From a virus: DNA of 39,299 bases. Of this stretch, positions 1-39,299 are shown one piece after another (positions within the stretch are counted from its first letter, which is position 1; each line of letters starts with the position of its first letter). Location: IMG/VR virus record IMGVR_UViG_3300021471_000003, positions 1 through 39,299 of that record; one strand, 5' to 3'. A program made the translations under genes and the position numbers. The notes under the pieces were generated by a model, which had not been told where the DNA came from, did not search any database, and saw only the letters and a list, made by a program, of their open reading frames with translations.

Positions 1-127
1 GTATCAAACCACACTTCAAGGTCCTTGTAGAAGAACTTCAAATCTTCCACTGTAATATCAAACCTCTTCATCAGACCCAACACAACCAATAAAACTGCTG
101 TTTTTTCTCTTTCTTGTTCATTCATAT
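1..127. repeat. Terminal direct repeat, left copy
   Basis: These 127 bases are identical to 39173-39299. The repeat lies inside a small leftward gene that reads through the junction without a break, so the two copies are the same locus read twice in a circular molecule. A length of exactly 127 equals a common maximum assembler k-mer, which favours an assembly overlap over a biological terminal repeat. Confidence 0.95.
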
Positions 128-130
128 TTA

Positions 131-550
131 TCACCTCTTTTTCCTTCTTAACATACCTCTTCTCATAAACCAGTGAGTGAGACAGTATCCTTGAAGAACA
201 CTCTTTCTACTACATCTCTTGCCATCTTTGGTAATTGCTCTGCACCTTGTTGGTGTTTTGATTTCATGCTCTTTCTTAAACCTCTTCTCTTCTTCTTCAT
301 CATTTTGTATCTTTGGTTTGATAAGTTCTGGGTGTTGTTTAAGCTCTTCTTCCACAATTTCCATGTATGCCTTAGAGAATTCTAATATAATCTTTTCTTG
401 TTCTTTTTGTGGCAGGTCTTTAAATTGTTTATTTCTTTTATTATTTTTTTCAAGGATTTTCATCTTTTTAAATACAAGATAACACTCTCTAGAGCAGAAC
501 TTTATATGCCTTCCTGTTAGTTCTCTCCCACACACAATGCATTTAGCCAT
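131..550 (-). CDS. Double zinc-knuckle protein
   Basis: 139 residues, start ATG at 550 after GGGTGAT. The N-terminus carries CIVC followed by FCSREC (a CxxC/CxxxC pair, residues 4-23), typical of a small treble-clef or MYM-like finger. A charged, probably helical middle leads to a second Cys/His module near residues 103-126 with the pattern CRAITKDGKRC..GYCLTHW, a motif I know from small phage and plasmid proteins. The C-terminus is strongly basic (RRGMLRRKKR). Nucleic-acid or protein binding is likely; the exact role is unknown. It lies one base downstream of the nuclease-like gene at 551-871 and is probably co-transcribed with it. Confidence 0.85.
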   Translation of the reverse strand: MAKCIVCGRELTGRHIKFCSRECYLVFKKMKILEKNNKRNKQFKDLPQKEQEKIILEFSKAYMEIVEEELKQHPELIKPKIQNDEEEEKRFKKEHEIKTPTRCRAITKDGKRCSRKSVLQGYCLTHWFMRRGMLRRKKR

Positions 551-871
551 TTAATCACCCTCACTAATTTTTATGATTTGCCATCCTTTATACTTCCTGT
601 CTTTTCTTGGAGACCAGTAAATGTATAGATATTTCTTACAGTATGAAGGTACAGGAACATTATAAAGATGTTCGATTTCTTTCCTGAAAGAAGCATACTT
701 CTTTTTTGTAGATTTCACAGACACAAGCTTAACATAATCCTTAGTGAAAGCAACAACATCAAAAGCACCGAATGATCCTCTTGATCTCTGCACATAATAA
801 GTGTCTTTATCCTCATACAGCATCTTCATAACTTCCCTTTCTTTCTTTAATCCGTATGTTTTATTACTCAT
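551..871 (-). CDS. Hjc-like PD-(D/E)XK nuclease relative
   Basis: 106 residues, start ATG at 871 after AGGTGGT, overlapping the methyltransferase stop by four bases. The order of motifs fits archaeal Holliday-junction resolvase-like folds: KKEREVMKML (helix 1 Glu, residues 10-19), RSRGSFGAFDVVAF with Asp, then VSVKSTKKK. In the family the last motif is E-x-K; here the Glu position is Ser (SVK), so either catalysis uses a different acid or the protein binds DNA structures without cutting. Likely role is resolution or trimming of replication intermediates. A diverged paralogue sits at 37436-37747. Confidence 0.6.
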   Translation of the reverse strand: MSNKTYGLKKEREVMKMLYEDKDTYYVQRSRGSFGAFDVVAFTKDYVKLVSVKSTKKKYASFRKEIEHLYNVPVPSYCKKYLYIYWSPRKDRKYKGWQIIKISEGD

Positions 872-1635
872 TCAGACCACCTTATCAAAGTTTCTTGTGC
901 AAGCCTTTGGTTTGCTAGTTCAACATATGTTTGAGTAATATCAGATCCTATGTAGTGTCTGTTCATTTGTTTGCATGCCACAGCAGTAGTCCCAGAACCA
1001 ATAAAAGGATCATATACTAAATCTCCTTCTTTTGTTGAGAAAGAGAGTATTCTCTTCACAAGTTCGACAGGATATACTGCATGATGCACTTCTGAGATCT
1101 TAAGTTTTGAATATTGATTCTCCATATGGATGTATGTGTCAATAAAATTATACAAAGGTTTATAAAACATCTGTCCTTTTATCTCTTTTGACGGTTGTTT
1201 ATATATTTTGTAGTCTTCTGATTTAGCAAACAACCATATAAATTCCCATGTTCGTGTAAACTGTTTTTCAGATGTTATCGGTGCTGCGTTCTTCTTATAC
1301 CAACACAAAGTCTCTTTTAGCATAAGACCTTCATCTACTGCAGCAAGACACACTTTATAAGGCAGTGTTTGGGTCCTTTGTGTGTAGTTAAAGTTAAACC
1401 ATATTGTTCCTGTAGGTTTAATCACTTTCTTTAGACCTCTAAATACCTTTCTAATCCATTGAAGATATTCTTCTTCTGGTAGGTTGTCATCGTATTCTAT
1501 ATATTTCTTATTATAGGAATCCTTCCTATAACTAGCATTATATGGCGGAGAAGTAATCACACAATCAATGTAATCCTCTGGCATCTCCTTCATTAATTCA
1601 ATACAGTCTTTGTGGTATATCCTGTCTATTTCCAT
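868..1635 (-). CDS. Beta-class DNA methyltransferase (N6-adenine or N4-cytosine)
   Basis: 255 residues. Catalytic motif IV is TSPPYN at residues 28-33 and the SAM-binding motif I is DPFIGSGTT at 209-217. The order (catalytic motif first, SAM motif last) defines the beta class. The C-terminal part also shows the usual YIGSDI acidic loop after motif I. It transfers methyl from S-adenosylmethionine to an exocyclic amino group in DNA. No cognate restriction endonuclease is visible beside it, so it is an orphan enzyme, probably protecting viral DNA from host restriction or marking it. The start at 1635 lacks a clear Shine-Dalgarno site but follows the upstream stop by four bases, implying translational coupling. 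Confidence 0.95.
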   Translation of the reverse strand: MEIDRIYHKDCIELMKEMPEDYIDCVITSPPYNASYRKDSYNKKYIEYDDNLPEEEYLQWIRKVFRGLKKVIKPTGTIWFNFNYTQRTQTLPYKVCLAAVDEGLMLKETLCWYKKNAAPITSEKQFTRTWEFIWLFAKSEDYKIYKQPSKEIKGQMFYKPLYNFIDTYIHMENQYSKLKISEVHHAVYPVELVKRILSFSTKEGDLVYDPFIGSGTTAVACKQMNRHYIGSDITQTYVELANQRLAQETLIRWSE

Positions 1636-1640
1636 TTTTA

Positions 1641-1880
1641 TCAGTTTGAGTAATATTTGTCATAAAACTCTTCTGGCTTTATAGCTTGGTCTATGATAAC
1701 CCACACATAAGCCACTATGCCCCAGTAGCCTATCGTTACGAAGATAAGCAGAAGGTTCAGCCAGAACTTCCATGCATCGAACTTATATGTGTATGCCCAA
1801 CTCCAAATACCGAATACACAAGCCAAAACAACAGCTGTGACTTTGGATTTCTTAGGTCTTCCTCTTTTATCAAACTTCAT
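1641..1880 (-). CDS. Small membrane protein, TM2-like
   Basis: 79 residues, start ATG at 1880 after GAGGTGGT. The N-terminus is basic with RGRPKK, then two hydrophobic spans (about residues 15-31 and 38-64) separated by a short aromatic loop (YTYKFDAWKFW). The charged tail is KPEEFYDKYYSN. The two-helix hairpin with aromatic turn resembles TM2-domain proteins, but the family assignment is tentative. Possible roles are superinfection exclusion or a membrane anchor; the sequence does not decide. It lies directly upstream of the methyltransferase in the same operon. Confidence 0.75.
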   Translation of the reverse strand: MKFDKRGRPKKSKVTAVVLACVFGIWSWAYTYKFDAWKFWLNLLLIFVTIGYWGIVAYVWVIIDQAIKPEEFYDKYYSN

Positions 1881-1897
1881 ATTCTACCACCTCAAAT

Positions 1898-2473
1898 TTA
1901 TAGTTTTAGATATTCTCTTGGTTTGAACGTCTTATCATTGAATACCATAAATCCTCTTCTTTTTAACCCATCCCATGTAACCAGGACATCATACATATAG
2001 ATTATAGATCTAGAGACGTCATGGTCTCCATAGTATTGTTCTGGCGGGATGAAATGCTTGCCAGTTCTATGAAAGTACTCGTTCAGTATTACTGGTAATG
2101 GCAGGTCTCCATTAGCAAGCTTCTCTTCGAACTCTCTCTGCTGTTTCTTTATAATCTTACTGGCTATCTTTGCATTAAAAACATCATCTTCTTTGATCTT
2201 AACCTTTTTCTTCTTGCTTGGTTGTCGTGGGTTAATGATACTAAACTTTGTGAACTCTGCATCGAACATCACGTCATACTTGTGCTTGATAGCGTTTTCT
2301 ATATCTTTCCTTGTGGCTATCCAGAACAGTTTAAACCCTTCATGTTCGGTTGTTCCTTTAGTCCATTTAAGTCTAAGCTTTGGATTATTCTTCCAGCATT
2401 TCAAAGCATACTTTAGCAGCAGGTGTAGTTTCTCTTGTCTCTGTATCTTCTTTGACACTTCTTCCTTAGTCAT
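1898..2473 (-). CDS. Hypothetical protein, coupled to the ATPase gene
   Basis: 191 residues from ATG at 2473; a second ATG lies at 2476. GGTGAG, inside the last codons of the upstream ATPase gene, serves as its ribosome site, so the start overlaps the ATPase stop (2466-2468). The protein is basic with lysine-rich patches (KKKKVKIKEDD near residue 90). I recognise no domain. The tight coupling suggests that its product works with the ATPase, for instance as a loader, primase-associated or origin-binding partner; that is inference only. Confidence 0.75.
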   Translation of the reverse strand: MTKEEVSKKIQRQEKLHLLLKYALKCWKNNPKLRLKWTKGTTEHEGFKLFWIATRKDIENAIKHKYDVMFDAEFTKFSIINPRQPSKKKKVKIKEDDVFNAKIASKIIKKQQREFEEKLANGDLPLPVILNEYFHRTGKHFIPPEQYYGDHDVSRSIIYMYDVLVTWDGLKRRGFMVFNDKTFKPREYLKL

Positions 2474-3716
2474 CATCCTCACCAGGCGTAAGCTCTTCGA
2501 CAACCTCTTCCTTTGTCAATACTGTAATTTCTGTTGTCTGTCTAAAAAATTCTACCATTTTCCTATATTTCTCTATGGCTTGGTTAAGCACTTCCACAAG
2601 CTCATTATATTCATTCTGAGACTTCGAATAAGCGTCTATGAGCCATGTTATTTCCTCATAAGTATTAAGTTGCCTGTTACTAAGTTTTGGCATTCTGTAT
2701 GGCTTAAACCGTCTTTGGTATGCGTTTCTTCTACGCACCAATGATAGAAACTCTATCTGTTTAGCTATCTTGATGTAAAGCTCTTTGTTCTTCTCAGCAG
2801 TCCCTACTATATCAAACTCCTTATCAAACTTCTCAAGCAGGACACCATCAAATCTAAGCTTGAGAAATCTGTCATCTATGGCTTTGTTATTAGAGAATAT
2901 GACTTCGAAATACTCTTTCTCTGGGTTCTTATAGTTCTCCACATTGTTATACAGGAATGTCAGAGATTGATTTCTGCAGTCATACTTGTTCTTTGTGAGT
3001 GCAGACTTCATTGCTCCATTTATATATACAGGCTTCCCACCACCGATTTGCAGTGCCATCTCTTCCATTATGTCCTTAACTTCTTTCTTGCAATCATGTA
3101 TCTCATCAAACACCATGTTTCCTACAGCATTAATCTTGTTCAGTGTTCCAGGGATAGACCTAGGCTTAAAAACAGGACATCTATCCGTAATTGTATGCCA
3201 TACCTCAAATATAGAACTCTTGGCAAAGCTTGGTTCAGAGGTTAAGCATACAAATATCTTCCCTGCCAATCCCATGATGGCTATGATCTTCACAAGCTTG
3301 AAATGCAATGGGTGTGTATGCTCGAAAGGCATGACATCATCCACAAGCTCTCTCACCGTCATGGTTTTCTCAGGTCTGATCCTGAACGGTACAGGATTTA
3401 CAACTTCAAGCACAACGTCTTGCTTAAGCGTGAGTTCTATAGTATCCTTAACCCGAACAGGTAGCAGATCCAGGATAGACACTATTTCCCCTTTATATCT
3501 CACAAACCCGTCAAGCCAATACAATGTCCTGTCTTTCCTTGCGAAGTAGCCTTTGTAGAGTTTCTCAGAATTCCATCTCTCGTCATCGGACCTGAAATCT
3601 TCTATCTCTTTCATGTTCTGTGATACAATATTCTCTGGATAGATGAGCGAGTCGAACATGCTTCTATTATGTTCCGCAAGTACATCTAAATGAAACGGTT
3701 GACACTCTTTCCTCAT
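2466..3716 (-). CDS. P-loop ATPase, probable replication helicase or initiator
   Basis: 416 residues, start ATG at 3716 after GAGGTG. The central part shows an ATPase core: a preceding strand IFVCLTS, a Walker-A-like loop SEPSFAKSS at residues 160-168, Walker B VFDEIHD at 202-208, and a strand ending in Asn (TFLYNN, 253-258) placed like sensor 1. The Walker A lacks the usual first Gly and the Gly before Lys, so it is unusual but keeps Lys-Ser. The N-terminal 130 residues and the C-terminal helical region are unrecognised. The neighbouring ssDNA-binding candidate, methyltransferase and nuclease support a DNA-replication role. The exact class (AAA+, SF3-like or other) cannot be settled by eye. 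Confidence 0.65.
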   Translation of the reverse strand: MRKECQPFHLDVLAEHNRSMFDSLIYPENIVSQNMKEIEDFRSDDERWNSEKLYKGYFARKDRTLYWLDGFVRYKGEIVSILDLLPVRVKDTIELTLKQDVVLEVVNPVPFRIRPEKTMTVRELVDDVMPFEHTHPLHFKLVKIIAIMGLAGKIFVCLTSEPSFAKSSIFEVWHTITDRCPVFKPRSIPGTLNKINAVGNMVFDEIHDCKKEVKDIMEEMALQIGGGKPVYINGAMKSALTKNKYDCRNQSLTFLYNNVENYKNPEKEYFEVIFSNNKAIDDRFLKLRFDGVLLEKFDKEFDIVGTAEKNKELYIKIAKQIEFLSLVRRRNAYQRRFKPYRMPKLSNRQLNTYEEITWLIDAYSKSQNEYNELVEVLNQAIEKYRKMVEFFRQTTEITVLTKEEVVEELTPGEDDD

Positions 3717-3968
3717 TCAGTACACCTCTTCATCCACTATTTCTTGTTGTATTTCTTTCTTCTTGACCTTTGGCTTCTTGTTAGCCTTAGTATTCTGTCC
3801 AATCGGCACGATGCGTGGATACAGTTTCCCATTAGGATACAGTGTGAAAAGCAGTAGGAATTTGTATTCTACTACGTCTGTGAATACTGTCATCTCTTGC
3901 TGACTATTGGTTTCTTTGTTTACCTCTTTCTTTGACATTGCCTGAAACACATTATTAAACTCATCCAT
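3717..3968 (-). CDS. Hypothetical protein
   Basis: 83 residues, start ATG at 3968 with GTGATG upstream. A mixed core (EYKFLLLFTLYPNGKLYPRIVP) is followed by a lysine-rich segment (KANKKPKVKKKE) and an acidic tail. No family recognised. It lies between the ssDNA-binding candidate and the ATPase and abuts the latter with no gap. Confidence 0.7.
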   Translation of the reverse strand: MDEFNNVFQAMSKKEVNKETNSQQEMTVFTDVVEYKFLLLFTLYPNGKLYPRIVPIGQNTKANKKPKVKKKEIQQEIVDEEVY

Positions 3969-3978
3969 TCCACATCAC

Positions 3979-4701
3979 TCATAATTTTGGTTGGTCTGGT
4001 TGATTCTCAAACTCTTTCTTGAAAGTCTCCATCAATTCTTTTGTAAGCTCGTCATGTGAGAAGTTCACATAATACGTTCCCACAAAATGATTAAGCGATG
4101 GTTTTGTGTTGGTGTTCTGCACAGCGTTTCTATATATCTGGACAAACTCTCCGATAGGTTTAGGTATTACAAAACCATCTGCCTGTACGGGCTGTTGTGG
4201 TGTTGTGTTCTGCATAGGTTGTTGCATTGGTTGTTGATACTGTTGAGCTTGCATAGCTCTGTTTTGTAATTGTTGTGGTGGTGTCTGATTACTTTTGTTA
4301 AGCCAGATAATCTTTCGTATTGGATTATGTGGTGTGTTAGGGTTTGGCTGTAGCACATAGCCAAATCTCACATATTCTCCAAGCTGTGGTGGTTGTTGTA
4401 TCTTGCCTTGCGGACTCACGAATAGGTTATAAGTATGTAATCCGTCAGTCTGTCCATCAATCTTGAGCTTATACCTCTGCCAGGGTATATTATTTTTTGT
4501 CACGCCATTGCCTACATATGCCATTTCTACAACCACACCATGCTGTTGATACGTTGGCTCTTTTTGTTGCATGGTTTGTGGCTGGATTTGTTGTGGTCCT
4601 TGTGGTGTGTTTTGATACACACCTTCAGGCATAGGTTGCTGGGTATTGAACAAGTTTTGTTGTGCTGGTTGCATGTTTTGGTTTGGATTTTGCATATACA
4701 T
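3979..4701 (-). CDS. Q/P-rich protein with central OB-fold-like domain (ssDNA-binding candidate)
   Basis: 240 residues, start ATG at 4701 after GGTGAT with seven-base spacing. The first 50 residues are Gln/Pro/Asn-rich and look disordered. Residues about 53-133 form a beta-rich module (GVVVEMAYVGNG.., IPWQRYKLKIDG.., GEYVRFGYVL) that reads like an RPA/SSB OB-fold. A second Gln/Pro/Met-rich linker follows, then a conserved-looking C-terminal segment from FVIPKPIGEFVQIYRN onward that ends in an acidic tail. SSBs often combine an OB-fold with a disordered Gln-rich linker and an acidic tip. Role in replication is inferred from this and from the adjacent ATPase. Confidence 0.6.
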   Translation of the reverse strand: MYMQNPNQNMQPAQQNLFNTQQPMPEGVYQNTPQGPQQIQPQTMQQKEPTYQQHGVVVEMAYVGNGVTKNNIPWQRYKLKIDGQTDGLHTYNLFVSPQGKIQQPPQLGEYVRFGYVLQPNPNTPHNPIRKIIWLNKSNQTPPQQLQNRAMQAQQYQQPMQQPMQNTTPQQPVQADGFVIPKPIGEFVQIYRNAVQNTNTKPSLNHFVGTYYVNFSHDELTKELMETFKKEFENQPDQPKL

Positions 4702-4723
4702 TTTTTACATCACCTTTTATGTT

Positions 4724-4798
4724 ATAGTGTGTTGGTATGGGTTTATGGGTTGTGAGATCATCGGGAGGGTAATCATAGTTTCCCCATACCAACACTAT
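4724..4798 (-). promoter_or_regulatory. Long hairpin upstream of the ssDNA-binding candidate
   Basis: The arms 4724-4741 (ATAGTGTGTTGGTATGGG) and 4783-4798 (CCCATACCAACACTAT) form a 16-bp helix with a two-base bulge and a loop of about 41 bases. It fills the 110-base gap between the small gene at 4812 and the start of the gene at 4701, and no T-run follows. Likely a processing site, translational control element or operator; drawn here on the transcribed (minus) strand. Confidence 0.6.
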
Positions 4799-4811
4799 TG
4801 AGCATCATAGC

Positions 4812-4991
4812 TTACATCTTCATCATGTTTGTAATGATATAGCTCCTGCATTGCAGTATTTGTTTTGTGACTTCCATGACTTTCTGTTCTGTGATGTTTT
4901 GTAGTATTGGTACTCTGTTAGCTATGGCTTCCTTAGCAAGCAGGTTTATTGCCTGTCCGATGGCTATATCTAATTCTTTGCTATATATCAT
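4812..4991 (-). CDS. Small helical hypothetical protein
   Basis: 59 residues from ATG at 4991, chosen because GGTGGT lies just upstream. The sequence starts MIYSKELDIAIGQAINLLAKE and appears fully helical and amphipathic, with one Cys near the end (QILQC). No family recognised. Followed downstream by the long hairpin at 4724-4798. Confidence 0.65.
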   Translation of the reverse strand: MIYSKELDIAIGQAINLLAKEAIANRVPILQNITEQKVMEVTKQILQCRSYIITNMMKM

Positions 4992-5000
4992 TCTCACCAC

Positions 5001-5441
5001 CTATAGTTTTATCTCTTCATTATGCTGTATTTCTTCCTGTGTATCATCGACAAGCGGTGGAAGCTCGTCTTCAATATCTTCTTCTTTGATCACAATGTTA
5101 TCCGTTGTGGTTGGTGCAGCATCTTCTATATCTGGCACACCCACAGGCTCCTCTGGCACATCAACCTCTGGCACTACACCCTCAGGTATAGGATTCTCTT
5201 GTATATGTTGCTCGTATGTCTGTGTCTGTTGTTGTGGTTGTTCTACTAATGTATCCTCGTCAATATCTTCCACACTCTTATGCACCATGCGTAGAATATG
5301 GTTTAGATAGCATGGCGTGTCACAGAAGACTTGGATTTCGGTAAGCTGTGTCTTACCATCTCTTACTTTTGATTCTTTGAAGACACGTATTGTAGAGTTG
5401 GTTGTGTCTTCAATCTCTTTCCCACAATAATCACATTTCAT
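5001..5441 (-). CDS. Zinc-knuckle protein with long acidic tail
   Basis: 146 residues from ATG at 5441, preceded by GGGTGAG and overlapping the upstream gene's end. The N-terminus has CDYC at residues 3-6 and VFCDTPCYLNHIL near 39-50, a CxxC/CxxxC pair like those at 131-550 and 9667-9840. The remaining hundred residues are low-complexity: QPQQQTQTYEQ, then repeated Pro/Val/Glu and Asp/Glu runs. The architecture suggests a small metal-binding head on a disordered acidic arm, perhaps a DNA mimic or protein-interaction tail. Function unknown. Confidence 0.75.
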   Translation of the reverse strand: MKCDYCGKEIEDTTNSTIRVFKESKVRDGKTQLTEIQVFCDTPCYLNHILRMVHKSVEDIDEDTLVEQPQQQTQTYEQHIQENPIPEGVVPEVDVPEEPVGVPDIEDAAPTTTDNIVIKEEDIEDELPPLVDDTQEEIQHNEEIKL

Positions 5442-5601
5442 CTTTCTCACCCTTCCAAGGCAATATGCCTTTTTCAAGATATTCTTTCAATTCAAGAGAT
5501 TTATCTCCAAACTCCTGCATAATCCTGTATGATATCTTTGGATCATACCATGCAGGCACATAGTTTGGATACTTAAGCCTCTTCATTCTTTCCTTGTCCA
5601 T
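5431..5601 (-). CDS. Small hypothetical protein
   Basis: 56 residues from ATG at 5601 (MDKERMKRLKYPNY); an in-frame GTG four codons earlier is also possible because the ribosome site (GTGAG) is weak. It has the features KYPNYVPAWYDPKISYRIMQEF followed by a helix. Its start lies inside the 43-residue gene at 5573-5704 and its stop overlaps the zinc-knuckle gene at 5001-5441. Compact overlaps like these are common in this block. No family recognised. Confidence 0.6.
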   Translation of the reverse strand: MDKERMKRLKYPNYVPAWYDPKISYRIMQEFGDKSLELKEYLEKGILPWKGEKDEM

Positions 5602-5704
5602 TTTCAATCTCACAAAAATGTTTTGCTTCTAACTCTTGCCAATACTCATCCTCAAGCTTTTGCTTCTTGAGTTCTTCCTTAGTAAATGTCATCTTCTGGC
5701 TCAT
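5573..5704 (-). CDS. Very small hypothetical protein (43 aa)
   Basis: ATG at 5704 follows GAGGTG with eight-base spacing, a strong ribosome site that marks this as a gene. The product is MSQKMTFTKEELKKQKLEDE followed by a short aromatic and acidic tail, probably one helix. It overlaps the start of the next gene by 29 bases. No family recognised. Confidence 0.55.
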   Translation of the reverse strand: MSQKMTFTKEELKKQKLEDEYWQELEAKHFCEIENGQGKNEEA

Positions 5705-5709
5705 TTCTA

Positions 5710-5919
5710 TTACACCTCATCTTGTCCTTTACATTCGAGAAAAACAACATCTTCTTTTCCATTATTATACAAAGCAACCATACCAATTTCTCCTTCCTTA
5801 ACTTCTTCGTCAGGATATCTTCTAGTGGGATACTGTCTTAACCAACTTAACTCTACTACCACTTCAAGTTCTGGCTCAAAAGTTTTAAGAATCTCAATTA
5901 ATCGTTTTACTTTCACCAT
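5710..5919 (-). CDS. Small hypothetical protein
   Basis: 69 residues from ATG at 5919 immediately after AGGTGGT; a GTG one codon later is an alternative because the ATG is close to the site. The pattern KRLIEILKTFEPELEVVVEL then a short linker and GMVALYNNGKEDVVFLEC looks like a small alpha/beta fold common in phage accessory proteins, but I cannot name it. It starts within one base of the end of the upstream gene. Confidence 0.65.
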   Translation of the reverse strand: MVKVKRLIEILKTFEPELEVVVELSWLRQYPTRRYPDEEVKEGEIGMVALYNNGKEDVVFLECKGQDEV

Positions 5920-6080
5920 TACCACCTTCCAAACATCCTTTTTTCTCTTTCCCTGTCGGAGTCATCCCAATATCCATGAATCTTTAACCAATTTATTGCG
6001 TTCTCCCTCTCAAACACATTAGTAATCTCGCCGTTGAAAATCTTATTCTTCAAGTTTTGAGCTTCAAAAACTTCAACCAT
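5919..6080 (-). CDS. Very small hypothetical protein (53 aa)
   Basis: Start ATG at 6080, chosen because GGTGAG lies just upstream; a longer upstream extension lacks a ribosome site and would overlap the preceding gene. The sequence MVEVFEAQNLKNKIFNGEIT and then a Trp-rich stretch (INWLKIHGYWDD) ends in a basic tail. No family recognised. Confidence 0.55.
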   Translation of the reverse strand: MVEVFEAQNLKNKIFNGEITNVFERENAINWLKIHGYWDDSDREREKRMFGRW

Positions 6081-6324
6081 ATCTCTCACCTTTATCTTTT
6101 TCAAGTTTCTTAACCTCTTCAAGCAATCCTTCAAGATAGTCTTTGAAATTTTCTCTATCTATTGCCATTAGAGGTTTATTTGTTATGATAATATCGCAGT
6201 CAATATCTTTCACTATCGGTAATATCAGTTGTCTAAGTCGTTCAAAATCCTGCCATTTTAGTGTAGGCTCTGCTTCCAGGTTAAGGAAGCTTAATACAAA
6301 AATTCCTTTTATGGTCTTACTCAT
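6073..6324 (-). CDS. Small hypothetical protein
   Basis: 83 residues, ATG at 6324 after AGGTGAT. It alternates strands and helices (KGIFVLSFLNLE, DCDIIITNKPLMAID, then a long charged helix ending KKLEKDKGERYG). No family recognised. It overlaps the YopX-family gene upstream and the 53-residue gene downstream by about eight bases each. Confidence 0.65.
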   Translation of the reverse strand: MSKTIKGIFVLSFLNLEAEPTLKWQDFERLRQLILPIVKDIDCDIIITNKPLMAIDRENFKDYLEGLLEEVKKLEKDKGERYG

Positions 6325-6715
6325 CTATATCACCTTCTAACAATTCTGGATTTTCATAAATATTACCGATAATGACCAAATCATTTTTGTATTCATTGAT
6401 ATAATCAACAAGTGCTTCTCTATCATTTATCCATGATAATCCAAAAAATCCTTTCATAAATACAACTTCTGCGATCTCATTATTTAAGACGTGTTTTGGT
6501 TTTTTGATTTGTACTATATCCCCTTCATAAATATCTTTTCCATTCTTGTCTTTTATTCCTGTGTATTGTAAAGGTATTAGATTATTATTTCTTTCACCAT
6601 TCCATTTTCTAAAATTAAAAGTTGACATTACATTTCCTATGCAATTTAATTGAAATCCAGTGTATAACATCTCTTTATATTTCTTATCCCATGCTCTAAA
6701 TTTAATTTCTCTCAT
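6317..6715 (-). CDS. YopX-family protein
   Basis: 132 residues from ATG at 6715, after GGTGAT. It matches the YopX pattern well: REIKFRAWDKKYKEM at the N-terminus, then LQYTGIKDKNGKDIYEGDIV at about residues 50-70, and VIIGNIYENPELLE at the C-terminus. YopX proteins are widespread on phages and prophages. The fold is known from structural work, but no activity is established. Its presence ties this archaeal virus to gene pools shared with bacterial phages. Confidence 0.93.
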   Translation of the reverse strand: MREIKFRAWDKKYKEMLYTGFQLNCIGNVMSTFNFRKWNGERNNNLIPLQYTGIKDKNGKDIYEGDIVQIKKPKHVLNNEIAEVVFMKGFFGLSWINDREALVDYINEYKNDLVIIGNIYENPELLEGDIDE

Positions 6716-6766
6716 TATTATCACCATTTAGTAATTTAATTTTGTGCTTTATCCTCGAATGACATC

Positions 6767-6877
6767 TTACTCACCAATCTTATCAACAAGTTCCTTATAC
6801 TCGGGATGTTTCTTGTTGAAATGTTGTATGAATTTTCTCACTTCTATAGGTTTCATATACATTATAGCTTGCCACAT
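6767..6877 (-). CDS. Very small hypothetical protein (36 aa)
   Basis: ATG at 6877 lies after AGGTGGT with typical spacing. The product is MWQAIMYMKPIEVRKFIQHF followed by NKKHPEYKELVDKIGE, probably a single amphipathic helix pair. It abuts the upstream gene (stop at 6878). A further ATG-led frame of nine codons follows immediately and is too short to call. Confidence 0.5.
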   Translation of the reverse strand: MWQAIMYMKPIEVRKFIQHFNKKHPEYKELVDKIGE

Positions 6878-7276
6878 TTATACCACCTGTTTTTTTGATA
6901 AGTTTAGAGATATGAATGTGATTTTTTTTTTAGATTCCCGTTTAAACTTCAGCTCTGCTATGTAGTACTCGTCAAGCTTAATTTTCTTCCTGACATCAGG
7001 ATGCATTGCGAAGTATTGTGATTTAGCAATCTGGAAGCTTCGTGCTGGGAATTGTTGTTGATACATTATTCCTTTGACTAAACCCAGCTCAGGATAATCC
7101 TTCATTGCTTCAGCCTCCCAGACAAAATATATGGTTGCCTGTTGTCCTCCAGAATGCACTTTCCGTATAGGATGAATGAAATCGTACAGTTTAAGATGAT
7201 ACACTTTGCCCACTTCAAAATTGAATCTGAACTCTGGTAGGATTTCTTCCTCGAAGATGTTTACTCGTTCTGCCAT
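6878..7276 (-). CDS. Hypothetical protein, beta-rich
   Basis: 132 residues, ATG at 7276, overlapping the end of the LSm-like gene by 16 bases, with only a weak ribosome site, so coupled translation is likely. The sequence is beta-rich (FEVGKVYHLKLYDFIHPI.., QQATIYFVWEAEAM) with a basic C-terminus. The opening FNFEVGKVYHLKLYD recalls the EIGKTYKVELELE opening of the adjacent upstream gene, so both may be small barrels. No family recognised. Confidence 0.65.
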   Translation of the reverse strand: MAERVNIFEEEILPEFRFNFEVGKVYHLKLYDFIHPIRKVHSGGQQATIYFVWEAEAMKDYPELGLVKGIMYQQQFPARSFQIAKSQYFAMHPDVRKKIKLDEYYIAELKFKRESKKKITFISLNLSKKQVV

Positions 7277-7467
7277 TTTTCTTCACTATTCTGTTTAAGG
7301 AGTTTACATTGTACTATCCTATTCTTGTTGACGATGATGGTCTCGTGTCGTATTGTTGCTATCTCGATATGCTCTTCTGATTCTTTAGTTATTATTCCTG
7401 TGTAGATGATATGTTTCTCAGGCTCAAGCTCAAGCTCAACCTTGTATGTCTTCCCTATCTCAAACAT
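7261..7467 (-). CDS. Possible LSm/Hfq-like small barrel protein
   Basis: 68 residues from ATG at 7467; three start codons lie in tandem after GGAG and the last has the best spacing. The strands EIGKTYKVELELE, HIIYTGIITKESEEHIEIAT and ETIIVNKNRIVQCKLL resemble the five-strand SH3-like barrel of Sm/LSm proteins (turn with Gly, then I-x-L, then a final I-x-x-x-x-L strand). It is a shape-based guess without a diagnostic motif. If correct, it could bind RNA, of interest given the structured RNA candidates here. Confidence 0.5.
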   Translation of the reverse strand: MFEIGKTYKVELELEPEKHIIYTGIITKESEEHIEIATIRHETIIVNKNRIVQCKLLKQNSEEKWQNE

Positions 7468-7472
7468 CATCA

Positions 7473-7616
7473 TCACTCCTTAGGTTTGTCAAGTTTAATC
7501 TCCATATACTTCTGCACATCTGAGAGGTTATAAGTATTAAGCTTCCCGCTCCGCACAAGATAATCTACTATTTGAAACACATTCATAGAATCTAAGTCTC
7601 TCGCTATTTTTATCAC
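7473..7616 (-). CDS. Small hypothetical protein with non-AUG start
   Basis: 47 residues if it begins at GTG 7616 (this GTG is itself part of the ribosome site GAGGTGAT); the codon at the normal distance is ATA at 7607, and the first ATG is eight codons inside. The body MNVFQIVDYLVRSGKLNTYN reads like a small helix-turn-helix-type helical protein, but evidence is weak. It is the first gene after the leader and promoter at 7617-7788 and overlaps the next gene's start region. Confidence 0.5.
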   Translation of the reverse strand: MIKIARDLDSMNVFQIVDYLVRSGKLNTYNLSDVQKYMEIKLDKPKE

Positions 7617-7642
7617 CTCTATTCAGTGTATATTTAAAGATG

Positions 7643-7707
7643 GTAAGAAGAGGTGCAGCTCTTCTTACAATCCGAACAGTTGCCTCAATGTGTAGATGTG
7701 CTGCACC
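7643..7707 (-). promoter_or_regulatory. Structured 5' leader with competing hairpins
   Basis: A perfect 10-bp hairpin (GTAAGAAGAG at 7643-7652 with CTCTTCTTAC at 7659-7668) shares its loop and edge with a second possible pairing, GGTGCAGC (7652-7659) with GCTGCACC (7700-7707). The two are mutually exclusive. They lie in the untranslated stretch between the promoter near 7756 and the first leftward gene of this transcript at 7616. This has the look of a switchable leader, though a DNA operator is equally possible. Confidence 0.5.
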
Positions 7708-7747
7708 ACATTTTACCACACATTATTACTAATAATCTTTGTAGATG

Positions 7748-7768
7748 CTTAAGTATATAATATTTTCG
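7748..7768 (-). promoter_or_regulatory. Archaeal promoter for the leftward early genes
   Basis: Read on the minus strand, CGAAAATATTATATACTTAAG gives a purine-rich BRE-like segment followed by a TATA box (ATTATATACTT). The expected transcript start is near 7731. A second TATA-like TTTAAATA lies at 7631-7638, close to the gene start. The palindrome at 7770-7788 abuts the upstream side of the BRE. Confidence 0.6.
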
Positions 7769-7769
7769 G

Positions 7770-7788
7770 TTCACTTTCGAGTAGTGAA
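7770..7788. promoter_or_regulatory. Operator-like palindrome, leftward promoter
   Basis: TTCACTTTCGAGTAGTGAA is an inverted repeat matching the array unit at 13.07-13.26 kb. It sits directly upstream of the leftward promoter. Confidence 0.6.
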
Positions 7789-7849
7789 ATACATACACAA
7801 TTCATATACAACGTTTAATTTTTGGTTGTATTATTACACAATTGTATAA

Positions 7850-8554
7850 TCATCTTTTTTTATTCTTTAGTAACCATTCAATAAAATTGGTTAATGTATA
7901 TTTATCTTGCGTACTCTCTGAAAACTCTTTGATTAATTCCGTACATTTCTTCGAGTCTTTAATTGTCATATTCTTAATGAAGATATTTTTTAACTCCGCA
8001 TAAGAATTATTTTGGTTACCAAACTTTGCAGAAAAATTATTTTGGTCACCAAACTTCGCAGAATAATTATTTTGGTTATCAAACTCCGCAAAAGAATTAT
8101 CTTGGTTATCAAACTCCGCAAAAGAATTATTTTGATAATCAAACTTTGCAGAAGAATTATATTGGTTACCGAACTTCGCAGAATAATTATTTTGGTCACC
8201 AAACTCTGCAGAAGAATTATCTTGATAACCAAACTTTGCCGACTGAAGAAGTCCTGAAGCAAACAGCCTGAATATTTCTGCTTCATGCTCTTTACAAAAT
8301 TCTTTCAATCTTTTCAAATACGAATTTATGATTTTGCCCGTTGGCGTCAAAAAACACTTTTTTTTATATATTTTGATTTGTTCTTCGGAATGTTTATCAA
8401 CTTCTATTCTATACCCTTCTTTTTTTGTGTTATCAAAAACCACATTTATTTTCAAATAGTTGTCTACATTAGCCACTATATGACTATGAAATGAATTTTT
8501 AGGATTCATCAATATTTCTTTATCGTTTATTAATATAGCTACTCCTTTACACAT
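7850..8554 (-). CDS. Protein with eight 10-residue tandem repeats
   Basis: 234 residues from ATG at 8554, chosen after GAGGTGGT. The N-terminal 100 residues (MCKGVAILINDKEI, then SHIVANVDNYLKINVVFDN, VDKHSEEQIKIYKKK) look like the head of a phage family starting M-C-x-G. A helix (LKRLKEFCKEHEAEIFRLF) leads into decapeptide repeats of the type NNSFAEFDNQ and NNYSAKFGDQ (about residues 107-190), then a helical C-terminus. Regular Ala/Phe every ten residues suggests a solenoid or fibrous stack. Similar decapeptide repeats occur in phage proteins of unknown role. The DNA repeats (8011-8250) could allow copy-number change. Confidence 0.75.
   Translation of the reverse strand: MCKGVAILINDKEILMNPKNSFHSHIVANVDNYLKINVVFDNTKKEGYRIEVDKHSEEQIKIYKKKCFLTPTGKIINSYLKRLKEFCKEHEAEIFRLFASGLLQSAKFGYQDNSSAEFGDQNNYSAKFGNQYNSSAKFDYQNNSFAEFDNQDNSFAEFDNQNNYSAKFGDQNNFSAKFGNQNNSYAELKNIFIKNMTIKDSKKCTELIKEFSESTQDKYTLTNFIEWLLKNKKR
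8011..8250. repeat. 30-bp tandem repeat inside a gene, eight units
   Basis: Eight in-frame 30-base units starting at 8011 (TTTGGTTACCAAACTTTGCA and variants). Each unit has a small palindrome of the type TTTGGTNACCAAA or TTTGATNATCAAA. The units encode the decapeptide repeats of the gene at 7850-8554. Confidence 0.85.
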
Positions 8555-8565
8555 TTGTACCACCT

Positions 8566-8745
8566 CTAAATTGGATATTTATCTTTATCATACTCGAGCA
8601 TTTGCCTGCATGCAGAACACAGATTTCTCCTTCGTTTTGCGTCCTTAAAGATTAATATTGAAGGCATCGTTCTTCCGCATTCAGAACATGTCCTCTTAAT
8701 CCCAAAATAGCTTTTATATTCTTCTGTAAACTTTTGTTTATGCAT
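8566..8745 (-). CDS. Small zinc-ribbon protein
   Basis: 59 residues from ATG at 8745 after GAGGTGGT. It contains CSEC at residues 20-23 and CSAC near 42-45 (RTCSECGRTMPS, RRRNLCSACRQML), a classical four-Cys zinc ribbon with basic residues between the pairs. Likely nucleic-acid or protein binding. It overlaps no neighbour; the gene at 8757 ends eleven bases upstream. Confidence 0.8.
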   Translation of the reverse strand: MHKQKFTEEYKSYFGIKRTCSECGRTMPSILIFKDAKRRRNLCSACRQMLEYDKDKYPI

Positions 8746-8756
8746 ATAAACCACCT

Positions 8757-9182
8757 CTATCTTTCTCCTACTATATACTTCATACATTCTTGCAATGCGC
8801 TTTTAGACTTCAAAGTACCTGCAGTATTCCAGCAATCTAAGAGTTCATAGCCTGTTTTTGTTGGTCGTGTTAGAACATAGCCGATAGTAATTTGTTTATT
8901 TCCTGTCCTGTACCAAAACTTATAAAGTATTGCTGGCTTTGTTTTTGTTTGTTTTTTCACATATTCTTCTATGTAATAAGGTAGTTCTCTCCAATTCTGC
9001 AAATCCCATTGTTGAGACTTGCCATTGTCTTTATTGTATGGTCTTATGTACAACGATGTCTGTCCGCAACCCAGTACATTACCTGGTGAAACACATCTTA
9101 TATACTTGTTAAAAGTCTTATGCTCGCTTTCAAACAACATCTTGTTTCCATTAATCCACTCTTTTTTTTTAAGTTTTCTCAC
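8757..9182 (-). CDS. Hypothetical protein
   Basis: 141 residues if started at GTG 9182 (GAGGTGG, five-base gap, GTG); an earlier GTG at 9191 lies inside the ribosome site. The start is basic (VRKLKKKEWING). The rest is rich in Tyr, Trp and Thr with strands such as KFWYRTGNKQITIGYVLTR, and two Cys near residues 30-39 (CVSPGNVLGC). No family recognised. Confidence 0.65.
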   Translation of the reverse strand: MRKLKKKEWINGNKMLFESEHKTFNKYIRCVSPGNVLGCGQTSLYIRPYNKDNGKSQQWDLQNWRELPYYIEEYVKKQTKTKPAILYKFWYRTGNKQITIGYVLTRPTKTGYELLDCWNTAGTLKSKSALQECMKYIVGER

Positions 9183-9192
9183 CTTTGCCACC

Positions 9193-9444
9193 TCACATGT
9201 TTAAGATTTTTTTAAGAAAGTTTGCTCGTATCTCTGCCGATTTCTTCCATGCATAAAACATCTGTTCGCTTAATTGTTTATACTTCTCATACTCTTCCTT
9301 AACCTTTTCTCTTGCTTCTTTATTGTTCTTTATACAGTCTTCACATGCATAAATTCCTGTGTCTAACTTTACCATATCGTTTTTATAGCTCACCCACCCA
9401 CAATAAAAGCACTTTGTCATAGGCTCATATATTAAATCGTCCAT
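9193..9444 (-). CDS. Small zinc-finger protein with coiled tail
   Basis: 83 residues from ATG at 9444, after AGGTGGT. CFYC at residues 12-15 and CEDC near 33-36 form a CxxC...CxxC ribbon. A charged helix follows (NNKEAREKVKEEYEKYKQL) and continues to the end. The pairing of one ribbon with a helix suggests a small adaptor or regulator. Function unknown. Confidence 0.75.
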   Translation of the reverse strand: MDDLIYEPMTKCFYCGWVSYKNDMVKLDTGIYACEDCIKNNKEAREKVKEEYEKYKQLSEQMFYAWKKSAEIRANFLKKILNM

Positions 9445-9486
9445 AGAAACCACCTTTTATTTTAAATATCCAAGATAAATCATATC

Positions 9487-9651
9487 TCAATGTTCCGTTA
9501 CTTCTTCAACAATGCCTTTAAACTTTCTTATAGTTCCGTCTTCAAACTCAAGAACAAGCTCTGCCATTGCCTTTATATCCTTATCTCTCCACTGTGCTTT
9601 ATTCCCTTCTTTATCAATCGGTTTAAAATCTATCCTGTACTTTGCCTTCAT
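9487..9651 (-). CDS. Small hypothetical protein (54 aa)
   Basis: ATG at 9651 is placed after AGGTGAT; an ATG six bases earlier is less well spaced. The product begins MKAKYRIDFKPIDKEGNKAQ and continues with LVLEFEDGTIRKFKGI. The repeated strand-turn-strand pattern looks like a small beta-rich domain. No family recognised. Confidence 0.6.
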   Translation of the reverse strand: MKAKYRIDFKPIDKEGNKAQWRDKDIKAMAELVLEFEDGTIRKFKGIVEEVTEH

Positions 9652-9666
9652 ATTCATCACCTTATT

Positions 9667-9840
9667 TTATTGTCTTTGTATCCATCTTGTTTTTATAATG
9701 TTGTTTTGTTTTAAGTAATCTACTAAACAAATACTGTCACAGAATCTATGTATTCCTGTTAAATTTTTTATTCTGGTTGTTATGTATCCTTCCTCACTAT
9801 CAAGCTCTATACCACAACATTCACAAAATTTTTTGCTCAT
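9667..9840 (-). CDS. Small zinc-knuckle protein
   Basis: 57 residues from ATG at 9840 after GAGGTGGT. CECC at residues 6-9 and RFCDSICLVDYLK at about 32-44 give the same CxxC/CxxxC layout as the gene at 5001-5441 (VFCDTPCYLNHIL), so the two are probably related by duplication. The C-terminus is basic and aromatic (RWIQRQ). Confidence 0.75.
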   Translation of the reverse strand: MSKKFCECCGIELDSEEGYITTRIKNLTGIHRFCDSICLVDYLKQNNIIKTRWIQRQ

Positions 9841-9850
9841 ATTTACCACC

Positions 9851-10057
9851 TCATTCTTTATTTATAAGATTTTGTATTTTTCTCACAATATCTTCTAATG
9901 CCAAGATATACCCTATATCAAACTCGTTATTAGAGTCTGTCTTTAAGACTTCTCTCTTAATCTCTTCTGCGTCTCTTTTTTCTCTGTATTCTATTAAATC
10001 TTTAACTCGTTTTATCTCGTCGAAAACATACTTTTTAAGAGTTTCTAAATCACCCAT
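9851..10057 (-). CDS. Small coiled-coil protein
   Basis: 68 residues from ATG at 10057, following GGTGAG. Almost entirely charged helix (MGDLETLKKYVFDEIKRVKD, then YREKRDAEEIKREVLK and a final helix ALEDIVRKIQNLINKE). The motif FDIGYILALEDI links the two helices. No family recognised. Confidence 0.65.
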   Translation of the reverse strand: MGDLETLKKYVFDEIKRVKDLIEYREKRDAEEIKREVLKTDSNNEFDIGYILALEDIVRKIQNLINKE

Positions 10058-10068
10058 ATGGCTCACCT

Positions 10069-10455
10069 TTATTTTTTTAATTCTTTAACCCATTCTTTGA
10101 GTTTTTGTATAGCTTCTTCTCTTGTGTTTCCTGCCTCGTCCAGCGGGTTATTAAACCACGAATCGCAGAAGTTCAAGGATGGTGAAAAGTTGTCATAAAG
10201 TAGCTCTCTTTCGTTGTCTGTAAATTTTTCACTCTCGACAAGGTTATTAAATATAGCTTCCATGATACCGTATAGAATCTCGTTAAACTCCAGCTTTCCG
10301 TAAAGGTCTATTACATTCTCGGCTATCTCGTCAATGTCCAGGTAAATCCCCCAGGCTTCACCTTTCTTAATGTAGTTTTCTAATGTTTGTAAATCCAACC
10401 ATCCGCAGTGAAGAACGGATGTTAATATACTTTCATACATTTCTATTCTATCCAT
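10069..10455 (-). CDS. Hypothetical acidic helical protein
   Basis: 128 residues from ATG at 10455 after AGGTGGT. Mostly acidic helices (MDRIEMYESILTSVLHCGWL, IDEIAENVIDLYGKLEFNEI), two Cys widely spaced. The segment WFNNPLDEAGNTREEAIQKL precedes a basic-acidic terminal helix. No family recognised. Confidence 0.65.
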   Translation of the reverse strand: MDRIEMYESILTSVLHCGWLDLQTLENYIKKGEAWGIYLDIDEIAENVIDLYGKLEFNEILYGIMEAIFNNLVESEKFTDNERELLYDNFSPSLNFCDSWFNNPLDEAGNTREEAIQKLKEWVKELKK

Positions 10456-10469
10456 ATATACCACCTTTT

Positions 10470-10592
10470 TTATTTATATGTTTTTAATAATACAGGAGTA
10501 TGGAATCTTGTATCCAGTCCGTTGAAGTATTTCCTGTATAAATCTGTGAGTGTTAAAAACTCAATATTTCTTTTATTAAAGAGTTTAAGCAT
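10470..10592 (-). CDS. Very small hypothetical protein (40 aa)
   Basis: ATG at 10592 is preceded by GAGGTGGT, a strong ribosome site that supports expression despite the size. The product starts MLKLFNKRNIEFLTLTDLYR and is basic, probably two short helices. It ends fourteen bases before the gene at 10069-10455 begins. Confidence 0.5.
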   Translation of the reverse strand: MLKLFNKRNIEFLTLTDLYRKYFNGLDTRFHTPVLLKTYK

Positions 10593-10602
10593 TGCTACCA
10601 CC

Positions 10603-10881
10603 TCAATTTAAATTTACAAGCTTATATTCTCCGCTTTTAATCTTCTCTTCTGTTTCTGCCTTTGTCTCTCCTAAAAACAAGTTTCTGTATTTGCCTGTTG
10701 TTTTGCTATAATCCCATTTATCACAATCAAGATATACTTTTCCTTTGGTATCTATGAAAGCTATTACAGAGTTATAGCTTTGGAAATATTCCCCTTCTTC
10801 AGTGTATATTATAAACTGATTAGGTATTTTATTTCCTCTTGTACTTTCCATATGTTTCACTCTAATTTTAGTTGGTTTCAT
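10603..10881 (-). CDS. Conserved small viral protein with WDYS-TT motif
   Basis: 92 residues from ATG at 10881 after GAGGTGGT. The C-terminal half has WDYSKTTGKYRNLFLGE followed by a KIKSGEYKLVNLN ending, a pattern I know from small phage proteins of unknown function. The N-terminal half is a beta-rich strand pair (NQFIIYTEEGEYFQSYNSVI). It is probably an accessory gene with homologues in bacterial phages. Confidence 0.7.
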   Translation of the reverse strand: MKPTKIRVKHMESTRGNKIPNQFIIYTEEGEYFQSYNSVIAFIDTKGKVYLDCDKWDYSKTTGKYRNLFLGETKAETEEKIKSGEYKLVNLN

Positions 10882-10896
10882 ATTTACCACCTCAAA

Positions 10897-11046
10897 TTAT
10901 ATTTTAAGATTACAATTCTTGCATAATCTTTTATAATCGTCTCTTTCTTTTAAATTTGCTTTGCAATTTTTACAAAATCCGCTTTTAAGGTCGCTCCTGA
11001 AAATTCTAAATCCGCACTTATGGCAAAAATCGTTTATTTCATACAC
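10897..11046 (-). CDS. Zinc-ribbon protein with three CxxC pairs
   Basis: 49 residues if translation starts at GTG 11046, which lies eight bases after GGAGG. An ATG at 11106 would extend it to 69 residues but has no ribosome site and overlaps the upstream gene. Three pairs are visible: CHKC, CKNC and a last CKNC (DFCHKCGFRIF, GFCKNCKAN, RLCKNCNLKI). Two zinc sites or one swapped site are possible. Likely nucleic-acid or protein binding. Confidence 0.65.
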   Translation of the reverse strand: MYEINDFCHKCGFRIFRSDLKSGFCKNCKANLKERDDYKRLCKNCNLKI

Positions 11047-11095
11047 TTTTACTACCTCCTTATTTTTTATACAATTAAATTTGGTTGTAGATGTT

Positions 11096-11227
11096 TTAAT
11101 ATTCATTTCTTAAGCTGAATCTTGGTCCTATCCATATTATGACTTCACCCTGAAACTTAGGGCTTCTGTCGATATTGATAAGTCTATTATACATTATTGA
11201 ATACTCATGAAGTTCTTTAAGATTCAT
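11096..11227 (-). CDS. Very small hypothetical protein, first leftward gene (43 aa)
   Basis: ATG at 11227 follows AGAGGTGGT. The product is MNLKELHEYSIMYNRLINID and then RSPKFQGEVIIWIGPRFSLR and NEY, with one helix and two strands. It lies only 24 bases downstream of the terminator-like element at 11251-11294, so its expression depends on read-through or on control of that element. Confidence 0.55.
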   Translation of the reverse strand: MNLKELHEYSIMYNRLINIDRSPKFQGEVIIWIGPRFSLRNEY

Positions 11228-11250
11228 AAACACCACCTCTTATATGTTTT

Positions 11251-11294
11251 AAAAAGAAAAAAGAAAAAAAAAGCAGATAGGTTTATCTATCTGC
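11251..11294 (-). terminator. Intrinsic-type terminator or attenuator
   Basis: On the minus strand a perfect 8-bp hairpin (GCAGATAG/CTATCTGC, arms 11287-11294 and 11273-11280, six-base loop) is followed by 22 bases of almost pure T (11272-11251). It ends the structured RNA candidate and sits just before the first leftward gene. T-rich tracts alone terminate archaeal RNA polymerase, so it should act in that direction. Confidence 0.8.
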
Positions 11295-11661
11295 ATGTTC
11301 CGTTTAATGTTGTGCATAGCTTTCACTGTACCCAGCTTATACTATGCGTTAAGAAGTCATCACTTCACACAACCCAAATAAATCTTAAATTATGCCCTTA
11401 ATTTAAGAAAGCTTTTCATTGGCTTTTGGTAGGTTTCGGATTAAGGACACTGTAGCGGGTGCCCCGTACTTATATCCCATCGCAAGCCTCAAGCTTTTGA
11501 GTTGTGCGGGTTCTGGTTTTTTCTACCTTTTTGTGTCGTTGGGCTTTCCCACTCCCAACACCAGCAATTACAAAGGACACTTCTTGTTGTGGTGCCCTTT
11601 CGGGTCTTGTCGTCGCTTTTCGTCATTTACAACCCGTCTGGGTTTGTACATCATACCAAAT
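11251..11661 (-). ncRNA. Candidate structured noncoding RNA or long attenuator leader
   Basis: About 410 bases with a strong promoter at the 5' side, a terminator at the 3' side and no convincing ORF. It is visibly richer in G and C than its flanks. Helices seen on the minus strand: a closing helix pairing 11654-11660 (TTTGGTA) with 11425-11431 (TACCAAA) right at the expected transcript start; an 8-bp hairpin 11628-11648; CCC-GAAA-GGG with a GNRA loop at 11595-11604; stacked helices GTTGGG/CCCAAC (11554-11559 with 11538-11543) and GTGTC/GACAC (11576-11580 with 11533-11537); CTCAA/TTGAG at 11488-11501 enclosed by CCCGCA with TGC-GAT-GGG; CGGG-GCA-CCCG at 11456-11466; and a distal helix GCATAG/CTATGC (11314-11347). 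No match to RNase P, SRP, tRNA or intron cores recognised. Confidence 0.6.
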
Positions 11662-11671
11662 AGTAAGACAA

Positions 11672-11692
11672 ACTTATATATAAACTTTACGG
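11672..11692 (-). promoter_or_regulatory. Strong archaeal promoter for the structured RNA
   Basis: On the minus strand CCGTAAAG (BRE-like) precedes TTTATATATAAG, a near-ideal archaeal TATA box centred near 11680. The start is predicted near 11655-11661, which is where the closing helix of the RNA begins. Confidence 0.7.
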
Positions 11693-11730
11693 TTCACGAA
11701 TAAGTGGTAACATTCACTATGAAGTAGTAA
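11693..11730. promoter_or_regulatory. Pair of operator-like palindromes at the RNA promoter
   Basis: TTCACGAATAAGTGGTAA (11693-11710) and TTCACTATGAAGTAGTAA (11713-11730) are two copies of the array unit spaced 20 bases apart, directly upstream of the minus-strand promoter. Confidence 0.6.
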
Positions 11731-11770
11731 CAGAAAAATATAAATATAACCATAAAAACAGTAAAGTATA

Positions 11771-11808
11771 GTATAAAATTTCAAAAATACTATAAATATA
11801 GTGGTGAT
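11771..11808 (+). promoter_or_regulatory. Rightward promoter and operator for the 130-residue gene
   Basis: A TATA-like ATAAAATT near 11773-11780 predicts a start near 11800, just before the ribosome site GGTGAT (11803-11808). The sequence ACTATAAATATAGTGGTGAT (11789-11808) is, on the minus strand, a variant of the palindromic operator and would cover the start site. Confidence 0.5.
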
Positions 11809-11815
11809 GTGTACA

Positions 11816-12208
11816 ATGAATATACAAGACATATATAAACAAAATTGGAAGATAAACAAAAACATAAATATAAACTATGCCAGAGTGCCAACAATACAAA
11901 AAGAAGAACAAGAACTTATTATAAATGTTCTGAAATGCGGAATAGAAGATATAAACAAAAAAGAGATATATATCTCTTGTTCTTTTCAAGAATGGATAAC
12001 ACAATTAGCAAAATCTGAATATTTTGAATTGTCAGATGTGTTAGTATCCGATAACCCACAAAATAAAGGTTTTATTTTGGAAATCAGGGGAAAACTTGAT
12101 TATAACGGTCTGACTATACGAAAAAAAAAAAGAAAATTCACTACTGAAGAGTTACAACAACTAAAAGAAAGAATGCTAAAAAATAACCCCAAAACAAAAC
12201 CAAACTAA
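11816..12208 (+). CDS. Hypothetical basic protein in the control region
   Basis: 130 residues from ATG at 11816 after GGTGAT. It begins MNIQDIYKQNWKINKNININ and ends in a basic, probably helical tail (RKKKRKFTTEELQQLKERML). The middle has ISCSFQEWITQLAKSEYFEL, which could be a helix-turn-helix-like segment, but I see no firm motif. It is the only rightward gene between the divergent blocks, alone with its own promoter and operator-like site. That position is typical of a regulator or replication initiator, and it is my best candidate for the protein binding the palindromes. This is inference. Confidence 0.65.
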   Translation: MNIQDIYKQNWKINKNININYARVPTIQKEEQELIINVLKCGIEDINKKEIYISCSFQEWITQLAKSEYFELSDVLVSDNPQNKGFILEIRGKLDYNGLTIRKKKRKFTTEELQQLKERMLKNNPKTKPN

Positions 12209-12468
12209 TGTGATAATTCTTGTAACATTTGTTATATTTTTTTTAACAATTTTTCCACAGGAAATAAAGGTATATAACTATAATATATATATTAGAGTAT
12301 ATATAAATAATCTAAATAACACAAAAATAGGCAAAATCTATACTTTGCCCACAGAAACAAAAAATAACAGTTTCTACGCAACAAAAATTTTGAGTAAGTA
12401 TGTCAATACTTATTTTTCATTTTTTTTTCACAGAAACAGCAGGAATCAGAGATATACGCAAAATATAA
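12209..12468. other. AT-rich intergenic stretch with a TTTCCACAGGAAA element
   Basis: No gene with a ribosome site seen. TTTCCACAGGAAA at 12252-12264 is an inverted repeat (TTTCC-ACA-GGAAA) that returns at 12993-13005 in the longer shared segment TTTCCACAGGAAATRAAGGT. Related CACAGAAAC segments occur near 12349 and 12430. Very AT-rich tracts suggest easy unwinding. Confidence 0.6.
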
Positions 12469-12506
12469 ACAATCTGTGATTGTTTTATAACACAATCATA
12501 GATTGT
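12469..12506. terminator. 15-bp hairpin downstream of the 130-residue gene
   Basis: ACAATCTGTGATTGT (12469-12483) pairs with ACAATCATAGATTGT (12492-12506) with one G-T wobble and an eight-base loop. It may end the rightward transcript of the gene at 11816, although no long T-run follows, so an operator or origin hairpin is also possible. Confidence 0.45.
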
Positions 12507-12576
12507 GTATAAAACAGCAAATTAGAGAACCATCACTAACCATTTCATTGTTTCCATTGGTAAACATATGTTTATT

Positions 12577-12624
12577 TTCTTGCTGCTTCATTATCTCCCC
12601 TATTTGCTGCTCCATTATCCCCCA
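12577..12624. repeat. Two direct copies of a 21-bp unit
   Basis: TTGCTGCTTCATTATCTCCCC and TTGCTGCTCCATTATCCCCCA-type copies lie in tandem about 24 bases apart, just before the CCATAC-type array. Confidence 0.55.
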
Positions 12625-12651
12625 TATCATTCCATATCTGATATAACATGA

Positions 12652-12760
12652 TAACCCATAACATACCATGCTATACAATACCATAGCATACAATACCATA
12701 CAAAGCTATACCATACAAGACCAGACCAAGCCATACCATACTAGACCATACCATACCACT
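12652..12760. repeat. Degenerate CCATAC/ACAATACCATA tandem repeat
   Basis: About 110 bases composed almost only of short units such as CCATAC, ACCATA and CTATAC, strongly strand-asymmetric (few G on the plus strand). Apparent reading frames here are translations of the repeat. Candidate origin or packaging-related element. Confidence 0.75.
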
Positions 12761-12767
12761 AATATTT

Positions 12768-12822
12768 AGCCCAATATTTAGCCTCATATTTAGCCTCATA
12801 TTTAGCCTCATATTTAGTCGTG
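12768..12822. repeat. 12-bp tandem repeat ATATTTAGCCTC
   Basis: Four to five head-to-tail copies (ATATTTAGCCCA, then ATATTTAGCCTC three times, then ATATTTAGTCGT). Uniform 12-bp period places each copy nearly on the same face of the helix. Candidate iterons. Confidence 0.8.
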
Positions 12823-12834
12823 ATTTATAAAATG

Positions 12835-12855
12835 TGTCACTAAACAGTAGTGACA
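12835..12855. promoter_or_regulatory. Perfect operator palindrome
   Basis: TGTCACTA-AACAG-TAGTGACA is a perfect 8+8 inverted repeat and the best-conserved member of the operator family in this genome. Confidence 0.65.
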
Positions 12856-12861
12856 ACTAAT

Positions 12862-12974
12862 TATATACTGGAGTATAGAAAAATTTATATAATCTATATA
12901 CTGGAGAATACAAATATTTATATATGATGACTTTCCAAAATTAAGGGAGATACTTTCTATTATATAAATATTTG
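12862..12974. repeat. TATATACTGGAG direct repeat and 14-bp inverted repeat
   Basis: TATATACTGGAGTATAGAAA (12862 on) and TATATACTGGAGAATACAAA (12895 on) are head-to-tail copies with a 33-bp period. The end of the second copy, CAAATATTTATATA (12911-12924), is an exact inverted match to TATATAAATATTTG (12961-12974). The segment between is gene-free. Confidence 0.65.
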
Positions 12975-13071
12975 TGTGCTAGAGTATATAGATTTCCACA
13001 GGAAATGAAGGTTCTGAGCAAATATATATTATTTATATATAAGTTGGTCTTTCTAAATAGTAACATAATGT

Positions 13072-13261
13072 TATCACTAAAAGGTAGTAAATCTTATTTG
13101 TCACTGATGAGTAGTAAATCTTTGTTATCACTTGATAGTGGTAAGTATCACTTGTCACTGGTGAATAGTGACAGTATTAGAGTTGTCACTAACAAGTAGT
13201 AAAAATATGTCACCACCAACAAGTAGTAACAGAATGTTGTCACTAGGGGGTGGAGGTAAAA
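13072..13261. repeat. Array of about seven operator or iteron units
   Basis: Units such as GTCACTGATGAGTAGTAA (from 13100), ATCACTTGATAGTGGTAA (from 13128), GTCACTGGTGAATAGTGAC (13154), GTCACTAACAAGTAGTAA (13185) lie in the same orientation every 25-30 bases; the last two units are longer and more degenerate. The regular spacing near the AT-rich tract suits replication iterons; the occurrence of the same unit at promoters elsewhere suits operators. Confidence 0.8.
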
Positions 13262-13417
13262 ATCAGAAAGGGGATTGAGTAAGTTACCTTCCTTCTAATT
13301 TTTTTCCAATTTTTGAAAATAGCTTTTTTTTAGTTGTGTACATTTTCAGATTTTTCAGATACTTGATTTTTTCTGATTTTTCAGAGGTTGAAGAATTTTG
13401 AAATTTTTTGAAATTTT

Positions 13418-13436
13418 GTCACTGTTTTGTGGTAAA
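13418..13436. promoter_or_regulatory. Operator-like site upstream of the late promoter
   Basis: GTCACTGTTTTGTGGTAA, an 18-bp match to the operator family, lies ten bases before the TATA box of the terminase promoter and so could block or recruit TBP/TFB. Confidence 0.55.
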
Positions 13437-13454
13437 AACAGTAAAATTTATAAA
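13437..13454 (+). promoter_or_regulatory. Late promoter, leaderless terminase transcript
   Basis: AACAGTAAAA (BRE-like) and TTTATAAA (13447-13454) lie 26 bases before the ATG at 13477, the usual archaeal TATA-to-start distance. No Shine-Dalgarno site precedes that ATG, so the transcript is probably leaderless. Confidence 0.65.
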
Positions 13455-13476
13455 GTTTAACTTCTTAAAAATTGAT

Positions 13477-13965
13477 ATGTCTGGAGATTTAGCAGAGTAT
13501 CGCAGTATTGGTTCTTTACTGAGTGTTAAGATTCCGAGTATAGTTTTGGATTTCATAGATTCTCATTATGGTGAGATACGGAATGCTGCTTCTTTTTATC
13601 CGAGGTTATTAGAGAGTTTACCTTCTGATGTTCCCAAGCCTACTTTTAATGAATGGATGTATTATTACAACATAAGGAAGTTACAATTGCTCATAGAATC
13701 GCAGAGTGATGGGATGCGAATCTTGGCAGAGAGGATTCGTTCTTGTGATGATCCTTCAGATCGTGCCAGGTTAGAGAAGCAGTATAGGAAGCTGGAGGAG
13801 CGTCAGCATTTATTCTTGCGTGATGTCTTGAAGTACACGAGTGCAGGCATAGATCGTGAGACGCCGAAGAAGATAGAGGTAGAGCATACTTCCAAGATAC
13901 CTGTCAGCGAGATTCACAAGATAATGCGGAGACATAAGAAGGTGATCGATGTTGACTACGGCTGA
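13477..13965 (+). CDS. Probable terminase small subunit
   Basis: 162 residues from ATG at 13477, chosen from the promoter spacing; a longer upstream frame would run through the promoter and operator. It begins MSGDLAEYRSIGSLLSVKIP. The middle is helical (MYYYNIRKLQLLIESQSDGM, then a charged coiled segment RARLEKQYRKLEERQHLFL), typical of the oligomerisation core of small terminases. The call rests mainly on length, helical layout and the 17-base overlap with the large subunit gene. It would recognise viral DNA and load the packaging motor. Confidence 0.65.
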   Translation: MSGDLAEYRSIGSLLSVKIPSIVLDFIDSHYGEIRNAASFYPRLLESLPSDVPKPTFNEWMYYYNIRKLQLLIESQSDGMRILAERIRSCDDPSDRARLEKQYRKLEERQHLFLRDVLKYTSAGIDRETPKKIEVEHTSKIPVSEIHKIMRRHKKVIDVDYG

Positions 13966-15559
13966 TTCTTCAGGCTCTGCTTATTCGGGCTTTGATTTGG
14001 AGAATCTTGACTTACGTTTTTTCAGGAGCATATACAAGCGTTTAGACTTTAATAATTTCATCACGAGGAAGGACATTGACCCTGTTTTGTATGATTTGAA
14101 GTTTAAGTTTGTTGACTATGTTCTTCAGAAGAAGGATGCTGACGAGCTGAAGTATGCAATGATATGGTCAGACCCTACAATGTTCAGCTATATGCATTTC
14201 AAGCTTGATGGTAAACCTTGTAGGCTGTATGATTATCAAGACTTGATCATTAACGATCCTCACAGGTATAAGATTTTCAGGGCTGCCAACCAGATTGGCA
14301 AATCTTTATTGCTTGATGTGAAGGCAGCATATAATCTTATCATAGACCATGGTCATGCTCATAACGAAGCCATAGTAAGCAAGTCTTTGCCACAGAGCAT
14401 GTTCCAGATGCGTAGGGTTAAAGGTCTGCTGAACACCATTGAAGGTCTTGACTGGCGTGAGTCGAAAGGTCTCGCAGACTCTATGTCTGTCATCACCGTA
14501 GACATAAAAGACGATGATGGTAGTGTTATGTACACTAACATGCTTGTCTGTGCTCCCTGCACAGAGGGTTTGCTTGGGTATGACCTTCACGAGCTTAATC
14601 TTGACGAGTTCGAGTACTGGGACATTGACCAGCAGTATTTCTTTAACCAGATAGCCCAGCCGAGAACATACTCTACCAAAGGCAGGATTACCATCTTTAG
14701 CAATCCTAACGGTATGGAGAGTTTCGTTGCCAAGCTTGAAGAGCAGACACTGAAGAACTCTGGCAGAAAAAAATGGCATACTTATGTGTTCAACTATCTT
14801 GACAAGCCTGGTAATACTGTGGAAGAGTTCGAGCAGTTACGTTCAGAACTCTCACGTCAGGAGTTTGAGAGTACTGTAGCAGCCATACGAAGCATTAGCA
14901 GCAAGAACTTCTTCACCATGGAAGAGATAGAACGTAGCTATGATCCGAAGCTTACAGAGCTAAGCATGGTTGGCAAGCAGCCGTTCTTCTTCCTTGACGT
15001 TGGCAGTAAGCATGACCAGTCAGTGCTTGTCGGTGGCTACATAGAGCCTGATGAGCATAATGAGAAGCTTAATCATATTTACATTCCCATAATCCATGTA
15101 TATCCTGTGGGATATCCGATAAGCAGGGTCGTAGGGGCAGACGTTGATGCCTCTGACGGCTGGCATTATGAGAAGTCTGTGAAGGATTATCTCAAGGAAT
15201 GGTCAGCTGACGGTATCCAGCCCGTCTTTGGCGTGGATGTCACAGGCAACTCTGGCATAGCACCATTGTTCGAGTCTGTGGGCATACAGCCAGAGAATGT
15301 GACTTTCTCTGGACCTATGAAGTCAGGCATGTACCAGAGATTTAAATGGTACATGGAGAAAGGCTTGCTGCATAGGATCAAGAGTGAAGAGTTCGAGTAC
15401 CAGGCTTCACACCTCGAGATGAAGAAGTCACAGCGTGGATATCTGATGATACACCACGAGAAAGAAGACGATCTTGATGATGTCATGGATGCCATTGCTG
15501 GCTTGATATATCTTGCTGATAATCCAGACATCATAACTCCAACTTTGAAAATCATATAG
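13949..15559 (+). CDS. terL: Terminase large subunit
   Basis: 536 residues, ATG at 13949 after GGTGATCG inside the end of the small-subunit gene. The ATPase domain has Walker A RAANQIGKS (111-119), Walker B LNLDE (216-220) and the coupling motif IFSNPN (249-254). The RNase-H-like nuclease domain has Asp at 350 (FFFLDVGS), Asp 430 (VFGVDVTGNSG) and the terminal acidic pair in DDLDDVMDAIAG (about 507-518). It translocates DNA into proheads and cuts the concatemer. All catalytic residues expected are present. Confidence 0.96.
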   Translation: MLTTADSSGSAYSGFDLENLDLRFFRSIYKRLDFNNFITRKDIDPVLYDLKFKFVDYVLQKKDADELKYAMIWSDPTMFSYMHFKLDGKPCRLYDYQDLIINDPHRYKIFRAANQIGKSLLLDVKAAYNLIIDHGHAHNEAIVSKSLPQSMFQMRRVKGLLNTIEGLDWRESKGLADSMSVITVDIKDDDGSVMYTNMLVCAPCTEGLLGYDLHELNLDEFEYWDIDQQYFFNQIAQPRTYSTKGRITIFSNPNGMESFVAKLEEQTLKNSGRKKWHTYVFNYLDKPGNTVEEFEQLRSELSRQEFESTVAAIRSISSKNFFTMEEIERSYDPKLTELSMVGKQPFFFLDVGSKHDQSVLVGGYIEPDEHNEKLNHIYIPIIHVYPVGYPISRVVGADVDASDGWHYEKSVKDYLKEWSADGIQPVFGVDVTGNSGIAPLFESVGIQPENVTFSGPMKSGMYQRFKWYMEKGLLHRIKSEEFEYQASHLEMKKSQRGYLMIHHEKEDDLDDVMDAIAGLIYLADNPDIITPTLKII

Positions 15560-15568
15560 ATGGTTTAA

Positions 15569-15895
15569 ATGACAACCTGTAACCGTTGCGGAAGATGCTG
15601 TTACTATGTGCTTGATGGCAAGATCAAGAAATGCAAGTACCTGGTTAAGCATGGTAATAAGACGTCGTGCAGGATTTTCATGCGAAGGCTTGGTCATGTC
15701 ATTGATGTCTCTAAGAAGACTGGTAAGGTTGTAGTATGCGTGTACAGGTCAGAGTCTCCTTATGATTATCCAGGTTGTCCTTTCAACACTGGCAAAGAGA
15801 TACATCCAATCTGGAGGGATAATCCTGATAAACCAACGTTGAAATATTTGAAACAAAACAAAGGTGAGATACAATGCCAAAAGCGAAAGCCATGA
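15569..15895 (+). CDS. CxxCxxCC metal-binding protein, YkgJ-like
   Basis: 108 residues, ATG at 15569. The N-terminus CNRCGRCC (residues 4-11) is followed by C22 (KKCKYL), C34 (TSCRIF), C57 and C70 (YPGCPFN), a spacing like YkgJ/UPF0153-type Cys-cluster proteins. Such proteins are thought to bind zinc or iron-sulfur; the exact metal is not established. It lies between terminase and portal, an unusual place for such a protein. Its end overlaps the following gene by 22 bases. Confidence 0.75.
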   Translation: MTTCNRCGRCCYYVLDGKIKKCKYLVKHGNKTSCRIFMRRLGHVIDVSKKTGKVVVCVYRSESPYDYPGCPFNTGKEIHPIWRDNPDKPTLKYLKQNKGEIQCQKRKP

Positions 15896-16368
15896 AACCT
15901 TCAAAAGAAGAGATAGAAGAGATCATAAAAGAAAAAAGGAAGCTAGCAGCCAAGAAACAAGACTTAAAGAATAAGCAGAAAGAGGTTGATAGAAAACGGA
16001 AAGAGCTACAGTTTATGATAAACGGTAGGATTGTTGATAAAATCCAGATGCAGAACGACATCCGTGCGTCTTTCCTTAACCTGATGAAGATGTCGTTAGA
16101 GATTAAAGAGGTAGAGAAACAGCTTGATACTGGTAAGATTACCATTCAATGGAACGGGATACCGATGCCGAAAGATATGCTGGCTGTGCAGCACGATATA
16201 CTCGTGCATAATTATAAGCTTGCCATTGCAGAGTTCAAGTACAAGGAACAACAGTTAAAGAACATGGGCTTCTCTGAGGAAAAGATAGAAGCCATAGTGA
16301 AGGAAGGAAGAATCTTTGGAGAGGACAATGAAGGTGATAAGAATGATAAACGACAATACATAGGGTGA
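15874..16368 (+). CDS. Coiled-coil protein in the packaging module
   Basis: 164 residues, ATG at 15874 after GGTGAG. The first 50 residues are a lysine/glutamate coiled coil (EEIIKEKRKLAAKKQDLKNK). A second part has GKITIQWNGIPMPKDMLAVQ and another helix. Position between terminase and portal suggests a packaging accessory or scaffold, but no family is recognised. Confidence 0.7.
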   Translation: MPKAKAMKPSKEEIEEIIKEKRKLAAKKQDLKNKQKEVDRKRKELQFMINGRIVDKIQMQNDIRASFLNLMKMSLEIKEVEKQLDTGKITIQWNGIPMPKDMLAVQHDILVHNYKLAIAEFKYKEQQLKNMGFSEEKIEAIVKEGRIFGEDNEGDKNDKRQYIG

Positions 16369-16373
16369 GGCTA

Positions 16374-16688
16374 ATGCTTAGATTAATGGAAAAGTTTATA
16401 AACAACTTAAAACATTGTATAGGAGTAATAAAGACCTGGCATCAGCGGATACTCCAAATCACTGAGGAAGATCTTGAGAATCTTCATCCACGACGTAATC
16501 CCTACCAGATGTTTCTCGATTGGTTGCTTGAAGTAGTTATATACGGCACATTATCGACTTTTGTGTTGTATGTGATATTCAAACTTCATGGTATAGCACG
16601 TTTTACAGCATTATCTTTTGCTATAGGCGTGCTTAGATGGTTAGTACTTGATATAATAGGAGACATAAAAAATAAAATAAGCAACTGA
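16374..16688 (+). CDS. Small membrane protein between terminase and portal
   Basis: 104 residues from ATG at 16374 (GGTGAG just upstream). Two membrane spans are visible: WLLEVVIYGTLSTFVLYVIF and ARFTALSFAIGVLRWLVLDI. The N-terminal half is soluble and basic. It could be a holin or a membrane tether for assembly; position in the head module is odd for a holin. No family recognised. Confidence 0.7.
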   Translation: MLRLMEKFINNLKHCIGVIKTWHQRILQITEEDLENLHPRRNPYQMFLDWLLEVVIYGTLSTFVLYVIFKLHGIARFTALSFAIGVLRWLVLDIIGDIKNKISN

Positions 16689-16693
16689 TCAAA

Positions 16694-18484
16694 ATGGTAA
16701 AACCCTTCACGAAACTGTTTAGCGTGTTCACGAACAACCAGGCGGCATACTCTACCATACAGAGACACATGCCGATGTTGAACGAGATAAACACATCGCT
16801 ACAATCATACTTTGGTGCTTCCACACAGACACAGAAAAAGAAGTATCTCATGCGATGGTATAAGTCTATCCCAGAACTAACAGCCTTAGCTAATAAGGTT
16901 GCTAGGGACATCGTGAGCAAGTACCATTTTGAGAACGTTGACCCTAGTTCTTCAGGCAGGAACAGAATTCTCAGGGCTAACGAGTTCGCATTACAGGTTA
17001 ATCTTAAGAGGCTTATGCTTGCTCAGGTAATAGATATGCTTATCACAGGTGAAGCCTTTGGCTGGATTGGTAGGCTTCAGGAAAAACAGGTTAAGGAAGC
17101 CTTAGCAAACATTGTGCGGAGGCATAATATAGAGACTAAAGAAAAGAACAGGCTTATGAATGATATACTTTACGAGATTAAGATAGACTCAAGCCTTGTG
17201 CGTAAGTACAACTTTGATGAGGATCTTAGAAAGCCACGAAAATACTTGTATGTGCCATCATCAACAATGGAAGTCTTACATGACAGGTATGATGTCATAG
17301 GCTATAGACAGATCGTCGGCGTAGAACAGCCGATAGATTTTACAACTGACGAGATTATCCATTTCACTTTACAATATGTCGATGGTAGGGTTAACGGTTT
17401 CACGCCTGTAGAAAGCATCATTGTCCAGCTTGAGTTATTGAGACAGATGTGGCAGAACCTTCTTAGCATACACAAGAACGGAGGTTCTCCAGATAATATC
17501 ATAACCCTTAAAGATGTAAGACCAGGTTCTGAAGCATACAAGAGGATTGAAGAACAGCTTATGAAATACAAGCTTGTGGAAAACAGGCATGGTAATCTCC
17601 TATTCACAGGCAATGTAGATGTGAAAGAGCTTAACTCCATAGACAAGATGCAGTTCATGGATTCAGGATTATATATCACTGGCTTGCTAGCAATGCAATG
17701 GCAAGTCCCAAGAAGCAGTATTCCATACATAGTCGGTGGAACGAATACCAAAGATGATACAGGTGGTAATTCAGAGAGGGGTTATTGGGATAATATAGAG
17801 TTTGCACAGGAAATCTTTGCAGACACTATGAACTCACAATTGTTCATACCATACTTTGGTGTGAAGATCGTCTTTGATAAGAAGTTTGTGCTTAGAGATA
17901 TACAAGAGCAGACAATGATACAGCTTAGGCTTAATAATATAAAGCTTGAGAATGACTTGCTTGGCATTGCTGATAAACAGCTTAGCGAGGAGACATTACT
18001 TAGAGACCTTAACAGGACAACAGAAGATGTGAAAGATAGAAAGAAAGAAGAGCCAGTGAAAACAACGCTTGATAAGCAGTTGTCCAAAGACGAGGTTGAG
18101 AACTCTGATGATAAAAATAATATAGCAAAAAGGAAACGTGATGAGCAAGTAGCGACAATGAATAGTGCTGGTGTACCTGATGGTGTAGGAAGCAAGAAAG
18201 AACTTGCTATAAAAGAGTTGGACTTTGATGCTTTCCTTGAGCATAAACAGTTGGATACATTCCCAGATCAAAAAGTAGACCTTCAGACGTTTATAAAACT
18301 TTATGCAGAGGATAAGGCGTATCATCCAGGCATGCCGCCAAGAGTGTTCATGCGACAGAACGAGCTTTTCACAACTCTGCGGTTTAAGAGTTCGGACTTT
18401 GTATATTTCACAATCATACCTAATGAGGAATTAGAGAATAATAAAGTCTTGCTAAGCAATCTTAAAAACATATACAGGTTATAA
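16694..18484 (+). CDS. Portal protein
   Basis: 596 residues, ATG at 16694. The layout is that of HK97/SPP1-type portals: helical N-terminus (LTALANKVARDIVSKYHF), a beta-rich wing (YLYVPSSTMEVLHDRYDVIG), the segment EIIHFTLQYVDGRVNGFTPV typical of the portal core, then the long stem and clip helices (LELLRQMWQNLLSIHKNGG). The C-terminal 150 residues are charged and probably disordered (KDRKKEEPVKTTLDKQLSKD), followed by a small folded tail. It forms the dodecameric ring through which TerL pumps DNA. Longer than the family average because of that tail. Confidence 0.88.
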   Translation: MVKPFTKLFSVFTNNQAAYSTIQRHMPMLNEINTSLQSYFGASTQTQKKKYLMRWYKSIPELTALANKVARDIVSKYHFENVDPSSSGRNRILRANEFALQVNLKRLMLAQVIDMLITGEAFGWIGRLQEKQVKEALANIVRRHNIETKEKNRLMNDILYEIKIDSSLVRKYNFDEDLRKPRKYLYVPSSTMEVLHDRYDVIGYRQIVGVEQPIDFTTDEIIHFTLQYVDGRVNGFTPVESIIVQLELLRQMWQNLLSIHKNGGSPDNIITLKDVRPGSEAYKRIEEQLMKYKLVENRHGNLLFTGNVDVKELNSIDKMQFMDSGLYITGLLAMQWQVPRSSIPYIVGGTNTKDDTGGNSERGYWDNIEFAQEIFADTMNSQLFIPYFGVKIVFDKKFVLRDIQEQTMIQLRLNNIKLENDLLGIADKQLSEETLLRDLNRTTEDVKDRKKEEPVKTTLDKQLSKDEVENSDDKNNIAKRKRDEQVATMNSAGVPDGVGSKKELAIKELDFDAFLEHKQLDTFPDQKVDLQTFIKLYAEDKAYHPGMPPRVFMRQNELFTTLRFKSSDFVYFTIIPNEELENNKVLLSNLKNIYRL

Positions 18485-18486
18485 CA

Positions 18487-18723
18487 ATGCCATCAACATC
18501 AACACGTGTGAAAGAATGTCAAGAAAGGTTTGCTTATAATAATAAAAATTTGCTGGAGTATCAGGGCTGGGCAGAGCCTGGTTTGTCAACATCAGAACCT
18601 GTGTGGTTAATTGTTAAATACAATTACAATAATAAAAACTTGCTTGTAAGCATAACCTTTGCTAAGGGCAATAATAATTTTGATAAAGTCTGGGATAATA
18701 GAGAATCATACACATACAGTTAA
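18487..18723 (+). CDS. Small virion-associated protein with FDKVWDNR motif
   Basis: 78 residues, ATG at 18487, two bases after the portal stop. The C-terminus NFDKVWDNRESYTYS resembles a short motif seen in many small phage proteins near tail-fibre or portal genes. The middle WLIVKYNYNNKNLLVSITFA is beta-rich. It is probably a small structural or fibre-associated protein; function not established. Confidence 0.7.
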   Translation: MPSTSTRVKECQERFAYNNKNLLEYQGWAEPGLSTSEPVWLIVKYNYNNKNLLVSITFAKGNNNFDKVWDNRESYTYS

Positions 18724-18724
18724 A

Positions 18725-20233
18725 ATGAAGCGAAACATCATTATTTTTATGTTATTAACAGCGTTTTTAGTTTTAACTAGTACATCTTCTGCTTTATATT
18801 TTCCAACATTATATATTCCTGATGCGAATATATATGTTGATAGAGTGTGGTGGATAAACGAGTCTGAACCGTATTTATACGATTTTGAAGGGTATCTGAG
18901 GTTTAACGCTTCTGCATGCAATGGGAGCAATATAACAAACAACTACAACACTTATAACACGATTTATAACATCACAAACATAACCAACAATGTGAACAGT
19001 AGTGATGAGTATTTGTATGTCATAAGTGAGGAGATTAATTTCAATGACACAAAGCTTAATCTTACAATAGATGATAAGTTATCTTCAATAGATTTTAGCA
19101 ACTACTATACAAAAGACAATGTCTATAACAAGTCAGAAGTGTATAATAAGACAGAATCTGATGATAGATATTGGAATGAAGATGGCGATGCTGGGTTATC
19201 TGGAGACTTCTTTGGAAGTTATGACTTATTTACTACAGGTAATGTGTTTATAGGCATGTCCTCATCAGTGTTGAATGAGAGATTAGAAGTTAATGGGAGA
19301 GTTCTTATACTTTCAGGTGGTGAATCTGGTGATGGATTTTTATTGGGCATGTCAGGTAGCAATTTACAATTTACTAAATTATCTTCTGGCATTTATTCAG
19401 GCACACCTTTGACTGTAGAAAATAATGGAATAAATGTTACAGGAGAAGTGTATGCAGTAGCATCTCCAGGTCATGCAATTTATGGAATAACGGATGGAAG
19501 TAGTACTTCTGCTATAAAAGGTGTAGCTACAGGGGCTGGTTCGGAAGGTGTTTATGGAGAAGGGTTTTACGGTGTATATGGTATTTCAGAAGATACCTCT
19601 GGTGCAGGGTTGTATGGTAAAGGTTTTGTTAATGCAAGCGGTTCTACAGTTGTGAGCATAGGTGTTGTAGGACATTCTGAGTCTGTAGGTTCAAGCGGTT
19701 CTTCTTATAACATAGGTGTTAAAGGTATTGCAAAAGGGTCATCTTTAACAAACGACCGTTGTTATGGGGGTTATTTTTCTGCGGATTCTGAATGTGATCA
19801 AGCGAAATATTCAGGATATTTTGGAGAAGGTAATGTTCTCGTATCTGACGATTTAATTGGATTATCATGTCCTTATGCAAAGACAGCAACGTTCTGGTCT
19901 GAAAGAGGTGCAATAACAAGCAATGCACCTCTAGCGATGGGCAATGGTCAGACGCCCACAGGAGCTCCACAAGTATGCTCTGGCAGGGTTGTTGCATTAG
20001 CCGCTATGTGTTCTGGGGCTGCTGATGCAAGTAATCATGTAGCCTTCGAGCTTAGGGTTAACGGTGTCTCACAAAATTGTGATACAGCAGAAGTAACATC
20101 ATTAAATACCATGTACCAAGCTTCTACATGTGATGTTGCTTTTAACTCAGGTGATTTACTGAATTGTTATTCAAAAACAGAAACAGGAACTGTTACAGAA
20201 TGTGTTTGTGTGTGGTGGGTGCAGTATGATTAA
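18725..20233 (+). CDS. Secreted-type fibre or spike protein
   Basis: 502 residues from ATG at 18725; a frame extending upstream overlaps the previous gene. It opens with a signal-peptide-like segment (MKRNIIIFMLLTAFLVLTST). Next come many N-glycosylation sequons (SNITNNYN, NITNITNN), a fibre-like segment YYTKDNVYNKSEVYNKTESD near residue 136, then Gly-rich repeats of the type GVYGEGFYGVYG (about 290-400), and a Cys-containing C-terminal beta domain ending VCVWWVQYD. It is an adhesin-like surface protein that may bind the host envelope. The signal sequence in a virion operon is unusual. Confidence 0.75.
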   Translation: MKRNIIIFMLLTAFLVLTSTSSALYFPTLYIPDANIYVDRVWWINESEPYLYDFEGYLRFNASACNGSNITNNYNTYNTIYNITNITNNVNSSDEYLYVISEEINFNDTKLNLTIDDKLSSIDFSNYYTKDNVYNKSEVYNKTESDDRYWNEDGDAGLSGDFFGSYDLFTTGNVFIGMSSSVLNERLEVNGRVLILSGGESGDGFLLGMSGSNLQFTKLSSGIYSGTPLTVENNGINVTGEVYAVASPGHAIYGITDGSSTSAIKGVATGAGSEGVYGEGFYGVYGISEDTSGAGLYGKGFVNASGSTVVSIGVVGHSESVGSSGSSYNIGVKGIAKGSSLTNDRCYGGYFSADSECDQAKYSGYFGEGNVLVSDDLIGLSCPYAKTATFWSERGAITSNAPLAMGNGQTPTGAPQVCSGRVVALAAMCSGAADASNHVAFELRVNGVSQNCDTAEVTSLNTMYQASTCDVAFNSGDLLNCYSKTETGTVTECVCVWWVQYD

Positions 20234-20666
20234 ACCATTTAAGAAACTATGCGGACTTGTATTATCATTATCAGTACTGGCAGGCTGTGCCTCTGTGAAG
20301 CCCAAAGGAAGCATATTATTATCATACTTACCTAAAGATATAGAATACGGAAAACGTACTGAAGACGTCATAAAGACAGGCATAGAGGCAGGCTTAGAGA
20401 CTAAGATTAAAGAAGTGGCTGTGTACTTGTATGGAGACTTTGAAACATGGTCAACGAAGGATAAGAATAGCATATATTTTAATCCGTTCTTACAAAAGTA
20501 CGGGATTGGACTAATAACAAAGTATGATAACCTGTCTTTTTATGTAAGGCATGAGTGTACACACGCTGTTGGGAGTAATAGAGAGATACACTTTAACAAA
20601 GACAGGGAGATTTATTTTGTCAATTTTGGCGGTTTTAACGAGTTAGGGGTGAAATATGAATGGTAG
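20226..20666 (+). CDS. Lipoprotein with HExxH metallopeptidase motif
   Basis: 146 residues from ATG at 20226, after GGTGGG. The N-terminus MIKPFKKLCGLVLSLSVLAG ends in a lipobox-like LAGCAS with the Cys at residue 20. YVRHECTHAVG (about 109-119) carries HECTH, the HExxH zinc-binding signature of gluzincin/metzincin peptidases, followed by a Glu-containing segment (NELG) that could supply the third ligand. It would act outside the cell or on the particle surface, for envelope penetration, lysis or shielding. A weak catalytic call, but the motif sits in a helix-compatible context. Confidence 0.7.
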   Translation: MIKPFKKLCGLVLSLSVLAGCASVKPKGSILLSYLPKDIEYGKRTEDVIKTGIEAGLETKIKEVAVYLYGDFETWSTKDKNSIYFNPFLQKYGIGLITKYDNLSFYVRHECTHAVGSNREIHFNKDREIYFVNFGGFNELGVKYEW

Positions 20667-21025
20667 ATAAGAAAGATATAATGAACTACTCTGTAATAAC
20701 AATCCTGCTCATGACTACAATACTAGGACTAATGCCGCAACCAGAAGATACTCATGTTTGTGTTTCACGTAATATAACAATGCATTGTGAGAGACTAAGC
20801 AGTACACAGAAGACATGCTATCCGAGAACAGACACCACTGTCGGCAAGAAGTATTGTGCTGAAGGTTGGAAACCTATTGATAGAAGTGATTTAAAAAATG
20901 ATGTTGATAAAGTAAAAGTTCCTTTGCCTGCTGGAGGCTTTCTTGAGTGTAACGTTGTAGATGGTGTGCTTGACCAGCAATGCTATTTCAACTACAGGAA
21001 AGCATTGCGTAGCGAGTTCGAATAA
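20660..21025 (+). CDS. Membrane-anchored Cys-rich protein
   Basis: 121 residues, ATG at 20660 overlapping the previous stop. A single membrane span near the N-terminus (YSVITILLMTTILGLMPQP) is followed by an ectodomain with six Cys: HVCVSRN, MHCERL, KTCYPRT, KYCAEGW, LECNVV and QQCYFN. The Cys spacing suggests disulfides outside the cytoplasm. The pattern looks like small Cys-rich ectodomains that I associate with DPANN-type archaea and their viruses, but I name no family. It ends just before the capsid promoter. Confidence 0.7.
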   Translation: MVDKKDIMNYSVITILLMTTILGLMPQPEDTHVCVSRNITMHCERLSSTQKTCYPRTDTTVGKKYCAEGWKPIDRSDLKNDVDKVKVPLPAGGFLECNVVDGVLDQQCYFNYRKALRSEFE

Positions 21026-21026
21026 C

Positions 21027-21040
21027 AAAAAGTTTAAATA
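21027..21040 (+). promoter_or_regulatory. Promoter for the capsid operon
   Basis: AAAAAG (BRE-like) and TTTAAATA (21033-21040) predict a transcript start near 21061, only a few bases before the ribosome site GGTGAT at 21068-21073. It lets the capsid genes be expressed independently of the terminase promoter. Confidence 0.65.
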
Positions 21041-21073
21041 TCACTACAAAAGTAATTACTACTTAGTGGTGAT
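21040..21073. promoter_or_regulatory. Two overlapping operator-like sites at the capsid start
   Basis: ATCACTACAAAAGTAATTA (21040-21058) matches the operator family, and TTACTACTTAGTGGTGAT (21056-21073) is the same unit on the minus strand (ATCACCACTAAGTAGTAA). The second covers the transcript start and the ribosome site. Confidence 0.55.
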
Positions 21074-21077
21074 TATC

Positions 21078-23402
21078 TTGGCAGAAAAGATGAAACACAT
21101 TAAAAAAATCAAAGAAACATTATTTTCTCCTATTTTTGGTTATGAGATTAAAGAGTCTAAGAGAGGTTATATTAGAGGGGGTTATATAGCAACAACTCAT
21201 TTAGATGAAGGATTCTATGACGAAGAAAGAGGTATTTACATCAGAGACAGAATTTCCAAAGAGACATTAGAAAAATGGGCTGAAGAGATCAACAACGGTG
21301 TGCCAAGAGCTAACAAAGTTTCAGTTCATCACATGAGAGATATAATCCCTGTTGGTGTTGGTATCAAAGGTTCAGCTCGTGTTGATAGATTACCTGATGG
21401 AGAGTATGGTTTATATGTTGAAACTCTCATTGATGAAACATTACCAGACTTCGAAGACATCAAATACAAGATAGAGAATGATCTTCTTGATTCATTTTCT
21501 ATTGAGTTTAGAACAAGAGATATTGCCACAGGAGATTACTTAGAAGGAGCAGTGACAGAGATTAATAAAGGAGACTACATTGAGAGGATACTTTTACCAG
21601 GGACAATCCTTGATGGTTGGACATTAGCAAGCAGACCAATGAATGAGCATGCTATAATGATTAAAGAGATTATTGGTGATGTTAAGATGGAAGAAAAAGC
21701 ACAAGTATCCAATTTTGAAGAGATACGTAAAAAGAAAGGAATGAGTGTAGAAGAGTTTTATGCTGTTCCTAGAGATCCACCATCATCATCCAAACTTCCA
21801 ATATTCGATGCAGCACATGTAAGAAATGCTATGGCAAGGTTTAGCCAGACCAAAGGATTAACTCCTGAGGAACGAAGGAAAGCCATAAACAAGATAATAC
21901 GTGCTGCTAAGAAGTTTGGTATTGATGCGAGTGGTTTTATTGAAAAATATAAAAACAAAAAAGAAGAGGTAGTGAAAATGGAGGTTGAACATAAAGAAGA
22001 GGATGTTCAAAAACAGGCTCCTGCTGAAGAGCCTAAAGAAAAAGCTCAGGAATCAGCTCCTGAGGAAAAAGAGGTAAAAATCTCTAAGGATGATCTTGCT
22101 CTTCTTAAAGAAGCTAAAGAAAGGAAGATGCAAGAAGCCAAAGAGAAAGAATACCAAGAAATGAAAGAAAGAATACTTAGAGAATTAAAAGAGCAGGTGG
22201 AGAAAATGAAAGTGGAAACAAAAGCACAAGCAGAATCTAATGATGTTGTTGAAACAAAAGAGCTTATTGAATACAAAGAAGTCTTGAAGAATCCTAACAA
22301 GATTCCAATCGATGAGCAGTTTAGGATTGCAGCAAGATTTGCTGAGTCTAAAGGATTGTTCAACGGTGATTGGAAGACAAAGGATGTCTTTGAGAGAAAG
22401 TATAACATTAACAGTGGTAGCAGATTCTTAGAATACAAAGCATTGGGCTTGACAACCAACCAGAACACAGACACTGATTATCTATTAAGTGCTGCTGAGC
22501 TTAATGATGTGTTCGATCCTGTTATCTACAACGCACTTAACCAGAAAACTGTAACATGGAACTTGCTTGCTAAAGATGATTATAGCAACAAAGGTAATAA
22601 CCTTGTACAGTTCACATTGAAGACTGCTGCAAACACAACCGCTGGAGCATACACTGGAGATGCTGTCTCTACTGGTAATGTAACAAGAATGAAATTTATG
22701 ACAAAGTTTAAAAAGTATGCAGTTGGCTTTGCTATAAGTGGAGACATGATTGCAGCAGCAAGAGGGGGTCCTATTGGTGATATTGTAGCACAAGAGATTA
22801 AAGACGCTACAGAAGACTTGCTTAAGGTTATCAACCAAGACCTTTTCAAAGAGAATGGTGCTGAGACTGGCGCAGAGATCATTGGTTTTGAGTACATTGC
22901 TGACAGTGCTGGTAATACAACCTTGTATAACCTTACAAGAAGCTCATCTAATAAATTAGCACCAGACAGTGCAAGCGACACATACATCAACGGTAATAGT
23001 GCAAGAATATCTCTTAGCAATCTAAGAGCTGCTAAACGACAAGCATTAAAAGAGGGTGCTGACATCAATAATCTGGTATTCATCACAAACCCTGTGCAGG
23101 CAGACCTATTCAGAAGCATCTATGATGCTGCACAAAGACCTGTGCCAACATCAAGCAGGTTTGGATTTGAAGGAAGACCAGAGTTTGACGGAATCCCAAT
23201 TTTTGAAGATACTGACTGTAACAGCGACGATTGGTTCTTAGTTGACCTTGAAACACACAGAGTAGCAATATGGGTGCCACCAACCGTAGAGATGTTAGGC
23301 AAAGACAGTGACAGTGTTAAAGGTTTCATAAAAACCTATTTCGCAGTTTACAACAGAGCACCAAGAAGACTTGTAATGATATATGGCAACGCAACAAGCT
23401 AA
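21078..23402 (+). CDS. Prohead protease-scaffold-major capsid fusion
   Basis: 774 residues if started at TTG 21078, which is correctly spaced from GGTGAT; ATG at 21090 is the alternative. Residues 1-200 form a U9/HK97-type prohead protease (RGGYIATTHLDEGFYDEERG, VHHM with His 84-85, SFSIEF with Ser 139 and 141). Residues 240-290 hold the FDAAHVRNAMARFSQTKGLT module often fused to such proteases. Residues 290-390 are a Lys/Glu coiled coil acting as scaffold. From about 440 the HK97-fold capsid follows (ending PRRLVMIYGNATS). In most phages these are separate genes. Two in-frame ATGs (21978 and 22206) with their own ribosome sites could make scaffold-capsid and capsid-only forms. Confidence 0.85.
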   Translation: MAEKMKHIKKIKETLFSPIFGYEIKESKRGYIRGGYIATTHLDEGFYDEERGIYIRDRISKETLEKWAEEINNGVPRANKVSVHHMRDIIPVGVGIKGSARVDRLPDGEYGLYVETLIDETLPDFEDIKYKIENDLLDSFSIEFRTRDIATGDYLEGAVTEINKGDYIERILLPGTILDGWTLASRPMNEHAIMIKEIIGDVKMEEKAQVSNFEEIRKKKGMSVEEFYAVPRDPPSSSKLPIFDAAHVRNAMARFSQTKGLTPEERRKAINKIIRAAKKFGIDASGFIEKYKNKKEEVVKMEVEHKEEDVQKQAPAEEPKEKAQESAPEEKEVKISKDDLALLKEAKERKMQEAKEKEYQEMKERILRELKEQVEKMKVETKAQAESNDVVETKELIEYKEVLKNPNKIPIDEQFRIAARFAESKGLFNGDWKTKDVFERKYNINSGSRFLEYKALGLTTNQNTDTDYLLSAAELNDVFDPVIYNALNQKTVTWNLLAKDDYSNKGNNLVQFTLKTAANTTAGAYTGDAVSTGNVTRMKFMTKFKKYAVGFAISGDMIAAARGGPIGDIVAQEIKDATEDLLKVINQDLFKENGAETGAEIIGFEYIADSAGNTTLYNLTRSSSNKLAPDSASDTYINGNSARISLSNLRAAKRQALKEGADINNLVFITNPVQADLFRSIYDAAQRPVPTSSRFGFEGRPEFDGIPIFEDTDCNSDDWFLVDLETHRVAIWVPPTVEMLGKDSDSVKGFIKTYFAVYNRAPRRLVMIYGNATS

Positions 23403-23457
23403 AGGTAAAACTTTTTTTACCTTTTATTTTTATAAATAATAGGAAGGTGATGATAAA

Positions 23458-23772
23458 ATGACCGCAGCGGTGATTTCACCAAGCGTAGTTGGAAAAATAC
23501 AAAATCCTGTTGATATAATCTCAGGAAGTAATAGAAAGATAAGCGTGCTTTATCTTGAAGGTACAAAAGCAACACAGAACGATTGGTTTTTACTGAGCAA
23601 CTACCTTTCATCTGATGAATGTGATCAGGTCATCGGTATAAAGGTTACAGTAAAAGCCTCTGATAATACAAGGGTTGATGACTCATACACCTATGACCAT
23701 GATAACGACAAGCTTATCTTGACAGGTGCAACAACAGGAACAGCTTATGCATTCGTCTATTATTACAGCTAA
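23458..23772 (+). CDS. Small head protein, possibly decoration
   Basis: 104 residues, ATG at 23458 after GGTGAT. Beta-rich sequence (ISVLYLEGTKATQNDWFLLS, KVTVKASDNTRVDD, LILTGATTGTAYAFVYYYS). It follows the capsid gene by 55 bases, where decoration or head-stabilising proteins normally lie. No family named. Confidence 0.65.
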   Translation: MTAAVISPSVVGKIQNPVDIISGSNRKISVLYLEGTKATQNDWFLLSNYLSSDECDQVIGIKVTVKASDNTRVDDSYTYDHDNDKLILTGATTGTAYAFVYYYS

Positions 23773-23786
23773 ATAAGGTGGTATGA

Positions 23787-24029
23787 ATGACGGCTGTAAC
23801 TGTTGATGGTAGAGTAGAAGGGGAACTTGCTCATGAGTATGTACTCCTTGATGTTGATGAGGGATATACTTATGTGAGCAAGCTCTCAAAACCAGAAGGT
23901 GTGTTGATAACAAAGAGAGAAGACTCTGATGCAATAGTTAATTACACAATCTCTGGAAGAACAATAACTTTCCACGAATCTTCTGGTTCAGGTGTAAAAA
24001 TCTTCTGCGACATTGTAGGAAGACTTTAA
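23787..24029 (+). CDS. Small beta-rich head protein
   Basis: 80 residues, ATG at 23787 after AAGGTGGT. Beta strands alternate with turns (TVDGRVEGELAHEYVLLDVD, then AIVNYTISGRTITFHESS). Resembles the preceding gene in size and style and probably encodes another capsid-surface or head-completion protein. No family recognised. Confidence 0.65.
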   Translation: MTAVTVDGRVEGELAHEYVLLDVDEGYTYVSKLSKPEGVLITKREDSDAIVNYTISGRTITFHESSGSGVKIFCDIVGRL

Positions 24030-24072
24030 TTTTTTATTTTTTATTTAATTTTAAACTTGGAAGGTGGTGTAC

Positions 24073-24297
24073 ATGAGAAAATGTATAAACTGTTCATGGG
24101 AAGGTGATGAGAAGCTTGACTCGTTCAACCATTGTCCTGTGTGCGGGGACAATACAGTAGAGGTTGCTAAAGAGATCAAAGCAAAACGTGCAAAAAAGTC
24201 TATAAATATGGACTTGAACAATGATGGCAAGGTTGATGAGAATGATGCTTCCATTGCTGGTAAAGTGCTAAGAAAGTTTAGCAAAAAAAAGGAATAA
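24073..24297 (+). CDS. Zinc ribbon plus dockerin/EF-hand-like protein
   Basis: 74 residues from ATG at 24073 after AAGGTGGT. The N-terminus has CINC (4-7) and CPVC (21-24), a zinc ribbon. After a basic linker (KEIKAKRAKKS) comes NMDLNNDGKVDENDASIAG, which closely fits one calcium-binding repeat of a type I dockerin (D-x-N-x-D-G-x-x-x-x-x-D). A single repeat is unusual, as dockerins have two. Location in the head module suggests a capsid-associated metal-binding protein. Confidence 0.75.
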   Translation: MRKCINCSWEGDEKLDSFNHCPVCGDNTVEVAKEIKAKRAKKSINMDLNNDGKVDENDASIAGKVLRKFSKKKE

Positions 24298-24309
24298 AGG
24301 TGATACTAA

Positions 24310-24456
24310 ATGACAGCAGTCGTGGCACGTTGTGATGCTACTGATAATAGTGCTATCATAAGTGCTATTGATAATCTAGCACCAGATAGCAATGATAGGC
24401 TTATTTTTGTAAGTGTAGGTAATGAGTTAATAATAGTGAAATATCCAATAACATAA
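24310..24456 (+). CDS. Very small hypothetical protein (48 aa)
   Basis: ATG at 24310 follows AGGTGAT. The product MTAVVARCDATDNSAIISAI then NLAPDSNDRLIFVSVGNELI has an alternating strand-helix pattern. It is too short for common gene finders but has a good ribosome site and fits the operon without overlap. No family recognised. Confidence 0.6.
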   Translation: MTAVVARCDATDNSAIISAIDNLAPDSNDRLIFVSVGNELIIVKYPIT

Positions 24457-24469
24457 AGGGTGTTAATAA

Positions 24470-25561
24470 TTGACCACGCACTACGCAACAACACTAGAAT
24501 TAGCAAGGTTTCTTAATATAGAGGGTACTATCCCTTCACGTAGTGCTGGTGCAACACGTAGTAATGAGAACGTAGGGACAATAACTTCTGGGACTACAAC
24601 ATACTATCTTGACCATGCCTACATTCTTGATGGTTCTTATACAATATATGCTGACTCTACAGAGCTTACAGAGAATACAGATTACACTTTAGATAAAGAT
24701 ACAGGAACTATAACTCTGATAAACGGTGCAGATACAACATATGATGGACAGACTTTGTATGCTAAGTATTCTTTTTGTCTTTTACAGATAACAGATACTC
24801 AACTAGCCCAGATTATTGTTGAGGCTGAGAAGAAGATTGATAGAATGACGAACAATCACTGGGCTGATGGTACACAAAGCACGCCTGATTATATTCAAGT
24901 AACCAACGAGAAACATGATGGGAAGGGAAAGTATGATAGGACATACTATCTAAACTATTTCCCTCTCCCTGATGTTTCCACTACTCTCACAAGCGATGTA
25001 TCAATATCTGATACAACAATCAACGTTTCTTCAACTGACGGTTTTCCTTCATCAGGCTATATAAATATTGGGACTGATAAGATAAGCTATACAGGAAAGA
25101 CAGCAACATCCTTCACAGGTTGCTCAGGCATAGACTCAACACATTCTTCAGGAGATTCAGTGTATCCTTTCGTGTTTGAGATAAGCACTACAAGCGAAGG
25201 TTCAGACCCAACATGGGAAGTGCTTGAGAGAGATGTAGACTATGATATAGATCTCAAAACAGGAAGAGTTTATGTTTATAATGATTATTATATGTTTGAT
25301 ACTCCTTCATATGTCACATATCCACCAAGACTTGTGCCAAACAGATTCAGAGCAAGTTATATCTGGGGAAATAGTGAAATCCCTGACAGCATAAAACAGC
25401 TTACATTGATGATGACTGCTAGGGATCTAATAAAAAGCAATGCTGGAAGACAGCTTATAGATGGTAGAAGTATTGGTAATATTAATGATTATAACATCTT
25501 TGATGAGGATGTTGAGAATTTATTAAATGAATATACGAATCATAAAGCAAGCAATGTCTAA
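24470..25561 (+). CDS. Head-tail connector with inserted beta domain
   Basis: 363 residues, start TTG at 24470 after GGGTG (no ATG in a suitable place). The helical core TDTQLAQIIVEAEKKIDRMT and SIKQLTLMMTARDLIKSNAG resembles HK97 gp6-like connectors. Two beta insertions are present: YYLDHAYILDGSYTIYADST near the N-terminus and SDVSISDTTINVSSTDGFPS in the middle, the latter of a kind often found in virion proteins. It should bind the portal and extend the neck. Confidence 0.7.
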   Translation: MTTHYATTLELARFLNIEGTIPSRSAGATRSNENVGTITSGTTTYYLDHAYILDGSYTIYADSTELTENTDYTLDKDTGTITLINGADTTYDGQTLYAKYSFCLLQITDTQLAQIIVEAEKKIDRMTNNHWADGTQSTPDYIQVTNEKHDGKGKYDRTYYLNYFPLPDVSTTLTSDVSISDTTINVSSTDGFPSSGYINIGTDKISYTGKTATSFTGCSGIDSTHSSGDSVYPFVFEISTTSEGSDPTWEVLERDVDYDIDLKTGRVYVYNDYYMFDTPSYVTYPPRLVPNRFRASYIWGNSEIPDSIKQLTLMMTARDLIKSNAGRQLIDGRSIGNINDYNIFDEDVENLLNEYTNHKASNV

Positions 25562-25595
25562 TCTGCTGCGGTAGATTGGACAGACCGAGGTCAAA

Positions 25596-26120
25596 ATGGT
25601 AACCAAAGTAACATACGAAACAATAGAATCACAACCTTTTAATAACATCTTTGAGATCATAGATACAAGAAGCAATATTGCTGATCCTAGAGATGTTGAA
25701 GGTAAGAAAATACGCAAGTTTGTCTATGATTCTGATCCTTTCTCAAGATCTATAGATTTTAATCTGCTTCCTTATATCATAGTAGAGATTCCTAAAACAG
25801 AAGATGTAAGAGAGAATACGTCTATCAATGGAGAACATCACTTGTTTAGATGGTCACATAGGATTGTTGTAAGAACAGCACGTAATGGTTCTGCTAATCA
25901 GCAAGAAGATATTGGAAGGACAGACATGTTCAATATTTGTAATGATCTTAGAAAAACTTTTAATTCAAACAGCATTAAAAAATCACTAAAAGACGTTGGT
26001 ATAATAAACATCTCGCTAAATAAAACTTCACAAGACACGCTAACAGATTCGTCAGGTAATGAGATATACGAAGCAGAATTCATGCTTGAATATGAATACA
26101 GAATGAAGGTTGTGGCATAA
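25596..26120 (+). CDS. Neck or tail-terminator-type protein
   Basis: 174 residues, ATG at 25596 after GAGG. Features: FNNIFEIIDTRSNIADPRDV, then a beta-rich centre (FRWSHRIVVRTARNGSANQQ), then AEFMLEYEYRMKVVA at the end. Size and place between connector and gp10-like gene fit a tail terminator or head closure protein. Assignment rests on synteny. Confidence 0.55.
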   Translation: MVTKVTYETIESQPFNNIFEIIDTRSNIADPRDVEGKKIRKFVYDSDPFSRSIDFNLLPYIIVEIPKTEDVRENTSINGEHHLFRWSHRIVVRTARNGSANQQEDIGRTDMFNICNDLRKTFNSNSIKKSLKDVGIINISLNKTSQDTLTDSSGNEIYEAEFMLEYEYRMKVVA

Positions 26121-26653
26121 TGGTTTACGAGATACGAGTTGAAGGTTTAGAAGAAGCTCATAGATTTGTAAGACGTCTTAGCGTGAAAATGAATAAATCT
26201 ATAGAAGACGCTAATTATGAGCTTGCGAAAATATCTGCTAACTATATAAGAACCCAGCTCTTGCTACAACAGAAACAAGCCCCACGTAATACTATGGCTT
26301 CACGAATTAATGCACGAAGACTATCAAGAAAAAGGTCTGTGGTATTTATGCCACAGAAAGCCATATGGCTTGATTCAATGCGACCTCATTATGTGGCATT
26401 AAGAAGAGGAAGACAAGTCACACAATGGGTGAATAGATATTACGGAGATTTCATAAAAACAGGCTTATCAAGAGTCTTCAGGAGATATGCTAAAACTGGT
26501 GTAAAGACGAGGTTTGGAAGTCCTGTATATGTAAAAGGTTTTTTATATGTCACTCCTGATCCTTTCGTATCGAGAGCTTTAAACAAGGCAAGACGAAAAT
26601 ATGGTGCTATACTAAAATACGCAGTTCGTAGAGCTATTAAACAAAGTAGGTGA
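26120..26653 (+). CDS. HK97 gp10-like neck/tail completion protein
   Basis: 177 residues, ATG at 26120 sharing one base with the preceding stop. The pattern VEGLEEAHRFVRRLSVKMNK, a helix, the TPDPFVSRALNKARRK segment and a very basic overall charge fit the gp10-like family. Such proteins join head and tail. Also known from the position upstream of the tail tube. Confidence 0.7.
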   Translation: MVYEIRVEGLEEAHRFVRRLSVKMNKSIEDANYELAKISANYIRTQLLLQQKQAPRNTMASRINARRLSRKRSVVFMPQKAIWLDSMRPHYVALRRGRQVTQWVNRYYGDFIKTGLSRVFRRYAKTGVKTRFGSPVYVKGFLYVTPDPFVSRALNKARRKYGAILKYAVRRAIKQSR

Positions 26654-26658
26654 TGTTT

Positions 26659-26835
26659 ATGTACAAGATAAGAAATATCTCATTAGAACCTGTAGAATTG
26701 AAAGAAGAAGGAATAGTCTTAAGACCATTTGAGTTTGTTATGCTGGATAAGGAGATTGAAGATGAAAGATTATTCGTTGTAGACGTTGTAGAGATAAAAA
26801 ATAAAAAATCTAAAAAAACAAAGGAGAGTGATTAA
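26659..26835 (+). CDS. Small hypothetical protein
   Basis: 58 residues from ATG at 26659 after AGGTGATG. Opening MYKIRNISLEPVELKEEGIV and a lysine-rich end (KNKKSKKTKESD). The strand-turn-strand layout with PFEFVMLDKE resembles small phage neck or tail accessory proteins. No family recognised. Confidence 0.6.
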   Translation: MYKIRNISLEPVELKEEGIVLRPFEFVMLDKEIEDERLFVVDVVEIKNKKSKKTKESD

Positions 26836-26837
26836 AA

Positions 26838-27419
26838 ATGACTAATAATGAAAGTAGTTGGCAGGAGTTTTGTCTTATAGGTATACAAGAAAAAGGAGGT
26901 ACTGAAGTACAATTTGCTTCAATCACAGAAGATATTACTGCAATGGATTGGGGAGAGAAAGACATAGAATCTTCTCCATTGGTTAACGGTGGTAGAATCA
27001 TTAAACGAAGACCAATGGGTGATGAAGGAATAACTTTCAGGATATATCCATTAGACGCAGGACTTGATGGTAATGGAATGATACAATTTTTCCATCCACA
27101 AGCAACCGATGACACAACTCAACCAATAGCAGTAAGTAATAGCCATAAAAGAAAACTTTTTAGAATTGTATTACTCTGGTCTTCACAACTTCCTGAAGGA
27201 CCTACAGAAGCTTCAACACCGCCTGACTCAGGAGAAGAAGCATACAGAGTACAGATATTTAATGCATATATGACGAGCTATAAACCGTCTTTTGATGATA
27301 AGATACTTTCAGCAGAAGTAACATTTAAATGGGCTCCTTTTGACAAATATGGTAACCCAAATAAAACAGAGGAATCAACCGATGGAAGTGTTCAGTTACC
27401 TGATGTAACATCTTTTTAA
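26838..27419 (+). CDS. Major tail tube protein
   Basis: 193 residues, ATG at 26838 after AGGAGAGTG, the best ribosome site in this block and consistent with high expression. Beta-rich layout with VQFASITEDITAMDWGEKDI at the start, an inserted loop (PEGPTEASTPPDSGEE) and the end ILSAEVTFKWAPFDKYGNPN, typical of tail tube proteins. A folded RNA element follows. Assignment from size, place and beta pattern. Confidence 0.75.
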   Translation: MTNNESSWQEFCLIGIQEKGGTEVQFASITEDITAMDWGEKDIESSPLVNGGRIIKRRPMGDEGITFRIYPLDAGLDGNGMIQFFHPQATDDTTQPIAVSNSHKRKLFRIVLLWSSQLPEGPTEASTPPDSGEEAYRVQIFNAYMTSYKPSFDDKILSAEVTFKWAPFDKYGNPNKTEESTDGSVQLPDVTSF

Positions 27420-27442
27420 ATTTTAATTAAATAAAAGGTAAA

Positions 27443-27499
27443 ACCACTGGGACAGTGTACCTTGAGGTGCACGCTAAGAGTTCCCTGTGGTACTTTTTT
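27443..27499 (+). terminator. Two-tier hairpin with T6 after the tail tube gene
   Basis: The outer helix pairs ACCACTGGGA (27443-27452) with TCCCTGTGGT (27482-27491) with one T-T mismatch. Inside, GTGTACC-TTGA-GGTGCAC (27455-27472) forms a 7-bp stem with one G-T pair. TTTTTT follows at 27494-27499. It would reduce transcription of downstream tail genes relative to the tube gene or protect the upstream mRNA end. Confidence 0.7.
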
Positions 27500-27518
27500 A
27501 ACTATTTGAGGTGATTTG

Positions 27519-27824
27519 ATGAAAATGTCAGAAAAGATTGAAGAATTGAAAGAACGAATAAAGAACGGTTTTGGTATAAATCGAGTGCCAGAAAAAACCA
27601 AAAAGAGGTTTTTCGAGTTCAGCGAGGAAGAGTTTTGCGGAGACAGAGGTATGGCGTTGAAATATCTAATGGATTTTTATGACGGTCTCATACCTACAGG
27701 CGTAGAACATCTCGAGATAGCTATCGCTGAGCTTGAAAAACGAGTTGCTGACATAGAAGCTAAACTTAACGAAGAGAAACCAAAACCAAAGAAAAGAAGA
27801 CTTGATGGAACGGAGGTGGAATAA
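27519..27824 (+). CDS. Hypothetical protein before tail chaperones
   Basis: 101 residues from ATG at 27519 after GAGGTGAT. Charged N-terminal helix, then FFEFSEEEFCGDRGMALKYL, DFYDGLIPTGVEHLEIAIAE and a coiled basic tail. The pattern EEFCGDRGMALKYLMDFYDG resembles small proteins that I associate with archaeal viruses and chromosomes. Function unknown. Confidence 0.65.
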   Translation: MKMSEKIEELKERIKNGFGINRVPEKTKKRFFEFSEEEFCGDRGMALKYLMDFYDGLIPTGVEHLEIAIAELEKRVADIEAKLNEEKPKPKKRRLDGTEVE

Positions 27825-28274
27825 ATGAGTGACGAGTCAGAAGCTGTAAATCGTGATTTAGGTATTGGTAAAGAGTATGATTTCATTGGATGTAAGAAAG
27901 TAGTAAAACCTCTTGGTGTTGAATCTATCGGTGACGTACTTACCATACTTAAAAAACTTAATGATTGGAAAACGAAAAAAAACACAAAAACGTTTAGCGG
28001 AGAAGAAATATTCAGTTTGATAGCTGAAGATGAAGACATAAAAAATGCAGTATCACGAATGGTAGCAAAGACAGTAGAAACGCAAATATTACCAGATGCT
28101 TCACAAGACGAGCAAGCTAACTTTGTTACAAAGAATTTGATATATTTGACAAACGCAGTGATTGAACAAAATATGCCTTCACTACGTAAAGAAGACGCAG
28201 AAAAACTACAAAAGTTAGAAGAATTTAGAAAGATACACAATGAATCCGCTAATAAGAATAAGAGCAAACAATAA
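27825..28274 (+). CDS. Tail assembly chaperone, first frame
   Basis: 149 residues, ATG at 27825. Acidic and helical (FSGEEIFSLIAEDEDIKNAV, NFVTKNLIYLTNAVIEQNMP). It lies between tail tube and tape measure, where tail assembly chaperones are encoded in two overlapping frames. The next gene overlaps its last 35 bases in the +1 frame. Confidence 0.65.
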   Translation: MSDESEAVNRDLGIGKEYDFIGCKKVVKPLGVESIGDVLTILKKLNDWKTKKNTKTFSGEEIFSLIAEDEDIKNAVSRMVAKTVETQILPDASQDEQANFVTKNLIYLTNAVIEQNMPSLRKEDAEKLQKLEEFRKIHNESANKNKSKQ

Positions 28275-28473
28275 ATCCAAGCCTTTAACAGGCTCGGATT
28301 TAGTAAAAATATATGATTTATTTATGAAAGAATATGGCTGGATACCTTTAGAAGAATTTAAGAACATGCCTTTATCATTATTTTGGAGGCTGTATGAGGT
28401 AATTTTAGAACGTAAAAAGAAAGAAAAAGAAGAATACGACAAATTAAAAAGGAAAAATAAGCGGTTGAAATGA
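28240..28473 (+). CDS. Tail assembly chaperone, second frame
   Basis: 77 residues, ATG at 28240, with only a weak ribosome site. DLVKIYDLFMKEYGWIPLEE and MPLSLFWRLYEVILERKKKE resemble the T half of GT-type chaperones. The 35-base overlap and weak start suggest either coupled re-initiation or a programmed +1 (or -2) frameshift from the upstream gene. Confidence 0.6.
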   Translation: MNPLIRIRANNKSKPLTGSDLVKIYDLFMKEYGWIPLEEFKNMPLSLFWRLYEVILERKKKEKEEYDKLKRKNKRLK

Positions 28474-29648
28474 CATCTCTTGATAACATAGTTAGAGTAA
28501 TTTACCAGGAAGAAGCAAGAATAATTAATGGTGGTGCTGAAAAAACTGCCAAAAATATGGATAAGTTAGATAAAACTACGAAAAACGTAACAAGAAACAC
28601 AAAAAGACAGAAATCAGCTTTCAAGATGCTAAATTACGAGTTTCTTGGAACTATGTTTTTTGGTATGAATGTAGCAAACACTTTTGAGAAAATTCTTCAA
28701 CCTGCAGCGGATTTATTAAAAATATCTGATTTATGGTCTATAACTTTGGGAACATTTATGCTTCCAGCTCTTGACGCTATATTTCCTTATTTTTTAGACC
28801 TTATTGGTTTTATGAATGATTTGCCTGAACCTATTAAAAAAGTGGTTGGATTATTTACATTATTTGGTTTAGGACTTGGAAAGATAATCTATATTGTAAG
28901 TATGTTAACTCTTGGATTACAAGCATTGAATGTTATACTTGGTAAACCTGAAGTTATAAAAGATTTAGCAGATGCAGCTTCTAAATTATTTAGTAATTTA
29001 TCAAATATAGTAGCGTTAGGCACGATAACAATAGGTGTAATTATATCTGTTGGTGCATTGAAAAAAGAAGGTATTCAAATATGGAATGATATTGGAGCTG
29101 CTTTAGCAGAAGGTCTTGGATTATCACGTTTACTTGGGGTGTCTAAATTAGGGACTATACAATTAACAGGAGCTTTTTTGTTTTTAAATTTAGCACTTGA
29201 TATCGCTATAGATGACATTAAAAGAGAAGGTGTACAGTTATGGAGAGATATTTTAGCAGCATTTTTTGCAGGTTTAGGTGTTGCTCTTTCAGCCGCTGCA
29301 TTAGGGGCAAGTGCTGCGTCAGCATTTTTTGCAGGAATTATAACCATTCCATTAGCGGCTATATTACTAGTTGCATTGGATTTTAAATTTAGTAAAAAGA
29401 AACAAAGTAAATATAATCCAGAATATTTTTATCCAGAAAATTTAACTGCTGAAGAATATATGAACACAATAGGTAGAGTTGGACCTTATAGATATGGGGA
29501 AGTTGGACCTCCTTTAGGAAATGGCAATGTTGTTTATTTAAATAATACATACAATGTTAATGTTTCAGATAAAAGAGAGTTTGAAAGAATGTTAGAAGAA
29601 CATTCAAAACAACAAAGAGATACTATTTTAAACATATCTAGTGGTTAA
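28470..29648 (+). CDS. Tape measure protein
   Basis: 392 residues, ATG at 28470 overlapping the previous stop. A basic helical N-terminus (KTAKNMDKLDKTTKNVTRNT) leads into several long hydrophobic helices (IIYIVSMLTLGLQALNVILG, TIGVIISVGAL, AAFFAGLGVALSAAALGASA) and a charged C-terminal helix. This composition and the place after the chaperones identify a tape measure. At about 0.15 nm per residue, known for this class, it implies a tail near 60 nm. Confidence 0.85.
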   Translation: MTSLDNIVRVIYQEEARIINGGAEKTAKNMDKLDKTTKNVTRNTKRQKSAFKMLNYEFLGTMFFGMNVANTFEKILQPAADLLKISDLWSITLGTFMLPALDAIFPYFLDLIGFMNDLPEPIKKVVGLFTLFGLGLGKIIYIVSMLTLGLQALNVILGKPEVIKDLADAASKLFSNLSNIVALGTITIGVIISVGALKKEGIQIWNDIGAALAEGLGLSRLLGVSKLGTIQLTGAFLFLNLALDIAIDDIKREGVQLWRDILAAFFAGLGVALSAAALGASAASAFFAGIITIPLAAILLVALDFKFSKKKQSKYNPEYFYPENLTAEEYMNTIGRVGPYRYGEVGPPLGNGNVVYLNNTYNVNVSDKREFERMLEEHSKQQRDTILNISSG

Positions 29649-29649
29649 A

Positions 29650-30087
29650 ATGACAAGCAATGTTATACTACAAAAGGATGGAGTTCAATTAACTATTGAT
29701 ACTTATGGAGAGCCAGAGCATAACTTGGTTAAAAAGCTAACATCTATAACAACTCCAACACAGAAACAGAATTGGGGTTCAGGACCTCAAAATACTAAAA
29801 TATTAGATTTGCTTATAATAGAAGAAAGATTCAATTTTGATGGTTATATATCACAAGGTGCATACTCTGGAGATACTCATTCAGACATTGCAGACAGGAA
29901 AGATGATTTAGTAAACATGTTCAAAGCTGGTGGGGTTATCACAGTTCAATGGGATGGTAAGACATTCACTGCTAATATGGAAAAGCTTAACGTAAGAAAA
30001 GTCATTGATGATGATAACTCTGATAAATATGATGGTGAAGTTGGGTATATTGTTAAATTCACACTAATAAAAGGGGTAGATATGTGA
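29650..30087 (+). CDS. Distal tail or baseplate protein
   Basis: 145 residues from ATG at 29650. Beta-rich: VILQKDGVQLTIDTYGEPEH, LLIIEERFNFDGYISQGAYS, GGVITVQWDGKTFTANMEKL. Place after the tape measure is where distal tail proteins lie. The sequence does not show a diagnostic motif. Its stop overlaps the next start (TGATG). Confidence 0.6.
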   Translation: MTSNVILQKDGVQLTIDTYGEPEHNLVKKLTSITTPTQKQNWGSGPQNTKILDLLIIEERFNFDGYISQGAYSGDTHSDIADRKDDLVNMFKAGGVITVQWDGKTFTANMEKLNVRKVIDDDNSDKYDGEVGYIVKFTLIKGVDM

Positions 30088-33000
30088 TGTCACGAAGAAT
30101 CTATTTTGAGACAGTAAAACGTTGGCTTGTAGAGATGTCTATGGTAGGCGTTCCTCTCATCATTGGTATCTTTGCCTTCTTAGCATTAACAGGCTCTATT
30201 ACAATCACAGGATACTCAGGAGATCTTAAATGTGCAGGGACACCTGATAATCCTTGCATTGCATATATAAACTTCACAGCTAATGAGGACATATATATCT
30301 ATCCAGAAGGGTATGATCCTTTTGGCAGAGACCAAGTAGCAATACTGTTCAAGCCAAGAGTAAAATCATGGAAACTCCAACGTAGCTGGGGAGATTCTTG
30401 GAGGACTATCTATCTTAACAAGACATGGTCAAAAAGGGTTAAATATGCTGTAAAATTCAGTAAAGGTAGGAATTATAGCATACGTATTATAGCAGAGAAG
30501 TTTAACCCTGAAGACGAGATTAAATGGTCAGTAGGACCTCTTGATCCAACATTTCTTCCTGTGTATGAGAAAGATATTGTCAAGAGCAGTAAGATAGTCT
30601 GGGAAGATCCTTTAACAGCTTGTGTTTACAGAGAATATACTAATCCAACAGAACTTAAATATAAGCCAAAATTAAAGCCTGTGGCAAGAGTTCTTTACGG
30701 ACAAATATCTCCTTACCAGAGTTTTGAGATCTATGTTCAGAACAAATCTATTGTGCCTTATTCGGAATGTTATTACACGACTTATACTAAAAAAGACATA
30801 AACGGAACATACAACACAACAAAAAGAATATGTACAACCAAATACAAAGAGCAAAGCGGGTGGATAAATTATACTGAAGGTTTTGTGTTTGAACCAGGAA
30901 AGACATACAAAATAAGACAATGCGTGCATAGGAAGAACGTACTTGATAATTTTGCAGTAGAATTACATATACCTTTCCTAGGTCATGAGCTTAGAAAATA
31001 CACCATAATAACAAGCTCTGGTTATAACGAAACGATGAATCAGAATGCACATTATTGGGATTTACATCAACTGTCTGATTCTTGGAACGGTGCAAACCTA
31101 GCAAATAATGGTGTTTCTGAAAGTTTTGATTATCCTATTTTTAATACGCATGGAGATTCTTCACCAAACTCAAGCAAATTTGTATCCTTAGAATTTGACC
31201 GCTTTGATGTGCAACCAGGAGCTACGCAAAACAATGATTATACATGGTCGGTTTGGGTTAATGTAAGTTCGTTTCCTTCAACTTATAGTGGAATCTTATC
31301 AATGAGAAATAGTTATATTCATGACATTTTACTTTATGCAAATCATTCCATATGTTACAACTTTAATGACGGTGCTGGAGCAAAAACTATTTGCAGTGAA
31401 GGCATAACTGCAGGGGAATGGTATCAATTCGCTGTCGTTAAATCATCTACAGAAGGTGTAAAAGTATATCTAAATGGCAGACTTAACGATTCAAACCCGT
31501 CTTGGACAAATTCTGCTGCAGCAATAAGTAAAGGAAGCAGAATTGGTGCATACAGCGGTGGTAGTGGTCCTATAAATTACTTTGATGGACAAATTGATGA
31601 AGTCAAGATATATAATGGTAAGACTTTCAAAGATGATGACATCTTACAAATTCATAATTATGGACATGTTAATGTGTATGGTCCTTACAATGCTTCAATA
31701 AATTTTAGTTATGTTGTTTTTGAAAGTGATTGTCCATCTGAGCACATACAAATCTCACGAAGTAATGAGAATTTCGTAAATCTTACAGGGATATATAATC
31801 ATACATTTGTAACAAAAAAAGACGGGTTTTATATAAGAATTTTAAATGATAGTTGTACATATGTTTGGATGAATGTTTCAGAAGACTCTCCTTATCAACC
31901 AATACAACAAATTAGCGTTGAATATAATTTAACAACTCTTAATGGGAATAAGTTTGAGATTGGCACACCTATAAATCTAAGCATAATAACTAATGATACA
32001 AGCATAGGATATTGTGTAAACATAAGTTCAATGACGGATACTTATTATTGTAATAATATAAACACATCAATACTTGCTAATGTATCATATCTAACAAGAG
32101 ATAAATTCAGTGATGGTGATAGAAGCAAGAGTCTTGACTATTCTTCACAACATGATCATAGTGTTTCAATGAACGTGTCTAAGTATGAAGAGCTTGAGGA
32201 TGGGTTATTCTTCTTTATAAATGTCATAGGCAGAATGTTCAATTTCTCAATCTTCTTAGGAGATAATAAGATTGTTGATACCAATAATTATATTAGCGGT
32301 GCTAATGAGCTAATAGACAGGCTTAGTGATGGTTCTACAAAAACAACATTATTCTTCCAAAGTGCAGACATAGAAACAATACATATAAACCATTCAGCAC
32401 AATCTTATGGAGACAGTAATGCAGATTGTAGTTTTATCATAACTTCTGTGCCGACAAACACTGAAACTTTCAGATTCTATGAAGGTTTTCTTAATGATAA
32501 CCATGTAACCCATTATAACAATGACTTGACACATACTTGGCTTTGGGAGAACTTCACAGACACGAACAGAGAAACATACTGGCAGAAAGGCACAGGAAGC
32601 AGTGGCTCTGGCGGATACTGTTCAGGCACACCAAGCAATTATCAGTTCACTTCTGATTCAAGATTATACGCTTTACAGGTAACATCTTGCTCAAGACCGA
32701 AGGATTGTTCGGATACAACCATCTATGATAAAAGCGTTACTGCATACACTTATTATGATGGTGACATAGATCTTAGCAATTATGATTATATAGAGCTAAA
32801 CTATACATATCTTGTTAGAGGAGGATGTAACACATATGCTAACCCTTACTGTACAGGCACATCAGCAACTTCTACAGGCTATGCATACTTATATCTTAGA
32901 GATTCTGATGGAGTACTCACAACCATAGATTCCAGGTCTGCGTATGGAGGGTGTACATCTGATGATGCAGACGATAACTCTGCAAGCGGTACTATGACGA

Positions 33001-34370
33001 TAATAATGAACAGGACAGAGAACTCTTCAACGTATGATGTTTATAAGAATGGAGTGTACTCAACATCCATAACTATTGACAAAAGTAAGAAGTATGGCTT
33101 CTATCTTAGAACTAAAGCCGTATCTTCAATAAAAATGGAAGGCACATCAAATGCTAACGCTTATAACTATCTATCATATATCCAGCTTGGTGGTATAGGG
33201 TTATACTTTAATGGAGAACCTTCGGATTATTATAACACTACTGTAAACTTCACAGCCTTAGATATTCATCAATTATCAACAGAGAAAATAATATCTGTAT
33301 ATTTCAAGGTTGATGCTTTCGAGCCTTCAGGATCTTCTATCAGATACTACATCAGTGATGATAATGGAACAACATGGAAACAAGCCTTTAATAACACTGT
33401 TACAAATTTTGATGGGACAAGCAATGTGCTTGCGTTTAAAGCAGATATTGATAGAGGCACTTCCACAGACACAAACCCACCACACATCATTAATTATTTG
33501 CTCGACATAAAGAATATCTATCCTTCAAACATAGAGGTTGATGCTGGTGGTGATGGTGTGTATGAATGGAATATGACAGGTAATGTCACAGAATCAACAA
33601 CATACAATGTTACCTTCACATGTGATTCATTGGATGTTAATAGGAATCAGTATTGTGATGTTAATACAGAGCTATTCTGTGATAATGTGCCGATAAATAT
33701 TAAGAGTGATACAGCAGGCATGCTTAATATATCTGACATAAACATACCAATGAACATCTCAAGAATACTTATTATTAAAGACAATGTTTCGAAGATAGTA
33801 AAAGATAATCCTACACAGGTTAATTTCACAATCTATGGCATAAACGGAACTTTGACAATAAGACCATCATGGAAATATATTGGTGATGGTGATGTAATAT
33901 TTACTGTGTATAATGAGTCATATCCTAATAGCACAGTAACCCTATCAGTGCCTGTAAGGTATAGTAATTGGAACTATAGCTTACCAAGCGGGGTTAATTA
34001 TATAGAGTTCATGCCAAGAACACCCAGTGATAAGAACGTAGAACCTTTCGGACAGGATTCAAACACACCATTGCTTAACATAACCATGCTTGGAGCTACA
34101 GACCCAATGAATTTCTCAATACTTATCAATGATAGCTTGCCTTGTGTAACCTTAGCAGTATCAACAGATAATAATGTAAACAATGCTATCAAGCTAAGCT
34201 CAGAGAACACGTGGTATCAATTGCTTAGCAGCAAATCCTTATTATACAACACAGGACTTTGGTTCTGGGCTAATTATAGCTGTAGCTATACTAATTGGTA
34301 TATGTTCGAGCCAGAGTTTTATTTCAGAGGTTGTTGTGAAGATTGTACATGTTCAGAGGCTTTGAGTTAA
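30087..34370 (+). CDS. Large tail adhesin with LamG domain
   Basis: 1,427 residues, ATG at 30087. An N-terminal hydrophobic span (MVGVPLIIGIFAFLALTGSI) may be a signal anchor. A beta domain follows (GTPDNPCIAYINFTANEDIY). The LamG/ConA-like domain lies at about residues 310-530 with YTWSVWVNVSSFPSTYSGIL, GEWYQFAVVKSSTEGVKVYL and FDGQIDEVKIYNGKTF. Further beta modules with many sequons and Cys pairs follow, ending RGCCEDCTCSEALS. Likely a glycosylated receptor-binding protein at the tail tip that binds surface glycans. Confidence 0.8.
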   Translation: MSRRIYFETVKRWLVEMSMVGVPLIIGIFAFLALTGSITITGYSGDLKCAGTPDNPCIAYINFTANEDIYIYPEGYDPFGRDQVAILFKPRVKSWKLQRSWGDSWRTIYLNKTWSKRVKYAVKFSKGRNYSIRIIAEKFNPEDEIKWSVGPLDPTFLPVYEKDIVKSSKIVWEDPLTACVYREYTNPTELKYKPKLKPVARVLYGQISPYQSFEIYVQNKSIVPYSECYYTTYTKKDINGTYNTTKRICTTKYKEQSGWINYTEGFVFEPGKTYKIRQCVHRKNVLDNFAVELHIPFLGHELRKYTIITSSGYNETMNQNAHYWDLHQLSDSWNGANLANNGVSESFDYPIFNTHGDSSPNSSKFVSLEFDRFDVQPGATQNNDYTWSVWVNVSSFPSTYSGILSMRNSYIHDILLYANHSICYNFNDGAGAKTICSEGITAGEWYQFAVVKSSTEGVKVYLNGRLNDSNPSWTNSAAAISKGSRIGAYSGGSGPINYFDGQIDEVKIYNGKTFKDDDILQIHNYGHVNVYGPYNASINFSYVVFESDCPSEHIQISRSNENFVNLTGIYNHTFVTKKDGFYIRILNDSCTYVWMNVSEDSPYQPIQQISVEYNLTTLNGNKFEIGTPINLSIITNDTSIGYCVNISSMTDTYYCNNINTSILANVSYLTRDKFSDGDRSKSLDYSSQHDHSVSMNVSKYEELEDGLFFFINVIGRMFNFSIFLGDNKIVDTNNYISGANELIDRLSDGSTKTTLFFQSADIETIHINHSAQSYGDSNADCSFIITSVPTNTETFRFYEGFLNDNHVTHYNNDLTHTWLWENFTDTNRETYWQKGTGSSGSGGYCSGTPSNYQFTSDSRLYALQVTSCSRPKDCSDTTIYDKSVTAYTYYDGDIDLSNYDYIELNYTYLVRGGCNTYANPYCTGTSATSTGYAYLYLRDSDGVLTTIDSRSAYGGCTSDDADDNSASGTMTIIMNRTENSSTYDVYKNGVYSTSITIDKSKKYGFYLRTKAVSSIKMEGTSNANAYNYLSYIQLGGIGLYFNGEPSDYYNTTVNFTALDIHQLSTEKIISVYFKVDAFEPSGSSIRYYISDDNGTTWKQAFNNTVTNFDGTSNVLAFKADIDRGTSTDTNPPHIINYLLDIKNIYPSNIEVDAGGDGVYEWNMTGNVTESTTYNVTFTCDSLDVNRNQYCDVNTELFCDNVPINIKSDTAGMLNISDINIPMNISRILIIKDNVSKIVKDNPTQVNFTIYGINGTLTIRPSWKYIGDGDVIFTVYNESYPNSTVTLSVPVRYSNWNYSLPSGVNYIEFMPRTPSDKNVEPFGQDSNTPLLNITMLGATDPMNFSILINDSLPCVTLAVSTDNNVNNAIKLSSENTWYQLLSSKSLLYNTGLWFWANYSCSYTNWYMFEPEFYFRGCCEDCTCSEALS

Positions 34371-34371
34371 A

Positions 34372-35832
34372 ATGGCAGTAAGAAGTTTAAAACATATGAA
34401 GGTAAGAAGCTGGATTCCTCCATTGAATGATGCAGTGTATAAAATCACTGTTGAACGTAGTGATGGGACTATAGATGACATAACCACCAAGATAAAATCT
34501 CTAGTCATAAAAGACGGTTCTACTGAGAGCATAGGTGGTTTTGAGGCTGAGGTGTTTAATGTCAATAACGAGTTCTCTGATAAATGGACAGGTAATGAGA
34601 TATTCAGATTTTATTGTGACTATGATACTACTGCTACAACATTACGATTCAGAGGTAGGATAGAAAAACCTTCGCATGCTGATAACATGATTAAGATTAA
34701 AGGCAGATCTGAAGCTGTAAGACTCAAAGATATAAGGGTCACAGGCACATACTCAAACATGACAACATCAGACATTCTGAAGTCTATCATTTTACAGTAT
34801 GCCTCAGATTTCACAACGAACAATGTCAAGACAGAATCTACTGTTGTAAGCGTGAATTGGTCAGAAAAACCATTCTTTGATTGTGTGGAAGAATTATGTG
34901 CATACTCAGGCTATGTTTTTTACATAGATTGTAATCTTGATTGTCATTACTTCTCAGAGGGTGAAGAACGTAATGTTAGTGAAGCCATTGTTGAAGGCAC
35001 AAATCTGTTCAATGTATCAGATTTTGCACCAGACATAACCCAAGTAAGGAATGTCATAAAAGTCTATGGTGCTATCATTGATGGGATACAGGTCTTATAT
35101 ACTGCTTCTGACTCTGAGTCTATAGCTAAATATGGAAGGAAGGAAGATCTTAGAAATAATGAGAACTTGACAACATATGAACAGGCTAAAGATTATGGTG
35201 ATTACTATCTGAACAAGCTTAAAGATCCTCCAATCGTTGGTAGCGTGACATCAAAACTGCTTGCTACTTTACAACCAGGTCAGTCAATAAACATATCCTC
35301 TCCCACTCATAACATTGCACCAAACAGTTATCTTATACTTGAGTATGAACATCATATAGAAGCCAGCAGTGGAAGGATATATACAAAGGTAACCATAAAC
35401 AAAGAACCGCAAAAGATAGAACATGTCTTAAAGAAAATAATACGGAAACAAGAAGATTCATCAGCCACCATTAGCAATCCATACCAGATGGAACACTCTT
35501 ATGATTTCTTGTTCAATGAAGACTCAGGCACACATTCAAGCACAGAAATCTCTGATGGTTATCTAAAACTTCAATCAGGAGAGACAAACGGTACTTGGAT
35601 AAGTGAAACAAGAACAACAACTTCTAATGTGAGTGAAGTATATTTAAAACTATACGGAGATAAGCTTGATAAAATAACCGTCTATGTTTCAGCAGATAAT
35701 GGTATTAATTACACTTCTGTAAATAGGGAAACACGCACAGATCTTGATTATCCAGGACAGAATCTTATTATCAGAGTCAGGATAATAGACCCAGATGCCA
35801 GGTTAGACAGTTTATCTTTACAATACAAGTAG
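34372..35832 (+). CDS. Tail hub/baseplate protein
   Basis: 486 residues, ATG at 34372. The N-terminal half has the fold signature of hub proteins (VYKITVERSDGTIDDITTKI, FRFYCDYDTTATTLRFRGRI, then MTTSDILKSIILQYASDFTT and the VFYIDCNLDCHYF segment). The later part is an added beta domain (SGETNGTWISETRTTTSNVS). It probably forms the tail-tip ring that holds the LamG adhesin. Two bases separate the genes. Confidence 0.7.
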   Translation: MAVRSLKHMKVRSWIPPLNDAVYKITVERSDGTIDDITTKIKSLVIKDGSTESIGGFEAEVFNVNNEFSDKWTGNEIFRFYCDYDTTATTLRFRGRIEKPSHADNMIKIKGRSEAVRLKDIRVTGTYSNMTTSDILKSIILQYASDFTTNNVKTESTVVSVNWSEKPFFDCVEELCAYSGYVFYIDCNLDCHYFSEGEERNVSEAIVEGTNLFNVSDFAPDITQVRNVIKVYGAIIDGIQVLYTASDSESIAKYGRKEDLRNNENLTTYEQAKDYGDYYLNKLKDPPIVGSVTSKLLATLQPGQSINISSPTHNIAPNSYLILEYEHHIEASSGRIYTKVTINKEPQKIEHVLKKIIRKQEDSSATISNPYQMEHSYDFLFNEDSGTHSSTEISDGYLKLQSGETNGTWISETRTTTSNVSEVYLKLYGDKLDKITVYVSADNGINYTSVNRETRTDLDYPGQNLIIRVRIIDPDARLDSLSLQYK

Positions 35833-35842
35833 GTGATGTACA

Positions 35843-36076
35843 TTGAATGACGAGAATAACAACGGGGATAAAACCTTCATACGAATAACTAATAGAATGA
35901 TTTATGACAAGATAGAAAATATTGAAAAACAGATCTCAGAGATTAAGAATAGTGTGGTAATGAAAACAGAATGTGCAACCATACGTAAACAGGCAAATTT
36001 CAATCTTAGATATGTTGTCTGGATATTTTTCAGTATAGCTGCAATAGCCATAAGCGTCTGGGCGGCTTTAAAATAG
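35843..36076 (+). CDS. XhlA-like coiled-coil membrane protein
   Basis: 77 residues with TTG start at 35843 after GGTGAT; the nearby ATG is out of frame. A coiled-coil (YDKIENIEKQISEIKNSVVM) precedes one C-terminal membrane span (YVVWIFFSIAAIAISVWAAL). This layout is that of XhlA-type hemolysin/holin-associated proteins. Likely part of the lysis or membrane-interaction set with the next gene. Confidence 0.65.
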   Translation: MNDENNNGDKTFIRITNRMIYDKIENIEKQISEIKNSVVMKTECATIRKQANFNLRYVVWIFFSIAAIAISVWAALK

Positions 36077-36088
36077 CGAGGTGATCAT

Positions 36089-36316
36089 ATGCCAAGAAAA
36101 GTTAAAAGTCCAAGCTTGTTCAAAGATCCGTTACACGCATTCAAAGGTTTCAAGCTAAGCAAAAATTTCTGGAGTGCTTTTAAGAATGCTGTATATGTGC
36201 TTGTTCCAGCATTCATAGCAGAGCTTGTAAGCAACAATATACTCTCTGCAGGCGTGGCTGGAGTAATAAGCTCAGCAATACTCAAAGCTATAGAATATGC
36301 TCTAAAAGAATATTAA
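36089..36316 (+). CDS. Small holin-like membrane protein
   Basis: 75 residues, ATG at 36089 after GAGGTGAT. A basic N-terminus is followed by two moderately hydrophobic helices (AVYVLVPAFIAELVSNNILS and AGVAGVISSAILKAIEYALK). Size and end-of-operon position fit a holin, but no family is recognised. It is the last rightward gene. Confidence 0.55.
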   Translation: MPRKVKSPSLFKDPLHAFKGFKLSKNFWSAFKNAVYVLVPAFIAELVSNNILSAGVAGVISSAILKAIEYALKEY

Positions 36317-36323
36317 TACTCAC

Positions 36324-36387
36324 AGACAGGAGTATGGAGACCCGCCCCTTGCCCACAAAAGCTAGTTCTCATAACATACTCCTGTCT
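36324..36387. terminator. Bidirectional terminator-like inverted repeat
   Basis: AGACAGGAGTATG (36324-36336) pairs exactly with CATACTCCTGTCT (36375-36387), a 13-bp stem with a 38-base GC-containing loop. It lies between the ends of the convergent blocks, with T-rich sequence on the right flank. Confidence 0.6.
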
Positions 36388-36389
36388 TC

Positions 36390-36830
36390 TTATATTCTTA
36401 TGAATCTATAAATCTCTTTACTTGAAGGTCTAAAAATCTTGTTTGTTTGTGGCTCTACAAGCCATACTCTTTCTCTCTCGTCAATGAAAAAGTTCAATGC
36501 ATGTGTTTGTGTCCATATCTCTCCCACAGCAAAATTACCAAGAAGAAGTCTCACTGTTGCCATAAATATCAATGCAAAATCGTCACAGTCATGCTTCTCT
36601 TTCTCATACTTCATATATTTAACTGGCATTAGTTTCACGATCTTCTCCATCATTGAATACTTCGGCAGATAGTACTCAGAATCTGCTATATGTATTTTAC
36701 TCGTCGGTGCATATCTATGCAGTATTCTTTGCACGTCTTCTATGGTAACCTTCTTGCCTTCTGTACTGACTATAAAAAACTTGTAAAGCAGCTTAATAAT
36801 ATTAAACAGTTTATTGATTGCTTTTTTCAT
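36390..36830 (-). CDS. Transglutaminase/papain-like cysteine peptidase candidate
   Basis: 146 residues from ATG at 36830 after GGTGGT. The N-terminus has a hydrophobic patch (LFNIIKLLYKFFIV). The core KHDCDDFALIF holds a probable catalytic Cys near residue 81, followed by THALNFFID with His and VEPQTNKIF with an acidic/Asn position. This Cys-His-(Asp/Glu) layout with CDDFA resembles transglutaminase-like peptidases of phages; pseudomurein endopeptidases of methanogen viruses share the superfamily. Substrate unknown. Possible lysis or envelope role given its place beside holin-like genes. Confidence 0.6.
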   Translation of the reverse strand: MKKAINKLFNIIKLLYKFFIVSTEGKKVTIEDVQRILHRYAPTSKIHIADSEYYLPKYSMMEKIVKLMPVKYMKYEKEKHDCDDFALIFMATVRLLLGNFAVGEIWTQTHALNFFIDERERVWLVEPQTNKIFRPSSKEIYRFIRI

Positions 36831-37119
36831 GTTTACCACCGTCTTTTATTGCATTATAGATATTAAGATACATATTGAATATTGTGTCTCCCATATCCAA
36901 CCTGTACATACATAATAATTTAAAAAATTCCTCTTCCCACATCTTATACTTCCATTCTTCTGTCTTTGGATTGCTTAGTATTCTTATGCAGTAATCAAGG
37001 TTATCTTTTTGGTAAGGGTGTTGTTCACTGTATATTGTCAATGCGATCTTATACTCCAAAGGTGTATAGTGTTTATTAACCTTCTCTTCGAGTCCCTCTG
37101 CATCTTCGATTTTGATCAT
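36811..37119 (-). CDS. Hypothetical helical protein
   Basis: 102 residues, ATG at 37119 directly abutting AGGAG, so spacing is short. Helical with aromatic residues (NKHYTPLEYKIALTIYSEQH, WKYKMWEEEFFKLLCMYRLD). It ends in a basic tail and overlaps the peptidase start by 20 bases. No family recognised. Confidence 0.6.
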   Translation of the reverse strand: MIKIEDAEGLEEKVNKHYTPLEYKIALTIYSEQHPYQKDNLDYCIRILSNPKTEEWKYKMWEEEFFKLLCMYRLDMGDTIFNMYLNIYNAIKDGGKHEKSNQ

Positions 37120-37195
37120 CTCCTGTGAATCTTATAAGGTATTCATTCTCCACCTCGCCCACAGGACCAAACATGTATAGATATTTATTTTTCAT
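37076..37195 (-). CDS. Very small hypothetical protein (39 aa)
   Basis: ATG at 37195 has GAGGG at seven-base spacing. The product MKNKYLYMFGPVGEVENEYL ends in a basic tail. It overlaps the start of the next gene by 44 bases and the end of the previous one by eleven; moderate support only. Confidence 0.4.
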   Translation of the reverse strand: MKNKYLYMFGPVGEVENEYLIRFTGDDQNRRCRGTRREG

Positions 37196-37448
37196 TGTCA
37201 TCCCTCTCAAAATAGAATTTAAGCTTTTTAAGTTTGGTATAGTAATCAAGAAGTCTTGACTGTGCATACTCGTAAGCCCATGTATCAACGTAACCGTCAG
37301 GTACGTTCTTTGCTTTATTATTCTCATACTCTCTTTTCCAGTACTCATATCCCATTATTGCTGCATCATCGCTTATCTCGCTTGCTATAAGACCTAGAAG
37401 TCTGTTTCTTCGTTTCTCGAACATTTCTACAATATCTACCAAACCCAT
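37185..37448 (-). CDS. Small hypothetical protein
   Basis: 87 residues, ATG at 37448 after GAGGTG. MGLVDIVEMFEKRRNRLLGL begins a helical N-terminus; Tyr-rich middle (DGYVDTWAYEYAQSRLLDYY). No family recognised. It overlaps the end of the nuclease-like gene by 13 bases. Confidence 0.6.
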   Translation of the reverse strand: MGLVDIVEMFEKRRNRLLGLIASEISDDAAIMGYEYWKREYENNKAKNVPDGYVDTWAYEYAQSRLLDYYTKLKKLKFYFERDDNEK

Positions 37449-37747
37449 TTGTACACACCTCTTTCATACACATAGAATGTTTTAATGTGATGATTATCAT
37501 AATGCCCAAGCCAACGTTTTCTTGCTTCTGAGAGCTGTTTTAAAGCCTTCTGACGGTGTTTTTTCTTATTAGTGGTTTTAAAAATCAAAACATAGTCTCT
37601 ATGGAAAGCTATGACGTCAGATTCAAGCACTCTGTTACCTAGATGAAACTTATAATTCCTAAAGATAACATAATCATTCTTGCTTGACATAAGTCTTCTT
37701 ACAATATTCTCTAACCCTTCATCATGTTTCTTCTCAGCCTTGTCCAT
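37436..37747 (-). CDS. Second PD-(D/E)XK-like protein
   Basis: 103 residues from ATG at 37747; an ATG at 37774 is possible but has no ribosome site and a larger overlap. ENIVRRLMSS (helix 1 Glu), ESDVIAFHRDYVLIFKTTNK and EARKRWLGHYD parallel the Hjc-like gene at 551-871: both share DV-[IV]-AF-x-x-DYV. Again the E-x-K position is changed (I-F-K). Likely a paralogue with a DNA-binding or altered catalytic role. Confidence 0.5.
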   Translation of the reverse strand: MDKAEKKHDEGLENIVRRLMSSKNDYVIFRNYKFHLGNRVLESDVIAFHRDYVLIFKTTNKKKHRQKALKQLSEARKRWLGHYDNHHIKTFYVYERGVYKWVW

Positions 37748-37901
37748 TCTTACCATCCAAGAAATATTCTCCATAAGGTAACGAATTATATGTTGTCTCA
37801 GAAGTCATAAACTCAATAGAATCTCCGTCAGGGAATTTAAAGGTAAGAAGATAAAACCCGTTCACGTATTGTTTTTTTATGATTTTTATTGAGCTACTCA
37901 T
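37734..37901 (-). CDS. Small hypothetical protein (55 aa)
   Basis: ATG at 37901 overlaps the previous stop by eight bases. The product MSSSIKIIKKQYVNGFYLLT continues with FKFPDGDSIEFMTSETTYNS, a small beta-rich sequence. Too short for common gene finders, but it fills the gap between two well-supported genes. No family recognised. Confidence 0.5.
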   Translation of the reverse strand: MSSSIKIIKKQYVNGFYLLTFKFPDGDSIEFMTSETTYNSLPYGEYFLDGKNGQG

Positions 37902-38202
37902 TTTTAAAACCTATCTTTTCTTTCGGAATGGCTTTGTAAACGACATCCTTCTTTTTATGGTCATAGTAGTATTTGATATAATGATCTTGTTTGTACAGTT
38001 TAAGCTTCTCAAGATTCCGTTTTATTTGTGTAATTTGACGATCATACTCTGTAATCTTCGCATTCACTTCTTTTATAAGTTTATATTTAGTATTATCCAA
38101 CAGATCTACATAAGAATAAATTATTCTATAGTATTCAGCCTCTGTAATCTCTTCTAATAATTCATCTTTATCCTCGTTTTGTAGTCCTTTTATATCTTTC
38201 AT
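37894..38202 (-). CDS. Coiled-coil hypothetical protein
   Basis: 102 residues, ATG at 38202 overlapping the phosphoesterase stop as ATGA, so translation is coupled. Long charged helices (EEITEAEYYRIIYSYVDLLD, AKITEYDRQITQIKRNLEKL) and a basic C-terminus. Such coils often accompany SbcD/Mre11-type phosphoesterases as partners, but this one is far too small to be an SbcC/Rad50. No family recognised. Confidence 0.6.
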   Translation of the reverse strand: MKDIKGLQNEDKDELLEEITEAEYYRIIYSYVDLLDNTKYKLIKEVNAKITEYDRQITQIKRNLEKLKLYKQDHYIKYYYDHKKKDVVYKAIPKEKIGFKNE

Positions 38203-39074
38203 TTTACAATAAACTCTGCGGTTATCCTTGATAGTTCTTTATTCTTCTTGAAGTACAGGTCTATTATCCAGCCACCCATAGAGACAGAGATTCCCTTACC
38301 TTTCTGGAAGCTTGTCTGGCTTTCTGTAGTGCCTGGTAAAAGCAGATACCCTCCCAGGTATGGAAAAAAGCCTGCTTTGTGATAATGCCCGACAATGAGT
38401 AAATCGGGTGCGTCTTTACCCATAGCCTCATACTTTTTCTGGATTTTGTAAGATATAGCGTATGCGTTCATCCCGTCATTAGGATGTATAACTTTTATTC
38501 TATACTTAGAAGTGATCTTTATATCAGCCTCTGCATCAGCAAGCCATTCAAGATCGTCTCTGCAATCCGCTATGTTTTTACCACTATTAAACCCAAGCTT
38601 CTTGTCAAACCCGTTATACATATGATTCCCAGATACAAAATACTGTTTCACTCCTTTAATATAAGGTCTATGTTGTAAGAAGTCTTTTTTCTGTCCTTCG
38701 AAGGTTACATCTGACTGTTCCCAGAACTGCCCATAGTGCATATCATGTCCGTCAAGCAGGTCTCCAGCATCGATAACAAAATCCACTTTCTTGTTCTTGA
38801 ACTCTTTGAATATCTTTGCTTCAAGAAAATAGTCGTGGTGTTTGTTTCCATAGTGTGAATCAGAAATAACGCCTATCTTCACATGTGTTTCACCAAAATC
38901 AAAGTCATACTCTTTCGGTGCAAGCTTGTTATGTCCAAGCTGTTTAAGAATAGATTTTTTCTCTTTGGGAGAAATCTCTTGTAATCTTTTTAGAATTTTC
39001 TGGTCAAGAATTGATTTGCTCAGGTTCATCACCAATTCCTCCAGATCTTTTTCTTTTGAAGCAATTATAATCAC
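38199..39074 (-). CDS. Calcineurin-like metallophosphoesterase
   Basis: 291 residues if started at GTG 39074; the ATG at 39029 (276 residues) has GGAGG well spaced and is at least as likely. All metal-binding motifs are present: DSH (72-74), GDLLDG (104-109), GNH (149-151), a His in VIHPND and GHYH (229-232). The layout resembles phage and archaeal phosphoesterases of the SbcD/Mre11 or Pol II small-subunit kind, with no capping or nuclease-specific insert visible. It would hydrolyse phosphodiester bonds in nucleic acid or nucleotides using two metals. The N-terminal 60 residues are helical and may recruit a partner. Confidence 0.88.
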   Translation of the reverse strand: MIIIASKEKDLEELVMNLSKSILDQKILKRLQEISPKEKKSILKQLGHNKLAPKEYDFDFGETHVKIGVISDSHYGNKHHDYFLEAKIFKEFKNKKVDFVIDAGDLLDGHDMHYGQFWEQSDVTFEGQKKDFLQHRPYIKGVKQYFVSGNHMYNGFDKKLGFNSGKNIADCRDDLEWLADAEADIKITSKYRIKVIHPNDGMNAYAISYKIQKKYEAMGKDAPDLLIVGHYHKAGFFPYLGGYLLLPGTTESQTSFQKGKGISVSMGGWIIDLYFKKNKELSRITAEFIVK

Positions 39075-39097
39075 CTCTACTTATTTTATTATTGTAG

Positions 39098-39112
39098 TCA
39101 AATATATATTTT
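39098..39112 (-). promoter_or_regulatory. Promoter for the phosphoesterase operon
   Basis: On the minus strand AAATATATATTTG forms a TATA box centred near 39105, with purine-rich sequence upstream. The predicted start near 39080 lies just before GAGGTGAT, giving a short leader. Confidence 0.5.
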
Positions 39113-39117
39113 TCTAT

Positions 39118-39297
39118 TTATTTCGTGTTTTCTCTACACCGTTTTTGTCGTTTCTTCACACCTTCAATGGCAGTATCAAACCACACTTCAAGGTCCTTGT
39201 AGAAGAACTTCAAATCTTCCACTGTAATATCAAACCTCTTCATCAGACCCAACACAACCAATAAAACTGCTGTTTTTTCTCTTTCTTGTTCATTCAT
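39118..39297 (-). CDS. Small hypothetical protein spanning the circle junction
   Basis: A 59-residue frame starts with ATG at 39297 (equivalent to base 125) after the site GAGGTGAT, which favours this start, and stops at 39118. It begins MNEQEREKTAVLLVV and ends in a very basic tail (KKRQKRCRENTK). One central helix-like hydrophobic stretch (AVLLVVLGLM) is too short to be a convincing membrane segment. It lies between the zinc-knuckle gene at 131-550 and the phosphoesterase gene in the leftward block. No family recognised. Because it crosses the contig ends, a linear gene caller would miss or truncate it. Confidence 0.7.
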   Translation of the reverse strand: MNEQEREKTAVLLVVLGLMKRFDITVEDLKFFYKDLEVWFDTAIEGVKKRQKRCRENTK

Positions 39298-39299
39298 AT
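39173..39299. repeat. Terminal direct repeat, right copy
   Basis: Exact copy of bases 1-127. Removing one copy gives a circle of 39,172 bases and restores an intact small gene across the junction. See the left copy for interpretation. Confidence 0.95.

Follow-up and report, generated by a model that had tools for sequence, protein, structure and literature searches.

A candidate structured RNA at the head of the leftward operon in a tailed virus, probably of DPANN archaea

Genes, promoter and terminator at the locus

The window analysed here is an IMG/VR virus record of 39.3 kb, taken over its full length. On the plus strand, it carries terminase, portal, SU10-like capsid protein and tail protein genes from 13.9 kb on. 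A leftward operon occupies the minus strand from 11.2 kb downward, and the RNA element described here lies at its head (Table 1). No tRNA or tmRNA genes were found in the window. The minus-strand gene at 7850-8563 encodes a protein with imperfect repeats of the SAKFGDQNNFSAKFGNQNNS type, pentapeptide-like by eye, which gave no PHROG match.

Among 84,980 prokaryote species genomes, a search for relatives of the terminase picked up just two DPANN bins, with the labels Woesearchaeota and Parvarchaeota, at 32-33% identity. A search of 371 DPANN genomes gave one good and one weak further match. Because the terminase relatives come from DPANN bins only, assignment to a DPANN host is likely but indirect, and we regard the virus as probably a tailed virus of these archaea. 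Viral loci with related terminases (L059, L060 and L066-L079) form a tailed-virus group whose only genome relatives found are likewise DPANN archaeal bins. A gene start consisting of (G/C)TTTATATA, 22 nt and ATG, with no leader, recurs in this group.

The original prediction placed a strong promoter ahead of the element. A promoter is present, but it is of the archaeal BRE/TATA type and not bacterial: a sigma-70 scan of the window returned sites at chance number and none at the RNA start. When the window was taken together with 17 related loci, the distance from (G/C)TTTATATA to an ATG was exactly 22 nt in 7 of 29 cases, compared with ~0.6 expected per offset. This suggests that transcripts start at that base and that many genes are leaderless, and the same spacing places the predicted start of the RNA at 11654. 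The unit thus has the features of archaeal transcription, with BRE and TATA box at a 22-nt spacing (~25 bp before the start is expected) and a T9-C-T6-C-T5 end. TATA box, start, body, hairpin and T9 stand in exact order.

Table 1. Coordinates of the element and of the gene that follows it
Feature	Position	Strand	Details
Archaeal left promoter	11677-11690	-	BRE-like GTAAAG (11690-11685) and TATA box TTTATATA (11684-11677)
Predicted transcription start	11654	-	22 nt after the TATA box; first bases AUGAUG
GC-rich structured body, 360 nt	11295-11654	-	Fold z (see text), GC 43%, without coding signal
28-codon leaderless frame MMYKPRRVVNDEKRRQDPKGHHNKKCPL	11568-11654	-	May or may not be translated
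Outer closing helix UGAUGU (11653-11648)/ACAUUA (11310-11305)	11305-11653	-	Mean p 0.70
Hairpin AAGGGCAC/GUGUCCUU	11573-11599	-	p 0.94; first copy of the repeated motif GGGCACC-N9-AGTGTCCTT
Central domain, 12-pair closing helix CGCACAACUCAA/UUGGGUUGUGUG	11366-11508	-	Closing p 0.62-0.75 at 37-75 °C
Second motif copy GGGCACC-N6-AGTGTCCTT	11445-11464	-	Competes with GGGAUAU/GUGUCCU, p ~0.5
3' hairpins GAAGU/ACUUC and GCAUAGU/GCUAUGC	11314-11366	-	p 0.93 and 0.99
Terminator	11251-11294	-	8-pair hairpin (11294-11273, p 1.0), then T9-C-T6-C-T5
First gene of the leftward operon, 43 aa	11096-11227	-	Shine-Dalgarno-like GGTGGT upstream; codon z 2.5-2.8

The predicted terminator was confirmed as a hairpin followed by T9 (11294-11264); in a list of 28 terminator-like sites in the 39 kb, none of the others has a T run of this kind. 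Its distance of 24 bases from the first leftward gene also proved correct, as the T tract extends to 11251 and the gene opens with the ATG at 11227. Archaeal RNA polymerase can terminate at poly-U without a hairpin (PMC7289017). Given the archaeal promoter, the hairpin is therefore less meaningful than it would otherwise be, and termination is plausible with or without it. A TATA-like site with at most one mismatch is missing between 11654 and the first leftward gene; expression of the operon is therefore likely to need read-through from that start.

The region between the divergent units has several further features. A 31-bp sequence (84%) is common to the left promoter (11654-11684, minus strand) and the right promoter (13032-13062, plus strand) in inverted orientation (TTTATATATAAGTTNGTCTT...), and from this the left and right units probably share control or a regulator. 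Two GTRGTAACA motifs adjoin the left promoter upstream (11703-11735), and motifs like them occur near both promoters. Just after the right promoter, about seven imperfect ~27-nt repeats with TAGTAA and TTGTCACT cores occupy 13058-13260 on the plus strand; together with the GTRGTAACA motifs they are possible iterons or operators. In L060, the divergent region has four copies of a 37-nt repeat, GTAGTAACA. Non-coding tandem repeats (CATACCATAC... and CTCATATTTAGC, the latter with a 12-nt period) lie at 12642-12830. At 12891-12994, AT-rich DNA next to the GC-skew turn contains an inverted repeat (arms of 34 nt, 88%), a candidate replication origin. On the plus strand at 13447, TTTATAAA is followed by ATG exactly 22 nt on; the 162-aa gene that starts there, before the terminase, looks leaderless, as in L060.

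Folding of the body

In AT-rich genomes, a GC island marks structured RNAs (PMC8632094, PMC3432209). The GC content of the body was 43.1% (11654-11295), compared with 21.9% before it (11800-11655) and 20% after it (11272-11228). On the minus strand, the whole element folded with an MFE of -119.2 kcal/mol and a z of -4.68 (0 of 100 shuffles), and the body without the terminator (11655-11295) with a z of -4.21 (0 of 300 shuffles). The corresponding plus-strand values were -1.87 and -1.48, the latter with 22 of 300 shuffles. The predicted GC-richer foldable body was thus borne out, with z of -4.2 to -4.7 on the minus strand and of -1.5 to -1.9 for its complement. Such a difference between the strands points to an RNA rather than to hairpins in the DNA. 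Lower z than that of the element was reached by AT-rich inverted repeats near 12.45 and 12.85 kb, on both strands.

The predicted fold consists of an outer helix, a central domain and several hairpins. A 7-bp closing helix had been expected at the transcript start. A helix is there, but it has six pairs, and its p of ~0.7 at 37 °C falls below 0.5 at 60 °C. Within the central domain, the hairpin UCUUAAAUUA/UAAUUUAAGA reached a p of 0.96. GGGCACC and GTGTCCTT each occur twice in the window, both times inside the body. The GNRA tetraloop of the original prediction (CCC-GAAA-GGG) was outcompeted, its GGG being used by the helix AAGGGCAC/GUGUCCUU. A GUGAUGA motif noticed by eye raised the possibility of a C/D-box guide RNA; this candidate was rejected, as the motif lies within a hairpin and a D box was not seen.

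Searches for relatives

With Rfam 15 at the curated gathering score, no match was found in the window to riboswitches, ribozymes, GOLLD, ROOL or other families, in agreement with the claim that the RNA belongs to no known class. Permissive settings gave only scattered chance-level matches (E up to 5) far below the cut-off. DNA homologues of the element were found neither in phage records, plasmid records or the loci around a neighbour gene nor in 17 viral contigs whose terminase is related (31-65% identity, apart from L002, which is near-identical but truncated). The 371 DPANN genomes yielded isolated 20-40-nt matches, and those inspected had no second feature of the RNA. A covariance model (R1) gave no match, a result of little weight alone as the model rests on one sequence. 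When 2.9 million viral contigs were searched for the repeated-hairpin pattern, all 28 matches were unrelated; the 16-nt core pattern gave five unrelated matches in GC-rich contigs. The promoter pattern retrieved L002 alone; this near-identical fragment breaks off before it reaches the RNA.

We also looked at the corresponding place in related viruses. In L059, L069 and L079, the first leftward gene begins ~0-40 nt after the predicted start of the left promoter, with a short leader or none; in L059 it is leaderless at the position corresponding to the RNA. None of these three has a structured RNA there, and L060 has repeats at this place. Low-z segments of L070 and L079 were considered as counterparts and rejected, the former sitting among short ORFs and the latter being GT-repeat sequence. 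These comparisons suggest that the RNA is either an addition in this lineage or is changing too fast to be seen.

Coding potential, read-through and interpretation

The predicted transcript opens exactly with AUG AUG, like the leaderless genes of the virus group. The claim that the element has no ORF therefore stands only in part: codon usage, a weak test for short genes, gave no coding signal in any of the six frames of the body, but the AUG AUG start opens a frame of 28 codons. The codon usage of this frame scored a z of -1.0, compared with 2.3±1.0 for equally long pieces of virus genes; for the 83 codons of frame 0, which is interrupted by only two stops, the value was 0.45 vs 4.1±1.2. The weakness of the test on short genes is seen in the neighbouring 69-aa zinc-ribbon gene, which scored only 0.26. 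Neither protein relatives nor protein family matches were found.

The element could accordingly be a leaderless mini-gene of 28 codons or the remains of a decayed gene, its folding being a by-product of GC-richer sequence. The distance between TATA box and ATG is exactly the leaderless spacing seen in L059, L060, L066 and L068, the leaderless first leftward gene of L059 occupies the same place, and the 28-codon peptide is rich in charged residues. Nothing speaks more strongly against a purely non-coding reading than the leaderless AUG, although a chance ATG at this position is not rare. We nevertheless consider a mini-gene unlikely, since both frames score below the virus genes in codon usage, no protein relative turned up, and ~270 nt of folded GC-rich sequence would be left unexplained.

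Another explanation is a leader acting purely in cis, in which passage of the polymerase through the T tract into the operon would be set, by attenuation or antitermination, either by the body or by ribosomes that translate the 28-codon frame across the 5' helices. The element lies directly ahead of an operon with no other good promoter, its terminator close to the first gene. Moreover, the 28-codon frame ends just past the AAGGGCAC/GUGUCCUU helix, so that its translation would open the 5' part of the RNA. However, by duplex energy neither terminator arm has a partner in the upstream RNA that is better than in shuffled RNA, which speaks against a classical attenuator. In addition, the hairpin is dispensable for archaeal termination (PMC7289017), and the relatives express their leftward operon without such a leader. 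An exclusively cis-acting leader is therefore rather unlikely in our judgement.

That the element is no RNA gene at all, but a DNA element such as a piece of a replication origin or GC-rich sequence that folds well by chance, appears quite unlikely. In favour of this reading are its distance of only 0.8-1.8 kb to the GC-skew turn and to the repeats and inverted repeats of the 12.4-13.3 kb region, the z below -5 of other segments in that region, and the fact that a single sequence is all there is to judge by. Against it, hairpins in DNA fold to a similar degree on the two strands; this holds for the inverted repeat at 12.9 kb but not for the element, whose boundaries are precisely the promoter and the T tract.

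The reading we favour, to which we give about an even chance, is a lineage-specific orphan structured RNA of ~390-405 nt, transcribed from the left promoter, while read-through supplies the leftward operon. It is supported by the strand-biased fold, the GC island, the exact order from TATA box to T9, the missing coding signal and protein relative, the missing TATA-like site downstream and the unique repeated hairpin motif. It is weakened by the lack of a homologue, and hence of covariation, by the relatives L059, L069 and L079, which do without the element, by the AUG at the transcript start and by the existence of more extreme folds elsewhere in the window. The prediction of a previously unrecognised structured RNA or leader thus survives in its promoter-body-terminator unit, its better-than-chance fold and its lack of a known class. 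It does not survive in its GNRA loop or in any antiterminator pairing, and the leaderless AUG leaves a small protein open. On this sequence-based footing, we regard the structured RNA as a candidate.

For such an orphan RNA, we propose that the left promoter would recruit TBP, TFB and RNA polymerase of the host for minus-strand initiation at 11654. Folding of the GC-rich body would give the central domain together with a set of stable hairpins, and the U-rich tract at 11272-11251 would be the end point of most transcripts. The leftward operon lacks a convincing promoter of its own and would be expressed by those polymerases that pass this tract. Once released, the RNA probably works alone, for example through a viral or host protein bound via the repeated GGGCAC/GUGUCC hairpin. 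Its size, multi-domain folding and repeated hairpin are our grounds for guessing at a role in trans. The broader proposal, that it represents a new class of large structured non-coding RNA of a DPANN tailed virus, acting in trans during infection via a repeated protein-binding hairpin, is possible but improbable.

GOLLD and ROOL are large structured phage RNAs of unknown function that do not code for protein (PMC12286853). The element resembles them as a large structured RNA of a tailed virus without protein code. It differs in size, as its ~390-405 nt from promoter to T tract fall short of the ~600-900 nt expected for these classes (659 nt in a ROOL example and >800 nt in many GOLLD RNAs), and in context: they are bacterial and often near tRNA genes, whereas the element has an archaeal promoter, no tRNA genes in its window and no Rfam match. 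By the features tested (size, tRNA neighbours and Rfam), it is not a member of either class. The nearest archaeal-virus precedent that we found is Tant, a non-coding antisense RNA in the early control region of Halobacterium virus PhiH (PMC4284463). The parallel lies in its place, the early control region of a tailed virus of archaea, and does not extend to sequence or orientation: Tant runs against the early gene T1 and pairs with it, while the RNA here runs along with the operon behind it. Bacterial-style attenuators and antitermination leaders share the layout of promoter, structured leader and terminator before an operon, with a short starting frame; the element differs from them in its archaeal promoter and poly-U termination and in that antiterminator pairing was not found.

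No structured RNA of DPANN-archaeal viruses was found in the open-access literature searched. To our knowledge, structured RNAs of archaeal viruses in general are hardly known. If real, the element would be a large viral non-coding RNA from outside the bacteria with a testable role, in a genome of only ~40 kb. It may then be among the first such RNAs described from the DPANN tailed-virus group.
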